Assembly (NCBI RefSeq): GCF_000513895.2
Contig: NZ_CP165782.1
Span: 1,922,001 to 1,986,000 of the forward strand
Reading direction: 5' to 3'
Length of the DNA: 64,000 nt
DNA from: Ensifer sp. WSM1721
Lineage (GTDB): Bacteria; Pseudomonadota; Alphaproteobacteria; Rhizobiales; Rhizobiaceae
Shown: piece by piece, positions 1-64,000 of the stretch
Layout of the letters: each line of letters opens with the position of its first letter
Numbering within the stretch: position 1 is the stretch's first letter
The notes under the pieces: generated by a model
Told to the model about the DNA's origin: nothing
What the model saw: only the letters and a program-made list of their open reading frames with translations
The model's database searches: none
Translations under genes and position numbers: made by a program

Positions 1-485
1 TCGCCGGGCCGGTTGGTCGCCGCCAGGTCGTCGTTGAACAGGTCGAGATCGTTATAGGTGAGCGCCGCATGGCTCTTTACTTCCAGGCACTCGATCTTCT
101 GCCCGTCGCGGGTCTCATCCCGCATCAGCACGGCGACGTCGATGCCGCGGGTGTCGTTGCCCTCGATCAGGTATTTCTGGCGGTAGCCGTTACCGACCAT
201 GCGGAAGAGATAACCGTACTCGAAGGCCTGCAGCGCCGCCATGCTGTCGGCCTCCTGCAGGCAGAGGATATCGGCATCGCAATCGGCGATCGCCAGCGCC
301 GACATCTGCCGCGTGTCGTCCGTATGCGCAATGGTGCGCGCTTCCTCGAGCCGCTGATATTCCGCCTCGCTTCTGACGTCGAAGAGCCTCAGCACCCGAT
401 CCTGCTTGAGCTGGTTGCGAAAACCGGAAAAATCGAAACGGCTCAGGAGATTTTCGATGTTGAAGGTGGCAAGGCGAAGCGACAT
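1..485 (-). CDS. Endonuclease/exonuclease/phosphatase family protein (3' end outside window)
   Basis: The minus-strand frame opens with MSLRLATFNIENLLSRFDF, and the TFNIENL string is the hallmark first strand of the EEP superfamily (DNase I-like fold). The second conserved block, DADILCLQEAD near residue 70, carries the metal-binding glutamate, and RGIDVAVLMR near residue 115 fits the next core strand. About 161 codons lie in the window and the gene runs out at base 1, so the catalytic His/Asp of the C-terminal half is not visible. EEP proteins hydrolyse phosphodiester or phosphomonoester bonds; the substrate cannot be told from this fragment. The superfamily call is solid, the exact function is unknown. 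Confidence 0.85.
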   Translation of the reverse strand, partial: MSLRLATFNIENLLSRFDFSGFRNQLKQDRVLRLFDVRSEAEYQRLEEARTIAHTDDTRQMSALAIADCDADILCLQEADSMAALQAFEYGYLFRMVGNGYRQKYLIEGNDTRGIDVAVLMRDETRDGQKIECLEVKSHAALTYNDLDLFNDDLAATNRPG

Positions 486-747
486 CAGACAATTCCACAT
501 TGAAATGCCGCGGAGATTAGAGCGAGACGAGGAAGAGTGTAAAGCGACCTGCCTTATGGCAGTGCTGACGCGCAGAGAAAAAGCCGCGAGGCTTTTCGTC
601 CGTGACCGCCTCGCATCCGGACTCGCGGCTATCTCCTCGCAAGACCGGGGCACAGGAACATCGCAGCGCCACCCTCTTTCCTTTTTTCACCGAGCGAGCC
701 CTCTCCCTGCACGGGAAGAGGGCTGAAGTGAGGGGCTATAGAGAGCA

Positions 748-850
748 ACTGCATGTCTCCTCAAATCGACCTCGACTTAAGGACAAAGAAATGCAGCAAT
801 TCAAAGTGCTACAGCGACCTTGCGCGTCTGATAAGACGCGCGGCGCTGTA
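748..850 (+). repeat. RIME-like palindromic intergenic repeat, copy 1
   Basis: About 103 bp built from two palindromes: an outer arm with actgcatgtctcc, a regulator-like centre around atcgacctcgactta, then atgcagcaattcaaagtgct, and a second hairpin tgcgcgtctgataagacgcg closing with cggcgctgta. The same string recurs at 26225, 43822, 45079, 52265 and 62917, with shorter relatives elsewhere. It matches my memory of the Rhizobium intergenic mosaic elements (RIME). The rest of the 486-863 gap shows no gene I can support. Confidence 0.8.
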
Positions 851-863
851 CGCGCCGCGTTGC

Positions 864-1307
864 CTATCTTCTCACCGCGACCACCTGTCCGCGGCTGAAA
901 TAGGACAGTTGCACGCGCCCGGACTGATTCCCGCCGATGACGCGCGCGGTCGATTTCGACAGCTCCGAAAGGATGCCGACATGATAGCCTCTGCCGGCCC
1001 TGACGACGACGACATCCCCCGGACGCGCATAGGAAAGCTTGACCGGGGCACCGAACCTCAGCCACGACCGCGCGATTCCGAAGCCTTGCGGCGGCTGGCG
1101 CCCGGCCTTTCGAGCGACCATGCCCACGAAATGGCCGCACCAGGGCGTACGCGCCGGATTGATGCCGAGAGCGGCGCGAAGGCGCCTGTTATGCTTGACC
1201 TCGTGAAGCCCCGTAAATTGCTTGGCCTGCGCCAGCATGCCTGCCGACGCGGTATCGGGCGAAGTGAACGCGACAAGTGCCGCTGCCAGAAACGCTGCAA
1301 CCTTCAT
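864..1307 (-). CDS. Exported CHAP/NlpC-like protein (TIGR02594-type)
   Basis: A 147-residue protein with a signal peptide (MKVAAFLAAALVAFTSPDTASA) followed by a compact hydrolase-like domain. TPWCGHFVG near residue 70 supplies the probable catalytic Cys, and GRGYHVGIL near residue 115 the His, the order seen in TIGR02594/CHAP-type cysteine hydrolases of cell-wall material. The start is chosen because aaggag lies eight bases upstream and a signal peptide follows; a longer open frame extends to 1559 but its extra 84 residues look non-coding. It stands alone between repeat-rich gaps. A role in peptidoglycan turnover is inferred from family only. Confidence 0.75.
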   Translation of the reverse strand: MKVAAFLAAALVAFTSPDTASAGMLAQAKQFTGLHEVKHNRRLRAALGINPARTPWCGHFVGMVARKAGRQPPQGFGIARSWLRFGAPVKLSYARPGDVVVVRAGRGYHVGILSELSKSTARVIGGNQSGRVQLSYFSRGQVVAVRR

Positions 1308-2056
1308 GAGTTGGGTCTCCTTGATGCGCACGCCGGCCTCATGCCGGCTCTGCGCTGGCCTCTTCGTCTCCGTCCATTGCGCGCAATTCGCCCTTCCGCA
1401 GTGCGCGGTTTTTGCGCGCACTGCGCCGCCCGCGCTCAGAGAACATTCTGAGCGCGGCTGAAAATGCCATGGAATCAAAGGGCTAGAGCGTCCTTGAATC
1501 TTGGCGCCCGTGTTCTTGCAGCACCGCGCCTTGTCCAGGTCACAGGCTGCTCCGGGCACCCGCCTTCGCTAATACGCACGAAAGACTCTCTAGCACTTTG
1601 AGGCTGCACGTCACCGACCGCCGAAGATGGAATGGATCATCGGCTCAATGGAGCAACCGGCATGCGAACGGCAATGGCCGTACCCCCAACCTGATGGCGT
1701 TCGCTATGCGAGACCTGGAATTCCCCTGCCAACGGTGGATAGCGACGAGACTTTGCCGGCGAGGTGGAGCGAAATTGTGGCAAAGCCCGCATTTCGTGCG
1801 CAAGACAGCGCTTGCATGCGTCGATGTGTCGGTATTGATCCCAAAAAAGCGGGCTTTTGACGGTCCACAACGCTATCGAGCGAGCTTTCAACCAACGTCG
1901 TGAAATTGCTGAAGATGGGAGCGAAGCGCCGCTTCTTCGCCCATCCCGCCTGCCTGTGTGTTCCCGAAATCGTAGCAATCTAAGGTAAAACATGCAGCAA
2001 TCGCGCCCTTTGCGCGTCTGATAAGACGCGCTGCGCGTTAAGAGCGGTGACGCCCG
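1308..2056. other. Gene-poor gap with a degenerate RIME-like copy
   Basis: About 750 bp with no convincing gene. Open frames of up to 118 codons exist on both strands but have no ribosome site, no domain and arginine-rich composition typical of chance frames. At 1981-2040 there is a shortened relative of the RIME-like repeat: catgcagcaa is followed directly by the tgcgcgtctgataagacgcg hairpin, with the intervening caaagtgctacagc deleted. Confidence 0.6.
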
Positions 2057-2632
2057 TCACGACTTTAGCACGCCGCTCCTCCTCGCCGTCCAGGTGGCGA
2101 TGATGTCCATCAGCTCGGGCGACAGGCAGTCGTAAGGTTCGAGGCCAAGCTGCCTCAGGTGGTTGCGGACGGAGTTCATCCTTGAGGGATCGACCCCTCC
2201 TTCGATGATCGACGAGACGAAGGCGGCAAAGGTGGGTTCGGGCCAACCGCTCTCTTCGAACCTTTCCGGGTGGATGAAATCGAGTCCTTGGAAGGCATGT
2301 TCACGCTCGACCGGCCCATACATGTGCACGCCGCATTCCCTGCAGCGGTGGCGCCGGATCAAGGCCGTCGGGTCCACGACCTCGAGCTTGTCGCCGTTTT
2401 CGAGCACGCTGACGTTCTCATGCGGTGTGACCGCCACGATCGAAAACGTCGCACCGTCCGGCTTCCAGCACTTGGTGCAGCCGCAAGCGTGATTGTGAGC
2501 GATGCCGCCGGCGATGCGGATCCGGACCGTTCTATCTGTGCAGGCGCAAACCAGCGTCCCGCCCCCGAAGGCAGGACTGCCCCTGGTGACACCATTGTCG
2601 AGGTTTGGATGCAGCGGGACGGGGGTTTCCAT
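2057..2632 (-). CDS. gfa: S-(hydroxymethyl)glutathione synthase
   Basis: A 191-residue Gfa/CENP-V family protein that promotes condensation of formaldehyde with glutathione, the first step of glutathione-dependent formaldehyde removal in the cytoplasm. The zinc-binding cysteines are seen as CAC near residue 33, [10 protein letters not shown] near 50-59, and [12 protein letters not shown] near 97-108; the C-terminal signature [15 protein letters not shown] is also Gfa-like. Start MET-Glu-Thr-Pro is preferred over an upstream one because aggag lies three bases upstream and homologues begin at this SLHPxxDNG-like segment. No adhC-type formaldehyde dehydrogenase lies next to it here. Confidence 0.92.
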
Positions 2633-2885
2633 TTGCTCCTCCCTCAAGAACCGGCGCCTCTCCACAGCGCCGGTTGCCGATACGATGCGGAAAGGTCCGC
2701 TTCATCGCTGCGGAAGTGCAAGCGGCGCCTGCCAAGGCGCCGCTTCGCGGTCTCCTCCGACCCGGCACCGAGCGCAACCTTCGCGTCCGCACCGAAGAAT
2801 ACCACCGAAAACATCTACTGCCGAATGCCGCACACCGGCTCGGCCATCAGCACCGATATGCAAGTGCGGCTCGATGCGCATGGAT

Positions 2886-4220
2886 TCAGCGCACCAGCCG
2901 AATGGCGCCAGGATAGTTGAATTGCGTGTTCGCCAACTCGGCGCTGCAATCCATCTTGAATGTACTGTTGCCGATGAGCGTGATCTCCTGCGCGATCAAT
3001 CTTATGCACTCTCCGCTCGTCGTGCCGTTGCCGGAATATTGCAGTTCGGCGACGTCAGGCAGGTAGACGATTCCCGTCAGCGACGATTGGCTGTTGCCGT
3101 TGATGATAGCGGACGCGGTGTTGCCATGCTCGGCAACAATCGAGAAACCCGCCCAGGCACCCTCCAGCGATGGCGAGATGTTGAAGGTGGCACCGCCATT
3201 GATTTTAAGCTCGGCGCCGTTCATGAGGAAGAAGGTCACCCGTTGTCCATTTACGACTGTCTGGCTGCCGAGCTCGAGACGGCCGCCGTCGATCATGTAG
3301 TTGCCCGACTCGAGCTTGATCGCTCCCTTCAAGTCCAGGCCGCCATAGGTCCCAGGCTTTAATGTTACCACGTGGCCATCGGCGTTCTTGGGCGTCTTGC
3401 CGGTGCCGTTGCAATCGCCGTTGCCGCCGCCGCCCGCAACGAAGTTCTGGCCGCAGCCGGAAAGGTCCACCCAGGTGGATGTCTTGGGCAGAACCTTGCT
3501 CGCAAACGGATCGGGTACGCGCGGCGATCCTTCGACCGCGCCCTTGCACGTCAAGGCTATAGATTGCGGCGAGCTGTAGATGCCGCCCGCCGCGTAAAGA
3601 CATTCTGCTTTGAGCTTTCCGCTCCCGCCGACATAGATCGACTGAGCATCATTCGAATTAGAGACGACTGTGCACCCGGTGAGATCCGCCGCCGCGCTTC
3701 CGCTGACCTCGAACGCCCGATCGGCCGTGCGGTGGAGCGCCAGGATGCAAGCCTCCGCTCCCGCCGCGCGCGCCGCCACGGCCTGGCGCCGGATCGTCAG
3801 TGGCAGGCGCTCCAGGAAAAGCGACTTGTAGTCGAGCACGAACTCGGCCGCGGCCGTATCCTCGTCGAGGCTCCGTGTGAATTTCACCGCCAATGCCTCA
3901 GTGGATGGGTCTGTGGCGACGGCCAAAGCATCGACGACGCTTTTCTGCGGCAGGGCGTAGTTGCCCCAGAAGAACTTCTCGGCCTCCTGATGGGCCTCCT
4001 CCTCGGTTGCCCCCTCCCCATAAGCCCGCACGGATCCCAATGCCGCGGCGTCGAGCGCGTTCTGGATCTTCTCCGCCTCGAGATAGGCGCCGACGAGATC
4101 GACCGCAAGCGCGGCGGCTCCGATGATCGGGATGAAGCCGATCGCGCCGAGCACGGCGAAGTTGCCGTCCCGGTTTTGCGCCAGCTTTCTTAATTGCAAG
4201 CGGAACGTCGCGGCCCTCAT
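2886..4220 (-). CDS. TadG-like pilus assembly/secreted protein
   Basis: A 444-residue protein with the TadE/TadG N-terminal layout: a basic start, one hydrophobic segment (FAVLGAIGFIPIIGAAALAVDL, residues about 22-43) followed by a long extracytoplasmic region. QNALDAAALGSVRAYGEG right after the helix is typical of TadG-related proteins. The C-terminal half is rich in Gly/Asn/Ser and short beta-strands, suggesting a parallel beta-helix-like or adhesive domain. The start at 4220 has gagggaa upstream; an ATG at 4244 is possible but has a poor site. No other tad/cpa gene is nearby, so the partner secretion machine must be elsewhere or the protein acts alone. Confidence 0.75.
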   Translation of the reverse strand: MRAATFRLQLRKLAQNRDGNFAVLGAIGFIPIIGAAALAVDLVGAYLEAEKIQNALDAAALGSVRAYGEGATEEEAHQEAEKFFWGNYALPQKSVVDALAVATDPSTEALAVKFTRSLDEDTAAAEFVLDYKSLFLERLPLTIRRQAVAARAAGAEACILALHRTADRAFEVSGSAAADLTGCTVVSNSNDAQSIYVGGSGKLKAECLYAAGGIYSSPQSIALTCKGAVEGSPRVPDPFASKVLPKTSTWVDLSGCGQNFVAGGGGNGDCNGTGKTPKNADGHVVTLKPGTYGGLDLKGAIKLESGNYMIDGGRLELGSQTVVNGQRVTFFLMNGAELKINGGATFNISPSLEGAWAGFSIVAEHGNTASAIINGNSQSSLTGIVYLPDVAELQYSGNGTTSGECIRLIAQEITLIGNSTFKMDCSAELANTQFNYPGAIRLVR

Positions 4221-4334
4221 AGCCTTCCCTCTCGGCAGCTCCATCTCATTATTTAAGCAGTAACTAATTTAAAGATCGTTAGGAAATTCCCTCGGGTTTT
4301 ACGAGACTTTTAGAGATTACAAGGGAGTTGGCTG

Positions 4335-4556
4335 TCACCGCGGAGACCCGCGGCTCCAGGCCGCCTCGCTCTTCTGCTCATAATGGGTAAAAGCCTTGAC
4401 GAGCCCGTCAAGCACCTCTGCCGAGGTTTCGAACAGGGCCTTGAATTGCGGATCGTCGACCTTGGTGACATCTTCCCGCAAATGTTCGATCAGCGTGTTC
4501 AATTCGCCTTTCATCTTCTGCGTGTGATGGATCGGATCTGCATTGGTTTGTGCCAT
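4335..4556 (-). CDS. Small conserved-looking hypothetical protein
   Basis: A 73-residue soluble, acidic protein (start MAQTNADPIHHTQKMKGEL) with good ribosome site gggagaag seven bases before the ATG. The sequence is predicted mostly helical with heptad-like spacing (LNTLIEHLREDVTKV, ALFETSAEVLDGLVKAF), which would suit a small helical bundle or oligomer. I do not recognise a family. The codon use and the site argue that it is translated. It lies 114 bases upstream of the TadG-like gene in the same direction; co-transcription is possible but not shown. Confidence 0.6.
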   Translation of the reverse strand: MAQTNADPIHHTQKMKGELNTLIEHLREDVTKVDDPQFKALFETSAEVLDGLVKAFTHYEQKSEAAWSRGSPR

Positions 4557-5089
4557 TTCTTACTTCTCCCAGAGAAACCGGCCGCGTTGGCACAACGCCG
4601 TGCAAAGAGGCTCGGTTCCAATGGTGGAACAGGCTCCCCTCAAGGCCGTGATGCGGATGATGCGCTTTGTCCGGGCCACAACCAGCAGAGTTGGCCGGAG
4701 CGGCGGATAGGCAAGAATCGATCGTGCTTCGTTACAAATGGCCCTGAAAAGTTACTGGACCGGCGCGACCGATGTGGCAAACATGATCGGGCAAATCCGA
4801 AGTGATTTCAGTAGCAATTTAGATCAGAGCTCGCGCACAGGGCGGCCTCTGATTGTGAGTGCGAACTCGGTCGAGTTAGCGGCGGCTCCCGGGGAGGATG
4901 CTGAATCGGATAGCCCGAACCATCATCGGACGGGCACTACATTTCTGCCAGTGACTTGTCCAAGTTTGGCGATGTTTAGCCGCGATCTTCCCGGAGCCCG
5001 CTTGCTGACGGCGGGCTCTTTTTTCGTGCGGATCTTTGCAAGTCTCGCGTCCGGTCAGGCGCGCAGCAAGCACCACGATCTGTTTCGGC
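4557..5089. other. Intergenic region, possible small-RNA locus
   Basis: A 530-bp gap without a supported protein gene. It holds a strong + strand intrinsic terminator at 4994-5024, yet no + strand gene lies upstream of it: all neighbouring genes are on the minus strand. A short transcript ending at that hairpin, starting somewhere between about 4750 and 4950, would explain it. I see no clear sigma70-type promoter, so this is only a suggestion. Confidence 0.35.
4994..5024 (+). terminator. Intrinsic terminator without an upstream gene on its strand
   Basis: A perfect 8-bp stem (gagcccgc/gcgggctc) with a 9-base loop is followed by six T on the + strand. On the minus strand no T run follows the stem, so it should act on + transcription, away from the TRAP operon. 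Confidence 0.75.
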
Positions 5090-6829
5090 TCAGCCGTAGA
5101 GATAGTTCGGAAGCCAGAGCGTCATGCCCGGCCATAGATACATGAGCACCATGCAGAGGATGACGATCAGCATGTAAGGCATCATGCCGGCGAAGATCTG
5201 GTTGAGGCTCACATGCGGCGGCGAAACGCCCTTGAGATAATAGGCGGACATCGCCACCGGCGGCGACAGGAACGCCGCCTGCAGGTTCACGAAGACCAGC
5301 ACGCCCCAGAGGATGGGGTCGATGTCGAAGTGCTGGAGCAGCGGCAGGAAGATCGGCACGAAGATGATGATGATTTCCGTCCATTCGAGCGGCCAGCCGA
5401 GAAGGAAGATGATCGCCTGCGAGAGAATCATGAACTGCACCGGCGTGAGGTCGAGCGCGAGCACCCATTGCTCGATCAGCGCCTGGCCGCCGAGAATGGC
5501 AAAGACGGCTGAAAAGAGCGCCGAGCCGACGAAGAGCCAGCAGACCATGGCAGTCGTCTTTGCAGTCAGGAACACCGCTTCCTTGGTGCGCTGCCAGTCG
5601 AGCGTGCGCGCCTGCATCGCCAGCAGGAAAGCCCCTGCGGCACCGATGGCAGCAGACTCCGTCGCTGTCGTGATGCCGAAAAGGATGACCGCGAGCACGA
5701 CGACGGTGAGGATCGCGAGCGGCATGACCGAGGAGACCAGAAGTTTCACGACCTGAAGCCTTTCGGCGTTCATCTTTCGGTAATAGCGGACAAGCGCAAG
5801 TGCAGCGATCGCCACCGCGATGCCGAACCAGATGTAGAAACCCGTGGCAGATCCATCGGCCGCCGCCGGACCCGCGTCCACCGCCGGCGCGCCGAGCTCC
5901 TCAAGCCCTTCCGGCGCTTCCGTCTCGGCCGCCTGCTGGTGAATAACGACGTACCACCAGACGAGCGCCAGCGTGAAGGCGACGAGAAGGAAGGGAACGA
6001 GCGCCGCGACGGCATTCTTCACCAGCCTCCAATAGGTGAACCGCCCATCCTCCGTCTCGATCGCCATGGCTCGCGATGGACGAAACAGGGCCGATATGAG
6101 CCCAACCAGCATGTTGCGTGAATAGAGCGCCTCGAAGCGCTTCATCCAGATCGGCACCGGAACGCGCGTCTGCTCCTCGGGCAGGGTCGGCGCGATCTTC
6201 GGGTTGAGCATCGCCCATCCGAGGACGTAGACGAGGTAAAGCAGAGCCAGGAAAAACCCGGGGAACATCGTCGCCGCATAGAGCTTGACCACCGATTGCC
6301 CCGCGACCGCCGCATAGACGATGATCATCACCGAGGGCGGAATCAGGATCCCGAGCGTGCCGCCTGCGGTGATGACGCCGGCGGCGAGCTTCACGTCGTA
6401 ACCGGCGCGCAGCATCGGATTCATGGCGATCACGCCCATCAGCACCACCACGGCGCCAACGAGGCCGCTGGCAATACCCCAGAAGGTGCAGACGATGAGC
6501 GTCGTGATGGCAAGCGATGCCGGCACGCGCCTAAACGAAAGCTGGACGCTGTAGAACATCTTGTCGACGAGCGCGCCGCGCTCCATCACGTAGCCCATCA
6601 GCACGAAGAGCGGGATCGAGATCAAGACGTCATTGGTCATCGCGCCATAGGTGCGCTGGACCATGAGATCGAAGACGCGATTGTCGATCCAGGGCTCGGC
6701 GGGATTGTAGAAGGCATAGAAGCCGAAGAGCATCCCGAGCCCCATCAGCGTGAAAGCCGTCGGGAAGCCCATCATGATCACGACCACGATGAGCATCAGC
6801 ATCGTCAATCCGAGGAACGGGTCGCTCAC
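5090..6829 (-). CDS. dctM: TRAP transporter large membrane subunit (DctM type)
   Basis: A 579-residue integral membrane protein, the ion-coupled permease of a tripartite ATP-independent periplasmic transporter. It is strongly hydrophobic with DctM features: GFPTAFTLMGLGMLFGF at the N-terminus, IPLFVLMGYVMERGALVDKMF near residue 75, GTLGILIPPSVMIIVYA near 155, and a final ILCMVLMYLWPGMTLWLP. A long hydrophilic stretch (about residues 245-330, including an Ala/Gly/Glu-rich linker) separates two blocks of helices, as in the larger DctM proteins of keto-acid and mannitol/chloroaromatic-type TRAP systems. It overlaps dctQ by four bases (ATGA), so the two are translationally coupled. Confidence 0.93.
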   Translation of the reverse strand: MSDPFLGLTMLMLIVVVIMMGFPTAFTLMGLGMLFGFYAFYNPAEPWIDNRVFDLMVQRTYGAMTNDVLISIPLFVLMGYVMERGALVDKMFYSVQLSFRRVPASLAITTLIVCTFWGIASGLVGAVVVLMGVIAMNPMLRAGYDVKLAAGVITAGGTLGILIPPSVMIIVYAAVAGQSVVKLYAATMFPGFFLALLYLVYVLGWAMLNPKIAPTLPEEQTRVPVPIWMKRFEALYSRNMLVGLISALFRPSRAMAIETEDGRFTYWRLVKNAVAALVPFLLVAFTLALVWWYVVIHQQAAETEAPEGLEELGAPAVDAGPAAADGSATGFYIWFGIAVAIAALALVRYYRKMNAERLQVVKLLVSSVMPLAILTVVVLAVILFGITTATESAAIGAAGAFLLAMQARTLDWQRTKEAVFLTAKTTAMVCWLFVGSALFSAVFAILGGQALIEQWVLALDLTPVQFMILSQAIIFLLGWPLEWTEIIIIFVPIFLPLLQHFDIDPILWGVLVFVNLQAAFLSPPVAMSAYYLKGVSPPHVSLNQIFAGMMPYMLIVILCMVLMYLWPGMTLWLPNYLYG

Positions 6830-7560
6830 GTCTCCTCCTCTCCTTTGAGACCGCGCTGCCGCGCCGCTCTCTCGATGTCCTGCGCCCGCTCGATCGCCGC
6901 CTCACGCGCCTCGACATCGACATATTGGCTCTGGGCAAGCTGCTCGGCGACGACGTCGATCTCTTCGACATCGTGAAGCCGTCGCGGCCACGCCCCGACT
7001 CTCAGACAGACGATGCAGCGCACGATCTCGGCGAGCCCCTGCAGCATCACGAGGGCGCCCGCCACCGGGATGACCGTCTTGAAATAGTAGATCGGCGGCC
7101 CTTCCGCCGTTACCGTCGAATGCTCGCCGATCCTCCAGGAAAGGGCGGCATAGTCGTAGCCGGCATAGATAAGCGCGGCGATGCCGGGCAGGAAGAAGAG
7201 GATGTAAAGGAGGAGATCGAGCGCGGCCTGTGTGCGCGGCCTTAGCGAACTATAGATGAAGTCGCCGCGCACATGGGCGTTCTGCGCCAAGGCATAGGCC
7301 CCCGCCAGCATGAAGAGGCTTCCATAAAGCATGTTGCTGGCATCGAAGATCCACGCCGTTGGCATATTCAGGATGTAGCGCTTGAAGACTTCGGCGCAGA
7401 CCAACATCATCAATCCGATGATCAGCCATGCCGCGGCCTTGCCAACCCAGACGCTGATTGCGTCAATTGTGAGCAGAAACCGCTGAGCCTGCACGCGCGT
7501 CACCCAGAAATCGCGGGAGGTTTCTCCCCCACCTTCATTTAATCGGACCGAAAACGCCAC
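6826..7560 (-). CDS. dctQ: TRAP transporter small membrane subunit (DctQ type)
   Basis: A 244-residue protein with four hydrophobic segments (about residues 40-60, 75-95, 115-135, 160-180) and the DctQ motif around RYILNMPTAWIFDASNMLYG. It partners the large subunit in the inner membrane. A charged C-terminal tail (DVEAREAAIERAQDIERAARQR) extends beyond the usual family length and may be a short coiled coil. The gene follows dctP after 42 bases and overlaps dctM by four, giving a dctP-dctQ-dctM operon transcribed leftward. Confidence 0.9.
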   Translation of the reverse strand: MAFSVRLNEGGGETSRDFWVTRVQAQRFLLTIDAISVWVGKAAAWLIIGLMMLVCAEVFKRYILNMPTAWIFDASNMLYGSLFMLAGAYALAQNAHVRGDFIYSSLRPRTQAALDLLLYILFFLPGIAALIYAGYDYAALSWRIGEHSTVTAEGPPIYYFKTVIPVAGALVMLQGLAEIVRCIVCLRVGAWPRRLHDVEEIDVVAEQLAQSQYVDVEAREAAIERAQDIERAARQRGLKGEEET

Positions 7561-7602
7561 TTCGCCGAAGCCCGTCCGACGAAGCGACGCTCACCTAAAC
7601 CT

Positions 7603-8745
7603 TCAGAACTCTTTTGCTACACCGTCCCGTCCGAAGTAGTGATCGAATGCCATCCTTCGGTTGACGACAGTGTCCTGTTCCCACCGAGTCGCCCTTTCGG
7701 CAAAGGTGAGTTGCGAGAGGAGGACCTCCTTGAACATCGGGTTCTCTGCCGATTTTTTCTTTACAACCTCGTCATAAACTTCGAGCTGCCGTTTGAGGAT
7801 CGCGTCCGGCGTCTTGTAGAACTTGACGCTGTCGGCGGTCTGCATCTCGCGATAATCCGTGGAGTAACGATCGATTGCCTTCCAGGACATGTCCGCGGAC
7901 GCCGACTCCACCGCATTGGCTATGATTGCCTTCATAGCCTCTGGCAGGCCGTCGAATTTTCCTTTGTTGAAGAGGATCTCGAACGTCTCGGCATTCTGAT
8001 GGTAGCCCTGCAGCATGCAGATCTTGGAAACATCGGGAAAACCGAGCACTCGGTCGGATGAGGCATTGTTGAACTCCGCGGCGTCGATCAGTCCACGGTC
8101 GAGAGCGGCGACGATCTCTCCACCTGGCAGCGCATTGACCGCAGCGCCAAGTGCTGTGAACACATCGATCGAAATGCCGACCGTACGGAATTTCAGCCCC
8201 TGGATATCCTCGGGCTTTGCCACTGGCTTCTTGAACCAGCCGAGCGGCTGCGTCGGCATTGGCCCATACGGAAACGAGACCACATTGGCGCCGATCGATT
8301 CATAAAGCTTGGCGAGCAGTTCCCTGCCCCCGCCGTATTTGTGCCAGGCGAGCAGCATGTTGGCGTCCATGGCGAAGCCGGGCCCGGAGCCCCAAAGCGC
8401 CAGCGCCGTCTGCTTGCCGTAGTGATAGACCATCACGCCGTGGCCGCCATCGAGCGTCCCTTGCGACACGGCATCGAGCAAGCCGAAGGCAGGTACGACG
8501 GCGCCCGCCGGCAGCACCTCGATCCTGAGATCGCCACCGGTCATGTCATTGACCTTCTTGGCGAAATCCTGTGCGAATTCGTGAAAGATGTCCTTCGACG
8601 GCCAGGTGCTCTGCCAGCGCATGCTGACCGGTCCTTGCGCCTTGACGACGCTTGGCGCGGCGACCATGGCTGCACCGGCCATGGCTGCGCCGCTCAAAAA
8701 CCTGCGACGCGACGTTTTTCCCCCGATCTGGGTTCTGCGTGTCAT
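7603..8745 (-). CDS. dctP: TRAP transporter periplasmic substrate-binding protein (DctP/TakP-like)
   Basis: A 380-residue solute receptor with a twin-arginine signal (SRRRFLSGAAMAGAAMVAAPSV, cleaved near VKAQ). The mature part starts MRWQSTWPSKDIFHEFAQ and includes GVMVYHYGKQTALALWGSGP and GLKFRTVGISIDVFTALGA, which resembles the TakP (2-oxo acid) subfamily of TRAP receptors rather than C4-dicarboxylate DctP. The conserved Arg of the carboxylate clamp is probably the R in LKFRTVG. It is the first gene of the operon; the 278-bp region upstream separates it from the divergently transcribed dehydrogenase gene. A carboxylic acid ligand, possibly a keto acid, is inferred. Confidence 0.9.
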   Translation of the reverse strand: MTRRTQIGGKTSRRRFLSGAAMAGAAMVAAPSVVKAQGPVSMRWQSTWPSKDIFHEFAQDFAKKVNDMTGGDLRIEVLPAGAVVPAFGLLDAVSQGTLDGGHGVMVYHYGKQTALALWGSGPGFAMDANMLLAWHKYGGGRELLAKLYESIGANVVSFPYGPMPTQPLGWFKKPVAKPEDIQGLKFRTVGISIDVFTALGAAVNALPGGEIVAALDRGLIDAAEFNNASSDRVLGFPDVSKICMLQGYHQNAETFEILFNKGKFDGLPEAMKAIIANAVESASADMSWKAIDRYSTDYREMQTADSVKFYKTPDAILKRQLEVYDEVVKKKSAENPMFKEVLLSQLTFAERATRWEQDTVVNRRMAFDHYFGRDGVAKEF

Positions 8746-9023
8746 CTCTTCCTCCCAAGGGCCTGCGACAGCCCCTTGAACCAGCCCGTTCGAGGAACAT
8801 GCTTCCGCGGGCTATTCGATATCGTTGAAAGGCGCTCGCACCAGTTGCAGGGGTGTCCGCGCCCCGGCTTTTTCCGGCCGAATGGAAGAATACTCCTCAA
8901 TGCCGCCCCCGCAAAGATTGCAAGGAACAAGTCACGAACGCCGCCGTTTTGGGACGTGGCGGGGAATAACACGAAGCCGTCCTGCATCTTAGTCCAATGC
9001 TGCCACTGTTCGGAGGGCGTCTG

Positions 9024-10367
9024 ATGAACACCGGCTTTCCGCGTACCGCAGTCGTGATCACCCTGGTGGGCGCGCTTGTGGCGAGCTGCGCCGGCGTCTC
9101 GGCGCAGCAAACGGCGCGGACGACCGGCAGCATCGGCTATGGTCCGAACCCCACCTTGCCGAAGCCGCGCCCCACGATAATCCCAGTCGTTAACATCGCC
9201 GATGCGACCGGCTGGCAGAGGGGCCGCATGCCCACGCCCGCAAGAGGGCTGAAGGTCAACGCCTTTGCGGCAAACCTCGATCACCCGCGGTGGCTGCATG
9301 TGCTGCCGAACGGTGACGTGCTGGTTGCCGAAAGCAATGCGCCCGAGAAGCGTGGCCAAGGCTTCAGCCTACGCAAGGTCTTCATGACAGCGGCCATGAA
9401 GCGGGCCGGCGCGGTCACCAAGAGCGCCAACCGGATCACGCTTCTGCGCGACACCGATGGCGACGGCGTTGCCGATCAGCGCCGGACCTTTGCGGAAGGA
9501 CTGAACTCGCCCTTCGGCATGACACTTTCGAACGGCAGGCTCTACGTCGCCAATACCGACGCCCTCGTAGCCTTTCCCTATTCCGACGGCCAGACCCGGG
9601 CGCGCGGGCGGCCGCGAAAGATCGTCGACCTGCCGGCCGGGGACCTCAACCATCACTGGACCAAGGACGTGATCGCAAGCCGCGACGGCCAAAGGCTCTA
9701 CGTAACCGTCGGCTCCAACAGCAATGTCGGCGAAAACGGCATGGCGGCGGAGAAGAATCGCGCCGCGGTCTTAGAGGTGGATCCGGAAAGCCGCCGGACG
9801 CGCGTCTTCGCTTCGGGCCTCAGGAACCCGAATGGGCTTTCCTGGAATCCGGAAAGCGGCGAACTCTGGGTCGCCGTCAACGAGCGGGACGGGATCGGCG
9901 ACGATCTCGTGCCGGACTACATGACCTCCGTCAGCGCCGGCGGCTTCTACGGCTGGCCCTACAGCTATTTCGGCCAAAACGTCGATACCCGCGTCAAGCC
10001 GCCCCGGCCGGATCTCGTTGCAAAGGCGATCAAGCCTGACTACGCGCTCGGCGCGCATACCGCCTCGCTGGGCCTCACCTTTTCCAAGGGGGCGTCCCTC
10101 GGCCGGACTTACGCGAACGGCGCCTTCGTCGGCCAGCACGGCTCGTGGAACCGGAGCGTCCACAGCGGTTACAAGGTGATCTTCGTGCCTTTCCGCAACG
10201 GCAAACCCAGCGGTCCGCCACGCGACGTCCTCACCGGTTTCCTCGGCCGCGGCGGCACGGCGATGGGCCGCCCCGTTGGAGTCGCAATCGACAAGACCGG
10301 CGCGCTGCTCGTCGCAGACGACGTCGGCAACGTTATCTGGCGGGTCAGCCGCACGAATAGGCGCTAG
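9024..10367 (+). CDS. PQQ-type sugar dehydrogenase (sorbosone dehydrogenase family), lipoprotein
   Basis: A 447-residue beta-propeller protein of the glucose/sorbosone dehydrogenase group, expected to oxidise an aldose or related sugar in the periplasm with pyrroloquinoline quinone. The N-terminus has a lipobox (GALVASC, residues about 18-24), so it is probably membrane-anchored. Family landmarks are LDHPRWLHVLPNGDVLVAES, ALRDTDGDGVAD-like RDTDGDGVAD, GLRNPNGLSWNPESGELWVAVNERDGIGDDLVPDY, and GQHGSWNRSVHSGYKV. The start is set at the ATG with cggaggg upstream, not at the ATG 27 bases earlier. Cofactor use is inferred from family; no pqq gene is visible nearby. Confidence 0.88.
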   Translation: MNTGFPRTAVVITLVGALVASCAGVSAQQTARTTGSIGYGPNPTLPKPRPTIIPVVNIADATGWQRGRMPTPARGLKVNAFAANLDHPRWLHVLPNGDVLVAESNAPEKRGQGFSLRKVFMTAAMKRAGAVTKSANRITLLRDTDGDGVADQRRTFAEGLNSPFGMTLSNGRLYVANTDALVAFPYSDGQTRARGRPRKIVDLPAGDLNHHWTKDVIASRDGQRLYVTVGSNSNVGENGMAAEKNRAAVLEVDPESRRTRVFASGLRNPNGLSWNPESGELWVAVNERDGIGDDLVPDYMTSVSAGGFYGWPYSYFGQNVDTRVKPPRPDLVAKAIKPDYALGAHTASLGLTFSKGASLGRTYANGAFVGQHGSWNRSVHSGYKVIFVPFRNGKPSGPPRDVLTGFLGRGGTAMGRPVGVAIDKTGALLVADDVGNVIWRVSRTNRR

Positions 10368-10478
10368 CGCGGGATATGGAAAAGTGTGCGCGGTTTTCCG
10401 CCAGCACCCCGCGCTAACCTATTAGAATCGATCACGTTCATGATTTTTAGGTCGATCCGACCTAAAATCATTGTGATC
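10368..10478 (+). repeat. Second palindromic intergenic repeat family, copy A
   Basis: Contains gtgcgcggttttccgccagca, a conserved spacer ctaacctatt.gaat.gatca, and a long hairpin in which ttttaggtcg pairs with cgacctaaaa around atc. A closely related copy lies at 63024-63122 and a shorter one at 14548-14610. The hairpin directly follows the sugar dehydrogenase stop codon and could also end its transcription. Confidence 0.65.
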
Positions 10479-10542
10479 TGCAGCGCCGCACGTCTTATCA
10501 GGCGCGCAAAGCTCGCTGTAGCACTTTGAATTGCTGCATGTC
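10479..10542 (-). repeat. RIME-like palindromic repeat, partial copy in reverse orientation
   Basis: Reads tgcagcgccgcacgtcttatc, then gcgcgcaaagctcgctgtag and cactttgaattgctgcatg: the right half of the element found at 748-850, in the opposite orientation. It abuts the second repeat family, so the two elements form a mosaic in the 490-bp gap after the dehydrogenase gene. Confidence 0.75.
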
Positions 10543-10858
10543 GCCCAGAAGTGCGCAACGGGTGTGGGTCACGACATGCACAAGAACCTAAACGCGTCGC
10601 ATGAATTCGATTGAATGCAACGCGTTTTAGGCGACACCGCATATCCATGCAGACCGCCTAATGGACACCAGCCACGGCCGTTGCTACTCTTTCGAAGCGG
10701 GATCAGGAAACGCTTGAAGTGTTCTCCGCGAGCATCCCGCACCTCACTTCTTGGATCGGGATCGGGAAAGTGCGTGCGGATTCCGCCCGCACCACCGCTC
10801 CACGGATCGGAAGCGGTCGCACGTGACTGGACCACCTGGTTCGAATGAAGGGGAGCGC

Positions 10859-12625
10859 ATGAGGCGGTTGGCAGCGATCATGGACGCCGACGTCGTCGGC
10901 TACAGCCTGCTGATGGGACGTGACGAAGCTGGCACGTTCCAGGCGCTGAAGGCATGCCGGAACGCTTTCATTCTGCCTGCCGTCGCGGCTCATAGCGGGC
11001 GGATCGTCAAAGAGACAGGCGACGGAACGCTGGCTGAATTTGCGAGCGTTATCGACGCGGTTGCCTGCGCGATCGCAATCCAACGAACGATGCAGGAGCA
11101 CAATGAGAGCGCCGAGGCGCGGCGCCTGGAGCTGCGCATCGGCGTCCATCTCGGCGATGTGGTCGTCGAGGACGGAGATATCCATGGCGATGGCATTGCG
11201 GTCGCCACGCGCTTGCAGGAAATGGCGCCGCCCGGCGGCATTTGCGTGTCGCAGCAAGTTTACGACCAGATAGGCACGAAGCTCGACTTTCCCGCCGTCG
11301 ATCTCGGCCGGCAGACGCTCGGCGACGCCGCCCCCGTGCGCGTCTGGCAATGGCAACCGCACGAGGCGGAGAGCCTAACTCAGCATGCGCCGCCGCATCA
11401 GCGGCCGGTGCCCGATCACAAGCGCCCTTCGATCGCCGTGCTTCCCTTCGCCAACCTATCGAGCGCCGAAGAACAGGAGCACTTCTCCGACGGTTTCACC
11501 GAGGAGCTCATCGCGACGCTCGCCCGCTGCCGATGGCTGCGCGTCGTCGCCCGCAATTCCTCCTTCACCTACAAGGGGACGGCCGTCGACGTCAGGAAGG
11601 TCGCCGAGGACCTCGGCGTCAAATATGTGATCGAGGGGAGCGTCCGCCGTTCGGGCAACCGCATTCGCATCACCGCGCAATTGTTGAGCGGCGGCACCGG
11701 CATGCTGCTCTGGGCCGAGCGCTACGAGCGCACCCTTGACGACATGTTCGTGCTGCAGGACGAGATCGCTGGCCAGATAACCGGCACCATCGGACCGGAA
11801 CTCGGCATGATCGAGTTTGCGGCGCTGCGCGGCCATATGGCCGCCGATATGGACGCGTGGAATATCTATCTCAAGGGCCTCTGGCACCTCTACAAGTTCA
11901 ACCTCGACGACCTCAAGGTCGCCAAGGAGCTCTTCGAGCGAGCGACAAGCCTCGAACCCAGTTTCGCCCAGGCCCATGCCCGCCTTGCCTATGTCCACAT
12001 ACAGCTCGGCTGGTACGGCCCGCTGGAGGAACGCGCCGAGCGGATCGCTGATGCCACCGCGCTTGCCGAGCGGGCGATCGCGCTTGACAGCCGCGAGCCT
12101 GCCGCGCACCTGGCACTCGGCCGGGCGCTGGCGCTCGGCGGCCAGCCGGAGCGCGGCATCGATCATCTGCGCAACGCGCTGAGGCTCGATGCGAGCTTCG
12201 CGCAAGGCCATTTCGCCCTCGGGCAGGCGCTCTGCTATGTCGATCGGCCGGAAGAGGGCATTGCCGCGATCAACGAGGCGTTCCGACTAAGCCCCCGCGA
12301 TCCGCATCTATGGACCTTCCACAACATGGTGGCTATCGCCCATTATCAGTCTGGCCGGCTTACGGAAGCCGCCGAGTCCGCCCGCGCCTCACTGCGTCAG
12401 GAGAACGCCACCTTCTGGCCAGCCATGGTGCTGGTAGCCGCCCTTGGGGCCGAGGAGCGGACGGACGAAGCACGCGCAGCCGTCGCCGCGCTCCTTCAGC
12501 GGCGGCCGGACATGACCACGAAGAACGCCCGGGCGGAGTTCTATTTCGGACGTCACCCGGCCATGTCGGAAGACTTCATCGATCGCTTCGTCAATGATCT
12601 GCGCCGTGCCGGCTTGTCAGAATGA
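10859..12625 (+). CDS. Class III adenylate/guanylate cyclase with TolB-like and TPR regions
   Basis: A 588-residue protein. Residues about 1-165 form a class III nucleotide cyclase domain: RLAAIMDADVVGYS and ETGDGTLAEF carry the two metal-binding aspartates and LRIGVHLGDVVVEDGDIHGDGIAVATRLQ the glycine-rich dimer region. From about 190 a TolB-like segment (RPSIAVLPFANLSSAEEQEHFSDGFTEELI) follows, then several tetratricopeptide repeats (for example FAQAHARLAYVHIQLG and PAAHLALGRALALGGQPERG). This cyclase-TolB-TPR layout is frequent in rhizobia, which carry many cyclase genes. The start is the ATG with aaggggag eight bases upstream; an ORF extension to 10751 runs through repeat DNA. It has no membrane segment, so it should be cytosolic. 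The input signal is unknown. Confidence 0.9.
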   Translation: MRRLAAIMDADVVGYSLLMGRDEAGTFQALKACRNAFILPAVAAHSGRIVKETGDGTLAEFASVIDAVACAIAIQRTMQEHNESAEARRLELRIGVHLGDVVVEDGDIHGDGIAVATRLQEMAPPGGICVSQQVYDQIGTKLDFPAVDLGRQTLGDAAPVRVWQWQPHEAESLTQHAPPHQRPVPDHKRPSIAVLPFANLSSAEEQEHFSDGFTEELIATLARCRWLRVVARNSSFTYKGTAVDVRKVAEDLGVKYVIEGSVRRSGNRIRITAQLLSGGTGMLLWAERYERTLDDMFVLQDEIAGQITGTIGPELGMIEFAALRGHMAADMDAWNIYLKGLWHLYKFNLDDLKVAKELFERATSLEPSFAQAHARLAYVHIQLGWYGPLEERAERIADATALAERAIALDSREPAAHLALGRALALGGQPERGIDHLRNALRLDASFAQGHFALGQALCYVDRPEEGIAAINEAFRLSPRDPHLWTFHNMVAIAHYQSGRLTEAAESARASLRQENATFWPAMVLVAALGAEERTDEARAAVAALLQRRPDMTTKNARAEFYFGRHPAMSEDFIDRFVNDLRRAGLSE

Positions 12626-12636
12626 GAGGCTGCTGC

Positions 12637-12834
12637 TCATCGAAGATCGACGAGCATCCCGGACAGGATGGCAGTGATCTGCCCATGAAGGTAGGGATTT
12701 GCGAGTGCATGAATTGCAGACGCGATCGTATCCTCGTGCCCTAACTCAAAGCGGATGTCCTCGCGCCCTTCGACAAGATTCGCCCAATCTTCGACGGAAT
12801 GTTCATCGATTTCGCCGCTGCCGAATCGCCTCAA
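12637..12834 (-). CDS. Small hypothetical protein, start uncertain
   Basis: A 65-codon frame that needs a TTG start (giving MRRFGSGEIDEHSVEDWANL). The coding look continues upstream in the same frame to 12912 (LPWDAEPVITLKRDDVTAILRRFG), with no ATG or GTG before the upstream TGA. The pattern of a short basic helix, an xGEIxxxxxExWAxxxExRxDI core and a final ALANPxLxGxIT block recalls a small family of unknown function seen in proteobacteria. Either a rare TTG start is used or the 5' end was lost and this is a relic. No function can be given. Confidence 0.4.
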   Translation of the reverse strand: MRRFGSGEIDEHSVEDWANLVEGREDIRFELGHEDTIASAIHALANPYLHGQITAILSGMLVDLR

Positions 12835-13006
12835 AATTGCGGTGACATCATCACGCTTTAGCGTGATGACCGGTTCAGCATCCCAAGGGAGCTCAGCGAG
12901 CGCCGCTCCAAGTCAGATATGGATCTATCGAATCGTATGAGCGAAGCGAGTACAGCTCGTCTTTTCATCATGTAGGCTGCTCGTGAGTCCGCGAGACGTG
13001 TACCCC

Positions 13007-14047
13007 TTATTGCAGCGTGCGCGTCGGCACGGCAGCCGCCTGCTGCCCATTCATCGCCTCGGGCGCTGCCGCCTCTGTGCCGCGAGCACTGTCTAGACCG
13101 GTCGCGACGACGGAAACGCGGAACGTGCCGTCGAGGGTGCGATCGAAGATGGCGCCGACGACGATGTCGGCCTCGTCGTAGACTTCCTCGCGGATGCGGG
13201 TCGCTGCCTCGTCCACCTCGAAGAGCGTCATGTCCATGCCGCCGGAGATCGAGACGAGCACACCCTTGGCGCCGCGCATCGACACTTCGTCGAGCAGCGG
13301 ATTTGCGATCGCCGCCTCTGCCGCCATCATCGCCCTGTTCTCGCCGTTCGCCTCGCCCGTTCCCATCATTGCCCGGCCCATGCCCTTCATCACCGTCTTC
13401 ACGTCGGCGAAGTCGAGGTTCATGAGGCCCTCCTTGACGATCAGATCGGTAATGCAGCTCACGCCCGAATAGAGCACGCGGTCGGCAATCATGAAAGCGT
13501 CGGCAAAGGTGGTCTTGGCGTCGGCGATACGGAAGAGGTTTTGGTTGGGGATGACGATCACCGTGTCGGCGCTTTCGCGCAGCCGCTCGATGCCCAATTC
13601 CGCCGTCTGCATGCGCCGCTTGCCTTCGAAGCTGAAGGGTTTGGTGACGACGGCGACCGTCAGGATGCCGGCCCGCCGCGCGGCCTCCGCGATCACCGGT
13701 GCTGCCCCCGTGCCGGTACCGCCGCCCATGCCCGCGGTGACGAAACACATATGGGTGTCGCCGAGGTGGTCCATGATCTCGTCGATCGACTCCTGTGCCG
13801 CCGCGTTGCCGATGTCCGGCACCGAGCCGGCCCCGAGACCCTCGGTGATGGCGGCGCCGAGCTGTATCCGCCGCGCGGCCTGCGACATCGATAGCGCCTG
13901 CGCATCCGTGTTGGCGGCGATGAAGTCCACACCCTGCAGATTTTCCGCGATCATGTTGTTGATCGCGTTGCCGCCGCCCCCACCGACCCCGATGACAGTG
14001 ATTTTCGGACGCATCTCGGTGATGATCGGCTTCTTGTACTCTGTCAT
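13007..14047 (-). CDS. ftsZ2: Second cell-division GTPase, FtsZ2
   Basis: A 346-residue FtsZ homologue. The tubulin signature GGGTGTG is at about residues 108-114, the nucleotide-binding loops [13 protein letters not shown] (21-32) and ANTDAQAL (45-52) are intact, and the T7 synergy loop NLDFADVK contains the catalytic Asp. The protein stops soon after the GTPase core with [10 protein letters not shown] and has neither the long linker nor the conserved C-terminal FtsA/ZipA-binding peptide of the main FtsZ. A shortened second FtsZ of this kind is known from S. meliloti. No dcw-cluster gene is nearby. Upstream, gaaggagaag-type sequence supports the start. Confidence 0.93.
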
Positions 14048-14352
14048 GGCTCTTCTCCTTGGGCAGTTCCCCGGCCGTCGAAAGCTGCCCGTGCCCCGGG
14101 AAAACGGCGATCGAATGCGGTGCGGCGCGAATCAAGCGCCTTCATTTTAGGAATTCAAAAAAGCCAGGGAGAAGGCAAGAGAGGCAAAAACGAGGCCGTC
14201 CACAGCTACGTGCACCCCGGGCGCCTTGCCAGGCGATTTGACCCCTAAAAGAGCAACGGCCGTCGCCTGCGGGAAGGAACAAGGAAAGCTCGCTGCACGT
14301 TCGATTGGATCAGGATGATTTCGGGTCATCTCCATCGTGGAGGAGTGGCGAA

Positions 14353-14547
14353 ATGGGTGTGAAACAAGCTCCGACGGCAAAGGGCAAGCAGTCCGCTCAA
14401 GGCTTGCATGAAAGCGCCGCGAAAGAAGAGAAAAAGGTAGAAGCGAAAAAAGGGTCGGATCTCGCCAAGGGCGCCGACCGGTTCGACGAGCGCTCCAAGA
14501 GCTCGGACGGCAGGAGTGCGGGCTCGAAGCAGAAGCCGAAACGCTAG
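14353..14547 (+). CDS. Small lysine-rich hypothetical protein
   Basis: A 64-residue protein starting MGVKQAPTAKGKQSAQGL, almost entirely Lys, Ser, Ala, Glu and Gly, and likely disordered. The ribosome site gtggaggagtgg lies seven bases upstream of the ATG; an in-frame ATG at 14305 is less well placed. I do not recognise a family; such proteins occur widely in rhizobia without assigned function. The second repeat family follows immediately after the stop. Confidence 0.55.
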   Translation: MGVKQAPTAKGKQSAQGLHESAAKEEKKVEAKKGSDLAKGADRFDERSKSSDGRSAGSKQKPKR

Positions 14548-14610
14548 CGCGGAATGAGGAAAAGTGTGCGCGGTTTTCTGCCCGCACCCGCTCTCCCTCT
14601 GGGATCGATC
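14548..14610 (+). repeat. Second intergenic repeat family, short copy
   Basis: Contains gaggaaaagtgtgcgcggtt and ctgcccgcacccgctctccct, matching the first half of the repeat at 10368-10478 but without the long ttttaggtcg hairpin. It lies between convergent genes. Confidence 0.55.
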
Positions 14611-14615
14611 AGCGC

Positions 14616-16328
14616 TCAGTCCTTCTCGGACGCAGGTGCAGTGTAGCGGCGACGCACGGCCTCGGCGAGCCTTTGGCGGCTCTCGGCCGGCGAGAGCGAG
14701 CGATCCTCTTCGATGCCGGCGGTCTCCAGGGCCAGTTCCTCGTCGCCGATGCGCTCCTCGAACCATTTCGAGTAATCGCCCCGGCGCAAATGATGCTCCC
14801 AGGTCTTATCGTCGATCCCTTCGGCAATCTGCAGGAAGATCATCAGATTGTGGGCGCGCAGGTTCATTTCGTTTTTCGGGCCTCGGAAATAGAAGCTTGC
14901 CTCCTCGCCCAGTTGGCCTTCCGCATATTTCCGCGTGTGCCGCTTGCGGGCCTGTTGGGGTTGTTCGACACGGATCCGCCGCACCGGCTCTGGAGGCGAG
15001 CGTCGCCAGAAAAGAACCTCGTCGTCCTCGAGCGGCGCATCCAGGCCGTCCGGCGGTGCATCGCCGACGGCGGCGCAAACGTCCTCGATCACTTCGCGCG
15101 CCTTGGGGCCTAGCGCTGCGACCGCCGTCACCGCCCTGAGCGCATCAGGGGAGACGGTATCCGGGTGAACGGTGACCATGATTGTGCCCGAACGGTCGTG
15201 CGAAAGGGCAAGCGAGGCACTGTCGCGCGAAGCCGGCATGAGATGGTGCGCCTCGTCGATGATCAACCAGTGCGGCCTGCCCGTTCTGGCGCGGAACGCC
15301 GAAAGGTCCGACATGAGCTCGGCAAAGAAGCCGGGCCGCTCCCTCAGTTCGAAACCGAGGGCACTGACCACGACGTTGTCGTCCGGATTGGCGAGCAGGT
15401 CCAGCACCTCGTTGCCCGTCGGCGTGGTCGAACCATCGCCGACCGTCACGGCGCCTTCGAGGCCTTGATAGTCCCCTTCAGGATCGAAGACGCAGAACTG
15501 ACAGCGCCGCTCTCGCAATCGCTCCGAAATGGCAGTCGCCAAGGTCGACTTGCCGATACCCGAACTTCCGGCGATGAGCAGTACGTCGATCGGCCCGATC
15601 TCGACTGGCCCGTCATCATCCTCGCCGATCGGCACCTGGTGGCGGGCATTGGTGCAGAGCGCATAGTCGGACTCCATGACCCGCACGATCAATTCCTCGA
15701 CACCGGCACCGCGCGCGCCCTCCAGCACGACGTCGGCCGTGTCCTTGAGAGCGGGCAAGGCGTTCGCGACGGCAGCACCGCAACCGCAGGTCCGCAAGAG
15801 CGCGTGGTCGTTCTCCGCATCGCCAACGGCCACGACGTTCAGAAAGGAAAGCTGCATCTCCTTGAGCGCCGCCTTCAGGCCCGTGGCCTTGTTGACCCCG
15901 CTCGGCAAAATCATCACCGCGCCCTTGTTGAAGATGATCTCGAGCTCGAGCCCGAGCTCGTTGATGGCCTCGAGCGCTGCCGTTTGGTGCGGCTCCCAGG
16001 TCGCGACGATGGAGCGTCCGACCGATACCCTGTCGACGCCCTTCTCTCTGAGGCGCTCGACGAAAGCCGGCGGCGGCGACGGCGCAAGCGGCCGCTCCTC
16101 CTCGGTCTCCGGCGTATAGAGCAAGGCGCCATTTTCGACGACGACCTTGTCGAACAGGTCCGTGTGCGGAAACACGCGCTTCAAGTCCGGCAGTTCGCGC
16201 CCTGTGACGAGCAGCAGTCTGCGACCGGTCTCCCGCAGCCTTTTCAGGGCTTCCAGCGTTTCCTCTCTGACCTCGCCGAATTCGGCCAGCGTACCATCAT
16301 AGTCCGTCGCAAGCGCCATGACATACAT
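14616..16328 (-). CDS. HAD-IIB phosphatase fused to a HerA-like P-loop ATPase
   Basis: A 570-residue two-domain protein. Residues 1-235 are a Cof-type HAD phosphatase: nucleophile motif TDYDGTLAEF (D9, D11), VTGRELPDL, NKATGLKAAL and GDAEND (about 169-174), with a cap domain between. Residues about 245-450 are a P-loop ATPase with Walker A GSSGIGKST (about 254-262) and Walker B WLIIDEAHH (about 354-362), most like DUF87/HerA ATPases. The C-terminal 100 residues (FYFRGPKNEMNLRAHNL and a tail of charged helices) form a third conserved-looking block. The start follows gggaggcag. Fusion of a sugar-phosphate-type phosphatase with an ATPase implies regulation of one activity by the other; the substrate is unknown. 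Confidence 0.85.
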   Translation of the reverse strand: MYVMALATDYDGTLAEFGEVREETLEALKRLRETGRRLLLVTGRELPDLKRVFPHTDLFDKVVVENGALLYTPETEEERPLAPSPPPAFVERLREKGVDRVSVGRSIVATWEPHQTAALEAINELGLELEIIFNKGAVMILPSGVNKATGLKAALKEMQLSFLNVVAVGDAENDHALLRTCGCGAAVANALPALKDTADVVLEGARGAGVEELIVRVMESDYALCTNARHQVPIGEDDDGPVEIGPIDVLLIAGSSGIGKSTLATAISERLRERRCQFCVFDPEGDYQGLEGAVTVGDGSTTPTGNEVLDLLANPDDNVVVSALGFELRERPGFFAELMSDLSAFRARTGRPHWLIIDEAHHLMPASRDSASLALSHDRSGTIMVTVHPDTVSPDALRAVTAVAALGPKAREVIEDVCAAVGDAPPDGLDAPLEDDEVLFWRRSPPEPVRRIRVEQPQQARKRHTRKYAEGQLGEEASFYFRGPKNEMNLRAHNLMIFLQIAEGIDDKTWEHHLRRGDYSKWFEERIGDEELALETAGIEEDRSLSPAESRQRLAEAVRRRYTAPASEKD

Positions 16329-16482
16329 GTGCCAACTGCCTCCCTCTGCAGCCTTCGTGTCGTGATGCAAAGGGGAACGTGCAGGCTTAATGCTGGTTCC
16401 CGCGACCGTTACGCGAGAATCTTTTCTGTTCTTGAAAGCAGACCGGGCCGACCGCGCGTCCCGCGCGTTGCTGCGTCGCGCC

Positions 16483-17091
16483 TCACGCGCTCCAGCTCGG
16501 CCGACTTCTCACCCGCTCGTACCAGCGTTGGACCCTTTCGAGTTCGGCCGGAATTTCCATCCCGAAGACTTCCGCCAGCCAGCCGCAGACCGCCCCGCTG
16601 ATGTCCGCGACCGAGAAGTTCTCGCCGGCGAGGAACGGTCGGCCGTCGGCGAGCTCGCGGTCGAGCCAGGCCCATTTCCTCGGCACCGCCTGCCGCTCGG
16701 TCTCGGCAAAGGCAGGGAACTGCACGAGGCGATCCTTGAAGAGGGCATCGGAATGCAGCGCCACATTGCCGACGGTGCCGAAGAGCTCGAATTCGACCCG
16801 CCGGTTCCACATCTCGATCCTTGCGCAGCTGACCGCATCGCTCCCGAAAAGCGGCGGCTCCGGATGCGTCTCTTCGAAATAGCGGCAGATCGCGACGCTT
16901 TCTGTGATGATCGTACCGTCGTCGAGTTCAAGCACGGGGATCTGCCCAAGAGAGTTAAGCTTCAGGAATTCCGGCGCCTTGTGCTCGCCCTTCATGAAGT
17001 CGATCTCCACCATCGGCACCTCGATCGCCTTCTCCTTGAGAAAGATGCGGACGCGATAAGAATTCGGTCCCATGCCCTGATAAAGTTGCAT
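16483..17091 (-). CDS. Glutathione S-transferase family protein
   Basis: A 202-residue cytosolic GST. The thioredoxin-like N-terminal domain begins MQLYQGMGPNSYRVRIFLKEKAI, with NSLGQIPVLELDDGTIITESVAICRYFEE (about residues 46-74) holding the cis-proline and the ES glutathione-contact motif. The all-helical C-terminal domain ends with the N-capping box FSVADISGAVCGW. It lacks an obvious catalytic Cys at the CSP position, having Gly-Pro-Asn-Ser instead. caggaggag precedes the ATG. It is transcribed alone; the substrate cannot be predicted. Confidence 0.88.
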   Translation of the reverse strand: MQLYQGMGPNSYRVRIFLKEKAIEVPMVEIDFMKGEHKAPEFLKLNSLGQIPVLELDDGTIITESVAICRYFEETHPEPPLFGSDAVSCARIEMWNRRVEFELFGTVGNVALHSDALFKDRLVQFPAFAETERQAVPRKWAWLDRELADGRPFLAGENFSVADISGAVCGWLAEVFGMEIPAELERVQRWYERVRSRPSWSA

Positions 17092-17214
17092 CGTCTCCTC
17101 CTGTGTGCACGACGGCTTCCCGGAAACTATGCCATACTGGTTGCATAAATCAACCAGTTTTGAAATAGGCGCAGAGTCACGCGGTTAGACGCAGCACCAC
17201 GCTACCCCTCCTCC

Positions 17215-17243
17215 GTCATGCTCGGGCTTGACCCGAGGATGAC
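17215..17243. repeat. Short inverted repeat
   Basis: gtcatgctcggg and cccgaggatgac form an imperfect hairpin around cttga. This tcatgctcgggcttgacccgag string is common between genes in alphaproteobacteria. Here it sits between a GST gene and the end of the ABC operon. Confidence 0.5.
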
Positions 17244-17343
17244 GGCGAGAAAGAAGCCGGCGACTGTAGAGCGGTCGCACCAGCCGAGCACGGAAACGCA
17301 GCAGTCCAAACTACCTGCTCTCCCAGATCCCCCCTCCGCGGCC

Positions 17344-18378
17344 CTACAGGCGCCACCCGCCGCTCATGACGAAGGGTACCGGCGCGCCCTCGCCGAGCAC
17401 CACGCTGCTATAGGCCTTGAGCTGCTGCCCGTCCGGCAGGGAGAGCGTGACCGCGAAGCGTTCGCCCTCGAAGATGCACGAGACGACCCGCATGGAAATA
17501 CCGTCGGTGCCGCGATGCACCTGTTCCGGCCGGACAAGCACATCGGCGAGCGGCCCCTCGCCCGCCTGTCCGCCGGCGCCGAGCGCGGCACGCAGGAGCG
17601 GCCAGTCGAGCACGCGTCCCGCCGCTTCCGGGAGCTTGAGCCGCAGGATACTGCCGCGCCCGATCAATCCGCCGACCACCCGCCCCTCGGGCCGCGCATA
17701 GATCTCCGCCGGCGGCGCCACCTGAAGCAGCTTGCCTTCCGACATCACCGCAACATCGGTCGCAAGCGCCATGGCTTCCGCCTGGTCGTGTGTCACATAG
17801 ATCATCGTCGCGCCGGAGCGCTCGTGAAAGGCGCGGAAGGTCTCCTCCATAGCCTTCCTCAAATGCTGGTCGAGATTGGCGAGCGGCTCGTCGAGCAGCA
17901 CCACGTCCGGCTCGGTCACGAGGCAGCGCGCCAGCGCCACCCGCTGCCGCTGCCCGCCGGAGAGCGCCGCAGGCCGCCGCTCGGCGAAATCGTCGAGCTT
18001 CACGAGCGAAAGCGCTTCGCCCACCCGCCTGCGCCAGGCCTCGCCGGAGATGCCGCGCATCTTCAAGGGATAGCCGACATTCTCCGCCACCGTCATATGC
18101 GGCCAGAGCGCATAGGACTGGAAGACCATCGCCATGTTGCGCTTTTCCGGCGGTAGCACTCGTTCCGCATCCGAAAGCGGCCGGTCGCCGAACTCGATCG
18201 AGCCGTCCGTCGGCTGCTCGAAGCCGGCGATCATCCGGAGCACTGTCGTCTTGCCGCAGCCGGAGGGGCCGAGCAGAGCCAGGAATCCCTGCTTGCGCAC
18301 GGCAAGCGAAACGTCCGAAACCGCCGGCCTGCCACTACCGAAGTCCTTGGTCAGGTGGTTGAGGATCAGTTGCGCCAT
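17344..18378 (-). CDS. FbpC/AfuC-like ABC transporter ATP-binding protein
   Basis: A 344-residue ATPase that powers import through the adjacent permease. Walker A GPSGCGKTT (about residues 37-45), Q-loop FQSYALWPHM, signature LSGGQRQRVALAR and Walker B VVLLDEPLANLD are all intact, followed by the H-loop YVTHDQAEA. The C-terminal TOBE-like region (from about 235) matches the iron/polyamine/phosphonate (FbpC/PotA) class. The start overlaps the permease stop by 13 bases, showing translational coupling. It is the last gene of a binding protein-permease-ATPase operon. The substrate call rests on the binding protein. Confidence 0.92.
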   Translation of the reverse strand: MAQLILNHLTKDFGSGRPAVSDVSLAVRKQGFLALLGPSGCGKTTVLRMIAGFEQPTDGSIEFGDRPLSDAERVLPPEKRNMAMVFQSYALWPHMTVAENVGYPLKMRGISGEAWRRRVGEALSLVKLDDFAERRPAALSGGQRQRVALARCLVTEPDVVLLDEPLANLDQHLRKAMEETFRAFHERSGATMIYVTHDQAEAMALATDVAVMSEGKLLQVAPPAEIYARPEGRVVGGLIGRGSILRLKLPEAAGRVLDWPLLRAALGAGGQAGEGPLADVLVRPEQVHRGTDGISMRVVSCIFEGERFAVTLSLPDGQQLKAYSSVVLGEGAPVPFVMSGGWRL

Positions 18379-20135
18379 GGCAGCACGTCCTCCGGCAGGT
18401 ATTTCGCGATGAATTCGAGGGCCGCCATCAGCGCAATGACCATGAGGACGACGAGCACCGAAAGCGCCGAGGCGAGATCGGAGGAGCCGCTGTCGTCGAG
18501 ATTGAAGATCGCGACGCCAAGCGTCTGTGTGCCGGCGGACCAGAGAAGCGCCGAGACCGTCAGCTCGTTTGCCGCAATCAGGAAGACGAGGATGACGGAG
18601 GCGCCGGCGGCGGGCGCAATCAGCGGCAGAAGCACGTCGCGCGTGCGGCGCAGAAAACCTGCCCCCGCGAGCCGCGCCGCCTCCTCGAGCGCCGGGTCCA
18701 TCTGCAGGAAGGCGCTCATCACCGGCTTGAGGCTGACAGCCAGGAAGGAAGAGAAATAGGCAGCAAGGATGATCCAGATCGTGCCGTAAAGCGAAAGGCC
18801 GATCACCGGCAGCGGTGCCGCGAAGATGAGGATGAAGGCGACGGCGAGCACGATGCCGGGCAGCGCATAGGGCACCTCGATCAAAATCGCCAGGAGATTG
18901 GCAAGCGCACCCCGCCGACGGACGAGCAGATAGCCGGTCGGCACGGTGACGACGAGCAGGCCGACCGCCGCGGCGGAAGCGAGAAAGAGCGAGTTCCTGA
19001 GCGCCGTCAGCGTCACCGACTGGCGGAAGAGGATTTCGCCATAGGCATGAAGTGACATGGTTTGAAAGTTGAGCGGCACGCCATAGGCCGGCACCAGCGA
19101 GCTCGCAACGAGCGCCAGAAGCGGCGCGACCAGCACCACCGCCAGCAGCGCCCAAAGCAGCGCCTCCGCGGCAAGCCGCAAGCGCCCGAGCGCGAAGGCG
19201 GCATTCGCGCCGAAAAGGCCGATCAGGCGATAGTCCCGGCCGGAAAGTGCTCGCTGCTGCAGCAGAAGCCCGGCAGCGGAGACGACGGCGATCAGGCTCG
19301 AGAGAACGGCGATCTCGCCAAAGGTGGCGGTGCCGAAGCTCGCAAGTCGGCTGAAGATCAGCGTCGGCAGCGTCTCGATCGAGGCGGGAATGCCGAGGAT
19401 CGCCGGAATGCCGAAATTGCCGATGCCTGAAACGAAGGCGATCGCCGCCCCGGCGATGAGCCCCGGAAAGGAAAGCGGCAGCACGATATCGCGGAAGACG
19501 CGCCACGGCGAAGCGCCGGCAAGCCGCGCCGCCTCGACCCCGTCTCGTGGAGCACCGGCAAGCCCGGCCTTCACCGCCAGGAAGACGAGCGGCGCATGCT
19601 GCACGCCCAAAAGAAGCGCGATGCCGGAAAACGAATAGAGCGGCTGCGGACTGCCGAGTGGCGGCGCAAGCCCCAGCGCCTTCAGCAGCGGGCTCGATGG
19701 GCCGGACATCTCCACCCAGGCAAGCGCCGTCACCTGCGGCGGGATCATCATCGGCAGCATGAAGGCGAAGCTCAAGGCCAGCTTGCCGCGGATATCGGTG
19801 AGCGCCATCGCAAAGGCGAAGAACGCTCCGAGCATGAGCGAAATGAGCATTCCGCCTGTCGCCGTGATTAGCGTATTGCGAAGCGCGGCAAAGGTCGCCG
19901 GCTCGAAGAGAACCCTCGCCGCCTCGCCTTCCACGAGGCCGCCGAAGCCCGCCCAGCCGAGCCGGATGAGCGGCAGGGCCGAAAGCAGAAAGACGGCGCA
20001 GAATACGAAGAGCATGAGCCAGGCGGGCTCCCCGCCGCCGCGCTGCCCACCGCGTAAGGAAAATGGAAACCGCCGCCCTGCTCCGCGCCGCCTGGTCTTC
20101 CGCTCAGGTAAGTCGTCTGCCGCAGCGTAAGGCAT
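18366..20135 (-). CDS. FbpB/AfuB-like ABC transporter permease (double domain)
   Basis: A 589-residue permease with two copies of the inner-membrane domain, about six helices each. EAA loops are visible as VEAARLAGASPWRVFRDIVLPLSFPG (first half) and LEEAARLAGAGFLRRTRDVLLPLIAP (second half), the contact sites for the ATPase. I place the start at 20135 (MPYAAADDLPERK) because the longer open frame to 20474 runs through a degenerate RIME-like repeat at 20257-20320 and has no better ribosome site; ATGs at 20303 and 20396 remain possible. The double-length architecture is typical of ferric-iron type importers. Confidence 0.88.
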   Translation of the reverse strand: MPYAAADDLPERKTRRRGAGRRFPFSLRGGQRGGGEPAWLMLFVFCAVFLLSALPLIRLGWAGFGGLVEGEAARVLFEPATFAALRNTLITATGGMLISLMLGAFFAFAMALTDIRGKLALSFAFMLPMMIPPQVTALAWVEMSGPSSPLLKALGLAPPLGSPQPLYSFSGIALLLGVQHAPLVFLAVKAGLAGAPRDGVEAARLAGASPWRVFRDIVLPLSFPGLIAGAAIAFVSGIGNFGIPAILGIPASIETLPTLIFSRLASFGTATFGEIAVLSSLIAVVSAAGLLLQQRALSGRDYRLIGLFGANAAFALGRLRLAAEALLWALLAVVLVAPLLALVASSLVPAYGVPLNFQTMSLHAYGEILFRQSVTLTALRNSLFLASAAAVGLLVVTVPTGYLLVRRRGALANLLAILIEVPYALPGIVLAVAFILIFAAPLPVIGLSLYGTIWIILAAYFSSFLAVSLKPVMSAFLQMDPALEEAARLAGAGFLRRTRDVLLPLIAPAAGASVILVFLIAANELTVSALLWSAGTQTLGVAIFNLDDSGSSDLASALSVLVVLMVIALMAALEFIAKYLPEDVLPWRN

Positions 20136-20256
20136 CGGCGGTGGCTCAAAGCCGCGCAAGGTCCGCGTCAGCGCCTTCGGTAGCTTGGCCGGAACCGCTT
20201 CGCCGTCCCGCCCGGCGCCGTCCGCCGTCTCGCCGCCAAGGAGAAGCCGCAGCCAC

Positions 20257-20320
20257 TGAAAGCGCCGCGCTTTCGAGAGAACGCGCAAAGGACGCTCCAG
20301 CATTTTGAAGCCAGAGCGTC
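20257..20320 (-). repeat. Degenerate RIME-like repeat
   Basis: aaagcgccgcg, then acgcgcaaaggacgctcc and agcattttgaag align in order with agcgccgcg, cgcgcaaaggtcgctgtag and cactttgaatt of the copy at 52265. The arms have diverged but spacing is kept. It lies between the binding-protein and permease genes. Confidence 0.5.
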
Positions 20321-20403
20321 CCTCCGCATCCGGGCCCTCAGCCGGTGCGCGGCTTGCTCCGCGCCGGCTGCAAGCGATCTCGTCGGTATTTGGCATCAGC
20401 CGA

Positions 20404-21384
20404 TCAGTTGGTGCCGAAGATGCCGGAGAAGGTCTTGAGGTCCGCCTCGGCGTTCTTCGCCGCCGCGGCCGCATCGACCGGCAGCACCTTGATCGTCTCG
20501 CGCGCCGGGAAGCCTTCGGGCAGCGCCACGCCGTTGCGGGCCGGGATATAGCCCATCTTCACCGCCACTTTCTGGCCCTCCTCGGAGAGGAGAAAATCGA
20601 CGAATTTCTTCGCCGGTTCCGGGTTCTTCGCGGTCTTCAGAATGCCGACCGGCTCGGTGACGGCCGAAACGCCCTCGGCGGGGAAGACGAATTCCACCGG
20701 CGCGCCCTTGGCCTTCTCGCGGATCGCCATGAAATCCACCACCATGCCATAGACCTTCTCGCCGGTCGCGACCGCCTTCAAGACGCCGCCATTGCCGCCG
20801 GCAGCCGTCGCGCCGTTTTCGGCGAGCGCCTTGTAATAGTCCCAGCCGAGGCCATCGACGCCCGCAAGCGTCTGCGCATGGATCAGCGCCGCCCCGGAGG
20901 TGAGCGGGCTCGGCATGGTGACGAGGCCCTTGGCTTCCGGCTTCGCCAGATCCTGCCAGCCGGCCGGCTTCATCGGAGCCGAGCTGTTGTAGATGATGCC
21001 GGTGGTGATCATCTTCGTCGAATAATAGGCGCCGTCGGCATCATAAAGCGAGGCATCGTAAGCCGCCGCTTCCGCAGACTTATACGGCATCAGATGCCCT
21101 GCCTCCTTCAGCCGCTGCATCGTTACTGTGTCGGCGATCAAGAGCACATCCGCCACCGGATTGCCCGCCTCGATCTCGGCCATCAGCTTGGCCATGATCT
21201 TCGTGGTCCCCTCGCGCACCCACTCCACCTCGACGCCGGGATTCGCCGCCATAAACGCATCCACCGTCGCCTGCGCATCCTCGTTCGGCTGGCTGGTGTA
21301 GAGGATCAGGTTACCGGCAAAAGCGGCGGTGGACATGAGGCCGGCGACGAGCGCTGCGGCAACGGCGGAGAGAAGCGTTTTCAT
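20404..21384 (-). CDS. ABC transporter periplasmic binding protein, FbpA/AfuA-like
   Basis: A 326-residue solute-binding protein with a signal peptide (MKTLLSAVAAALVAGLMSTAAFA). The mature protein begins GNLILYTSQPNEDAQATVDAF and has the class of fold shared by ferric-iron (FbpA) and 2-aminoethylphosphonate receptors. AYYSTKMITTGIIYN near residue 145 offers adjacent tyrosines like those of bacterial transferrins, which favours Fe(III), but other anionic ligands are not excluded. It is first in an operon with the double permease and the ATPase. No iron-regulator (RirA/Irr) box could be identified with confidence upstream. Confidence 0.83.
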   Translation of the reverse strand: MKTLLSAVAAALVAGLMSTAAFAGNLILYTSQPNEDAQATVDAFMAANPGVEVEWVREGTTKIMAKLMAEIEAGNPVADVLLIADTVTMQRLKEAGHLMPYKSAEAAAYDASLYDADGAYYSTKMITTGIIYNSSAPMKPAGWQDLAKPEAKGLVTMPSPLTSGAALIHAQTLAGVDGLGWDYYKALAENGATAAGGNGGVLKAVATGEKVYGMVVDFMAIREKAKGAPVEFVFPAEGVSAVTEPVGILKTAKNPEPAKKFVDFLLSEEGQKVAVKMGYIPARNGVALPEGFPARETIKVLPVDAAAAAKNAEADLKTFSGIFGTN

Positions 21385-21863
21385 GGGAATGCCCTCGGTG
21401 CGAGAAAGATGGCGCCGAGGGATAGAGCGGGTGTTTTACAGGGGTGTGACACAGGAAGCAGAAGGAGCGTCTAGTCGGCTTTGCGCCATTAGCGGCCATG
21501 AGGCCTTGAAGGCGTCTCAACCGAGGTTAGAGTACAAATTCAACGCCGTTTAATCCCTTCAGAGAACTCGTAAGGGTTCGCAGCCAGCGGTCGCATTCAT
21601 TCAGAGACTGAGATATTGGCGGTCGCGTCATTGCTTGCAGAGCGTCCTATCGGGTCGAAACTAGGTTGGATAGTTAGATTTCTGGGGCGCTAACCGAGTC
21701 CGATAAGGCTCCGTGTCAACTGCACTGACGGAATAGCCTCGAGGCGAATTACCAATCACCCACATGCCTTCTTCAACTAGAGTGATCCAGGCAATTTTGC
21801 GGTTGCATCGTCGCACCCCTCACATGTTATGGCTACTGCCACGCTAAAGTTGGGAGAATGATC
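21385..21863. other. Intergenic edge of an AT-richer island
   Basis: About 480 bp without a supported gene or repeat. From about 21530 rightward the sequence becomes visibly richer in A and T, a change that continues through the DUF262 and HEPN genes to about 23760. I see no tRNA, integrase or direct repeat that would mark an integration site. Confidence 0.5.
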
Positions 21864-23063
21864 ATGGCTTTCGTCGATGTCGAGTTTGAGGAAGAAGAGG
21901 ATTCAGGACTTGATCGAAGGCAAGTTCAACACTTTTCAGAAGCGGTTCTTCATTCGGCAGATTGGACTGTTGAAACCATTGTTTCCCAACTGACGCGGTC
22001 AAACATTGAGATGAATCCGCGATTTCAACGTCGAGACGCTTGGTCCCGCAGCCGCAAGAGCACCTTCATAGAGTCTCTAATCCTTGGGCTACCTGTTCCA
22101 CAGATCGTATTAGCTGAGAAACAAGGACAGCGAGGAAAATACATTGTTTTGGATGGCAAACAAAGGCTCCTATCTCTTCTCCAGTTCACAGGAAATGCTG
22201 AGGGAAACAATAATAATTTCCGTCTGAGCGGCCTGGAGGCGAGGTCAGACTTATTACGGAAGAGGGTTCAAGACTTAGCTGAGCCGCAACTTGAGCCAGA
22301 CTACAATGCGTTCCTAAATTACACCATCAGAACGGTTGTTATCCGAAATTGGCCTGATTTTGATTTTCTTCATCTCGTGTTCCTTCGCTTGAACACTGGG
22401 AGTGTGAAGCTTTCTCCTCAAGAGCTTCGCCAAGCTATGTTTCCAGGCGATTTTTCCGACTATGTTGATGACAGTGCGGCGGCCTCGCAGCCTTTACAGG
22501 CTTTGCTCGGAAGGGAAAGTCCCGACCCTCGAATGAGAGACGTCGAGTTGCTGACGCGATACCTGAGTTTCCAACATTTCCTTTCAGGCTACACGGGTAG
22601 AATGAAAGATTTTTTGGACACCACGTGCAACACCCTCAATGACGAATGGGAAATCCGTAAAGAGTTCGTCTTTTCGTCTGTTGAGCAATTCAATGAGGCG
22701 ACATCAGCCCTCATCGAGATATTTGGGATCGAACAAATCGCGCGCAAAAGCGGGTCTCGATCATTTAATCGAGCAATCTTTGACGCACTGATTTTTTACG
22801 CTGCCAATCCACAAATTCGTGCTGAGATGATGACGCATCAGGACGATGTGAGAAGGATATACGCTTCGCTCATCGCCGACGCTGATTTTATCGCGGCAGC
22901 GGAGAGTGACACGGCGGGCGTTCCGAATACGCTGGAGAGGCTAAGAAAGTGGGGCGCTCTGCTGCGAGATGCGATTGGAGTCGAGTTCAATGTTCCTTCG
23001 TTGCGCCCTGCCGATGAGTTGAATCCTCGCGCGGGAATCGACTTTGATGGCTTCGGAGTGTAG
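21864..23063 (+). CDS. DUF262 (GmrSD N-terminal/ParB-like) protein
   Basis: A 399-residue protein. The N-terminal half is a DUF262 domain: IEMNPRFQRRDAWS near residues 49-62, a hydrophobic LGLPVPQIVLAE strand, and VLDGKQRLLSLLQF near 97-108, the variant of the DGQQR motif that gives this ParB-like domain its predicted nucleotidase/nicking activity. The C-terminal half is helical and unassigned, and no DUF1524 HNH nuclease is present, unlike GmrSD enzymes. The ATG at 21864 has gggag seven bases upstream; one at 21858 is too close. The next gene starts three bases after the stop, so both form one operon. The composition is AT-richer than the neighbours, suggesting acquisition by transfer. Confidence 0.85.
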   Translation: MAFVDVEFEEEEDSGLDRRQVQHFSEAVLHSADWTVETIVSQLTRSNIEMNPRFQRRDAWSRSRKSTFIESLILGLPVPQIVLAEKQGQRGKYIVLDGKQRLLSLLQFTGNAEGNNNNFRLSGLEARSDLLRKRVQDLAEPQLEPDYNAFLNYTIRTVVIRNWPDFDFLHLVFLRLNTGSVKLSPQELRQAMFPGDFSDYVDDSAAASQPLQALLGRESPDPRMRDVELLTRYLSFQHFLSGYTGRMKDFLDTTCNTLNDEWEIRKEFVFSSVEQFNEATSALIEIFGIEQIARKSGSRSFNRAIFDALIFYAANPQIRAEMMTHQDDVRRIYASLIADADFIAAAESDTAGVPNTLERLRKWGALLRDAIGVEFNVPSLRPADELNPRAGIDFDGFGV

Positions 23064-23066
23064 CCG

Positions 23067-23747
23067 ATGGCATCGGCCAGGTACGAAGAACTACTTGAGT
23101 AACTCGATACGCTCAGAACCCATTTGCTGCCGAATGAGTTTGAACCCACAGGCTTATACGATGAAGCAGAAGCTGTTTCCACCAAGGCTCTCGCTTTTAG
23201 GGTGTTGGCTCATGCTGAGATCGAAGCTTTCTTTGAGGACCGGGCCCTAGAGACTGTGCGCAAAGCGCGAACTGCTTGGATGGACAATGGCCATGTATCT
23301 AAAGTCGTACTTTGTTTACTTGGCTTCAGCGGAAGAAGCATGGATGCTCCTCCGGATACTCTCGAGGCTCCAGGAGAAAACAAAAGGAAAATATGGCCAG
23401 AACTCGTGGATATCTCCGAGCGGATCAAGCCAGTGTTAGCGGCGTTTCACAACTTCGTCCGAAACGAAAACCACGGTATCAAGGAAAAAAATCTGCTCGC
23501 ACTTCTATTGCCTATCGGAGTTGCTCACAAGGTGATCGATCCAAGGTTCCTTGCAGACATGGACTCCTTCGGAGCTCTTCGAGGGGCAGCGGCCCATACA
23601 TCAACGAAGACCGCCGTGCGTCAAGGATTAAATCCAGCCGATGAGCTTGCCCGCGTTGACCGGTTGAAGGCTGGTATACTCGCACTTGACGATCAAATCG
23701 AACAACTACTCATAGCCATCCCGCCAGCGGCTAACCAAGCAGCCTGA
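23067..23747 (+). pseudogene. HEPN-domain (RiboL-PSP-like) gene with an early in-frame stop
   Basis: The natural frame starts ATG three bases after the DUF262 stop and reads MASARYEELLE, then TAA at 23100-23102, then LDTLRTHLLPNEFEPTGLYDE and onward for 215 codons. The peptide on both sides of the TAA is in one frame and looks continuous, so a single C-to-T (CAA to TAA) or similar change is the simplest explanation. Downstream, RGAAAH (R-x4-H) fits the HEPN ribonuclease motif and the length suits RiboL-PSP/MAE_28990-type HEPN proteins, often found next to DUF262 genes. Translation could restart at TTG 23124 to give 207 residues lacking only the N-terminal helix. Either the toxin-like partner is dead, N-terminally shortened, or the base is a sequencing error. 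Confidence 0.65.
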
Positions 23748-23795
23748 ATGTATGTTCGCGGCTGCAATCCTTTATCTATCATCGACGCCTAGCGG

Positions 23796-23823
23796 TGACC
23801 GCTTTGGGCCGGCAGAGGACGAA
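23796..23823 (+). repeat. Short repeat, left copy flanking the kinase-like gene
   Basis: tgaccgctttgggccgg...ggac resembles tgaccgcttcgggccgaaag at 24943-24966 on the other side of the phosphotransferase-like gene. This string is a common short intergenic repeat in Rhizobiales. Confidence 0.4.
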
Positions 23824-23925
23824 CGCACTCGGCGGCTTCGCGCCATGAGTGGACATTGCGGTCGTTGTAGAACTCCGTAGTTTGCAATGCTAGTTTGCAT
23901 TTACGGCACCTACGGAACATCGGCC

Positions 23926-24909
23926 ATGTTTGACTTTGATCCGCTATATTCGACCCCTCAGATTGAGGCGATCGAACGCTTTATCGATAAGCACTACGCG
24001 TTGGGATCGCCGGTTTCTTGTCAATTGCTTCAACGCGGATTGAATGACGTTTACCTGGCCAGCGTGACCGGCAGCGAGCGTTATGTGTTTCGGCTTTCTC
24101 ACCACCGCGCGCGTGGGCCCGCCAACGTCAAGAGCGAAACTGCATTCTTGATCCACCTCTCTAAATTGGGCGTTCCGGTCGCCGCGCCCATTCCGACACG
24201 CGATGGCACGTTTTTCCTTCAAGGGCACGCACCAGAGGGTGCGCGCGATGCTGTGCTTTTTCAGGCGATCGATGGCCGAGAACCGCTTGCAACCGACGCC
24301 GGTGATGCTTGCGCCAACGGAAAGACCCTTGCTCTACTGCACAACGCGGCCGAGACATTTCCGGTTGACGGTGCGCTGTACCGGCTTGATCTGGAACATT
24401 TACTGCATCGGCCTCTTGCCCGAATTCGCGATAGCGGAATTGTGGAAGAAACGCATGTCCTCAGCGACCTTGGACAGATCGCCGAGCGGACTGCGGCGGC
24501 TATCAAGGCGTTCAGCAACCTGACATGGACGTATTGTCACGGGGACTGCCACGGCTTCAATTCGCGTATCAATGGGGCTGGAGAAGCAGTGTTTTTCGAC
24601 TTCGATGACGGAGGTCCCGGATACCTTGCCTATGACTTGGCCGTTTTTTTGTGGGCACAAGTCTCTTTCGGCCGGTCGTTGACCGCTACGTGGGCTGCCT
24701 TCGTTGATGGCTATCAGTCAATCCGTCCAATAACGCCCGACGACTTCGAAGCAGCTATTCGGTTTGTGATCGTCCGCCACTTTTGGCTGATGGGTGAGTA
24801 CGCAAGCCGCGCGCGAGAGTGGGGAAACAACAGTGTCGGTTGGATAGCACGGGAGGTGACTTTTCTCAGCACGTGGGAGACCGAGCGATGTGTCGGGCGT
24901 CTATTCTGA
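23926..24909 (+). CDS. Aminoglycoside phosphotransferase/choline kinase-like protein
   Basis: A 327-residue protein of the APH/ChoK kinase-like fold. The catalytic loop is YCHGDCHGFNSR (about residues 204-215, with Asp as base and Asn as Mg ligand) and the metal motif FFDFDDGGPGYLAYDLA follows about 20 residues later, as in SrkA/HomoserineK-type enzymes. The N-lobe contains YVFRLSH, which supplies a nucleotide-binding strand with Arg instead of Lys. The start at MFDFDPLYS fits the family's length; an ATG at 23887 is possible and neither has a clear ribosome site. It probably phosphorylates a small hydroxyl-bearing metabolite or protein side chain; resistance to a drug is not implied. Confidence 0.82.
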   Translation: MFDFDPLYSTPQIEAIERFIDKHYALGSPVSCQLLQRGLNDVYLASVTGSERYVFRLSHHRARGPANVKSETAFLIHLSKLGVPVAAPIPTRDGTFFLQGHAPEGARDAVLFQAIDGREPLATDAGDACANGKTLALLHNAAETFPVDGALYRLDLEHLLHRPLARIRDSGIVEETHVLSDLGQIAERTAAAIKAFSNLTWTYCHGDCHGFNSRINGAGEAVFFDFDDGGPGYLAYDLAVFLWAQVSFGRSLTATWAAFVDGYQSIRPITPDDFEAAIRFVIVRHFWLMGEYASRAREWGNNSVGWIAREVTFLSTWETERCVGRLF

Positions 24910-24942
24910 AATCAATTTTCAACGTCGTTACCAACCCAGGAA

Positions 24943-24966
24943 TGACCGCTTCGGGCCGAAAGCGGA
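24943..24966 (+). repeat. Short repeat, right copy flanking the kinase-like gene
   Basis: tgaccgcttcgggccgaaag followed by cggac; see the related string at 23796. Together they bracket the kinase-like gene in direct orientation. Confidence 0.4.
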
Positions 24967-25215
24967 CTTACCGCAAACTCGCTCTCATCTAGGAACCGCT
25001 GCTCCTCCTCCGTCATCGCTCGCCCGAGAATCCTGTTCCGGTGCGGAAGCGGCCGAAGCGCTGGATAATGTCGCGTGGCCTTTGGCGTGGAAAAGGCTCG
25101 GCTGGCCGAGGCGCCGGGCAAGCTCGACCGATCACTCCTGATCGGCTGGTTTTCCGAATGGCCGCGGGGAAGATAGAAGAAGAGCTGCACGTCGGCCGGT
25201 CGCCAGCCGCGTGTC
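24960..25215 (-). pseudogene. Decayed partial copy of the DUF924 gene at 28903
   Basis: On the minus strand the segment encodes DVQLFFYLPRGHSENQP, then after a frameshift pieces such as GASASRAFSTPKA, and finally ILGRAMTEEEQRFLDES. These align in order with DLQLFFYLPFGHSEDLADQ and ILGRMMTEEEQRFLDEG of the intact DUF924 protein encoded 4 kb to the right. Nucleotide identity remains high over about 230 bp (for example gaggcgccgggcaagctc is shared). Only the C-terminal third is present, it is frameshifted and it has no start, so it is a relic of a partial duplication. Confidence 0.75.
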
Positions 25216-25347
25216 GAAGCCCCGATCAGCTGCCACCGCATGAAGTCGGATGGCTCTTCAAAAATATTATTTCCGATTCAAATCAGCGACTTGATCGTAT
25301 TTTCCGAGCGGGATGAGACGCGCTCCCAATTAAATTCGCTTTATCCA

Positions 25348-25375
25348 TTGCATATCGCAAAGCAGCGTCTATATA
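25348..25375 (+). promoter_or_regulatory. Putative sigma70 promoter of the cold-shock gene
   Basis: TTGCAT and TATATA separated by 16 bases, 128 bases before the cold-shock ATG. It would give a 5' leader of about 120 bases, as is usual for cspA-type genes whose leaders act as temperature-responsive structures. Confidence 0.5.
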
Positions 25376-25502
25376 TAGCCCATCGAACATTGCTTGCGAC
25401 CTTTGTCTACGCGCCGAAGCGCTTCGTCAGATTTCCTCTCAAATATCGATCAAGCCGGGCGACTATTCGTCCGGAAACTCTAGCGATTGAAAGGAAATCG
25501 TT

Positions 25503-25712
25503 ATGAATTCAGGCACTGTAAAGTGGTTCAACAGCACCAAAGGCTTCGGTTTCATCCAGCCTGACAACGGCACGACGGACGTGTTCGTGCATGTTTCCGC
25601 CGTTGAACGCGCCGGAATGCGCTCGCTCGTCGAGGGCCAGAAGGTCACCTACGACATCGTCCGCGACACGAAGTCCGGCAAAAGCTCGGCAGACAACCTG
25701 CGAGCCGCGTAA
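25503..25712 (+). CDS. cspA: Cold-shock protein, CspA family
   Basis: A 69-residue single-domain OB-fold RNA chaperone. The RNP1 motif KGFGFIQP (residues about 13-20) and RNP2 DVFVHVSAV (about 26-34) are intact, as is the starting [14 protein letters not shown]. It binds single-stranded RNA and DNA and melts secondary structure in the cytoplasm. gaaaggaaatcg precedes the ATG. A leader of about 120 bases and an intrinsic terminator 100 bases after the stop suggest a monocistronic transcript, possibly extending into the downstream gene. Rhizobia have several csp paralogues; which one this is cannot be told. Confidence 0.95.
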
Positions 25713-25770
25713 TTCGTCATTCGCCTCCGCTGACCACGGATGTACTGGCAGGGAGCGCTGAATGACGGGG

Positions 25771-25804
25771 CGTCCAGCGCGTCTGAAAAGACGCGCGGCG
25801 CTCA
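25771..25804 (+). repeat. Fragment of the RIME-like repeat
   Basis: cgtccagcgcgtctgaaaag followed by acgcgcggcgct corresponds to the right-hand hairpin of the copies at 43822 and 62917, without the left half. It lies between the cold-shock gene and its terminator. Confidence 0.55.
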
Positions 25805-25810
25805 AGAGGA

Positions 25811-25836
25811 GGTCGGGGTAACGCCCGGCCTTTTTT
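25811..25836 (+). terminator. Intrinsic terminator after the cold-shock gene
   Basis: ggtcggg pairs with cccggcc (one G-U pair) around a short loop and is followed by six T. Confidence 0.75.
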
Positions 25837-25877
25837 GCTTGTGCCGCCTGCGGGCCGCACCGACGAAGGAGAGAGCC

Positions 25878-26165
25878 ATGGGCCGGAACACCTACGGCAT
25901 CGGCGACACGGTTGTCCTGAGGGCCGATCTCACGCGGACGGCGGCTGCCGACCGGACCTGCCGCATCGTTGCCATCCTCCCCTCAGCCGAACACGGGGAG
26001 GCGCAATATCGCGTGCGGTTCGGAACCGAGAACTTCGAGCGGCGTATCCTCGAACACGATATCGATCCTTCGGAGACGGCCTTGCCGGTCAGGGAAGGCG
26101 GCTCGGCCGCTACGGTCGACGGCAAGCCCTGGCTGAAACCTTTGAGTGTCAGGACCGGTAAATGA
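25878..26165 (+). CDS. Hypothetical protein downstream of cspA
   Basis: A 95-residue protein starting MGRNTYGIGDTVVLRADLTRT with a good site (aaggagag seven bases upstream of ATG). The strand-rich central part (CRIVAILPSAEHGEAQYRVRFGTENFERRI) looks like a small SH3-like or Tudor-like barrel; the tail is flexible. I recognise it only as a type often found beside cold-shock genes in rhizobia, with no known function. It begins 40 bases after the terminator of the cold-shock gene, so it is expressed either by read-through or from a promoter within the repeat. Confidence 0.7.
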   Translation: MGRNTYGIGDTVVLRADLTRTAAADRTCRIVAILPSAEHGEAQYRVRFGTENFERRILEHDIDPSETALPVREGGSAATVDGKPWLKPLSVRTGK

Positions 26166-26224
26166 AACCCATTCCCGTCGGCGCGCATTACAGGATTTCG
26201 CCGTTGTGTTGCGAATGACCCGAT

Positions 26225-26327
26225 CTACAGCCCCGCACGTCCTGTCAGATGCGCAAAGCTCGCTGTAGCACTTTGAATTTCTGCATGTCTCCTTAAATCG
26301 AGGTCGATCTAAGGAGACATGCAGTAG
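26225..26327 (-). repeat. RIME-like palindromic repeat, complete copy in reverse orientation
   Basis: ctacagccccgcacgtcctg ... ctgtagcactttgaatttct gcatgtctcc and the second palindrome ccttaaatcgaggtcgatct ending gacatgcagtag. It occupies most of the gap before rpsU, ending 28 bases upstream of that start, so it is in or next to the rpsU leader. Confidence 0.8.
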
Positions 26328-26355
26328 AGAAACATGAACACGGAAAGGATATATT

Positions 26356-26592
26356 TTGCAGGTACTCGTCAGGGACAACAATGTCGACCAGGCTCTTCGC
26401 GTTCTTAAGAAGAAGATGCAACGTGAAGGCGTCTTCCGCGAAATGAAGATGCGCAGCGCCTACGAAAAACCATCCGAAAAGCGCGTCCGTGAAAAGGCCG
26501 AAGCTGTCCGCCGCACGCGCAAGCTCGCACGCAAGAAGCTCCAGCGCGAAGGTCTGCTACCGTCGCCGAAGAAGGTGGCCCGCGCGCGCTGA
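26356..26592 (+). CDS. rpsU: 30S ribosomal protein S21
   Basis: A 78-residue, strongly basic protein with the S21 signature [33 protein letters not shown]21 binds near the anti-Shine-Dalgarno end of 16S rRNA during initiation. The start is TTG, supported by aaagga eight bases upstream and by homologues beginning [10 protein letters not shown]; no in-frame ATG precedes it. Its 78 residues fit the length of rhizobial copies. Sinorhizobium carries more than one rpsU; this copy pairs with a cold-shock gene 650 bases upstream. A terminator follows the stop. Confidence 0.95.
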
Positions 26593-26640
26593 GGCGCGCT
26601 TTCCCGTTTGCGGGTGACGCCCTCTCGAGGCGTTTATTCG

Positions 26641-26663
26641 GACGCGCCGCTGGCGCGTCTTTT
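26641..26663 (+). terminator. Intrinsic terminator after rpsU
   Basis: A perfect 8-bp stem gacgcgcc/ggcgcgtc with a three-base loop and four T. It lies between rpsU and the convergent LysR gene, whose stop codon begins here. Confidence 0.7.
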
Positions 26664-27589
26664 CATATGTGGGATCGCTGCTTTTGCGGAGGATCGTCGC
26701 GGCCGGACCGTTGCACGTGTTCGATGAGGGCGCGAAGTTTCGGCGCAGTGTTCCTACGGCTGGGATAGTACAGATAGAATCCTGCAAAGTAGGGGCAATA
26801 GTCTTCGAGGATCGGCACCAGTTCGCCGCGCCCGATCGCAGGGCGGAAGCTTTCCTCCATCCCAAAGGTGATGCCGGCGCCGGCGACCGCCAGCTTGATC
26901 ATCAAGGCCATGTCATTCGTCGTAACAGTCGGCGGCACCGCGACGCTGAACTCCTTGCCGCCTTCGGCAAACTCCCAGCGATAGGGGGCAGACTTGGGCG
27001 AAGGCCGCCAACCGATGCAGGCATGCGAGGCGAGCTCGGCCGGATGTGACGGTATGCCGAAACGATCACGGTAAGACGGCGCGCAAACAGCCACTTGCCG
27101 CTCCCTTCCCGCAACCGGCACAGCAATCATGTCCTGCGCGATAACCTCGCCAAGACGGACTCCCGCGTCGTAACCTTCGGCGACGATGTCGAACTCCTCG
27201 TCCGTCACGGTGATGTCGAGTTCCACCTCCGGGTATCGCCGGATAAAGCCGGCGAGTAGAGGCCCTGCAAGAAAGCGCTCTGCAATGGAGGAGACTGCAA
27301 GCCGCAGACGCCCGCGAGGGCGGCCCCTCAGAACGTCCACTCCCTCCATCGCCGCAAGCATCTCGGCAACCGCAGGTGCAATCCTTCCATGGAGCCGCTC
27401 GCCGGCTTCCGTCAGGCTGACGCTGCGCGTGGTGCGCAGGACGAGCGCGATGCCCAGGCTCTCCTCCAGCCGTCGGATCGTCTGGCTGACGGCGGATCGG
27501 GTCACGCTGAGCCGCACGGCTGCCGCACGAAAGTTCCGTTCTTCCGCCACGAGCGCGAAGACCGCAAGCGCATTCAGGTCAGGCTGCAT
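26663..27589 (-). CDS. LysR-family transcriptional regulator
   Basis: A 308-residue LTTR. The winged helix-turn-helix occupies residues about 1-60 (FALVAEERNFRAAAVRLSVTRSAVSQTIRRLEESLGIALVLRTTRSVSLTEAG) and the co-inducer domain follows. It reads away from the SDR gene at 27695 with a 105-bp shared region, so that gene and the one after it are the likely targets. The gap contains gataag-N10-cttatc (27613-27634), a candidate site. The ligand is unknown; proteins of this AaeR/DsdC-like subgroup often sense aromatic or quinone-like compounds, but that is only suggestive. Confidence 0.92.
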   Translation of the reverse strand: MQPDLNALAVFALVAEERNFRAAAVRLSVTRSAVSQTIRRLEESLGIALVLRTTRSVSLTEAGERLHGRIAPAVAEMLAAMEGVDVLRGRPRGRLRLAVSSIAERFLAGPLLAGFIRRYPEVELDITVTDEEFDIVAEGYDAGVRLGEVIAQDMIAVPVAGRERQVAVCAPSYRDRFGIPSHPAELASHACIGWRPSPKSAPYRWEFAEGGKEFSVAVPPTVTTNDMALMIKLAVAGAGITFGMEESFRPAIGRGELVPILEDYCPYFAGFYLYYPSRRNTAPKLRALIEHVQRSGRDDPPQKQRSHI

Positions 27590-27612
27590 TGGTTAGTGCT
27601 GCTTTCCAATCT

Positions 27613-27634
27613 GATAAGGATATGTCGGCTTATC
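27613..27634. promoter_or_regulatory. Candidate LysR operator
   Basis: gataag and cttatc separated by ten bases form an inverted repeat in the divergent LysR-SDR gap. Its position is right for a LysR site; no experimental support. Confidence 0.4.
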
Positions 27635-27694
27635 GAAACAACGACTGGCGCTTACAGTCAAGGCAGATCATCTGCAGACAGAAAGGATAACGTC

Positions 27695-28420
27695 ATGCCG
27701 ATCGATAAGGTCATTCTGATTACCGGCGCCTCCAGCGGGATCGGGGCCGGGATCGCCCGCGAGCTTGCCGCCGCGGGCGCGAAGGTGATGTTGGGCGCGC
27801 GGCGTATCGAGCGTCTGGAAGCGCTGGCGGCCGAACTGACCGGGGCTGGCGGAGCAGTTCTCGTTCATCCGTTGGATGTGACCGATCGGGAGAGCGTCAA
27901 TGCATTCGCCAACGCTGCCCGGCAAGCCTGGGGCCGCGTCGACGTCATCGTGAACAACGCCGGCGTGATGCCCCTGTCGCTCATGGCTTCGATGAAGGTC
28001 GAGGAATGGGAGCGGATGGTCGACGTGAACATTAAGGGCGTGCTCTACGGCATTGCCGCGGTGCTTCCGGAAATGACCGTTCGCGGTTCCGGCCACATCA
28101 TCAACATTGCTTCGATCGCCGCGCTCGGCGTTTCACCGACGGCGGCCGTCTATTGCGCCACAAAATATGCCGTACGCGCGATCTCCGAAGGGCTTCGCCA
28201 GGAGCACAGCGCGTTGCGCGTGACCTGCATTCATCCGGGCGTCGTCGAAAGCGAGCTGGCCGATACCATCACCGATCCCGTGGCCGCAGAAGCGATGAAG
28301 ACCTATCGCACTATCGCGCTGAAACCGGACGCGATCGCCCGCGCCGTGCGCTTTGCCATCGAGCAGCCGAACGATGTTGATGTCAATGAAATCGTCGTCC
28401 GCCCCACCGCGACCATGTGA
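27695..28420 (+). CDS. Short-chain dehydrogenase/reductase
   Basis: A 241-residue classical SDR. The NAD(P) site TGASSGIGAGIAREL (residues about 10-24), NNAGVMPLS (about 86-94), catalytic Ser in IASIAALG and YCATKYAV with the Tyr-x3-Lys pair are all present. Basic residues after the second strand (GARRIERL) favour NADP. The start has aaggataacg upstream; the longer frame to 27389 overlaps the divergent regulator and is not used. It reads divergently from a LysR gene and is followed after 12 bases by an exported protein, forming a small operon. The substrate is an unidentified alcohol or ketone. Confidence 0.93.
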   Translation: MPIDKVILITGASSGIGAGIARELAAAGAKVMLGARRIERLEALAAELTGAGGAVLVHPLDVTDRESVNAFANAARQAWGRVDVIVNNAGVMPLSLMASMKVEEWERMVDVNIKGVLYGIAAVLPEMTVRGSGHIINIASIAALGVSPTAAVYCATKYAVRAISEGLRQEHSALRVTCIHPGVVESELADTITDPVAAEAMKTYRTIALKPDAIARAVRFAIEQPNDVDVNEIVVRPTATM

Positions 28421-28432
28421 GAGGAGAATCCC

Positions 28433-28861
28433 TTGATCACGCCTGCTGCCTGCGCGGCCATCCTGGGCATCAAGGCCAGGCCGCAGCGCGCGCCGAGTTA
28501 TCGAGCCCTCGCTATGAATTACTGCCGGACTCTCGCACTCGTTGCCGCCATCACCCCGCTCGTCATCACTTCGAAGGTATTTGCCGACATGAACAACAAT
28601 TCGAACGCATTGACGCATGCGCAACACGACCATCCCTATGTGGGCATGTGGGTCACGGCCGATGGCCATGTGCGGCATGAGCTGCTGCCGGGCGGTCGCT
28701 ATGACGAAGCGCGCGGAAAACGCGAAAGCGCCTATCGGGGGCGCTATGATATCCGCGGAAATCACATCGACTACTGGGACGACACGGGCTTCACGGCCGA
28801 CGGGGAATTCATCGACGGCGTCCTGCATCACGGTGGCATGATCCTTTATCGCCGGAAGTGA
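28433..28861 (+). CDS. Atu4866-type small exported protein
   Basis: A 142-residue protein with the Atu4866-like domain: HDHPYVGMWVTADGHVRHELLPGGRYDEARG and GRYDIRGNHIDYWDDTGFTADGEF, a small beta-barrel. The TTG at 28433 has aggag six bases upstream and sits 12 bases after the SDR stop. Alternatively the ATG at 28514 starts a clean signal peptide (MNYCRTLALVAAITPLVITS) with a poor site. The signal-like stretch argues for export either way. In other rhizobia such proteins occur beside LysR/SDR pairs, as here; the function is unknown. Confidence 0.78.
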   Translation: MITPAACAAILGIKARPQRAPSYRALAMNYCRTLALVAAITPLVITSKVFADMNNNSNALTHAQHDHPYVGMWVTADGHVRHELLPGGRYDEARGKRESAYRGRYDIRGNHIDYWDDTGFTADGEFIDGVLHHGGMILYRRK

Positions 28862-28902
28862 CCTCCATCTGCGACCACGGGGCGATCCGGGCAGAGCGTC
28901 CC

Positions 28903-29568
28903 TCACCCCGCAAAACCACCCTCATCCAGAAACCGCTGCTCCTCCTCCGTCATCATCCGCCCAAGGATCCCATTCCGGTGCGGGAAGCGGCCGAAGCGGT
29001 GGATGATGTCGCGGTGGCCTTTGGCGTGGGAAAGACTCGGTTCGCCGAGGCGCCGGGCAAGCTCAACCGAGCGCTCCTGGTCGGCGAGGTCTTCCGAATG
29101 GCCGAAGGGCAGATAGAAGAAGAGCTGCAGGTCGGGCGGACCTTTGAGGTCGTAACCGGCCTCCACCGCGGCGCGTGCGATGCCGAGCGCCAGAGCATCG
29201 GTCTGATACATGCGCGGCGTGCCGCGAAAGGCGTTGCGTGGGAATTGGTCGAGGAGAAGGAGGAGCGCCAGCGTCTTCTCCGGCGAACCCGTCCAGTTCA
29301 AGAGTTCGCCGCGCGCCGCCGCCTCATGGCCAGCGAGGAAGCGCTCGCGAAAGGCGCGGTCGAATTCCGGTTCCTTGGCAAACCAGCGCGCAGGTCCCGC
29401 ATCGCGCCAGAAGGAGATGACGGCTGCCGCCGCATCCTCCCCGGCAAGCGCCTCGCGCAGCCGCGTGTTGAAGGCCGGATCGGCAGGCGCCGACGCGCGG
29501 ACTTGCGCCTCTGCAGGCTGCAAGCTGCGCAGCGCCAGGGTTTCGATGTACCCGATGAACTCGCTCAT
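28903..29568 (-). CDS. DUF924 family protein
   Basis: A 221-residue protein with the DUF924 landmarks VISFWRDAGPARWFAKEPEFDRAFRERF near residue 50, LALLLLLDQFPRNAFRGTPRMYQTDALA near 100, LQLFFYLPFGHSEDLADQERSV and the end ILGRMMTEEEQRFLDEGG. DUF924 proteins are helical, TPR-like and of unknown function. gcggaggaac precedes the ATG chosen; a start 30 bases earlier is less likely. It is divergent from the LysR gene at 29664, a probable regulator. A decayed copy of its 3' third lies at 24960-25215. Confidence 0.85.
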   Translation of the reverse strand: MSEFIGYIETLALRSLQPAEAQVRASAPADPAFNTRLREALAGEDAAAAVISFWRDAGPARWFAKEPEFDRAFRERFLAGHEAAARGELLNWTGSPEKTLALLLLLDQFPRNAFRGTPRMYQTDALALGIARAAVEAGYDLKGPPDLQLFFYLPFGHSEDLADQERSVELARRLGEPSLSHAKGHRDIIHRFGRFPHRNGILGRMMTEEEQRFLDEGGFAG

Positions 29569-29629
29569 CTGTTCCTCCGCTTGATTAGGAGACCGCACGG
29601 CCTCGCCACGCAGAAGAACTACGCCTTTG

Positions 29630-29671
29630 CTGATACTGAATGAAGTGATATGATTTCAGCATTATGCTGAA
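29630..29671. promoter_or_regulatory. Candidate autoregulatory operator overlapping a LysR start codon
   Basis: tttcagcat and atgctgaat form a near-perfect palindrome at 29653-29671; its right arm contains the ATG of the regulator at 29664. A second half-site gctgatactgaatg lies at 29629. A protein bound here would block regulator translation start or transcription and could act on the divergent DUF924 gene. Confidence 0.45.
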
Positions 29672-30566
29672 TGAAATCGATCTCTCCCGCGCCGACCTCA
29701 ACCTGCTGGTGCTCTTCGAGACGGTGCTTGACGAGGGAAATGTCGGCCGCGCCGCCGAAAGACTGAACCTTTCCGCCTCCGCCGTCAGCCACGGCCTCGG
29801 CCGCTTGCGGCGGCTGCTCAACGATCCGCTCTTCCTGAAGACGCCGAAGGGCGTGGTGCCGACAGAGCGCGCAAAGGAACTGGCGGCGCCGATCGGCGAT
29901 ATCCTCGCGCGGGTGAGAAGCGTCATCTCCACCGCCGAACCTTTCGATCCGGCGCGCTCCCGCCGCCGCTTCACGATCGGCACGGCCGATGGCTTCTCGG
30001 TCTTCCTGCCGCCGCTGCTCGACGAGATCGCCCGCAACGCGCCGGGCATCGACCTCGTCGTGCGGCACATGCAGATGGAAACGGCGCTTTCGGATCTCGA
30101 CGGGCGGCTGATCGACTTGGCGATCGCGCCTTTTTACGAGCTGCCGGCCCGCTTCGCCGCGCAAATGCTTTACGAGGAGGAGTTCGTGGTCGCGGCGCGG
30201 AGCGGTCATTCCTTCCTGAAAGAGCCAACGATCGAGAACTATTGCCGCATGCAGCACCTGCTCGTCGCACCGAGAGGCGATCCCTCGGGCGTCGTCGACG
30301 AGTTGCTCGAAAGCCGCGGCCTTTCCCGCCGCGTAGCCTTGGCGGTGCCGAATTTCATGCTGGCGCTCGATCTCCTTACCAAGACTGAGCTCGTCTGCGT
30401 CCTGCCGAAGCGCTTCGTCGAGATGCATGCGGAGCGCTACGCGGTCGCCACCGCAAAGCTGCCGCTGGACCTCGGCGTGTCAAGCATCAAGGCGGCCGTG
30501 CCGAAGGCGGCGCTCATGGACGCCGGTCTCGTCTGGCTGCTCGATGTGCTCGGGCGGACCGGCTAG
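29664..30566 (+). CDS. LysR-family transcriptional regulator
   Basis: A 300-residue LTTR of the NodD/SyrM-NahR-like subgroup: the N-terminus reads LSRADLNLLVLFETVLDEGNVGRAAERLNLSASAVSHGLGRLR, followed by DPLFLKTPKGVVPTERA, the usual continuation in that subgroup. The ligand domain begins RRRFTIGTADGFSVFLPPLLDEI. It reads divergently from DUF924. The start overlaps a palindrome, suggesting autoregulation. A target function cannot be given; it lacks the nod-specific context (no nod box or nod genes nearby). Confidence 0.92.
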   Translation: MLNEIDLSRADLNLLVLFETVLDEGNVGRAAERLNLSASAVSHGLGRLRRLLNDPLFLKTPKGVVPTERAKELAAPIGDILARVRSVISTAEPFDPARSRRRFTIGTADGFSVFLPPLLDEIARNAPGIDLVVRHMQMETALSDLDGRLIDLAIAPFYELPARFAAQMLYEEEFVVAARSGHSFLKEPTIENYCRMQHLLVAPRGDPSGVVDELLESRGLSRRVALAVPNFMLALDLLTKTELVCVLPKRFVEMHAERYAVATAKLPLDLGVSSIKAAVPKAALMDAGLVWLLDVLGRTG

Positions 30567-30593
30567 CAATAACGCCCTTGCCGGAAAAGCCGA

Positions 30594-31409
30594 TCAGCGC
30601 TCCGCCTCTACGACAAGCGCCCTTATGCGCCGCCCCTCTATCGTCTCTCCACCAAACTGCTGCCTCAGCGCCTCCGCCACGGCCTCCGTCGCTGCCGCCA
30701 GCCCCGAGGGATCGCGCTCCTCGATCTCGCTTCGAAGCGGGTTGCCCTGGCAGAAAGCCGTCGCCGCGTCCTGCACCGTAATAGCGCCCGCTCTTTTCTC
30801 CAGCGTCTCAATCTTGATGTCGCGAAAACCCGCGGCTTCGAGGTCGGCGCGGATCCTCTCCGGGTCGGCATAGCCGTGCGGCACGCGGGCGAGGAAACGC
30901 GGCGGGTTCTCCGGATATCGTGCCGCCAGCGCCTCGGTCACCGCGTGCGCCATCTCGTTCGCTTCGACCCGATCCCAGACATTGAAGAGGAAATGCCCGC
31001 CGGGCTTAAGCACGCGACGGGTCGCGCGGTAAGCCGTCACCCGGTCGGGGAAGAACATCACGCCGAACTGGCAGAAAACGACATCGAAGCTCTCGTCGTC
31101 GAAAGGCAGTTCCATCGCGTCCGCCTGCTGCCAGACGATCCGCTCGTCGTCGTGCTGCCTGGCATGGGCGACATCCAGCATCGGCTGGTTGAGGTCGGTC
31201 ACGACGAGCTGAGCTTCGACTCCGAGCTTGGGCGCCAGCGCCCGGGTGACGACGCCGGTGCCGGCGGCGATTTCGAGCAGATCGAGCGGTTTCAGCCGCG
31301 CCACCCGCTCGGCCAGATCGGCCGCATAGGGCTCGAAGATCAGCGGCACCAGCCGCCGCTCGTAGAGCTCGGGTATGCCGCCGGCAAAAAGCTTGTCCTT
31401 TTCCGCCAT
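30594..31409 (-). CDS. SAM-dependent methyltransferase (class I)
   Basis: A 271-residue methyltransferase of the UbiE/type 11 class. Motif I LLEIAAGTGVVTRALAP (about residues 43-59), the acidic end of strand 2 VVTDLNQPMLDVA, motif with QADAMELPFDDESFDVVFCQFGVMFFPD, and RVLKPGGHFLFNVWD are all in the expected order. The start is the MAEKDKLF codon 45 bases inside the longer frame, with agggg upstream. It is convergent with the preceding LysR gene and otherwise isolated. Small-molecule methylation is likely; the substrate is unknown. Confidence 0.88.
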   Translation of the reverse strand: MAEKDKLFAGGIPELYERRLVPLIFEPYAADLAERVARLKPLDLLEIAAGTGVVTRALAPKLGVEAQLVVTDLNQPMLDVAHARQHDDERIVWQQADAMELPFDDESFDVVFCQFGVMFFPDRVTAYRATRRVLKPGGHFLFNVWDRVEANEMAHAVTEALAARYPENPPRFLARVPHGYADPERIRADLEAAGFRDIKIETLEKRAGAITVQDAATAFCQGNPLRSEIEERDPSGLAAATEAVAEALRQQFGGETIEGRRIRALVVEAER

Positions 31410-31655
31410 GTTCCCCTCCCGTGTCGGCGAGCCGCGCCTCCCGGCGGCCCTCACGGAAGCATCATACGTCTTTGCGCGGCCTTTCCGAAGCCGCCGTCAA
31501 TGCGCGTTGAAAAGTGCCACGTCTTCAGGTGTTGGGATCGTTTCTGAACGTTCAGTGCCTGCCTCATCCTGCGTCAGCTTTAACTGCCCTGCCTCTTACC
31601 GATTTCGTTCGTGTATCTGTGGCGACGCGCACACCATCGCCAAGCGTGGAGGCGC

Positions 31656-32564
31656 TCACCGGTATCCCGTCGCATCGGCTGGCTTGCCCGCCTCCATCAC
31701 CTCGTCCATGTAGCGCCAGCAATCCGGGCGCGAGCCGTCGAGGTCGGTGAAGCCGTAGACCTGCGCCAATCCGCCGCTCGAAAGCGACTGGCCGTTGAAG
31801 CGGGTCTTGTCCGGATCGGCGGCGAGTGCCGCGACCGCACGGCCGACGAAGCGCGGGGACTCGGAGATGACGAAATGCGGCTGATGCTTTGTCGCGTCAC
31901 GCCAGTTCTCCTCCGTCACGCCGAAGGCTTCGAGCATCATTTCGGAGCGAAGCCAGCCTGGGGTCAGCGAAACCGCGGTGGCGCCATGCGGCGCGAGGTC
32001 CTTCGCATGCGTCCAGGCCATGCGGTTGGCCGAGACCTTGGCGAGATCGTAGAAGGGCGAGAGCCGGTAGTGATCGGCATTGTATTTCGCCGTGCCGTCG
32101 GTCACCTCGACAAGCAGCCCGCCCGGCCGTTCGATCAAAAGCGACAGCGCGTAATGCGCGGTGATCAGATGCGTGTCGATCGCGAGCCGCAGGATCCTGA
32201 GGCCGTTTTCGAGATTGTGTTCCCAGACCGGCTTGTTCCACTCGAAGAGCTTCTCCCCGCCCCAGATGTCGTTGACGAGGATGTCGAGCCGCCCCTGCTC
32301 AAGGCGGATGCGCTCGACGAGCGCCCTCACCGCCTCGGTTTCAAGATGATCGACCTGCACCGCGATGCCCTTGCCGCCCGCCGCGGTCGCAAGCTCCGCC
32401 GTCTCCTCGATCGTCTCCGGCCGCTGATATTCCGATTGTTGCTCACGCGTCGTCCGTCCCGTGACATAGACCGTAGCCCCCGCAGCGCCGAGTTCGATCG
32501 CGATGCCGCGGCCCGCGCCGCGTGTTGCGCCTGCGACGAGCGCCACCTTGCCTTCAAGCGACAT
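31656..32564 (-). CDS. Short-chain dehydrogenase/reductase, long variant
   Basis: A 302-residue SDR. VALVAGATRGAGRGIAIEL near residues 7-25 is the cofactor-binding turn, VNDIWGGEKLFEWNKP (about 105) replaces the usual NNAG, and YNADHYRLSPFYDLAKVSANRMAW carries the Tyr and Lys, though spaced unusually: the nearest Tyr-x3-Lys is YDLAK. The long insert with an AKYNAD segment and the C-terminal RPDCWRYMDEVMEAG resemble a subgroup annotated only as SDR family. aggaggacg precedes the ATG. It reads divergently from a TetR gene that probably controls it. Confidence 0.87.
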   Translation of the reverse strand: MSLEGKVALVAGATRGAGRGIAIELGAAGATVYVTGRTTREQQSEYQRPETIEETAELATAAGGKGIAVQVDHLETEAVRALVERIRLEQGRLDILVNDIWGGEKLFEWNKPVWEHNLENGLRILRLAIDTHLITAHYALSLLIERPGGLLVEVTDGTAKYNADHYRLSPFYDLAKVSANRMAWTHAKDLAPHGATAVSLTPGWLRSEMMLEAFGVTEENWRDATKHQPHFVISESPRFVGRAVAALAADPDKTRFNGQSLSSGGLAQVYGFTDLDGSRPDCWRYMDEVMEAGKPADATGYR

Positions 32565-32611
32565 ATCGTCCTCCCTGAGATTTCCTCTGGCCTTCATTGG
32601 CACAGGTATAT

Positions 32612-32623
32612 ATAAACGTTTAT
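32612..32623. promoter_or_regulatory. Candidate TetR operator
   Basis: Perfect 12-bp palindrome ATAAACGTTTAT in the 82-bp gap between the divergent SDR and TetR genes; the broader context tataaacgtttattcggttata extends the symmetry. It suits a TetR dimer that regulates both genes. Confidence 0.6.
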
Positions 32624-32646
32624 TCGGTTATAAATAGAGGTCCAAA

Positions 32647-33222
32647 ATGCCTCGCCCGAAAACACTGCCCAATGAAGACGTGCTCGATGCCGCACTCACC
32701 ATCATGCGCAACGAGGGCCCGGATGCGTTGACCTTCGCAGCGCTTTCCGCCGCCTGCGGGCTTTCCGCCTCGACTTTGGTGCAGCGCTTCGAGACAAAGA
32801 CGCGTCTCGTACAGGCGGCCCTTCTCCAAGCATGGGACCGGCTTGATAGGCTGACGGCAGAGCTTGCAGCAAAGGCGCCGAAGACCCCCGAGGGCGCCAT
32901 CGCCCTGCTCGTCGGCCTCTCCGGCGACTACGGCGCCGTCGAGAGCTACGCCGACGACCTCCTGATTTTGCGCGAGGACCTGCGCGACCCGGCTTTGCGC
33001 GCCCGCGGCGCCGCCTGGCGCGACGTGCTCTCCGCCGCTCTGGAGGAATGCTTCGAAGGCGTGCCCGCCGCCCCCGCCGGCATCGGCCTGATGATGGCCG
33101 CCCAATGGCAGGGGGCGCTTCTCTGGTGGAGCTTTGACCCGCGCATGCCGGTCACCGATTTCGTGAAGATAAGCCTCGAACGCTTCGTGGCGGCATTTAC
33201 GGAACCTGCCGTCGATAGTTGA
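32647..33222 (+). CDS. TetR-family transcriptional regulator
   Basis: A 191-residue regulator. The helix-turn-helix is at residues about 25-45 (LTFAALSAACGLSASTLVQRFETKTRLVQAAL), here with T-L-V-Q-R in the recognition helix in place of the common x-Y-x-H-F. The rest is the helical ligand-binding and dimer domain. It reads divergently from the SDR gene, with a palindrome between them, so it most likely represses that gene and itself. The inducer is unknown. Confidence 0.9.
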   Translation: MPRPKTLPNEDVLDAALTIMRNEGPDALTFAALSAACGLSASTLVQRFETKTRLVQAALLQAWDRLDRLTAELAAKAPKTPEGAIALLVGLSGDYGAVESYADDLLILREDLRDPALRARGAAWRDVLSAALEECFEGVPAAPAGIGLMMAAQWQGALLWWSFDPRMPVTDFVKISLERFVAAFTEPAVDS

Positions 33223-33329
33223 ACGCTAGCAAAGGAACCGAACGCCAAAAAGCTCCCTTCCCCACGTCTGCCGCGCTATAGTTATATTGTTCCAACGGTT
33301 TAATACCGAGCCCCTCCAAGGACTGTCGC

Positions 33330-34004
33330 ATGGCGCTGACACTTTACCTCCATCCGCTCGCATCCTTCTGCCACAAGGTGCTGATCGCGCTCTACGAGAA
33401 TGCGACGCCTTTCGAGGCTCAGATCGTGGATCTTGGCGATCCGGCGGAGCATGCCCGCTATCTGGAGGTCTGGCCGGTCGGCAAGATCCCCGTCCTGCAC
33501 GACAGCACCCGCGACAGGACGGTGCCGGAAACCTCGATCATCATCGAATATCTCGACCGGCATTATCCCGGCAAAGTGCCGCTGATCCCGCGCGACGATG
33601 ATGAGGCGCTCGAAGCGCGGCTCTGGGACCGGTTCTTCGACCTTTACGTTCAGGTGCCGATGCAGAAGATCGTCACGAACACGCTGCGCGCCTCCGGCGA
33701 GAACGATCGCCGCGGCGTCGCCGATGCGCAGGCGTCGCTCGCCATCGCCTATGATCTCGCCGAACGGCATTTCAAGGAGCGGCTCTATGCGGTCGGCGAG
33801 AGCTTCTCGATCGCCGACTGTGCCGCCGCCCCCGCCCTCTTCTATGCCGGCATCGTCGCGCCCTTCGACGGCACGCACCCCCATCTCTCCGCCTATTTCG
33901 AGCGCCTGCTTCAGCGCCCGTCCTTCCAGCGCGTGCTCGACGAGGCGCGGCCCTATTTTCCGCTGTTTCCCTACAAGGATGCGATGCCGGCGCGCTTTCT
34001 CTGA
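33330..34004 (+). CDS. Glutathione S-transferase family protein
   Basis: A 224-residue GST. MALTLYLHPLASFCHKVLIALYE has Ser-Phe-Cys at the active-site position of bacterial beta/zeta-like GSTs (Ser12, Cys14), PVGKIPVLHDSTRDRTVPETSIIIEYLDRHY carries the cis-proline and glutathione-contact ES-type motif, and FSIADCAAAPALFY is the N-capping box. It starts with a normal ATG and lies upstream of an aldo/keto reductase in the same direction (87-base gap), possibly as one detoxification unit. Confidence 0.9.
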   Translation: MALTLYLHPLASFCHKVLIALYENATPFEAQIVDLGDPAEHARYLEVWPVGKIPVLHDSTRDRTVPETSIIIEYLDRHYPGKVPLIPRDDDEALEARLWDRFFDLYVQVPMQKIVTNTLRASGENDRRGVADAQASLAIAYDLAERHFKERLYAVGESFSIADCAAAPALFYAGIVAPFDGTHPHLSAYFERLLQRPSFQRVLDEARPYFPLFPYKDAMPARFL

Positions 34005-34091
34005 TTGTCGGCGATACGCGCCCTGGTGGCTTGCTTTCGCGCCTCTGCCCGTTACCTTGTCCTGCGACCAACCCACGCAAGGAGCGAGACA

Positions 34092-35141
34092 ATGGAATAT
34101 CGTCAGCTCGGCCGCTCCGGCCTCAATATCTCGACCGTCACCATGGGCACGATGACGATCGGCGGTGGCGGAAAATTCGTCCAGGTCGGCGATGTCGGGG
34201 TCGCGGATGCCCGCCGCTATGTCGATCTCTGCCTCGATGCGGGCGTCAACCTGATCGACACGGCCGATATCTATTCGACCGGCAGCTGCGAGGAGATCAT
34301 CGGCGAGGTGCTCGGCGGCAAGCGCAAGAACGGCGTCCTAATCGCCACCAAGGCGCGCTTCTCCATGGGACCGGGTCCGAACGACGGCGGCCTTTCGCGC
34401 CACCACCTGATCAACGCCTGCGAAGCGAGTCTCAGGCGGCTGAAAACCGACGTCATCGACCTTTACCAGGTGCACGAATGGGACGGCCAGACGCCGCTTG
34501 AGGAGACGATGGAAGCGCTCGATACGCTCGTGCGCCAGGGCAAGGTGCGCTATATCGGCTGCTCCAACTATTCCGGCTGGCACATCATGAAAGCGCTCGG
34601 CATCAGCGCGCTCGAACACCGCCAGCGCTTCGTCAGCCAGCAGATCCATTACACGCTGGAGGCGCGCGAGGCCGAGTACGAGCTGATCCCGATCTCGATC
34701 GACCAGGGTCTCGGCATCCTCGTCTGGAGCCCGCTAGCCGGCGGGCTTCTCTCCGGCAAGCACCGGCGCGGCCAAGCGCCGGAAGGCACGCGTCAGCTCG
34801 CCGGCTGGAACGAGCCGCCGATCCGCGACGAGGAGCGGCTCTGGAAGATCGTCGACATGCTGGTGGCGATCGCCGCCGAGCGCAACGTTTCCGCCGCGCA
34901 AGTGGCCCTTGCCTGGCTGATCGGCCGCAAGGCGGTCACCTCCGTCATCATCGGCGGGCGGACGGACGCCCAGTTCCGCGACAATCTCGCCGCAGCCAAC
35001 CTCAAGCTTACCGACGAGGAACGCGAACTTCTGGACGCCGTCAGCCTGCCGCCGGTCCTCTACCCCTACTGGCACCAGCTCTGGACCGCCAAGGACCGCC
35101 TCGGAGAAGCGGATCTATCGTTGCTCGGGCCGCATGTTTGA
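34092..35141 (+). CDS. Aldo/keto reductase
   Basis: A 349-residue NADPH-dependent oxidoreductase with the (beta/alpha)8 AKR fold. Landmarks are MEYRQLGRSGLNISTVTMGTMTIGGG, GVNLIDTADIYSTGSCEEIIGEVL (catalytic Asp and Tyr), IATKARFSMG (Lys), DLYQVHEWDGQTPLEETMEALDTLVRQGKVRYIGCSNYSGW and the C-terminal cofactor box VTSVIIGGRTDAQFRDNLAA. It has gagcgag upstream of the ATG. It resembles the voltage-gated potassium-channel beta/YghZ-like AKRs. Substrate unknown. Confidence 0.92.
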   Translation: MEYRQLGRSGLNISTVTMGTMTIGGGGKFVQVGDVGVADARRYVDLCLDAGVNLIDTADIYSTGSCEEIIGEVLGGKRKNGVLIATKARFSMGPGPNDGGLSRHHLINACEASLRRLKTDVIDLYQVHEWDGQTPLEETMEALDTLVRQGKVRYIGCSNYSGWHIMKALGISALEHRQRFVSQQIHYTLEAREAEYELIPISIDQGLGILVWSPLAGGLLSGKHRRGQAPEGTRQLAGWNEPPIRDEERLWKIVDMLVAIAAERNVSAAQVALAWLIGRKAVTSVIIGGRTDAQFRDNLAAANLKLTDEERELLDAVSLPPVLYPYWHQLWTAKDRLGEADLSLLGPHV

Positions 35142-35202
35142 GCGGAGCGACAGGTCGCGCTCCGAGGCTAACTGCACGTCTCCAACGGAGCGATCAGGGA
35201 CT

Positions 35203-35260
35203 CACCCCCCTCTCTGCCCTGCCGGGCATGGGGGAGATGCCGGCAGGACAGAGGGGGGTG
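35203..35260. repeat. Long inverted repeat between convergent genes
   Basis: cacccccctct and agaggggggtg are perfect arms, with gccctgccgggcat facing atgccggcagg inside, giving a stem of about 27 bp. It lies between an aldo/keto reductase and an acyltransferase gene that point at each other and may act as a bidirectional terminator. Similar cccccctctgtcctgccgg elements are common in rhizobia. Confidence 0.65.
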
Positions 35261-35306
35261 AACGACGCCCGCACTGTTCAGAGCCTGTGGCAAGCCACCG
35301 GAAGCC

Positions 35307-37289
35307 TCACCGCCGCACCGCACCGACTTCTTCAAAGATCGCTCGCTCCAGACGCGGTGCAAGCGACTCCGCATAGGCGGTCGCGATGTGATGGCGGTCG
35401 CGGAAGGTCAATTGACCGCCGATCAGCGCCGGGCAAGTGGTCCGGTTGCAGAACAGGTCGAGGAGATCGACATATTCGGCCTTCGGCTCCTGCGAGACGA
35501 CCTTCCTTTCCGCCGCGGGGATCGTCTCCTCCACCGCCTCATCGCGCGGCGTATCGCAGACATTGGGGTCTCGCTGCTGCCAGCGGGCGCGCGCCACGCA
35601 TTTGTCCAGATAGGATTTGTGAAGCGGCCCGTCACGAAGCACCACGACCTCGCTGCCGGTGCTTTCCAGCCTCTCGACCGACCGCCTCATTCCCGCCTCC
35701 CAGTCCTTCACTTCCACCTGGTGATCAGAAGTGTGATTGATGTCGTTTTTGACGTAGCTCGAGGAATATTGCGAAAGGATGACGACGTCCGGACGTAATG
35801 AGGCGATCTCTCGAAATGAAATATCCCGCCACCTGTCGCACTCGTCGTACTTCCGCATCAGCACTCCGTTCCACGTCGAGACGCTTACGGCCGGGCAGGA
35901 CGACTTCAGATAAGTGACGAGGCGCCAGCCGTTGTTCTCGGCAATCTTCTTGAGCGGCGTCGACCAGTGATCCGCATGGGAATCGCCGAAGAGAACGACG
36001 GTCTTTTTAGGATTGGCCGCCCCGAATTTACACGCCTTCGGCTGCACCTCCTCTCTTTCGAGAACGCATGCGGAATCGAATTCGCGCGCCGCCGATTTTC
36101 GCTCGGCGCTTTGCAGGATCACGCGCTGCTCGGCATCGATACCATAGCTCGCCACCGCGGCACTGCCATAGGCCAAGGTCGCGCCTGTTCCGGTGAGCAG
36201 GGTCGCGAAGGCGAGCGAGCGGCTCGTCTTCGCCGCCAGCCAGCCATTATGGCGAATGGGATCCTCGATGAAGCGATAGCTGAAGAGCGAAAGTCCGAAC
36301 GTCACTGCGAGGCATAGCAGCCGGTCGACGATCGTCAGTTCGGGCTCGAGGATGCCGGCATAGACGATCACCGGCCAATGCCAGAGATAGAGGGAATAGG
36401 AGAGTTTGCCGATCCATTGGAGCGGCTGCAGCGCGAGTATCGACTTCGGCCCGGCACCCCCATGCGCGCCGCTCAAAAGCACGAACACCGTTCCGAGAAC
36501 CGGCAGCAGCGCGACCGAACCAGGAAAGGGAATCTCCTCGGTCACCGTCAGATAAGCCGTTGCAATCGACAGCAACCCGAGCCAGCCAAGCACAGGCGAA
36601 AAGCGAAAGCGCCTCGCCCATTCCTGCACCAGTGCCGTCGACGCAAGGCCGCCGAAGGCGAATTCCCATGCTCTAAGAGGCGAGAAATAAAAGGCCCAGG
36701 GCTGGGATATGGCAGTCATACGCCAGCAAAGCGCGAAGGAAGTGACAGCGACGAGAGCGAGAAGGACGAAGACGCCACCCTTCCCCGGCCGAAACTTCGC
36801 GAGCAGCAGAAGGAGTGCGGGCCAGACAAGATAGAACTGCTCCTCGACCGAAAGCGACCAGAAGTGGATGAACGGGTTGCTGGTCGCATCGGGGGCGAAG
36901 TAGTCGACGGTCCAACGGATCAGCCACAGATTGATCATATAGGCGGAAGCGAACAGCGATCCCTTGGAATAGAACTGTTGTTCGGATGGCGCGAGGACGA
37001 AATAGCCGAAGATGAGCGTCACCAGGATGACGAAGAACGCGGCCGGAAGCAGACGTCGAGCGCGCCGCGCATAAAAGCGCCAAAGATCGACGGTGCCGCT
37101 CTTCGCGATTTCCTGCTGCAGGTGCCGCGTTATCAGAAATCCAGAAATGACGAAGAAGATATCGACGCCGACAAACCCACCCGGCAGGTCCGTCATCCCG
37201 AAGTGAAAGGCGATGACACCGCACACGGCCAAAGCGCGCAGGCCTTCGATGTCCGGACGAAAGCTTGCCGAGGCTGCCTGTAGACTCAT
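35307..37289 (-). CDS. OafA/YrhL-type acyltransferase with SGNH domain
   Basis: A 660-residue membrane protein. Residues 1-370 are the acyltransferase-3 domain with about ten helices: FRPDIEGLRALAVCGVIAFHFG at the N-terminus carries the catalytic His, GGFVGVDIFFVISGFLI the R/K-x10-H-like active region. Residues about 420-655 are a periplasmic SGNH hydrolase-like domain: VVLFGDSHADHW (block I) and DRHHIATAYAES (block V, His). This two-domain layout is that of O-acetyltransferases that modify lipopolysaccharide, exopolysaccharide or similar glycans. The start is MSLQAASASF; the 42-codon longer frame is unlikely. It is monocistronic; the acceptor glycan is unknown. Confidence 0.9.
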   Translation of the reverse strand: MSLQAASASFRPDIEGLRALAVCGVIAFHFGMTDLPGGFVGVDIFFVISGFLITRHLQQEIAKSGTVDLWRFYARRARRLLPAAFFVILVTLIFGYFVLAPSEQQFYSKGSLFASAYMINLWLIRWTVDYFAPDATSNPFIHFWSLSVEEQFYLVWPALLLLLAKFRPGKGGVFVLLALVAVTSFALCWRMTAISQPWAFYFSPLRAWEFAFGGLASTALVQEWARRFRFSPVLGWLGLLSIATAYLTVTEEIPFPGSVALLPVLGTVFVLLSGAHGGAGPKSILALQPLQWIGKLSYSLYLWHWPVIVYAGILEPELTIVDRLLCLAVTFGLSLFSYRFIEDPIRHNGWLAAKTSRSLAFATLLTGTGATLAYGSAAVASYGIDAEQRVILQSAERKSAAREFDSACVLEREEVQPKACKFGAANPKKTVVLFGDSHADHWSTPLKKIAENNGWRLVTYLKSSCPAVSVSTWNGVLMRKYDECDRWRDISFREIASLRPDVVILSQYSSSYVKNDINHTSDHQVEVKDWEAGMRRSVERLESTGSEVVVLRDGPLHKSYLDKCVARARWQQRDPNVCDTPRDEAVEETIPAAERKVVSQEPKAEYVDLLDLFCNRTTCPALIGGQLTFRDRHHIATAYAESLAPRLERAIFEEVGAVRR

Positions 37290-37556
37290 ACCACCGATGC
37301 CCTGTCCCTTGGTCGCCCCCTGCTGATGCCTCAGTAGGCGGGAGGCAAAGTTCCATGATGCATCGCAACAGCCTCGCTGCGACGCGGCACAACGGGGCGT
37401 GATCCTGTTCGACAATGTGGCGTCAATAAGGGCCGGCCACTCCCGCTCGTCATCGACGCGCAGAGGTCAGCAAAGAAATCCGTGCAAAAGCAACGCCTTA
37501 GGCCGCAGCGAAGCGCGGCAAAAGGTTTTTGGCCGTCTATGGTGAAGACTGCCCGA

Positions 37557-38783
37557 TCAGGCGGCCTGTGCCGCCTTGCCGCGAATCAGGTCCGCAAGCC
37601 GGCGAATACCGTCGTCGATCATCTTGTCGTTGGCGCAGGAGAAGCTCAAGCGCAGCGTGTTTTCTCCGGAGCCGTCGGCGAAGAAGGCGCGGCCGGGAAC
37701 AAAAGCGACCTTTGCCGTCTGGATCGACCTCGCCAGAAGCTCGGCACCGTCGGTACCCTTGGGTAGCGTCACCCAGATGAACATGCCGCCTTCCGGCTTC
37801 GTCCAGGTAACGCCGGCGGGCATGTATTTCTCGAGCGCGACGAGCATGGCGTCGCGGCGGTGCTTGTAGGCCTTGTGGATCTTTGCAACCTGCCCCTCGA
37901 AACCGCGTTCGGCAACGGTTGAGATCGCCATCTGGTTGATCGTCGAGGAGTGGAGGTCGGCCGCCTGTTTCATCAGCACGAGTTTGCGGATCACCGGCTC
38001 GGCGGCGCAGATCCAGCCGACGCGAAGCCCCGGCGCGAGCGTCTTGGAAAAACTGCCGCAATAGATCGTGCGGGCGCTGTTGATGTCGCCCTTGCGTGCG
38101 ATTTCGAGTGCCAAGATTGGCGGAATCGCTTCGCCGTCGTAGCGCAGCGACTGGTAGGCCGCATCCTCGATGACGGCGATGCCGAGTTCCTCGGCAAGGT
38201 CTAGCACGCGCTCGCGGCCGGCCCGGTCCACCGTCTCCCCCGTCGGGTTCGCGAAATCGGCCGAGAGATAGGCGAACTTGACGCTTCCGCCTGCCGCTGC
38301 GGCGGCCTGGGCGTAGGCGGCCGGCGTGCGATTGCCGGCGGGGTTCAGTTGATCGTAGGTCGGCTCGTAGGCATTGAAGGCCTGTAGTGCGCCGAGATAG
38401 GTCGGCCAGGTGACGAGCGCCGTATCCTTCGGCGAAAGAAACAGCTTGCCGAGATAATCGAGCCCCTGCTGCGAACCGGAGGTGATGAAGATATTGTCGA
38501 CGGTTGCCGGAATGCCGAGCGCCGCCATCTCGTTGGCAAGCCACTGACGCAGCGGGCGATAGCCCTCGCTTACCGAATATTGCAGGGCGGCGCTGACGGC
38601 CGGACCACCGAAAATCTCGGCGTAGGCCTCCCTGAACGCCTCGTCGGGGAAAAGCTCCGGATCGGGAATGCCACCGGCAAAGGAGATGATGTCCGGACGG
38701 TCGAGCAGCTTCAAGAGCTCACGGATCTCCGAAGCCTTCATCCTCGTCGCGCGCGTGGCAAAAATGCTTTCCCAATTCAGCAT
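37557..38783 (-). CDS. PLP-dependent aminotransferase (2-aminoadipate/aromatic type)
   Basis: A 408-residue class I/II aminotransferase. FAGGIPDPELFPDEAF, ALQYSVSEGYRPLRQWLANEM and ITSGSQQGLDYLGKLFLSP (phosphate contacts) are followed by ANPTGE (Asn), IEDAAYQSLRY (Asp and Tyr) and the PLP-lysine motif CGSFSKTLAPGLRVGW (Lys about 236). This set matches the LysN/ARO8-like subgroup that transaminates 2-aminoadipate, aromatic or branched amino acids with 2-oxoglutarate. caaaacgggagg lies before the start. It is transcribed alone on the minus strand; the amino acid it favours is not determined here. Confidence 0.91.
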   Translation of the reverse strand: MLNWESIFATRATRMKASEIRELLKLLDRPDIISFAGGIPDPELFPDEAFREAYAEIFGGPAVSAALQYSVSEGYRPLRQWLANEMAALGIPATVDNIFITSGSQQGLDYLGKLFLSPKDTALVTWPTYLGALQAFNAYEPTYDQLNPAGNRTPAAYAQAAAAAGGSVKFAYLSADFANPTGETVDRAGRERVLDLAEELGIAVIEDAAYQSLRYDGEAIPPILALEIARKGDINSARTIYCGSFSKTLAPGLRVGWICAAEPVIRKLVLMKQAADLHSSTINQMAISTVAERGFEGQVAKIHKAYKHRRDAMLVALEKYMPAGVTWTKPEGGMFIWVTLPKGTDGAELLARSIQTAKVAFVPGRAFFADGSGENTLRLSFSCANDKMIDDGIRRLADLIRGKAAQAA

Positions 38784-38943
38784 GGGGTCCTCCCGTTTTG
38801 CGGAGGTCGGAGATGATCACAGCGCGCAATTTAAGTCAACATTCCTGACCTATCTTGGGAGAGCTTTTGCAACCGGTGTAGTGGACGAAACGGCGCAACA
38901 CGCACGGCCCACCGATGTCGCTCGTCCGTTTCACCGCCACTTT

Positions 38944-39651
38944 TCAGGGCTGGTCGATCCGCCCATCATCCACGCTCAGCGCGTGCGCTTCCCACTCGTT
39001 CCGAGGAATCTCCTTACCGACGGAGAATTCGAACGCGGCGACAGTCGTTGCATCAGGAGCTACCTCGCACCGGAAGCTGATGTTGTACCAGTTTCGACTG
39101 CTTCGAAAGGCGCCGCCATCGACGCGAAGAACGTGCCCCGAAAGAACCGGGTCGGCCATCGCATAGGCCACCAGAAAGTCGGGCTGAAATGCGACGTTCC
39201 AGCGATGCACCTGCTCCATCGCCTCGATGTTGCAAAGCTGGATAATGCGTTCGCCGGCGGCGAGTTGCCGCAATGCTTCACGGGCGCCTTTGCTGCGAGG
39301 ATCAGCCAATGTCTTCGCCGAAAATAACTCCGTCGCCCGGATCGGGGCCCCGGTTTCGGCGGGTGCCGGCCGTAGCGGCTCTGGCTCCCGCTCGGCTCCT
39401 TCCGTGTCCGGCTGCGTCGTCTGAGGGTTTACAGATCCGTCGCGCTCCTTGGATGCAGCGGACGGGTTCATGGCCTTCGCCCGCTCGGGAAAGAGAAGCT
39501 CGACCGGTATGGCATCCTCTCGCGGCGTCGCCAGCGGGCGCAAAAGCGGAAGGCGCAACAGCGAAATACCCACGATCACATGCAGGGCGAGCGCTGCAAG
39601 CAGGCCCCACCGGATTGTCTTGCCATATTGCGGATGCGTCGCTTTCGACAT
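38944..39651 (-). CDS. DUF930 domain protein, membrane-anchored
   Basis: A 235-residue protein with one N-terminal helix (WGLLAALALHVIVGISLLRLPLL, residues about 15-37), a proline- and glutamate-rich linker, and a C-terminal DUF930 domain beginning about residue 115 (RQLAAGERIIQLCNIEAMEQVHRW ... AFRSSRNWYNISFRCEVAPDATTVAAFEFSVG). DUF930 proteins are periplasmic and of unknown function; the two cysteines could form a disulfide. The layout of helix, Pro-rich linker and folded domain resembles TonB, but no TonB motif is present. The ribosome site is weak. Confidence 0.8.
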   Translation of the reverse strand: MSKATHPQYGKTIRWGLLAALALHVIVGISLLRLPLLRPLATPREDAIPVELLFPERAKAMNPSAASKERDGSVNPQTTQPDTEGAEREPEPLRPAPAETGAPIRATELFSAKTLADPRSKGAREALRQLAAGERIIQLCNIEAMEQVHRWNVAFQPDFLVAYAMADPVLSGHVLRVDGGAFRSSRNWYNISFRCEVAPDATTVAAFEFSVGKEIPRNEWEAHALSVDDGRIDQP

Positions 39652-39905
39652 TGGTCAGGAGTCGCTCGGATGCCCGCCCCATGCATGTCGCCCAATGAAA
39701 TTCGGTTACATCCGGCGTGCTTCGAGGTGTACCTGCATGAGTTGCATAGGCGCGCATCCGCAACAAGCCCGAAGTTCATGACAAGCCGCTGTCCCCGGAA
39801 CAGGCGGGGTCAAGACAAGCCAAGAGATCACATTCCCGGTGGAAACAACAAAGGTGCGGCCGGATCAGATCCGGTCAGAAGAATTAGGCCGAACAGCCTC
39901 GCCCG

Positions 39906-40004
39906 TCAGGCTTCACCCTCGAAATAGCTGCATGCCAGCAGGAAACAGATCGCAGCGAGAATCAGAAAATCGAAGAGAGCGAAGTGCTGCAGAATAGTCG
40001 TCAT
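39906..40004 (-). CDS. 32-residue single-helix membrane protein
   Basis: A small frame absent from usual gene lists. It starts MTTILQHFALFDFLILAAIC and continues FLLACSYFEGEA, giving one hydrophobic helix of about 20 residues flanked by a short polar N-terminus and an acidic C-terminus. A very strong site, gaggaggaggcgct, ends directly before the ATG. The protein size and layout match the small membrane proteins that act as subunits or modulators of larger complexes. No neighbour in the same direction nearby suggests a partner; the next gene on this strand (DUF930) starts 254 bases further on. Confidence 0.6.
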   Translation of the reverse strand: MTTILQHFALFDFLILAAICFLLACSYFEGEA

Positions 40005-40243
40005 AGCGCCTCCTCCTCACAACAGCATATCAGAGCATGAAATCACCTTTGCATAAAGAAAATTCAGAGAATACGCGCGAAAAACAAAACCTTACGTGCT
40101 GTACTTACCGCAATGCAGGAGAAAATACTGCAGTGCACAAAGAAAAGACCATGGACATGGATATCCCGGGCTTTGTCGGATGCAAATTGTCGGGAGACAG
40201 CACTGGTCAACCGGTCTTGCCGTGCAGCGTCGTGGCGCGGTTC

Positions 40244-40543
40244 TTAGCCCGGCTGAACGGATTTCACGCTGCCGCTGCTATCGACGATGCAAGTGAACTT
40301 GCGCCCGCCGGCATCGAGATCGATGCTGTAGTTTGTCGCATCGATCTGCCGTGAACCCGTCGGCAGGACCCTGGCGCCTCCGGCCTGGGCGACCACGGCA
40401 TTGGCGCACATGAGCTGCAGGTCTGCGGGCACCGTCTGCAGGCTAGTGGGGCCCGCGTTCTGCGGCTCCGGCGCCGATTGGCAGCCGCCGAGAAACAAGG
40501 CCAGTGCGCAGGATAGAATTGGACGCCTTCCCAACTTGCTCAC
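40244..40543 (-). CDS. Small putative lipoprotein
   Basis: A 99-residue protein. With a GTG start (VSKLGRRPILSC) it has a signal sequence ending in the lipobox LFLGGC at about residue 20, then a linker (QSAPEPQNAGPTSL) and a small domain with two more cysteines (LMCANAV and KFTCIVD) that may pair. ggagggcgagg precedes the start; an upstream TTG is an alternative. The family is not one I recognise. The first open frame on this strand runs to 40615 but those extra residues look non-coding. Confidence 0.7.
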   Translation of the reverse strand: MSKLGRRPILSCALALFLGGCQSAPEPQNAGPTSLQTVPADLQLMCANAVVAQAGGARVLPTGSRQIDATNYSIDLDAGGRKFTCIVDSSGSVKSVQPG

Positions 40544-40657
40544 CGACAAAACCTCGCCCTCCAATGTAGCCGTTTTCGCTCCGCATCTTCGCACATCCGC
40601 CGGACGGCCCGCCATCCGCCCCTCCCACGCAGGTTTGCGCGCTTGCGGATCCGGAAG

Positions 40658-41590
40658 TCAACGGCTGGTGGTGCCGCGGACAATCCATCGTATCGCCGCT
40701 GCGATCGCGATACCAAAGAGAGGCCAGATCGCCCAGAACGTCCCCTCCCAGGAGAGGAGATTGACCGCGATGACGGTCAAACCGGCGGTCCCCAGCAAGG
40801 CAAGCACACCGTCCACAGCCCTCGTCTTGCGGACCCAAAGCAATATCGCAACCAAGGCGAAGGCCAGCAGCGGCCAACGGGCCCAGAACACGCCCTCCCA
40901 GGAGAGAAGGTTAAAGACGACGATCCCCGCCGCGATGACCGCGAGCACGCCGAAGACGCGGTGGTCTGCTCGTCCGGAAGGCTCGTCGGATGCCGGAGCG
41001 CGATCGGCGGAAGCCCCCCGCCGGCCCCATTCGCCGATGCGCTCCGTCGGCGGGGCTTGATCCTCGACCGTGCCGATCCGGACCGCATAGCCTTGCACTC
41101 CGCCTTCGATGTTCTTCACCTCGAGCCGGCCCAGGAACTCGAAGCCAACGGCCACCTTGTTGCGAACCTGGTCGTAGACCGTGCTCGATATCACGATGCC
41201 GCCAGCGGGCGCGGAAGCCTGCAGGCGCGCCGCGATGTTGACGCCGTCGCCATAGATGTCGTTGCCTTCCGCAATGACATCACCCAAGTTGATGCCGATG
41301 CGGAAAAGCATCCGCGCATCGCTCTGCCGCTCGGCATTCAGGCCCGCCAATTCGGTCTGAACGTCGATCGCAGCGCGCACCGCCTCGACCACGCTTGGGA
41401 ACTCGGCAATCAGCCCGTCCCCCCAGGTATTGACCACGCGGCCCTCATGGGCCTCGATCAGACGCGCCATCGCATCCCGGTAGCGCTTCAAGGTTGCAAG
41501 CGTCCCCTCCTCGTCCGCCCCCATCAGGCGCGAATAGTCCTGGACATCGGCACAGAAAATGGTCGTCAGCTTGCGATGCGTGTCTGTCAT
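40658..41590 (-). CDS. Class III nucleotide cyclase with duplicated two-helix membrane unit
   Basis: A 310-residue protein. The N-terminal cyclase domain (about 1-170) has TTIFCADVQDYSRLMG and NTWGDGLIAEF with the metal aspartates, and FRIGINLGDVIAEGNDIYGDGVNIAARLQ. After a short linker come two near-copies of a membrane unit, VVFNLLSWEGVFWARWPLLAFALVAIL (about 225) and VIAVNLLSWEGTFWAIWPLFGIAIAAAI (about 268), each two short helices around a conserved SWEGxFWAxWP turn; the duplication is also visible in the DNA. The layout would hold the cyclase on the cytoplasmic face. This is the reverse order of most membrane cyclases, whose membrane part precedes the catalytic domain. Confidence 0.88.
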   Translation of the reverse strand: MTDTHRKLTTIFCADVQDYSRLMGADEEGTLATLKRYRDAMARLIEAHEGRVVNTWGDGLIAEFPSVVEAVRAAIDVQTELAGLNAERQSDARMLFRIGINLGDVIAEGNDIYGDGVNIAARLQASAPAGGIVISSTVYDQVRNKVAVGFEFLGRLEVKNIEGGVQGYAVRIGTVEDQAPPTERIGEWGRRGASADRAPASDEPSGRADHRVFGVLAVIAAGIVVFNLLSWEGVFWARWPLLAFALVAILLWVRKTRAVDGVLALLGTAGLTVIAVNLLSWEGTFWAIWPLFGIAIAAAIRWIVRGTTSR

Positions 41591-41790
41591 CGCGTTTCGT
41601 CCTCGTGCGGCAATGTCATTTCGTCAATCGTATCCGCTTTGCGTCCAGCATACAGAGTGGTAGCTGTTACGGCGAGCCCGCTAACGGCGAGCCGAGACAT
41701 GCCACGCGCTCACCCGTGCCGATGCAGGCGCACGGTCCTCCACGATCTCGCCTGCTGCGTTGACGGCGAGCGTCTCACAAGAGGATCGCC

Positions 41791-42399
41791 ATGACCGCAA
41801 CCGATGACAGCACCATCGGCTTCTACCGGGACAATGCCGCAGCCTACGCGAACCGCGAGCGCAAGCTGCCAACGGCACGGCTCGAAAACTTCCTTGCCAG
41901 GCTGAGGCCCGGCGCCTCGGTCCTGGAGCTCGGCTGCGGCGGCGGACAGGATAGCGCCTACATGATCGCCCAGGGCTTCGAGGTGACGGCGACGGACGCC
42001 TCGCCGGAACTGGCGGCCGAGGCCGAGCGCCTGCTCAATCGAAAGGTCGCAATTCTCCGGTTTCAAGAGCTGTCCTGGCATGAAGCCTTCGATGGCATCT
42101 GGGCGGAGGCCTGCCTGCTGCATGTGCCGCGCGCTGACCTCGCCGACGTGCTCGCCCGCGTTCTTCGTGCGCTCAAGGGCGGCGGCCTTCTTCAGGCCAG
42201 TTTCAAGGCCGGAACGGGAGAGGGTCGGGACGATCTCGGCCGCTATTACAACTATCCGTCGCGCGACTGGCTCACGCAGCGCTTCGAGGAGACGGGTTGG
42301 GCAGAGGTCGAAATAACGCAAGTGGACGGTGGCGGTTACGACGGCAAGCCGACGCGTTGGCTGCATGTGTCGGCCGCAAAGCCAGTGCGCGGGGAATGA
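41791..42399 (+). CDS. SAM-dependent methyltransferase, tellurite-resistance-like class
   Basis: A 202-residue class I methyltransferase. ASVLELGCGGGQDSAYMIAQGFEVTATDASPEL holds motif I and the acidic strand-2 end; FDGIWAEACLLHVPRADLADVLARVLRALKGGG fits motifs II and III. It resembles the TehB/class 11 group. It starts at ATG with caagagg upstream and is divergent from the cyclase gene with a 200-bp gap. A methylated small metabolite or toxic compound is likely; it stands just ahead of an aldo/keto reductase but not clearly in one operon with it. Confidence 0.87.
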   Translation: MTATDDSTIGFYRDNAAAYANRERKLPTARLENFLARLRPGASVLELGCGGGQDSAYMIAQGFEVTATDASPELAAEAERLLNRKVAILRFQELSWHEAFDGIWAEACLLHVPRADLADVLARVLRALKGGGLLQASFKAGTGEGRDDLGRYYNYPSRDWLTQRFEETGWAEVEITQVDGGGYDGKPTRWLHVSAAKPVRGE

Positions 42400-42510
42400 C
42401 GCAAAGCAGCTCCGGCTGCCCTGCCTGTACGCCCGTTGACTGCTCGAGGTTGGGGCCTAGGTAACCGGGATCCCATCACCGGCCCACTGTCCAACATCTG
42501 CGAGGAACCC

Positions 42511-43482
42511 ATGCATTACAGAACTCTCGGCCGCACCGGCCTTCGCATCTCCGAAATCGGCTACGGCGCCTGGGGCATCGGCAATAGCGGTTGGCGCGGC
42601 GCGAGCGACGAGGAGTCCGCCCGCGCGCTTAACCGGGCGATCGACCTGGGGCTGAACTTCATTGATACGGCGCTTGGCTACGGCGAAGGCCACAGCGAAA
42701 GGCTGATCGGAAAATTGCTGCGCGAGCGCTCCGAGACGATCCATGTCGCGACCAAGATTCCGCCCAAGAACCGGCAATGGCCCGCTCGCGCGGGCACTCC
42801 GGTTGAAGATGGCTTTCCCGCCGAGCACGTCATCGCTTGCACCGAGACAAGCCTGCGCAACCTCGGCGTCGAGGCGATCGACGTGCAGCAATTTCACGTC
42901 TGGTCGGACGAATGGGTCGGACGTGGCGACTGGCTGCAGGCGGTCGAGCGGCTGAAACGCGACGGCAAGATTCGCTTCTTCGGCGTGTCGATCAATGATT
43001 ACGAGCCGGACAATGCGCTGAAGCTGATCGAAAGCGGCGTGGTCGACAGCGTGCAAGTGATCTATAACGTCTTCGAACAAACTCCCGAAGAGCGCCTGTT
43101 CCCCGCCTGCGAGCGCCACAATGTCGGCGCGATCGTTCGCGTGGCGCTCGATGAGGGCGGCCTCACGGGGCAGATCCGCGGCGACACCGTCTTTCCCGAG
43201 GGCGACTTCCGGCAGAACTACTTCCGCGGCGAACGAAAACGGGAGGTCGAAGAACGCGCGCGGAAAATCGTCCAGGATCTGGCGATCGCTCCCGACGCGC
43301 TCGCCGAAACGGCGCTCCGCTTCGTCCTTAGCCATCCCGCCGTCTCGACGGTCATCCCCGGCATGCGCTCGGTCCGCAATGTCGAGCGAAACTGCGCGAT
43401 CGGCGATGGACACGGGTTGCCGCAGGAATGGCGCGAGAAGCTGCGGGCGCATCGTTGGCCGCGCAACTTCTACCGCGACTGA
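42511..43482 (+). CDS. Aldo/keto reductase
   Basis: A 323-residue [52 protein letters not shown] (catalytic Asp and Tyr), [10 protein letters not shown] (Lys), and [23 protein letters not shown] (nucleotide-binding end) are in the usual order. The start is chosen at the ATG following gaggaaccc; an in-frame start 75 bases earlier is not supported. It differs clearly from the other AKR at 34092, and is closer to the D-threo-aldose dehydrogenase/pyridoxal reductase-like branch. The substrate is not known. Confidence 0.91.
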
Positions 43483-43563
43483 TTTGCTCCTCGACGGAAC
43501 CGAAGCGCCCGCTGGCGGTTTGGCCCCGTGTATCGCACGAAGCGATAATACTGGAGGTTACAC

Positions 43564-43818
43564 ATGTTGAAGAAAATGTTCGCTGCGGCTGCAATTTCCG
43601 CGGTTTGCGTTTCCCCCGCCTTCGCACAGGCCGATCTCATTTGTGACCAGGCGGGCATGACGAAGCTCGAAACCGACGTAAGCCAGATCACCGACTCGGG
43701 AAAGAAGGAGATGGCGCAGAAAGAGCTCGCCATGGCCAAGGAAGCGTTGGCGGCTAATGATCAGGAGAAGTGCAAGAGCCATATGGCCAATGCCATGAAG
43801 GGTCAGGATCCGATGTGA
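43564..43818 (+). CDS. Small periplasmic hypothetical protein
   Basis: An 84-residue protein with a signal peptide (MLKKMFAAAAISAVCVSPAFA, cleaved before QADLIC) and a helical mature domain of about 62 residues with two cysteines (LICDQAG and EKCKSHM) that could pair. ggaggttacac precedes the ATG. Lys- and Ala-rich helices and abundant Met suggest a soluble periplasmic protein, but I do not recognise a family. A complete RIME-like repeat follows its stop codon. Confidence 0.75.
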   Translation: MLKKMFAAAAISAVCVSPAFAQADLICDQAGMTKLETDVSQITDSGKKEMAQKELAMAKEALAANDQEKCKSHMANAMKGQDPM

Positions 43819-43821
43819 TCA

Positions 43822-43928
43822 CTACTGCATGTTTCCTTATATCGTACCCGATTTAAGGACAAAAACATGCAGCAATTCAAAGTGCTACAGCGTCCTTTGT
43901 GCGTCTGAAAAGACGCACGGCGCTGTAG
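43822..43928 (+). repeat. RIME-like palindromic repeat, complete copy
   Basis: Starts ctactgcatgtttcc and ends ggcgctgtag; 107 bp. It differs from the copy at 62917-63023 at only two positions (a T/A and a C/G in the first palindrome), so the two share a recent common source. Confidence 0.85.
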
Positions 43929-43980
43929 GCTGCGGCGCTGGCTATCATTCGTCGCTGCGCCGCCCAGCCGTAGAAATGGA

Positions 43981-44007
43981 AAAGCCGGAGCTTGGGGCTC
44001 CGGCTTT
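43981..44007 (-). terminator. Intrinsic terminator of ilvC
   Basis: An 11-bp perfect stem (aaagccggagc/gctccggcttt) around a five-base loop; on the minus strand it is followed by ttttccattt. It ends 20 bases beyond the ilvC stop codon. Confidence 0.7.
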
Positions 44008-44027
44008 CGTTTCTCTGTCGATTGGCT

Positions 44028-45183
<1,156 letters not shown>

Positions 45184-45207
45184 TGGCAACCCACAACGGG
45201 ACCGCCG

Positions 45208-45855
45208 TTAGCCTTTCGTGCCATAGAGCGTGAGGAAGGCATCGACCGCCCTCTCCGCCCTGCGGCTGAAATCCTTCTTCATGTCCCCCGGCGCCTCACC
45301 GAGCAGCATGCGCAAGTGCCAGTCCGAGACGACGAGACCATAGAGCGCACCATAGGCCTCCTCCGCATCACCGAAGGCGAGAAGCCCCGCCTTGCGGCCG
45401 GCTTCAAGCAGCGCCCCTGCCCGGCGGCCGATCTGCCGGCGCCCGCGCTCCTGCAACAGATGGCCGAGCTTCGAGCCCTCGCGGCTCGCCTGGCCGATCG
45501 CCAGCCGGTTGAGCGCGAGCGAGACGTCACCCGCCAGCACCTCCAGGAGGTCCTTGGCAAAGGCGACAAGATGCGCCCTGAGGCTAGCTGCGTCCAGCGT
45601 CTCGGGCGAAACCTCGAGTGTTCTGACCTTGCTCGCCTGAAAGGCGATCATTGCCGAAAGCAGCCCGTCGCGATCGCCGAACCACTTGTAGAGGCTCTCC
45701 TTGGAGCAATTGGCGGCGCGCGCGACCCCGGCGGTCGTCAGCGCCTTCTCGCCGCCGTCGACGAGCAGGCGCAACGCCTGTTCGAGCACGACCGCCTGAC
45801 GCTCCGTCAGACCGCTCTCGCCCCCCGTCTCCTTTATCGCTCCAACGCCTTGCAC
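45208..45855 (-). CDS. TetR-family regulator of the adjacent efflux operon
   Basis: A 215-residue TetR protein. The DNA-binding domain is residues about 18-65: LLVDGGEKALTTAGVARAANCSKESLYKWFGDRDGLLSAMIAFQ, with the usual SLYKWF recognition helix. The C-terminal part is helical with an Ala/Gly/Leu-rich pocket. It is divergent from the MFP/ABC efflux genes at 46227; a perfect palindrome at 45874-45887 lies 19 bases before its start codon. This arrangement argues for repression of both the regulator and the efflux operon and relief by an exported compound. The same gene order next to ilvC is known in S. meliloti, as far as I recall. Confidence 0.9.
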   Translation of the reverse strand: MQGVGAIKETGGESGLTERQAVVLEQALRLLVDGGEKALTTAGVARAANCSKESLYKWFGDRDGLLSAMIAFQASKVRTLEVSPETLDAASLRAHLVAFAKDLLEVLAGDVSLALNRLAIGQASREGSKLGHLLQERGRRQIGRRAGALLEAGRKAGLLAFGDAEEAYGALYGLVVSDWHLRMLLGEAPGDMKKDFSRRAERAVDAFLTLYGTKG

Positions 45856-45873
45856 TTCGCCGCCGCTCCATCA

Positions 45874-45887
45874 GTACCGTACGGTAC
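45874..45887. promoter_or_regulatory. Candidate TetR operator for the efflux operon
   Basis: Perfect 14-bp palindrome GTACCGTACGGTAC, followed by a further ggt. It is the only strong dyad in the divergent region and is positioned just upstream of the TetR start. The remaining 340 bases of this gap, up to 46226, show no gene. Confidence 0.65.
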
Positions 45888-46226
45888 GGTTCCCATTCTT
45901 CTAGTGCGGCGACAAAACTGCGTCAAGGTGTTTCTGGGAGCGGAGAAGATTTTCGCAAAGGGTGACGCGACAAATTCACATGAAGTGGCGCGGACGCCCT
46001 CTTGCGCCGGACCCAAGGTCGTCCCTTAGAAAGGGTTCGCGAAGGAGACGAAGTTCAGCGGCATCTATCTCAGACCGCTTCTGTAAGCGGCCTCCGCTAA
46101 ACCGCTGGCGCAAATGCCTATTCGCCCTGCGTTATTTCCGCTTGGCCAAGCCTTGCCTACATTACAAAAATATAATGATCTCAATGCTTTTCGCGGTCTG
46201 CGTTCATCTATATTCTTGATGCAGCG

Positions 46227-47519
46227 ATGCCGACCGAGGCAAACAGGCTGATACCCATGCGAAAGCTAGCTAAGAGGGAAGACGCGACGGCGCGCGATGC
46301 GGCGCCCAATGTGACCGTCATTCCGGCCTCCGCCCCACCGCTCCGTCGCAAGCGCCGGTCGCGCCTCTGGATCGCCGCGCCGGTTCTCATCGCCGCCCTC
46401 GGCGCGAGCTATTATGCTTGGAGCCGGTACGACTCGCAGCCGGCCGCCACGATGATCACCCAGACGGTCACGCACGGAGATATCGAGGACAGCGTCACCG
46501 CCGTCGGCACGCTCGACGCGATCAAATCGGTTGATGTCGGCGCGCAGGTGTCCGGTCAGTTAAAGTCGCTGCATGTCGAGATCGGCGAAAAGGTCGAGGT
46601 GAACCAGCTCATCGCCGAGATCGATCCTGCTTCGATCGAGAACAGGATCGAGATCGACCAGGCGGAACTCGCCTATCTCGAGGCACAACTCGTCTCCAAG
46701 AAGGCCCAGCTCGTGCTGAAGGCGGCCAATATCGAGCGCCAGCGCAGCCTGGTCGCAACCAACAGCGTCTCGCAATCGACCCTCGATCAGGCGGTCGCCG
46801 ACTACACGGCCGCCCAGGCGGACGTTCATGCGATCGAGGCGCAGATCCGTAAGCAGAAGGCGACGCTCGCAGGCGACAAGGTCGCTCTCGGCTATACGAA
46901 GATCTATGCACCGATGGCGGGCACGATCGTGGCGAATCCCGCCAAGGAAGGCCAGACGCTCAACGCCAACCAGACGGCGCCGACGATCGTCACCATTGCC
47001 GATCTTTCGACGATGACGGTGAAGGCCCAGGTCTCCGAAGCCGATGTCGGCAAGCTGAAGATCGGCATGGACGCCTATTTCACCCTGCTCGGCCAGCCGG
47101 GAAGGCGCTTCCCCGGCAAGCTGCGGCAGATCGAGCCTATGCCGGACACGGAGAACAACGTCATCCTCTACTACGCGCTCTTCGATGTGCCCAACCCGAA
47201 GAGTGAGCTCATGATGTCAATGAGCGCGCAGGCCTTCTTCGTCAAAGCCACCGCCACGGACGCGCTCGTCGTGCCAAACGCAGCGGTCCGCATGAATGGC
47301 GGGTCTATTGACAAGCCGGCACTGGCGCACGTGACGGTCGTCACCCCGTCGGGTGCCACCGAGACGCGCGACGTTGAGGTGGGCATTCGCAATCGTGTCA
47401 GTGCCGAGATCATCAGCGGGCTCAAGGAAGGCGAAAAGGTGGTCGTCGACACGGCGTCCTCCGCGAACGCTCGGAACACGAGCTTGCGGCGCGGCATGCG
47501 CATGCTGCGGCTGTTTTGA
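46227..47519 (+). CDS. Efflux periplasmic adaptor, MacA-like
   Basis: A 430-residue membrane-fusion protein. One N-terminal helix ([19 protein letters not shown], about residues 48-66) anchors it; [40 protein letters not shown] is the lipoyl/barrel-sandwich half; a helical hairpin follows (about 130-215), rich in Gln/Ala/Lys; then [42 protein letters not shown] closes the domain. A beta-barrel and membrane-proximal domain end it. It bridges the inner-membrane ABC protein MacB and an outer-membrane channel. The start has a weak site; an in-frame ATG 30 bases later is possible. The next gene begins seven bases after the stop. Confidence 0.9.
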
Positions 47520-47526
47520 GCGCGCC

Positions 47527-49470
47527 ATGGCACCCCTTATCTCACTCAAGAACGTCAGCAAGACCTATTTCAACGGCGATCTCGCCGTCGAGGTCCTGCA
47601 CAACATCTCGCTCGAAATAGAGGCCGGCGAATTCGTCGCCATCATCGGCCGATCCGGATCGGGCAAGTCCACGCTGATGAATATTCTCGGCTGCCTCGAT
47701 CAGCCGACTTCGGGCGACTACCTAGTTGACGGCGAAAAGGTCTCCGGTTTCGATGGCGACGAGCTCGCGGCGCTCCGCCGCCGCACCTTCGGCTTCGTTT
47801 TCCAGGCGTACAATCTGATCCCGACCGCGAGCGCGCAGGAGAACGTCGAAATGCCGGCGGTCTATGCCGGGGTGTCCGCACAGGAACGGCACGAGCGCGC
47901 GCAGGCGCTTTTGGAATCCCTGAATCTCGGTGACCGGCTCGACCACCGGCCGAGCCAGCTTTCGGGCGGCCAGCAGCAGCGTGTCTCGATCGCCCGCGCC
48001 CTGATGAACGGTGGGCGCGTCATCCTCGCCGACGAACCGACCGGCGCGCTCGACAGCCAGAGCGGCGCGGAGGTGATGGCGCTGCTCCGCAAGATGAACG
48101 AGAATGGTCACACGGTCATCGTCATCACCCACGCGCGCGAGGTGGCAGAACAGGCCGACCGGCTGATCGAGTTTCGCGACGGCCGCATCATTGCAGACCG
48201 CACTATGAATAGGCGGAGCAACCCGGACGCGGCGATAGGCCTTGCCCTGCGCACGCGCGCGGGCTTTGCGGCGATCGCGGATGTCTCGGAAGCGGTCAAG
48301 ATGGCGGTGCGGGCGCTGCACGCCAATCTCTTCCGCACGATCCTGACGCTGCTCGGCATCGTCATCGGCGTCGGCTCGGTCGTCGCCATGCTTGCGATCG
48401 GCACCGGTGCGCAGAATTCCGTGCTCAGCCTCATCTCCTCGATGGGATCCGATCTTCTGCTGGTGCGCCCGAGCATGGCCAATTTCCGCGGCAGCGCCGG
48501 CGGAAGCAATGTCACCCTCGTGCCCGCCGATGCCGATGCCATTCTCGAATTGCCGAATGTCGCCTTCGCCGTGCCGGAAATGACGACGACGGTGACGCTC
48601 CGACGCGGCAATATCGACTATCAGACGACGGCCAACGGCACGGCACCGCAATTCACCGAGGCGAAATCCTGGAGCATCGGCCGCGGCGAGTTCATTAACC
48701 GCAGCGACATGGCAGGCTACGCGCCAGTCGCCGTCCTTGGGCAGACCGTCGTCAAAACCCTGTTTCCGGACGGTTCCGATCCAATCGGCCAATATGTGCT
48801 CGTCAACAAGATCCCCTTCCAGGTGATCGGGCTGATGAGCGAGAAGGGCGCGAGCGCCGGCGGCAACGATCAGGACGACGTGGTGTTCGTGCCGCTCACG
48901 ACAGGCAGCATGCGAATCTTCGGTCAGCGCAACATCCGCACTATCACCATCAAGGTCGAAGACGCCTCGGCGATCGATTTGACGCAGGAGCGTATCCAGG
49001 CCCTGCTCAACGAGCGTCACAAGAGGGAGGACACGCAGATCACCAACATGTCGTCGGTACGCGAGGCCTTCACCGAGACATCGAACACCTTGAAACTCTT
49101 CCTCGGCTCTGTCGCGGCGATTTCACTGCTGGTCGGCGGCATCGGCGTCATGAACATCATGCTCGTCAGCGTCAGCGAGCGAACCCGCGAGATCGGCGTA
49201 CGCATGGCTACCGGCGCGCGCCAGCGCGACATCCTGGTGCAGTTCATCGTAGAGGCGCTGGTGGTTTCCGCGATCGGCGGAGCAATCGGTGTCACCGCCG
49301 GTCTCGCGACCGGTTACGTCGCTCAAGTCTTTGGCATGCCGGTCAGTTTCACACCCGGGCCGGTGGTGCTCGCCTTCGCTTGCTCCTTCCTGACCGGTCT
49401 GCTTTTCGGCTACCTGCCGGCAAGAAACGCCTCGCGCTTACAGCCGGCCGTGGCGTTGAGCGCCGACTGA
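47527..49470 (+). CDS. Efflux ABC transporter, MacB-like
   Basis: A 647-residue protein with an N-terminal ATPase and a C-terminal permease half. Walker [13 protein letters not shown] (about 43-54), signature [15 protein letters not shown] and Walker [15 protein letters not shown] are typical of the LolD/MacB class. The permease has four helices: the first (about residues 270-295, [21 protein letters not shown]), a large periplasmic domain, then three near the C-terminus. With the adaptor it forms a tripartite exporter for macrolide-like or other amphiphilic compounds or peptides. The outer-membrane channel is not encoded here. The real start is the ATG seven bases after the adaptor stop; a longer open frame overlaps the adaptor. 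Confidence 0.93.
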
Positions 49471-49579
49471 GTGGCCCCGAATAAGGTTTTCGGGCATTCG
49501 CTCACCCGTTCGAGCAGAACGAATCGGATTAATTCAAATCGTATCGCGACCGGCGCCTGACACGCGCCGGATCACCGGC

Positions 49580-50143
49580 TCAGATCTCTTGAGCGCCTTC
49601 GATCCGTTCCCAGCGCCGGCCGTTCGACTGCGATTGGCGTGCGAAATAGTTATAGGGCGTACGCGACCAGTCGCGAATCGAATTGGTAAGATTGTCGAGC
49701 ACGAGATCGCCCTCGCTGGTGCGCACGGTGAGCACAGTATGACCGGCGCCGCGATAGCGAGCGACCGTCAGCAGCAATGCGGAGGCCGGCCAGCCGCGGT
49801 TCATGAGCTCTCGCTTCTTCAGGATCGCGAAGTCCTCGCAGTCGCCATAGGCGGTCGGTACGCGCCAGTCGTCATCCCTGCCGACATTCGCCTGGTCGCT
49901 CCGCTCCCTGATTCGGGCATTCACAAAACTATTGACCTGCTTGAGTTCACTGGCCTTCGCCGGGAGAAGGGCCACTCTCCCCTTGCCGCCGGTGCTGCAT
50001 AGCTTCGGTTCGCGCGCGCAGAAAGAAGCAAAGGCCGGCGGCGGAAAGGCCTTGCCGGCAGTCTTCATGGTTGTACCGGCATCAGCGGCGCTTGGGGCCG
50101 CAATGAGCAAAAGAAGAGCGCTACGCGCGATGAGGCGTTTCAT
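49580..50143 (-). CDS. Bacterial transglutaminase-like cysteine peptidase (BTLCP, PF06035)
   Basis: A 187-residue exported protein, with signal peptide MKRLIARSALLLLIAAPSAADA. The catalytic triad is visible: YGDCEDFAILKKRELMNRGWP (Cys about residue 101), GAGHTVLTVRT (His about 134) and LVLDNLTNSIRDW (Asp about 149). This family matches LapG-type and other periplasmic cysteine proteases linked to c-di-GMP-controlled adhesion, although family members also occur outside such systems. No LapD-like partner is in view. Rhizobia usually have several copies. Confidence 0.88.
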   Translation of the reverse strand: MKRLIARSALLLLIAAPSAADAGTTMKTAGKAFPPPAFASFCAREPKLCSTGGKGRVALLPAKASELKQVNSFVNARIRERSDQANVGRDDDWRVPTAYGDCEDFAILKKRELMNRGWPASALLLTVARYRGAGHTVLTVRTSEGDLVLDNLTNSIRDWSRTPYNYFARQSQSNGRRWERIEGAQEI

Positions 50144-50338
50144 GAAAGGTCTCCCACGGCGGGCTAAAGTCCCCGCGTCCGACGTAGAGGATAGCCATTA
50201 AGGATTAATTAGCCGTTGATTAACTCGAAATAGGGCGATGTTGTGGCGAGGATACTAATAATTCGTAAATTGACCGCCGCCTTTTTAAAGAAGATCGTGG
50301 ATTTATTTCTCAACAATTTATTGCGTTGGAGTAAATAA

Positions 50339-51175
50339 ATGCGAAGAATTAACAGGGCGATACTTAAAACATTTTTCCTTCTCTCCACCGCATCAATAGC
50401 TTCCGTCATCGTCGTGACTGACGCAGACGCAGTACAGCGGCGGCGCATGACTGCTGCGCAATGCAGTCCGCTGACGGAAGACAACTTTGCAGCGTGCTGC
50501 ATTGCAATAAATCGTATGACAATTCTTACGCCTGCGCAGATCAAAATGTGCCCGCCGCTGACAACCGCGACCATCGGTGTTGGCATCGGCAGGCACGATC
50601 GCAGCGATTCCACCGCTTCCCATGCAAGCGGTAAAGGTGCTGGCAGTGGCAGCAGCGGCAGCGGCGGCGGTGGCGGCGGTGGCGGCGGCGGCGGCGGCGG
50701 TGGCGACGGCGGCAGCGGCGGTGGTGGCGACGGCGGCGGCGGTGGCAGCGGCGGCAGCGGCGGCAGCGGCGGCGGTGGCGGCAGCGGCGGCGGTGGCGGC
50801 GGCGGTGACGGCGGTGACGGCAGTGGTGGCGGTGGCGGCAACGGTGGTGACGGCGACGGCAGCGGCGGTGGTGGCGGCGGCAACGGCGGTGACGGCGACG
50901 GCAGCGGTGGCGACGGCAGCAGCGGTGGTGGCGGTGACGGCGGCAGCGGCGGCGGCGGCGGCGGTGGTGACGGCGACGGCGGCGGCAGCGGCGGTGACGG
51001 CAGCGGTGGTGACGGCGGCGGCGGTGGTGACGGCGACGGCGGCGGCAGCGGCGGTGACGGCGGCGGCAGCGGTGGCGACGGCGGCGGCGGTGGTGACGGC
51101 GGCGGCGGTGGTGACGGCGACGGCGGCGGCAGCGGCGGTGACGGCGGCGGCAGCGGTGGCGACGGTGACGGCTAA
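50339..51175 (+). CDS. Glycine/serine/aspartate-rich repetitive exported protein
   Basis: A 278-residue protein. MRRINRAILKTFFLLSTASIASVIVVTDADA is a signal peptide; residues about 32-97 contain three cysteines (QCSPLTEDN, ACCIAINR, KMCPPL) and look folded; from about 98 to the end the sequence is almost only Gly with Ser and Asp, in runs of GGDGxGGGSGG-type units. The low-complexity DNA (GGC-rich) leaves all six frames open here, so start and frame rest on the signal peptide and the site ggagtaaata. The repeat may form a flexible linker, polyglycine II-like sheet or calcium-binding surface. I know of no function. A strong terminator lies 250 bases beyond the stop. Confidence 0.75.
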   Translation: MRRINRAILKTFFLLSTASIASVIVVTDADAVQRRRMTAAQCSPLTEDNFAACCIAINRMTILTPAQIKMCPPLTTATIGVGIGRHDRSDSTASHASGKGAGSGSSGSGGGGGGGGGGGGGGDGGSGGGGDGGGGGSGGSGGSGGGGGSGGGGGGGDGGDGSGGGGGNGGDGDGSGGGGGGNGGDGDGSGGDGSSGGGGDGGSGGGGGGGDGDGGGSGGDGSGGDGGGGGDGDGGGSGGDGGGSGGDGGGGGDGGGGGDGDGGGSGGDGGGSGGDGDG

Positions 51176-51425
51176 CGCAAAGGCGGCGGTAAGTAAGCAA
51201 CAATGGCCGCGGCAGTGGCAACGGCCATTGAACCTGGCAACTCCAATAAGGGTGACAGCGACAGTTGAGGGCTGCGTCAGCGTGATCGGTCCCGGTGGGC
51301 GGCACTAGGAAAGCGCAGCTTTCCTGTGCATTCTGCTCCAGGGCGGCGCTCGAGCTAGAGGTCGGCCTAGACTGGGAAAGTGACAAGCCAGGGCGCTTAC
51401 CCAGCAACATCAACCGCAATTCTTG

Positions 51426-51456
51426 AAGGGCGGCTCCTGCAGGCCGCCCTTCCTTC
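51426..51456 (+). terminator. Intrinsic terminator
   Basis: A 9-bp perfect stem aagggcggc/gccgccctt is followed by a T-rich stretch (ccttctt). It ends transcription from the glycine-rich gene; the 250 bases before it hold no gene, though gaaagc/gctttc near 51309 forms a smaller hairpin. Confidence 0.6.
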
Positions 51457-51544
51457 TTGACCCCCCAACAGAGGCGGGTCAGCGCGACAACCTTTCAGAA
51501 ACTCCTCGCCCCGATAATGCCCTCGCAATCGAGGACCGAATCGC

Positions 51545-52246
51545 ATGGCCAAGGGAACTTCCAGGAGACGCAAGCGCAGCACCAGCCGGAAGGGCAGCCG
51601 GGGCGGCATGGCGCCTTGGTATCTCGCGGCAATCGTGATCGTCGGCGGGATCGTCGCCTATGATCACCGGGAGAAACTCGGCGACCTGTCTGCCGGGCGG
51701 GAAATCGCGGCGCTGCTTGCCGAGCCGGCACGGAAGCCGAAAGTCGCAGCTACGCCCGCAAGACCGAAGGAACAGACCGGGTCAATCGTCAGGAAACCGG
51801 CATTGGCTGTGCCCTCGCCCGTCGAACGGCCGATGGAACAGGTGCCGGAGCCGGCCGCTCCGCGCCCGGTCGATAACGGCACATTCTATTTCTGCGGCAT
51901 CCGCCACGACAACTGCGTCATCGATGGGGACACCTTCCTCTTCAATGGCGAAAGGATCCTGATTGCCGATATCGACGCGCCCGAGACGAGGCTGGCGAAG
52001 TGCGACGAGGAGCGCTCGCGTGGCTCCCATGCCAAGGCACGCCTTCGCGAACTCCTGAACGCCGGCAAATTCACGCTGGTCGCATCGGAGCGGAAGATCG
52101 GCGCCGACGAAGCCGGCAAGCCGCGACTGGTGGTGAGAGACGGCAAGTCGCTGGGCGAAACTCTGATCTCGGAGGGCCTCGTCAGAAGAAGGGCCGGCAG
52201 CCGTCTCTCCTGGTGCGGCCAATCCGGAGGCCGCGCTTCCGGCTGA
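51545..52246 (+). CDS. Staphylococcal-nuclease-like (SNase) protein, membrane-anchored
   Basis: A 233-residue protein with a basic N-terminus (KGTSRRRKRSTSRKGSRGG), one helix (MAPWYLAAIVIVGGIVAYD, about 22-40), a Pro/Ala-rich linker, and a C-terminal SNase domain from about 112: NCVIDGDTFLFNGERILIADIDAPETR carries the Asp (calcium) and the acidic/Arg positions of thermonuclease, with KLGEVLISEGLV-like SLGETLISEGLVRR. The catalytic arginines of SNase are partly replaced (AKCDEER), so activity is uncertain. The site gagga is nine bases upstream. It may act in the periplasm on nucleic acids. A repeat follows the stop. Confidence 0.83.
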   Translation: MAKGTSRRRKRSTSRKGSRGGMAPWYLAAIVIVGGIVAYDHREKLGDLSAGREIAALLAEPARKPKVAATPARPKEQTGSIVRKPALAVPSPVERPMEQVPEPAAPRPVDNGTFYFCGIRHDNCVIDGDTFLFNGERILIADIDAPETRLAKCDEERSRGSHAKARLRELLNAGKFTLVASERKIGADEAGKPRLVVRDGKSLGETLISEGLVRRRAGSRLSWCGQSGGRASG

Positions 52247-52264
52247 GCCACCGCCGGGTATCCA

Positions 52265-52371
52265 CTACAGCGCCGCGCGTCTTATCAGACGCGCAAAGGT
52301 CGCTGTAGCACTTTGAATTGCTGCATGTCTTTGTCCTTAAATCGAGGTCGATTTAAGGAGACATGCAGTAG
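52265..52371 (-). repeat. RIME-like palindromic repeat, complete copy in reverse orientation
   Basis: ctacagcgccgcgcgtctta ... gcgcaaaggtcgctgtagca ... ctttgaattgctgcatg and a second palindrome tccttaaatcgaggtcgatt. 107 bp, between the SNase-like gene and the convergent kinase-like gene. Confidence 0.85.
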
Positions 52372-52418
52372 AACAAGTCCTGCGTGGACGGAAAGACTTT
52401 CTTTTCCTTGATTCCGCT

Positions 52419-53324
52419 TCAGCCATCGCGTTCGTGGTCGGCAAGCACTTCGTCGATGACGCGCCGCGATTTTTCGACCTCGAGCCGATCGGTTCCCGGC
52501 ATCCCGGCAGCAACGATCAGTGCCTTCCACAATGTCCATCCGCGGCCGCGCGCCCAGGTATCCCTGTCGAGCGGAAGGGCCGCGCGAAATGCCTCACGGC
52601 TTTCTCCCCTGAACATCGTCCAGGCAATCGATAGGTCGCAGGCGGGATCGCCGACGCCGGACGTGCCGAAGTCGATGACCGCGCTCAAGCGACCATCTTC
52701 GACGAGGAGATTGCCGGATGCGACATCGCCGTGGAACCAGACGGGCGCACCCTTCCATGTGGTCCCAAGGGCCGCGTCCCATACCGCCCGCGCCGCGGCG
52801 ACGTCGATCTGCCCCTCGAGCGCTTCAAATGCCCAGCGGGTCTCATGGTCGTAGACCGTCAACGGCCCGCCGCGAAAGAAGTTGTGTTGCCCCGGCGGCG
52901 GCCCGCCTTCTGCGTCGATCCGCTGCAAAGCAGCCAGGAACTCGGCGAGCGTCGTTGCGAAGGCGCTCAAGTCGGCGATACGGGCATGCGTCGCGATCTC
53001 GCCCGCTCGCCACTGATAGACGGACCAATGCCACGGATAGCCCTGGTCCGGCCGGCCCATCGCCAGAGGGACAGGAATGGCCAACGGCAGAAGCGGTGCC
53101 AATTGCGGCAGCCAGCGCTGTTCCTTTTCCACCTGAAAGGCGTAGGAAGCAGCACTCGGCAGCCGCACGGTCATCTCGTCCCCGAGGTGAAAGGTCCTGT
53201 TGTCCCAGCCGCCGTGCCTGACCGGCATCACCGGCAGATCCGCCCACCGCGGGAACTGTGCCGCAATGAGACGCTTGACGAGAGATGCGTCGATATGTGG
53301 CCTGTCAGGGGAGATCGAGGACAT
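52419..53324 (-). CDS. Aminoglycoside phosphotransferase-like kinase family protein
   Basis: A 301-residue APH-fold protein. VWFHGDVASGNLLVEDGRLSAVIDFGTSGVGDPACDLS (about residues 190-226) holds the HGD catalytic base, Asn metal ligand and the IDFG Asp. GGWDNRTFHLGDEMTVRLPSA (about 37-57) is the nucleotide-binding loop. The set resembles phosphotransferases annotated as acting on hydroxyl-bearing small molecules. It is a separate gene on the minus strand that ends toward the SNase-like gene; the upstream neighbour is 70 bases away, ending near the NADH dehydrogenase. Drug resistance is not implied. Confidence 0.88.
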   Translation of the reverse strand: MSSISPDRPHIDASLVKRLIAAQFPRWADLPVMPVRHGGWDNRTFHLGDEMTVRLPSAASYAFQVEKEQRWLPQLAPLLPLAIPVPLAMGRPDQGYPWHWSVYQWRAGEIATHARIADLSAFATTLAEFLAALQRIDAEGGPPPGQHNFFRGGPLTVYDHETRWAFEALEGQIDVAAARAVWDAALGTTWKGAPVWFHGDVASGNLLVEDGRLSAVIDFGTSGVGDPACDLSIAWTMFRGESREAFRAALPLDRDTWARGRGWTLWKALIVAAGMPGTDRLEVEKSRRVIDEVLADHERDG

Positions 53325-53395
53325 TCGAGTAGCAACTTACCCTTGCGAAGCATCCCCAGTTTGCCCGGAACCTGCGAGTCCGGCAACCCGGTCGA

Positions 53396-54664
53396 TCAGC
53401 CCGTCTCGCGCAAAGTCTCCTTCTGGGTGATTAGCCGGGCGCTGTGCTGGCCGCTCAGATAGGTCCAGAGCCAACTCCAGGCGACGGCGAAGCGACTGCG
53501 GGTGCCGATGAGGAAGTAGATATGGGCGATGCCCCAGATCCACCAAGCGAGCGTGCCCTTGAGTTTGATCCTACCGAAATCGATGATCGCAGCGCGCTTG
53601 CCGATAGTGGCAAGGCTTCCCTGGTGACGGTAACGGAACACGTCGGGCACGGATTTGCCTTCCAGCCTGGCGCGAATGACCCGCGCCACGAAGGCGCCCT
53701 GCTGCTTGGCCGCCGGTGCAATCCCCGGCACCGGCTTACCGTCTTCCTGTTTGACGGAAGCGGTGTCGCCTATGACGAAAACGTCCGGATGTCCGGGTGC
53801 CGTCAGGTCCTCAGCCACGAGCGCGCGCCCGGCGCGGTCGGCCTCGATCCCGAGCCATTTGGCAGCGGGCGAAGCCTGCACACCGGCTGCCCAGACGAGC
53901 GTGCGACTCGGCACGAAACGGTCGCCGATCTTCACGCCGGCATCGGTGCAGTCGGTGACCGCCGTTCCCGTGTGCACCTCGACGCCAAGCCTCTCCAGCG
54001 CTCTGCGGGCATAGGCGGAGAGATCCTCGCTGAAGGCAGGGAGAATACGCGGCCCCGCCTCGACGAGCACCACCCGCGCCCGACGCGTGTCGATCCGACG
54101 GAACTCGCCGGGGAGCGTTTTATGCGCCATCTCGGCAATGATACCGGCAAGCTCCACCCCGGTCGGACCTGCGCCGATCACCGTGAAGGTGAGGAGCGCG
54201 TCGCGCCTTGCCGGATCGTCCTCCACCTCCGCCTGCTCGAAGGCAAGGAGCACGCGGCGGCGAATGGTCGTCGCATCCTCCAGCGTCTTCAGCCCCGGAG
54301 CGACCGCCGCCCATTCGTCATGGCCGAAATAGGCGTGTGTCGCCCCGGTCGCCAGCACCAACGTGTCGTAGGAAACCGATTGCCCGTTCGCCAGCGCCAC
54401 GGTCTTGATGGCCGTATCGACGGCCGTAACCTCGCCGAGAACCGTCGTCACTTCCGGCCGGTCGCGATAAAGATGGCGGATCGGCCAGGCAATCTCCGAT
54501 GTCGCGAGCACCGTGGTTGCGACCTGGTAGAGCAGTGGCTGGAAAAGATGGTGGTTGCGTCGGTCGATCAAGGTGACTCGAACCGGTGCACCCTTGAGAT
54601 CGTTGACAAGCTGCAGCCCGCCGAAGCCGCCACCGACCACGACGACGTGGTGTTTTTCCTGCAT
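53396..54664 (-). CDS. ndh: Type II NADH dehydrogenase (NDH-2)
   Basis: A 422-residue flavoprotein that passes electrons from NADH to quinone without pumping protons. The FAD site HVVVVGGGFGGLQLVNDL (about 5-22) and the NADH site FTVIGAGPTGVELAGIIAEMA (about 159-179) are in the two-dinucleotide arrangement; VFVIGDTASV is the second FAD contact. The C-terminal segment GTLAWWIWGIAHIYFLIGTRSRFAVAWSWLWTYLS forms the amphipathic membrane helices of NDH-2. The start is the ATG with agggcggaagg upstream. It is a peripheral inner-membrane enzyme. Confidence 0.9.
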   Translation of the reverse strand: MQEKHHVVVVGGGFGGLQLVNDLKGAPVRVTLIDRRNHHLFQPLLYQVATTVLATSEIAWPIRHLYRDRPEVTTVLGEVTAVDTAIKTVALANGQSVSYDTLVLATGATHAYFGHDEWAAVAPGLKTLEDATTIRRRVLLAFEQAEVEDDPARRDALLTFTVIGAGPTGVELAGIIAEMAHKTLPGEFRRIDTRRARVVLVEAGPRILPAFSEDLSAYARRALERLGVEVHTGTAVTDCTDAGVKIGDRFVPSRTLVWAAGVQASPAAKWLGIEADRAGRALVAEDLTAPGHPDVFVIGDTASVKQEDGKPVPGIAPAAKQQGAFVARVIRARLEGKSVPDVFRYRHQGSLATIGKRAAIIDFGRIKLKGTLAWWIWGIAHIYFLIGTRSRFAVAWSWLWTYLSGQHSARLITQKETLRETG

Positions 54665-54775
54665 CGCCTTCCGCCCTGTTGGAACCAATCTGCAGATTGT
54701 TCAACTTCGCGCACCGGCCGGCAACCCTCTGCCGGACATGGCTGCATTGCGTCGCGCGTGGGGCGCTGCCGCATG

Positions 54776-55240
54776 CTAATCGGCGTAGCCGACCGGTACG
54801 GCCGTGCCGCTTTTCAGTATCTCCATAGAGATCGAGGCCGAAACGTCGAAGAGCTCGACCTTGCGCACGATTTGTTTGTAGACAACGTCATAATGCTCGA
54901 CACGCGGCAGAACGACCTTGACGATGTAATCATAATTGCCGGTCAGCCGGTGCGCCTCCACGATCTCGGGGATGTCGACGATCGCGCGACGGAATTTCTC
55001 GATCCACTCGTCGGAGTGATGTGCGGTCTTGATCAGTGCGAAAACTGTCGTTGGCACGCCCATTTTCTGGCGATCGAGCACGACGATGCGCCGGGCGACG
55101 TAGCCTGCCTCCTCCAGCCGCTGAATGCGTCGCGAGCAGGCGGAAAGCGACAGATTTACCCGCTCCGCGAGATCACCCATCGCGACGCTTGCATCCTCCT
55201 GAAGGAGTGAGAGAAGCTTTCGGTCCCTTTCATCCAGCAC
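54776..55240 (-). CDS. Lrp/AsnC-family regulator
   Basis: A 154-residue protein. The helix-turn-helix is residues about 5-50 (DRKLLSLLQEDASVAMGDLAERVNLSLSACSRRIQRLEEAGYV), followed by a RAM/ACT-like ligand domain (VFALIKTAHHSDEW ... IPEIVEAHRLTGNYDYIVKVVL). It is divergent from the racemase gene at 55460, with a 219-bp gap, and is a likely regulator of it through an amino acid ligand. The start at ATG has aaagggaccg upstream and is the usual family length. Confidence 0.92.
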   Translation of the reverse strand: MLDERDRKLLSLLQEDASVAMGDLAERVNLSLSACSRRIQRLEEAGYVARRIVVLDRQKMGVPTTVFALIKTAHHSDEWIEKFRRAIVDIPEIVEAHRLTGNYDYIVKVVLPRVEHYDVVYKQIVRKVELFDVSASISMEILKSGTAVPVGYAD

Positions 55241-55459
55241 GCCCTTGGCTCCCCACTAACCGCAGTAGCGACGCCTATATTTTGCACGAAGTCAATGAAA
55301 TGCGCAAATGCTTCGCGAGCTTTGCCGGACACCTATTCATCAAAGCAAACAAATCCGGCTCGAGCCGCGCCATAATCCGACCGATGGAACGGAATCGGAA
55401 GTGGCAACGCGCACTTCCACGTTCGGTTCCAATGATCCGTAAAACAAGGGAACCAGACG

Positions 55460-56179
55460 ATGGAAATGCGCAAGATCGGTCTCATTGGCGGCATGAGCTT
55501 CGAAAGCTCCGCGGTCTATTACCGGATGATCAATGAAGCCGTGCGCGAGCGCCTCGGCGGGTTGCGTTCGGCGGAGGTGCTTCTGCATTCGGTCGACTTC
55601 CAGAAGATCGTGGATCTGCAGAAGGCCGGCCGCTGGGACGATGCCGCCCTGCGCCTTTCCAATGTAGCGCGCGGGCTGACTGCCGGCGGTGCCGATTGCG
55701 TTCTGATCTGCACCAACACCATGCACCTCATCGCCGACCAGGTACAGGCCTCGGTGGACGTTCCGCTGATCAATATCATCGACGAGACGGCGCGGCGCCT
55801 CAGGGCGGAGGGCTGTCGCCGGCCGCTGCTGCTTGCTACCCGCTACACGATGGAGCACGGCTTCTACGCGGAGAGGATGAGAGCGCACGGGATCGACCTG
55901 GCGGTACCGGATGCCGAAGGTCGCGTGCTGACGCACAACGTCATCTTCGACGAGCTCTGCGCCGGAAAGGTGCTGCATTCTTCGCGCGCGGCGCTGATCG
56001 CGCTGATCGAAAAGGCGAAAACCGATGGCGCCGATGCCGTCATCCTCGGCTGCACCGAGATCTGCCTGATCCTCGACCCGGCCAAGCTACCGCTGCCGGG
56101 CTTCGATTCCACCGCCATCCATGCCGAAGCGGCGGTCGATTTCGCACTTGGGTGTGAAATGGTCAGCAGCGCGGCATAA
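55460..56179 (+). CDS. Aspartate/glutamate racemase family protein
   Basis: A 239-residue racemase. GLIGGMSFESSAVYYRMINEAVRERLGG (about 7-34) is the N-terminal lobe, ADCVLICTNTMHLIADQVQ (about 80-98) carries the first catalytic Cys, and ADAVILGCTEICLILDP (about 194-210) the second Cys, both in the expected CxN/T and GCTE motifs. Length matches the YgeA/EcL-DER group, which racemise Asp, Glu or other amino acids without PLP. It starts at ATG with aagggaacc upstream. The divergent Lrp protein suggests amino acid-responsive expression. Confidence 0.92.
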   Translation: MEMRKIGLIGGMSFESSAVYYRMINEAVRERLGGLRSAEVLLHSVDFQKIVDLQKAGRWDDAALRLSNVARGLTAGGADCVLICTNTMHLIADQVQASVDVPLINIIDETARRLRAEGCRRPLLLATRYTMEHGFYAERMRAHGIDLAVPDAEGRVLTHNVIFDELCAGKVLHSSRAALIALIEKAKTDGADAVILGCTEICLILDPAKLPLPGFDSTAIHAEAAVDFALGCEMVSSAA

Positions 56180-56184
56180 TGGGT

Positions 56185-56520
56185 TCAAACGCCGTCGGGC
56201 GGCGCGAAGAAGCAGTTCATGTGGTGCTCGGTCGGGTGTAGACAGATGTGATAGTCGCTGTCTCCGGACGGAATCTCGTCGCCGTATGGAATCTGAAATC
56301 TATGTTCCCTCGTTACCAGATGGTGGTCCCCAGGCCGCAGGGTGATCGAAAACCCGCGCCGCCCTTTCGACACACTTGCATCCGGAATTCGCTCACAATC
56401 GCCGCCTAGCTCGCTGCCCCGGCAGCACGCCGGGGGATAGGCCCAGCCGGTCACCATGGTGTGGGCATCGGCAGTGAGACTGGCGAGAACCGCAGCAGCG
56501 AACGCGAACTCTCTGACCAT
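56185..56520 (-). CDS. Exported cysteine-rich hypothetical protein
   Basis: A 111-residue protein with a signal peptide (MVREFAFAAAVLASLTADAH) and a conserved-looking mature part beginning TMVTGWAYPPACCRGSELGGDCERIP, followed by GFSITLRPGDHH and a C-terminal DYHICLHPTEHHMNCFFAPPDGV. Five cysteines and clustered histidines suggest disulfides or metal binding. Family members with this TGWxYPxxCCxG.xxxGDC start are common in proteobacteria without known function. It is convergent with the racemase, overlapping by none and 5 bases apart. Confidence 0.78.
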   Translation of the reverse strand: MVREFAFAAAVLASLTADAHTMVTGWAYPPACCRGSELGGDCERIPDASVSKGRRGFSITLRPGDHHLVTREHRFQIPYGDEIPSGDSDYHICLHPTEHHMNCFFAPPDGV

Positions 56521-56628
56521 CGCGCGATTCCGATCAGTAAACGATCGTCATCATCCTTGCGGATTTTACACCCACCCGGCCGACCTGGCACGAAAAACCG
56601 ATGCACCCGGATGCGCCCCGCGCGTCAG

Positions 56629-57033
56629 TCACCCGGTCGCATCAAATTCTGCCCGCGCCTTGCGGATCGCCTCATGGTTTTCGAGCGACCAATCGACAAA
56701 TGGCTTGAGGATGGCGAGAAACGAGCGACCGAGGTCCGTCAAACCGTATTCCACGCTTGGCGGCTGCGTCGGATAGACGGTGCGGCTCAAATAGCCGTCG
56801 CGCTGCAGATCGCGCAATGTCTGGGTGAGCATCCGCTGGGAAATGTCGGGGATCAGCCGTCTGAGTTGCGAGAAGCGCAAAGGTCCGGCGGCGAGCGAGA
56901 GAATCATCAGTGAATGCCATTTGCCGCCGATATTGTCCATCACGTCGCGCACGGGACAGTTGTCGATATCCATTGGCACTCCGCAGACGATTGCCACTCG
57001 CTTGCCCTTCACCTCGCCCATCGCCCGGTTCAT
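56629..57033 (-). CDS. HxlR-family transcriptional regulator
   Basis: A 134-residue winged-helix protein: CPVRDVMDNIGGKWHSLMILSLAAGPLRFSQLRRLIPDISQRMLTQTLRDLQRDGYLSRTVYPTQPPSVEYGLTDLGRSF is the complete HxlR domain, with the Cys of the N-terminal CPV motif that in some HxlR proteins senses quinones or electrophiles. It reads away from the NmrA-like gene at 57190, a pairing typical of HxlR repressors and quinone/aldehyde-responsive oxidoreductases. The inverted repeat at 57082 is the likely operator. The start at 57033 is chosen by length; 56973 is an alternative. Confidence 0.9.
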   Translation of the reverse strand: MNRAMGEVKGKRVAIVCGVPMDIDNCPVRDVMDNIGGKWHSLMILSLAAGPLRFSQLRRLIPDISQRMLTQTLRDLQRDGYLSRTVYPTQPPSVEYGLTDLGRSFLAILKPFVDWSLENHEAIRKARAEFDATG

Positions 57034-57081
57034 GGCGGTACCCTTTCCGTAACCACAGCAGAAAAAACTGCCTCCTTTACA

Positions 57082-57108
57082 GCTCTTAGCAGATTACGAG
57101 ATAAGAGC
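57082..57108. promoter_or_regulatory. Candidate HxlR operator
   Basis: gctctta and taagagc form a perfect 7-bp inverted repeat separated by 13 bases in the HxlR-oxidoreductase gap. The 20-base centre-to-centre spacing places both arms on one face of the helix, as suits a dimer. Confidence 0.6.
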
Positions 57109-57189
57109 AACTCTCAAAAAGAGACCAGCACTCAGCAGGAGCCTAATTGGTGTTGCGTAGCGAGGCTGGAAGGAAACGAAAGGAAACCC

Positions 57190-58077
57190 ATGTCCGAAAA
57201 ATTGCTCGTGACCGGCGCCGCAGGCCAACTGGGCCGATTGGTGCTCGACCAGCTTCTTGCATCCGGCGGAACGCGACCGGCCGATATCATCGCCACTAGC
57301 CGCGACCCCGCCAAGCTCGCCGAATATGCCGCCAAGGGCGTCGAGACCCGCGCCGCCGATTTCGATGACCCGGCCTCGCTCGATAAGGCCTTCGCCGGTG
57401 CCGATCGTATCCTTATCATCTCGACCGATGTCCTCGATCAGCCCGGAAAGCGGCTGAAGCAGCATCTTGCGGCCGTGGATGCCGCCAAGAAGACCGGCGC
57501 CAAGCACATCCTCTACACCTCCATGCCCAACCCGGAGAGCTCGGTCATTCCGTTTGCCTCCGATCATCTCGGCACCGAAAACGCGATCAAGGCAACGGGC
57601 ATTCCCTATACGATCCTGCGCAACGCCTGGTACATGGAGAACCTTTTCCTCTCCCTGCCGCACGCGCTTCAAAGCGCACAATGGTTCTCGTCCGCCGGCA
57701 ACGGCCGCATTTCGCACATCGCCCGCAGCGATATCGCTGCCGCCACGGCTGCGGCGCTGGAGTCTGGTTCGACGGAAAGCCGTACCTATACGCTGACCGG
57801 CCCTGCGGCTCTCACCACGAATGAAATTGCATCCCTCGCCGCCGGGGCCACGGGTAGGAAGCTGGACGTCGTGCACATTTCCGACGAGGCGCTCGCAGGC
57901 GGTCTCAAGGGCGCCGGTCTGCCGGACTTCTTCGTGCCGATCCTCGTCTCCTTCGATGCCAACACCCGCGCAGGCCATTTCGATGTCGTAACCGACGATG
58001 CCGTCGCCCTCACCGGCAAAAGCCCGATCGAACTCGCCGCCTTCCTCGAGGCGAACAAGTCGGCGCTTGCTGGCTGA
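57190..58077 (+). CDS. NmrA-like/quinone oxidoreductase (QOR2-type) family protein
   Basis: A 295-residue extended-SDR protein. LLVTGAAGQLGRLVLDQLL (about 5-23) is the NAD(P) turn; SRDPAKLAEYAAKGVETRAADFDDPASLDKAFAGADRILIISTD continues the Rossmann domain; IPYTILRNAWYMENLF (about 135-150) matches the QOR2/YtfG active region. There is no catalytic YxxxK, as usual in this family. Its bacterial relatives reduce quinones or serve as redox sensors. The HxlR gene upstream is its probable repressor. The start has gaaaggaaaccc upstream. Confidence 0.9.
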   Translation: MSEKLLVTGAAGQLGRLVLDQLLASGGTRPADIIATSRDPAKLAEYAAKGVETRAADFDDPASLDKAFAGADRILIISTDVLDQPGKRLKQHLAAVDAAKKTGAKHILYTSMPNPESSVIPFASDHLGTENAIKATGIPYTILRNAWYMENLFLSLPHALQSAQWFSSAGNGRISHIARSDIAAATAAALESGSTESRTYTLTGPAALTTNEIASLAAGATGRKLDVVHISDEALAGGLKGAGLPDFFVPILVSFDANTRAGHFDVVTDDAVALTGKSPIELAAFLEANKSALAG

Positions 58078-58251
58078 GCAAACAGGAATGACGACAGGGC
58101 CCGACGGCGGATGCCGGGCTCTGTCGTTGCGGGCTCCGTCGCATCGGCAACTTCTCCGGGAAGCCCGCACCTCCGCCACCCTTTCGCCTCAGCGCATTGC
58201 TATCGTCGAGATCAGCTGAGTAGGAGGGACATGCGTTAGGAGGGACTGGCG

Positions 58252-58863
58252 ATGACGGCGCCGATCGACTTCTGGTTCTCGATAGGAAGCCCCTACACCT
58301 TTCTCGCGGTCATGCGGTTGCCCGGAATCGCCGAGAAGGCAGGTGTCGAGGTTCGCTGGAGACCCTTCAACGCGCACGCGCTGCAAGCCCAGTCGAACGA
58401 TGTGCCTTTTGCCGACAAGCCTCTCAAAGCCGACTATATGTGGCGCGACATCGAACGGCGGGCCGCGAAATTCGGCCTGTCCGTAAGGCTGCCGATCCCC
58501 TACCCGCTTCCCGAAATGGAACAGGCGAACCGCGTCGCGGTACTCGCCGGCGACGAAGGCTGGTGCCCGGCCTATGCGATCGCCACCTACCGGCGCTGGT
58601 TTGCCGACCGCGAGCCCTCCGGCAGCGAGCCGAACCTCTCGGAGAGTATAAAGGAGGCGGGACAAGACCCCGCTCGTGTGCTGCAACAGGCAAACTCCGA
58701 CGCCGCCGCCCGGGCGCTTGAAGCCGCGACCGGCGAAGCGAAGGAGATCGGCATCTTCGGCTCACCCTCTTTCGTCGCCGACGGCGAATTGTTCTGGGGC
58801 CCCGATCGCTTGGAAGACGCCATCGAATGGCAGCATAATCTGGACCAGGGCAATCCGGGGTGA
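58252..58863 (+). CDS. DsbA-fold 2-hydroxychromene-2-carboxylate isomerase-like protein
   Basis: A 203-residue protein. FWFSIGSPYTFLAVMRLP (about 7-24) has Ser at the active-site position of the kappa-class GST/HCCA-isomerase group of the thioredoxin fold; EIGIFGSPSFVADGELFWGPDRLEDAIEW (about 164-192) is the matching C-terminal cis-proline region. Such enzymes use glutathione to isomerise or degrade aromatic compounds. The ATG has aggaggga upstream. It is a single gene running toward the minus-strand bufferin operon, from which it is separated by 45 bases. Confidence 0.88.
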   Translation: MTAPIDFWFSIGSPYTFLAVMRLPGIAEKAGVEVRWRPFNAHALQAQSNDVPFADKPLKADYMWRDIERRAAKFGLSVRLPIPYPLPEMEQANRVAVLAGDEGWCPAYAIATYRRWFADREPSGSEPNLSESIKEAGQDPARVLQQANSDAAARALEAATGEAKEIGIFGSPSFVADGELFWGPDRLEDAIEWQHNLDQGNPG

Positions 58864-58908
58864 AACCTTGCTTTGTCGCCACCTATTGGGTGGCATATTG
58901 AGTTGCCC

Positions 58909-59436
58909 TCACATTTGTCGTCGGCCCGCGCCAGTGGCGAGCCACCAATCCGCAGACAGCCTGCCCGCACCCCAGGTCATGACGCCGAGCGCCATCGCCG
59001 CCCAGGTCAGATGAAGCGGCCATCCATCCGGTACCGTCAACTGGATGGCGATTGTCATCACCAAAAGCCCGAACGCGACGAGACGCGTCGCCAATCCCAA
59101 GACCAGCAAAGCAGACAAGAGAACCTCGGCGCAGGCGACCACGAAGGCGGTCACCGCCGGCGCAGGGAAGGGATATGGACCTCCGGGCAGGTACAATTGG
59201 AATTCCGATGTGAAGAGGAGAACCGCGACATCGTTCAACTGCAAAAAGCCATCCCATTTGCTCATACCCGAACGCCAGAAGGGTACGGCAAGCCCCAGCC
59301 GCAAGGCGAGTTGAGTAAGCGACGCCGGTGCCACGGTGGCAACCAGGCCGTCGATCCGACCGAGCCAACCTCCCCTTCCCCCGCCCTCGCGTCTGTCGAA
59401 GAATTTCCGTACCGAAATCACTTTCTCATCCTCCAT
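58909..59436 (-). CDS. DoxX-family membrane protein of the bufferin operon
   Basis: A 175-residue protein with four helices: about residues 40-60 (LTQLALRLGLAVPFWRSGMSKW, the DoxX start), 75-95, 100-125 (AFVVACAEVLLSALLVLGLATRLVAFGLLVMTI) and 130-155. DoxX proteins are membrane subunits linked to oxidative or thiosulfate/quinone chemistry. The gene's ATG at 59436 overlaps the end of the preceding gene by 11 bases; a GTG at 59421 with ggagg in place is an alternative. In Cupriavidus (gigT) and Caulobacter the same DoxX partner ends bufferin-type operons. Its exact job there is unknown. Confidence 0.85.
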   Translation of the reverse strand: MEDEKVISVRKFFDRREGGGRGGWLGRIDGLVATVAPASLTQLALRLGLAVPFWRSGMSKWDGFLQLNDVAVLLFTSEFQLYLPGGPYPFPAPAVTAFVVACAEVLLSALLVLGLATRLVAFGLLVMTIAIQLTVPDGWPLHLTWAAMALGVMTWGAGRLSADWWLATGAGRRQM

Positions 59437-60226
59437 GGCGGATCGCGGCAAAGGCGCCGGCCTCAAGCATGACGGCGACGGCAGCCGCGAGATCGAATTC
59501 CGGGCAGCACCTTTTTCCTACCGCCGCGGCGTTTCCGAATGGCTCGCCTCCAAGCAGATTGCTGAGGAAGACGTCAGCCCCCGGGGGAAGGCAGCGGACC
59601 TCCACTTCGAGCGCCGGCCGTGTGATCAGCGCGCTTTCTGCTGCCGCGACCTCGATGCGGCCGACCGGACCATCGCCGCGGTTCGCCAAAAAGACGGTCA
59701 CGGCCGGATAGGCGGAGCGGATGATGCGGGTCGCCGGGTGCGGCTCGAAGACGATGCCGGCGAGGTCCACGGGTCGAACCGACGCCAGCGCGTGCGCTGG
59801 CAGGACGGCTGCGTCCGCCGCATGATAGGCGTCGAGCCAGGCGCGCTCGATGCGCGCGACGTCGGCTAGCCACGGCATGGACTGGGCATGTTCATACCGC
59901 TCGATGAAATCGGGAAAGTCCCGGCCGTATTCGAAGAGGAGCGGCGACATCGGTGGCGTCTCGCGGATGTGAAATCGGGCCATGGCCCGAAAGAATGCTT
60001 CGCCCGTGATGCGCATCGTCGCCGGAAACGTGGCGGCGAGTGCCTCGATGAGGCTGACGGTCACGTTGTTGCGATAGACATTGAAGCGTTTGTCGGCCGC
60101 CTTGCCGTTTGGGCCGGCAACGAGCGCCGGGGTCGGGCGCCCGGGGTCGAGCAGTCCGGGCGTGAAGCGCTCCGGATAGCCCAACCGCTCGGCGGCGTCG
60201 GCAGGACGTTCCTCAGCCGCGCGCAT
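59426..60226 (-). CDS. bufC: DUF2063/HvfC-BufC-like partner of the MNIO enzyme
   Basis: A 266-residue protein. The N-terminal DUF2063 domain contains FNVYRNNVTVSLIEALAATFPATMRITGEAFFRAMARFHIRETPPMSPLLFEYGRDFPDFIE (about 47-108). This domain is the recruiting partner of DUF692 (MNIO) enzymes in methanobactin-like and bufferin systems, where it presents the precursor peptide. It overlaps the DUF692 gene by 14 bases and the DoxX gene by 11, a tightly coupled operon. In Cupriavidus the matching gene is gigB. Confidence 0.85.
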   Translation of the reverse strand: MRAAEERPADAAERLGYPERFTPGLLDPGRPTPALVAGPNGKAADKRFNVYRNNVTVSLIEALAATFPATMRITGEAFFRAMARFHIRETPPMSPLLFEYGRDFPDFIERYEHAQSMPWLADVARIERAWLDAYHAADAAVLPAHALASVRPVDLAGIVFEPHPATRIIRSAYPAVTVFLANRGDGPVGRIEVAAAESALITRPALEVEVRCLPPGADVFLSNLLGGEPFGNAAAVGKRCCPEFDLAAAVAVMLEAGAFAAIRHGG

Positions 60227-61142
60227 GTAATTTCTCCTGTCGGTGGCCCGCCGCGTGCCGATTCAGGATCGCTTGGGCCGCCTTTGCTTCGCGCTTCAGC
60301 ACTGGCCACTCCGGAATGGCACTGTCCCATTCGATCAGCGTCGGGACGGGGCTACGCCAGCCGATCACGATATCGAAGAGCTTCCACACCGCGTCTGCGA
60401 CCGGCCCATCATGGCTATCGATCAACAGGAGGTCGCCTTCATCGTCCTCCTGTTCGGCATGGCCGGCCAGATGGATCTCGCCGACATGTTCGAGCGGGTA
60501 GTCCGACAGATAGTCGAGCGCCGAAAAGCCGTGATTGGTCGCCGAGACGAAGACATTGTTGATGTCGAGCAACAGACCGCATCCCGTGCGTTTCACGATC
60601 TCCCGGATGAATGCGGTCTCGCTTATCGTCGACTCCTTGAAAACCACATAGGTCGAGGGGTTTTCCAACAGGAGCGGTCGGCCGATCGCCTCCTGCACCT
60701 CGTCGATATGCTCGGCGACGCGCCTGAGGCTTGCCTCCGTGTAGGGCAAGGGTAGGAGGTCGTTGTAGTAGGTCGTGTCGTGCGTCGACCACGCCAGGTG
60801 TTCAGAGACGAGCGCCGGCTCGTATCGCTCGACGAGTGTCGCGAAACGGCCGAGATGGTCCTTGTTCAAAGGCTGCGGCCCGCCGATCGACATGCATACG
60901 CCATGGAGCGAGACCGGATGATCCTCGCGTATTCGCGTGAGGGCCGCGTGCGGCGGCCCGCCAGCGCCCATATAGTTCTCTGCATGAACTTCGAAGAAAC
61001 CGCCACCTCGCTCTTCGTCGGCGAGGATGGACGGCAGATGCTGGTGTTTGAAGCTGGTACCCGCCAGCCCATCGATCGGATGCGCCGGAAAGCGGAGAGT
61101 TCCCGGCTGAGCGCGATCCGTGTGACTTGCCACTTCCGGCAT
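60213..61142 (-). CDS. bufB: DUF692 multinuclear non-haem iron-dependent enzyme (MNIO), BufB-like
   Basis: A 309-residue TIM-barrel enzyme. Family motifs are GGGFFEVHAENYMG, VSLHGVCMSIGG, LVSEHLAWSTHDTTYYNDLLPLPYT, PLLLENPSTYVVF, CGLLLDINNVFVSATNHG, EIHLAGHAEQ, LLIDSHDGPV and PTLIEWDSAIPEWPVL; together they supply the His, Asp and Glu ligands of the iron cluster. DUF692 enzymes modify cysteines in ribosomally made peptides (oxazolone-thioamide in methanobactin, 5-thiooxazole in bufferins). It lies 32 bases after the DUF2282 precursor gene, and gtggaggcgac precedes its ATG. The upstream open frame to 61334 is not used. Confidence 0.92.
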   Translation of the reverse strand: MPEVASHTDRAQPGTLRFPAHPIDGLAGTSFKHQHLPSILADEERGGGFFEVHAENYMGAGGPPHAALTRIREDHPVSLHGVCMSIGGPQPLNKDHLGRFATLVERYEPALVSEHLAWSTHDTTYYNDLLPLPYTEASLRRVAEHIDEVQEAIGRPLLLENPSTYVVFKESTISETAFIREIVKRTGCGLLLDINNVFVSATNHGFSALDYLSDYPLEHVGEIHLAGHAEQEDDEGDLLLIDSHDGPVADAVWKLFDIVIGWRSPVPTLIEWDSAIPEWPVLKREAKAAQAILNRHAAGHRQEKLHARG

Positions 61143-61174
61143 TGTCGCCTCCACTTTCCGGTGCTTGTATCGGC

Positions 61175-61498
61175 TTAAGAGGGAATGTCCCGCGACAGCG
61201 GTTCCGGCGAGCCCTTTCGGCCGCCCGGGAGTTCCATGGTCGTGCAGGTGCCGCCGTCCACGAATTTCCAGGCATTGCCCTGGTAATCGACAGTCGATGT
61301 GGCCTGGCAGGTCGTGCCTGGGCCGGCAGCGCAATCATTCTGCCCCTTGAGCGCGACGCCGTAACACTTCTCCTTGCCGGCATCCATCGCGGCTTTGACC
61401 TCGGCCTCCGAGAGCGGCGCGGCCATCGCGAGCGACGACACCGCGGTTGCCACAGCGCTGGCAAGCATGGCCGCGCTTATCGAGCTTCTGGTAGACAT
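61175..61498 (-). CDS. bufA: DUF2282 bufferin-type precursor peptide (BufA-like)
   Basis: A 107-residue exported precursor. Residues 1-26 form a signal peptide ([20 protein letters not shown], cut after AMA). The mature part has four cysteines at positions 45, 56, 64 and 85 ([39 protein letters not shown]), the conserved DUF2282 pattern. In Caulobacter, MNIO/BufC enzymes turn two of the four into thiooxazole groups that bind copper, and the other two form a disulfide; that outcome is inferred here. It is the first gene of the operon and has gaagaag before its start. The C-terminal tail is basic-polar. Alternatively it is a plain periplasmic metal-binding protein, as in the gig locus (gigP). 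Confidence 0.9.
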
Positions 61499-61553
61499 GA
61501 TCTTCTTCTCCGTTGTTGCTGGGTGCGCCTTCCCTTCGGCACACAGAGCGTCC

Positions 61554-61579
61554 TTCGTCGCCAGCGGGAGAGATGTTAC
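61554..61579 (-). promoter_or_regulatory. Putative ECF promoter of the bufferin operon
   Basis: On the minus strand GTAACA-N16-CGAA, with the CGAA end 55 bases before the bufA ATG. It resembles the GTAACC-N16-CGAA pattern that I recall for the Caulobacter ECF factor SigF, which controls DUF2282/DUF692 operons there. Confidence 0.55.
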
Positions 61580-61697
61580 ATTTGGCGGCTACACGCTTTC
61601 GTGAGCCGGGCGTGCTCTGAATTCACGGTGATTTTGGATTGACTCGGGAAGGACGAACGCTTCCGGTTTCATGACGAAAAGAATGCTGCAAGAACAT

Positions 61698-61722
61698 GTA
61701 ACAAGCGGCGGAAATCGGCGAA
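61698..61722 (+). promoter_or_regulatory. Possible ECF promoter upstream of the sigma factor gene
   Basis: GTAACA-N15-CGAA on the + strand, ending 17 bases before the preferred GTG start at 61740. One base shorter in spacing than the bufA-side match. It would give autoregulation, but the leader would be very short, so this is tentative. Confidence 0.35.
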
Positions 61723-61739
61723 TTGGGAGGAAGAAGCAG

Positions 61740-62273
61740 GTGAACGGCGCGGATGACGGCGATCTCGCCCGACTCTTTCGCTCGGCGCTTGGCGGCGACG
61801 AGAAGGCCTACGGCGATTTCCTCAACGACGCCGCGGCGCTCGTCCGTGTCTGGGCGCGCCGGAGAGCATATCCCGACCTTGATCCGGAAGATATTGTTCA
61901 GGAAACGCTGCTGGCGGTCCATCTGAAGCGCCACACCTGGCGGAATGACGGTCCGGTCAAGCCTTGGCTTTATGCGATCGCGAGGCACAAGCTTGTCGAT
62001 GCTTTGCGACGGCACGGCCGCCACACACGCGTCGAACTCGGCGAGGTCGAAGAGGAGCTTGCGAGCGCAGAGGCGGAGACCGCCAGAGACTGGGAAATCG
62101 GCCGCGCACTCGAGGTGCTGACGCCGGGCCAGCGTTCCGTGGTGAGGGCGATATCGGTGGAAGGGCGCACGATAGCGGAGGCCGCAAGAAGCCTGGGCAT
62201 GAACGAGACCGCAGTTCGCGTCGCGCTCCACCGCGGCCTTGCGGCCATCGCCAAGCGATTTGGACGGGAATGA
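61740..62273 (+). CDS. ECF sigma factor, SigF-like
   Basis: A 177-residue sigma-70 family ECF factor. Region 2 reads GDEKAYGDFLNDAAALVRVWARRRAYPDLDPEDIVQETLLAVHLKRHTW (about 18-66), with DPEDIVQETLL as the core-binding and -10 region; region 4 reads LEVLTPGQRSVVRAISVEGRTIAEAARSLGMNETAVRVALHRGLAAIAKRFG. The GTG at 61740 has gggaggaaga ending five bases before it and is preferred to an ATG at 61671 that lacks a site. It stands divergent from the bufferin operon and is followed by a DUF1109 anti-sigma gene, the set known from Caulobacter SigF-NrsF. Confidence 0.88.
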   Translation: MNGADDGDLARLFRSALGGDEKAYGDFLNDAAALVRVWARRRAYPDLDPEDIVQETLLAVHLKRHTWRNDGPVKPWLYAIARHKLVDALRRHGRHTRVELGEVEEELASAEAETARDWEIGRALEVLTPGQRSVVRAISVEGRTIAEAARSLGMNETAVRVALHRGLAAIAKRFGRE

Positions 62274-62274
62274 C

Positions 62275-62913
62275 ATGGAAACGCATGAACTCATCAAGGC
62301 ACTCGCGGCAGACACGAAGCGAAGCGGCATGCCGATGGCTTTCGCCTGGTCGGGCGCCGCCATCCTTGCAGTCGCCGTCGCTGCGGGCGTCTTCCTGGCG
62401 CTTCTCGGTCCGAGGTCCGACGTCGCAAACGCGATGCAGACGTTGCGTTTCCTCTACAAATTCCTGGTGACGATTGCGCTTGCGCTCAGCGCCGTAGGAG
62501 TTCTGCGGGTACTATCGCGACCGGAGGCCGAGCCGCGCACCTTTCTTCCCTATCTTGCCATCGCACCGGCGCTACTGCTCGCGGGTGTCCTCGCGGAGCT
62601 TGTCGCTGTGCCCGCCAGCGCATGGCCTGCGCGCCTCGTCGGAAGCAATGGCCTGGTATGCCTGACCTTCATTCCGCTGCTCGGCCTCGGCCCGCTCGCG
62701 TTGTTATTGCTGGCGCTGCGCCATGGAGCTCCCTCTCAGCCCACACTTGCAGGGGCGGTTGCCGGGCTCGCGGCCGGAGGCATCGCAGCAACCTTCTATG
62801 CCGCCCATTGCACCGACGACTCGCCGCTCTTCGTGGCTACCTGGTACACGGCGGCAATCGCCATCCTGGTGTTTCTCGGCTGGGTCGGCGCGCGCCGCTT
62901 CGTCCGCTGGTAA
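62275..62913 (+). CDS. nrsF: DUF1109/NrsF-like anti-sigma factor
   Basis: A 212-residue membrane protein with six helices (about residues 25-45, 62-80, 92-112, 125-148, 160-178, 188-206). Two cysteines at positions 129 and 179 (NGLVCLTF and AAHCTDDS) match the conserved pair whose equivalents in Caulobacter NrsF sense chromate, cadmium and copper and release the sigma factor. The start codon lies one base after the sigma stop, showing translational coupling. It therefore most likely holds the ECF factor inactive at the inner membrane until metal or thiol stress. Confidence 0.88.
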   Translation: METHELIKALAADTKRSGMPMAFAWSGAAILAVAVAAGVFLALLGPRSDVANAMQTLRFLYKFLVTIALALSAVGVLRVLSRPEAEPRTFLPYLAIAPALLLAGVLAELVAVPASAWPARLVGSNGLVCLTFIPLLGLGPLALLLLALRHGAPSQPTLAGAVAGLAAGGIAATFYAAHCTDDSPLFVATWYTAAIAILVFLGWVGARRFVRW

Positions 62914-62916
62914 CGG

Positions 62917-63023
62917 CTACTGCATGTTTCCTTAAATCGTACCCGATTTAAGGAGAAAAACATGCAGCAATTCAAAGTGCTACAGCGTCCTTTGTGCGTC
63001 TGAAAAGACGCACGGCGCTGTAG
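62917..63023 (+). repeat. RIME-like palindromic repeat, complete copy
   Basis: ctactgcatgtttcc ... gcacggcgctgtag, 107 bp, two mismatches from the copy at 43822. It begins four bases after the anti-sigma stop codon. Confidence 0.85.
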
Positions 63024-63122
63024 CGGGATTAGGAAAGCGTGCGCGGTTCTCCGCCCGCATCCCTCGCTAACCTATTGGAATTGATCAGGTTCATGATTTT
63101 AGGTCGATCCGCCCTAAAATCA
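63024..63122 (+). repeat. Second palindromic intergenic repeat family, copy B
   Basis: gtgcgcggttctccgcccgcat, then tcgctaacctattggaattg and the hairpin gattttaggtcg/cgccctaaaatc. It matches the copy at 10368-10478 in order and again directly adjoins a RIME-like element, here on the left. Confidence 0.65.
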
Positions 63123-63127
63123 CGAAT

Positions 63128-63331
63128 TCATCCGCCGTGCCGCGCCTCCTGAACCGGCGGACATGGCTCGGAGCCGTAGGAGCAGAACACGCAGCAATCG
63201 CCTTCCCTCGGCTTGATGATCGCGCCGCATCCCTTGCATTCGTAGACACGAAGACAGGCATCGATTGGCATCGTTTCGACCGCCTGGTAGCGACAGTTGG
63301 GGCAAGTCAGCACGGATAAAAGGTGAACCAT
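63128..63331 (-). CDS. Small zinc-ribbon-like protein with GDCCVFCSYG motif
   Basis: A 67-residue protein with three pairs of cysteines: LTCPNCRY near the N-terminus, YECKGCGAIIKP in the middle and GDCCVFCSYGSEPCPPVQE near the end. The first two CxxC pairs make a zinc ribbon; the last block is a GDCCVFCSYGxxPCPPxQ signature that I recall from rhizobial hypothetical proteins. The ATG at 63331 has caggag eleven bases upstream; 63340 is closer to it and less likely. It is monocistronic. A metal-handling or redox role is possible but not shown. Confidence 0.75.
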   Translation of the reverse strand: MVHLLSVLTCPNCRYQAVETMPIDACLRVYECKGCGAIIKPREGDCCVFCSYGSEPCPPVQEARHGG

Positions 63332-63489
63332 ACGGCGCATTCTCCTGCAGCTTCATCCGCTGCCGCATGATTTTACCTCACATCACTGCGCCGTGCCCAT
63401 CTTCCGCGGGCGAGGCACGCGCCCCTGCAACAACCCGCCCTCCTCGGCCCTGTAAAAAATCGCGGCCGCCGCGCCCTATCGTCTGGTCG

Positions 63490-64000
63490 TCACACCGCCT
63501 CACCGCAGGCGCGGCGGAAGCGACGCACGGTTTCAGCCATGCCGTATTCGAGCGCATCCGCCGTCAGGCCGTGGCCGATCGAGACCTCGGCGAGCGCGGG
63601 AATGTGCTTTACGAGCAGGGGCAAGTTGGCGACCGTCAGGTCGTGACCGGCATTGACGGCGAGGCCGAGGCCGACTGCGATCTCCGCAGTGCGACCCAAT
63701 TCCCCGGCAATCCGCTCGGCCTTCTCTTCGTCGTCGTAGCAGCCGCCATAGGGCCCGGTATAGAGCTCGATGCGGTCGGCTCCGGTCTCCCTGGCGATTT
63801 TAAGCGCCTCCGCGTCGGGGACGCCATCGGCAAAGAGCGAGACGCGGAAGCCTTTTTTCTTGAGCCGTCCGACCACGTTGCCGAGCAGATTATGGCTCTT
63901 GCGGAAGTCCCAGCCGTGATCGGAGGTCGCCTGCGCCGGATCGTCGGGAACCAGCGTCACCTGCTCCGGCTCGTGCCGCTCGACAAGCTCCAGAAACGTT
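63490..64000 (-). CDS. pdxJ: Pyridoxine 5'-phosphate synthase (5' end outside window)
   Basis: About 170 C-terminal codons of a PdxJ protein. [106 protein letters not shown] and MAETVRRFR are the family's conserved strands, with His and Glu for the phosphate and substrate. PdxJ condenses 1-deoxyxylulose 5-phosphate with 3-amino-2-oxopropyl phosphate in the last step of vitamin B6 synthesis. The gene is in the cytoplasmic branch shared by most alphaproteobacteria; the start is off the right edge. Confidence 0.93.

Follow-up and report, generated by a model that had tools for sequence, protein, structure and literature searches.

Described systems

The RpoE7-EcfR7/SMb20527-SMb20530 locus of S. 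meliloti is among the closest described systems. Overexpression of RpoE7 raised SMb20527-20530 (log FC 4.7–6.8) and both promoters were reported, and fusions of the rpoE7 and SMb20530 promoters gave no response to H2O2, cadmium or chromate, copper not being among the named agents (PMC6180224). In Caulobacter, the four-gene bufferin 1 operon CC3254-CC3257 adjoins the sigF-nrsF pair, the promoter is GTAACC-N16-CGAA, two NrsF cysteines matter for function, and the sigF regulon adds a second operon, CC2907-CC2905, and the msrP-type gene CC2748 (PMC3511200 and PMC8224329). Copper strongly induces this regulon and a sigF::Tn5 mutant is copper-sensitive (PMC8224329). Sigma factor and NrsF genes were also reported within Buf1 clusters (PMC12452194). 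Bradyrhizobium EcfF-OsrA combines an ECF16 sigma factor with a DUF1109 anti-sigma factor and GTAAC-type promoters, like the locus described below; it responds to H2O2 and singlet oxygen, and its listed targets include MetSO reductases (PMC3420878).

Gene content and layout

The window is the whole stretch of 64,000 nucleotides of Ensifer sp. WSM1721 that was analysed; positions count from its first letter. Six genes were confirmed at 58909–62913, bufA-bufB-bufC-doxX on the minus strand facing sigF-nrsF on the plus strand, and thus all members of the set described in the initial annotation (four buf genes facing an ECF sigma factor and a DUF1109 gene) were found in place. By sequence, the cluster is a bufferin-1 (Buf1) operon with a sigma-F-like ECF/NrsF pair, a newly added example of a known system. 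Its features are:

58909..59436, minus strand: DoxX-family membrane protein gene (BufD position), 175 aa; Pfam DoxX 57.9 bits, cut-off 23.6
59426..60226, minus strand: bufC, DUF2063 partner of the MNIO enzyme (PME type 1), 266 aa; Pfam DUF2063 85.2, cut-off 27.2
60213..61142, minus strand: bufB, MNIO (DUF692) enzyme, 309 aa; Pfam 341, cut-off 25; NCBIfam MNIO_BufB 369.6, cut-off 310
61175..61498, minus strand: bufA, DUF2282 bufferin-1 precursor, 107 aa, cysteines 45, 56, 64 and 85; Pfam DUF2282 79.6, cut-off 22.4
61554..61580, minus strand: sigma-F-type promoter of bufABC-doxX, TGTAAC-N17-CGAA; motif match, resembling the mapped S. meliloti SMb20530 promoter (PMC6180224)
61591..61604, no strand assigned: palindrome, reading TCACGAAAGCGTGT on the minus strand, candidate second-regulator site; conservation across named loci
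61697..61722, plus strand: sigma-F-type promoter of sigF-nrsF, TGTAAC-N16-CGAA (putative autoregulation); motif match, resembling the mapped rpoE7 promoter (PMC6180224)
61740..62273, plus strand: sigF, ECF sigma factor (group ECF16 type), GTG start, 177 aa; Pfam Sigma70_r2/r4_2; NCBIfam PRK12512 232.8, cut-off 198
62275..62913, plus strand: nrsF, DUF1109 membrane anti-sigma factor, 212 aa, cysteines 129 and 179; Pfam NrsF 183.8, cut-off 26.8

The order is bufA-bufB-bufC and then doxX, with the DUF2063 gene adjoining the MNIO gene as expected for a Buf1 cluster; bufB and bufC overlap by 14 nt, bufC and doxX by 11 nt, and sigF and nrsF are separated by 1 nt. The core genes of the Cupriavidus/Legionella gig clusters are presumably the same. 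Flanking proteins were assigned by Pfam/NCBIfam as DsbA-like, HxlR, GDCCVxC and PdxJ. Placement on a rhizobial chromosome, as annotated, fits with the presence of dnaA on the same contig. Some narrower NCBIfam equivalogs failed (the NrsF, HvfX, HvfC and BufA2 models scored below cut-off), the DoxX protein reaching 58.3 against HvfX (cut-off 80) and NrsF 84.3 bits against ‘anti-sigma-F factor NrsF’ (NF042994, curated cut-off 300). By its matches, NrsF is therefore a member of the Pfam NrsF family outside that narrow equivalog.

The S. meliloti locus has the same six genes, arranged and oriented alike, with protein identities of 91% for BufA, 84% for SigF, 82% for BufB, 75% for BufC, 73% for DoxX and 67% for NrsF. 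It also has closely similar divergent promoters, the GTG sigma start and, upstream of its bufA promoter, this palindrome. It lies on pSymB, whereas the window is on the contig with dnaA, and none of the five window flanking proteins tested was found within 5 kb either side of it. The layout, whose novelty had been implied, had already appeared in print for the RpoE7 locus of S. meliloti (PMC6180224) and for Caulobacter (PMC3511200), besides the Buf1 clusters with sigma and NrsF genes (PMC12452194). The window's cluster resembles the Caulobacter locus in gene arrangement, promoter and NrsF cysteines. In contrast to the Caulobacter sigF regulon with its second operon, the second bufferin-1 operon of this genome has no sigma-F-type motif; it lies outside the window and is also without an NrsF gene. 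A conserved block upstream of that operon was tried as a regulon motif and rejected, its single genome match (≤3 mismatches) being its own place.

Conserved residues

The ligand residues of BufB are H80, H115, E160, D193, N196, H224, D242, H244 and E271. Its PDB matches were 3bww, TglH and MbnB; seven ligands were aligned to those of TglH (PMC10880893), and H80 and H115 were placed via 3bww/MbnB. All nine were invariant in 82/82 BufB sequences, so the DUF692 protein does have its iron ligands. The four precursor cysteines were likewise conserved, in 81/81 aligned BufA sequences. Neither of these two refuting conditions named in the initial annotation, lost ligands or unconserved cysteines, held. 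Both NrsF cysteines, C129 and C179, occurred in 29 of 30 aligned proteins; OsrA has C129/C179 at the same positions (PMC3420878). The BufA N-terminus, judged by eye, has the typical n, h and c regions of a Sec-like signal peptide.

Divergent sigma-F-type promoters

The sigF start is most likely GTG 61740 rather than ATG 61671 of the longest open reading frame, because its own promoter (61697–61722) falls between these codons; a GTG start was also reported for the ortholog in S. meliloti (PMC6180224). Assignment of SigF to group ECF16 rests on its orthology to RpoE7, with whose reading frame it shares the identity given above and which was classed as ECF16 in PMC6180224. Both divergent promoters match the published sigma-F consensus tGTAACc-N16-CGAA (equal to TGTAAC-N17-CGAA); counted from TGTAAC, the spacer is N17 before bufA and N16 before sigF, and A replaces the final c in both. 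A motif of this kind was found upstream of bufA in 68/80 loci vs. 115/4050 random windows. Together, the Pfam, residue-conservation and promoter tests back the annotation as a bufferin-type operon accompanied by a dedicated ECF/anti-sigma pair.

The idea that the sigma-F regulon extends further in this genome was dropped. TGTAAC-N14..17-CGAA had 13 exact matches vs. 39 for the reversed control, and therefore position singles out no more than the two matches of this locus. The best extra target, TGTAACAAAACTGTCAT... upstream of a CorA/ZntB-like gene, was rejected: it resembles a PHO box, was present in 17/25 fetched upstream regions and was kept in genomes G002, G006 and G015, all of which are without an NrsF or MNIO match.

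Proposed mechanism and inducer

We consider it highly probable that a dedicated ECF16 sigma/anti-sigma switch controls this bufferin-1 (captophorin-type) operon, with the bufA palindrome read as a second-regulator site. The palindrome, the two promoters, the genes and their conserved residues are seen in the sequence itself. By analogy with characterised relatives, the iron enzyme BufB, aided by BufC, would convert the two central BufA cysteines (C56, C64) to thiooxazoles, C45 and C85 would form a disulfide, and BufA would be exported via Sec to chelate excess copper in the periplasm, DoxX assisting the system. NrsF would hold SigF at the membrane until envelope stress, most likely copper or copper-caused thiol/oxidant damage, acts on C129/C179; SigF so freed would transcribe bufABC-doxX and, divergently, its own operon. 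The second regulator that we infer from the present analysis would bind the palindrome upstream of -35 and gate the bufA promoter but not sigF. The cluster would then be a further rhizobial example of an already known copper-buffering peptide system.

The likely metal sensing of the initial annotation is borne out in part: copper induces the Caulobacter system (PMC8224329), but H2O2, cadmium and chromate did not induce promoter fusions of the S. meliloti locus, the closest relative studied (PMC6180224), so that any inducer in rhizobia is putative. If the switch instead responded to reactive oxidants (H2O2, singlet oxygen or hypochlorous acid) rather than metal, the peptide being one of several envelope-protection outputs, it would have precedents in the Bradyrhizobium DUF1109 anti-sigma systems and in a Brucella ECF/anti-sigma pair whose inducer is hypochlorous acid; methionine sulfoxide reductase genes are under the control of both (PMC3420878 and PMC8315932). 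Such a switch nevertheless seems doubtful, given the inert S. meliloti promoters under H2O2 (PMC6180224), the strength of copper as an inducer in Caulobacter (PMC8224329) and the 13 exact sigma-F-type matches of this genome, of which no credible ones were seen beyond the pair in this locus, the tempting CorA/ZntB-like target being rejected and no msr gene being recognised behind the other matches, only some of which were compared with family libraries.

Palindrome upstream of bufA

The element that is new here, absent from the initial annotation like the second bufferin-1 operon, is a palindrome, TCACG-N4-CGTG(A/T), the leading C of its CACG being 24 bp upstream of the G in the GTAAC -35 box of bufA. 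It was located 23–26 bp upstream of -35 in 65 of the 67 named loci having a bufA sigma-F promoter, counted at ≤2 mismatches in the 8 arm bases and a position of 22–27 bp; 53 were perfect, 11 had one mismatch and 1 had two, and L049 and L067 failed. Information was 1.7 bits per arm base vs. 0.12–0.13 bits in the flanks, in a profile built on selected sites, in which arm values are partly selected for and flank values are not. In another alphaproteobacterial family, 24/25 bufA upstream regions carried the palindrome (≤1 mismatch), about half of the loci more than once; a sigma-F motif at the usual place was missing from 24 of these 25 regions. Only 2 of the 44 divergent sigma-F-type promoters checked had an upstream match at ≤1 mismatch. 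Across an evenly drawn Pseudomonadota set, it was present at 22–27 bp in 9/32 loci with the usual-place sigma-F-type motif, all nine from the window's own order, and the Nitrobacter hamburgensis and Shinella zoogloeoides clusters have none at that place; it is therefore no universal part of the system. No published description of a conserved palindrome at the bufA promoter was found.

Its conservation in named relatives, its enrichment at other-family bufA genes without the sigma-F motif and its rarity at distant sigma-F promoters point to the putative site of a second regulator. We judge it improbable that the palindrome instead belongs to the sigma-F promoter as an upstream element, or that it persists from shared ancestry. 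The nearly fixed distance to -35 (23–26 bp) and, in the Pseudomonadota set, its restriction at that distance to the window's own order would suit either origin; the unconserved flanks, the scarcity among the 44 divergent promoters and the 24 of 25 other-family regions, nearly all devoid of the usual-place motif, do not.

Returning to a second regulator, we would give even chances to a broader proposal, that bufferin-1 promoters of many Alphaproteobacteria carry the putative operator (TCACGAATTCGTGA-like palindrome) of one widespread regulator. In the window's order, placed roughly 24 bp upstream of the -35 box for sigma-F, it would make bufA, not sigF, an AND-type promoter; in the other family the same operator would serve bufA promoters nearly all without a sigma-F motif. 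If the AND-type reading is true, a missing second input would explain the silent S. meliloti fusions under cadmium, chromate and H2O2, and with a dedicated regulator at the palindrome that unexplained negative would become a testable two-input model. Such a regulator could also be the missing sensor for bufferin operons without a nearby sigma/NrsF pair. The pair was divergent and upstream, as in the window, in 17/80 named loci and downstream in 7 more, and 52/80 had none within the DNA examined around each. L028, L062, L070, L078, L082 and L088 carry bufA, though the position rule scored them core incomplete, and the L050 locus ends at a contig end.

A palindrome regulon was sought in this genome and rejected: 11 distinct TCACG-N4-CGTGW places gave 16 strand matches vs. 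10 for the control, and no regulon was recovered. All 11, the bufA one included, are overlapped by a stop-free frame of at least 150 codons, so this check did not discriminate. A search across the class for the palindrome together with a sigma-F promoter, also rejected, gave 15/385 genomes, the window's own among them, in a sample not chosen for carrying the operon; the reversed control gave more, and therefore the other matches look like chance.

Probable metal of the peptide

It is hard to credit that the main physiological metal is gold, silver, mercury or some other thiophilic metal in place of copper. Au, Ag and Cu all elicit a response from gig clusters (PMC8224329), MerC-bufferin fusions exist (PMC12452194), and at two Mesorhizobium loci the bufferin operon and nrsF adjoin mercury-resistance-type genes (L035 has MerT and MerR, L036 a reductase fragment), but the immediate neighbours of the window operon listed above include no mer or gold genes, and the bufferin reports cited here give copper binding and copper tolerance.

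Gene content and conserved residues

The locus comprised four closely spaced genes on the minus strand and two divergent genes on the plus strand, between which lay two exact TGTAAC...CGAA (sigma-F-type) sites, pointing in opposite directions and away from each other, and an unexpected palindrome, CACG-N4-CGTG, revealed by alignment of the bufA-sigF spacers.

Features of the bufferin locus (window 58909-62913)
58909-59436, minus strand: doxX, DoxX gene
59426-60226, minus strand: bufC, DUF2063
60213-61142, minus strand: bufB, MNIO/DUF692
61175-61498, minus strand: bufA, DUF2282, 107 residues, Cys 45, 56, 64 and 85; first minus-strand gene
61554-61580, minus strand: exact TGTAAC...CGAA site, 55 nt ahead of bufA
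61591-61604: palindrome, upstream of the bufA -35 box
61697-61722, plus strand: exact TGTAAC...CGAA site, 17 nt ahead of the sigma GTG
61740-62273, plus strand: sigF, ECF sigma gene, start GTG
62275-62913, plus strand: nrsF/DUF1109, 1 nt from the sigma gene

Overlaps were 14 nt for bufB/bufC and 11 nt for bufC/doxX, and the BufA N-terminus was judged by eye to resemble a Sec signal peptide. BufB scored 369.6 against the curated NCBIfam MNIO_BufB cut-off of 310, and the sigma factor scored 232.8 against 198 for PRK12512. Scores against more narrowly defined equivalogs of NCBIfam stayed below cut-off: NrsF (84.3 vs. 300), HvfX (58.3 vs. 80), HvfC (36.5 vs. 142) and BufA2 (22.8 vs. 60). A small GDCCVxC-domain protein (NCBIfam NF041374; 63128-63340, minus strand) adjoined nrsF, and one was also close to nrsF in the related loci L019, L020, L022, L023 and L026. 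Elsewhere in the window, GC content dipped locally at 22001-24000 (0.505 vs. about 0.62), and AT skew was strong (0.317) at 18001-20000, 2 kb ahead of the dip.

The iron ligands described for TglH are His71, His107, Glu151, Asp184, His216 and Glu258, with Asp184, Asn187, Asp229 and His231 at the third iron site (PMC10880893). Seven TglH ligands were aligned to BufB E160, D193, N196, H224, D242, H244 and E271; the two remaining fell beyond the TglH alignment, and BufB H80 and H115 were assigned via 3bww and MbnB alignments. All nine residues were invariant in 82/82 BufB proteins (the window, 80 named relatives and a second operon of the same genome), and the four precursor cysteines were kept in 81/81 BufA (the window, the second operon and 79/80 named loci; L050, which ends at a contig end, was left out); neither check refuted the initial annotation. 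The two NrsF cysteines, C129 and C179, were found in 29/30 aligned proteins, the sole exception being a broken remnant in L045 (Ensifer sp. LC163; 4060-4392). L045 had no recognised sigma gene beside the nrsF remnant, yet it retained the complete promoter region of its bufferin operon (sigma-F promoter and palindrome) as well as the operon.

Comparison with published relatives

The six-gene locus is already published in close relatives. RpoE7-EcfR7 of S. meliloti with SMb20527-SMb20530 is the same locus, with tblastn identities to the window of 91% (BufA), 84% (SigF), 82% (BufB), 75% (BufC), 73% (DoxX) and 67% (NrsF). There, the four genes were up on RpoE7 overexpression (printed log FC 4.7-6.8), a promoter was reported for each of the two units, the RpoE7 start was GTG, and promoter fusions were silent with H2O2, Cd and chromate; copper is mentioned once in that paper, concerning another gene (PMC6180224). 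The same gene set, CC3252-CC3257, is controlled in Caulobacter by sigma-F and NrsF (PMC3511200), where the regulon is copper-induced and the sigF::Tn5 mutant shows copper sensitivity (PMC8224329). In a published MNIO cluster survey, sigma and NrsF genes were reported for Buf1, not Buf2, clusters (PMC12452194). Judging from these relatives and from published bufferin thiooxazole chemistry and copper binding (PMC12668002, PMC13419390), BufA C56 and C64 would be converted to thiooxazoles, C45 and C85 would form a disulfide, copper would be chelated in the periplasm, and sensing would probably be done by the NrsF cysteines.

Sigma-F-type promoters

The position of the promoter at 61697-61722 implies that the sigma gene starts at the GTG and not at the ATG further upstream that opens the longest ORF. 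In 68/80 loci (79 named and the second operon, all with a precursor), the roughly 300 bp preceding bufA contained GTAAC-N15..18-CG(A/T), vs. 115/4050 random windows. Across the whole genome, matches to the exact motif did not outnumber those to the reversed control (13 vs. 39), and the sigma-F regulon therefore looks local; one tempting further target outside the locus was rejected.

Many Bradyrhizobium loci had a sigma-F-like motif on the strand divergent to bufA, and the gene divergent to bufA in L064 (2216-4366, minus strand) encoded a protein that combined Cache and guanylate/adenylate cyclase domains. Among bufA upstream regions without a sigma-F promoter, a common TTGATTTCC(A/T)A(G/T)TGA-like element was seen by eye in L046, L047, L063, L069, L089, L091 and L095-L098, and a clear doxX match was also missing in six of these ten loci.

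A palindrome upstream of bufA

Palindrome distance is the interval between the first C in CACG and the G in GTAAC. Up to 70 bp upstream of 68 bufA promoters (67 named loci and the window), CACG-N4-CGTG was perfect in 54, with one mismatch in 11 and two in 3; among 4800 random 70-bp windows, 24 had a perfect and 217 a one-mismatch match. It stood at 22-27 bp in 65/67 named loci (perfect in 53, with a single mismatch in 11 and two mismatches in 1), and was not kept there in L049 and L067. These 65 sites represented 27 distinct 14-mers with the consensus TCACG(A/G)ANTCGTG(A/T). For 33 non-redundant promoters the arms held 1.7 bits/base, partly selected for because sites were preselected at ≤2 mismatches in the 8 arm bases at 22-27 bp, and the flanks, unaffected by this, held 0.12-0.13. 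At divergent sigma-F-type promoters an upstream match with ≤1 mismatch occurred in two of 44, both being the bufA palindrome read from the opposite side.

In a limited literature search, the palindrome was not found described in PMC12452194, PMC3511200 and PMC6180224, and none of 15 titles listed among 1,236 search matches dealt with it. From these alignments we infer a putative second regulator acting at the palindrome as its candidate site; a regulator of this kind might also account for the lack of response of the S. meliloti fusions.

From a sample drawn evenly across Pseudomonadota, 109 loci with DUF2282 (29 + 80) were examined among the matches listed. A sigma-F-type motif occurred anywhere in 340 bp in 41/109, and ≤45 bp upstream of these, at any distance, the palindrome was perfect in 8 and one-mismatch in 4. 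With the motif at its usual place (32/109), the palindrome was at 22-27 bp in 9/32, all nine genomes belonging to the window's family or order; it was absent from that place in Nitrobacter hamburgensis and Shinella zoogloeoides, and Thalassobaculum had neither motif nor palindrome.

Palindrome-like sequences, which may be chance matches, were present in a few of 12 named loci without a sigma-F motif at the usual place. Within one alphaproteobacterial family (25 loci, two near-identical; 125-bp stretch searched), 24/25 loci had one or more sites with ≤1 mismatch (38 sites vs. a shuffled mean of 2.4, maximum 8) and 9/25 had a perfect site (shuffled mean 0.1, maximum 2), contrasts that are inflated by kinship among the loci. 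At least two sites, most often spaced 15 bp, were present in 13/25; the sigma-F motif was absent from the usual place in 24/25 and from 340 bp in 20/25. The locus of the rhodobacterial Pseudorhodobacter turbinis carried a site with one mismatch, and the 330 bp searched there contained no sigma-F motif.

A second bufferin-1 operon

A second full bufABC-doxX set was located in the same genome, on another contig (about 1366.8-1369.8 kb), with no sigma-F motif or NrsF nearby; the window copy of NrsF is the only one in the genome. Nineteen second-type operons of the genus were compared (this one and 18 others), leaving out three copies in genome G031, two fragments in G022 and a cut one in G030. 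All 19 encoded the four cysteines, the sigma-F-type motif was found in the 260 bp upstream of 0/19, and a different conserved 27-bp block, GAAACCATGCCTGAACAGCATTTCAAA, preceded 19/19 with 0-3 mismatches. Genome G014 had a second-type operon and lacked NrsF. These sequence features suggest that each of the two operons is controlled separately.

Distribution

Among the 80 named loci, the best 80 of at least 569 confirmed relatives, a sigma/NrsF pair lay upstream and divergent, as in the window, in 17/80 and downstream in 7/80; NrsF had no recognised sigma beside it in 4/80, and 52/80 had no pair in the DNA around the locus, some of which may keep it elsewhere.

nrsF near a bufferin operon, no recognised adjoining sigma gene
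L035: 3743-4399
L036: 3802-4572
L037: 128-880
L044: 1798-2517

In Mesorhizobium, MerT and MerR genes adjoined in L035 and a reductase fragment in L036. Across 33 genomes of the genus, NrsF was found in 28 and the MNIO gene in 29, and DUF2282 was found in 125/397 Pseudomonadota genomes. Two enterobacterial plasmid regions viewed (L350, L351) carried the bufABC-doxX operon without the sigma/NrsF pair, and BufB matches occurred in 73 Escherichia plasmid records.
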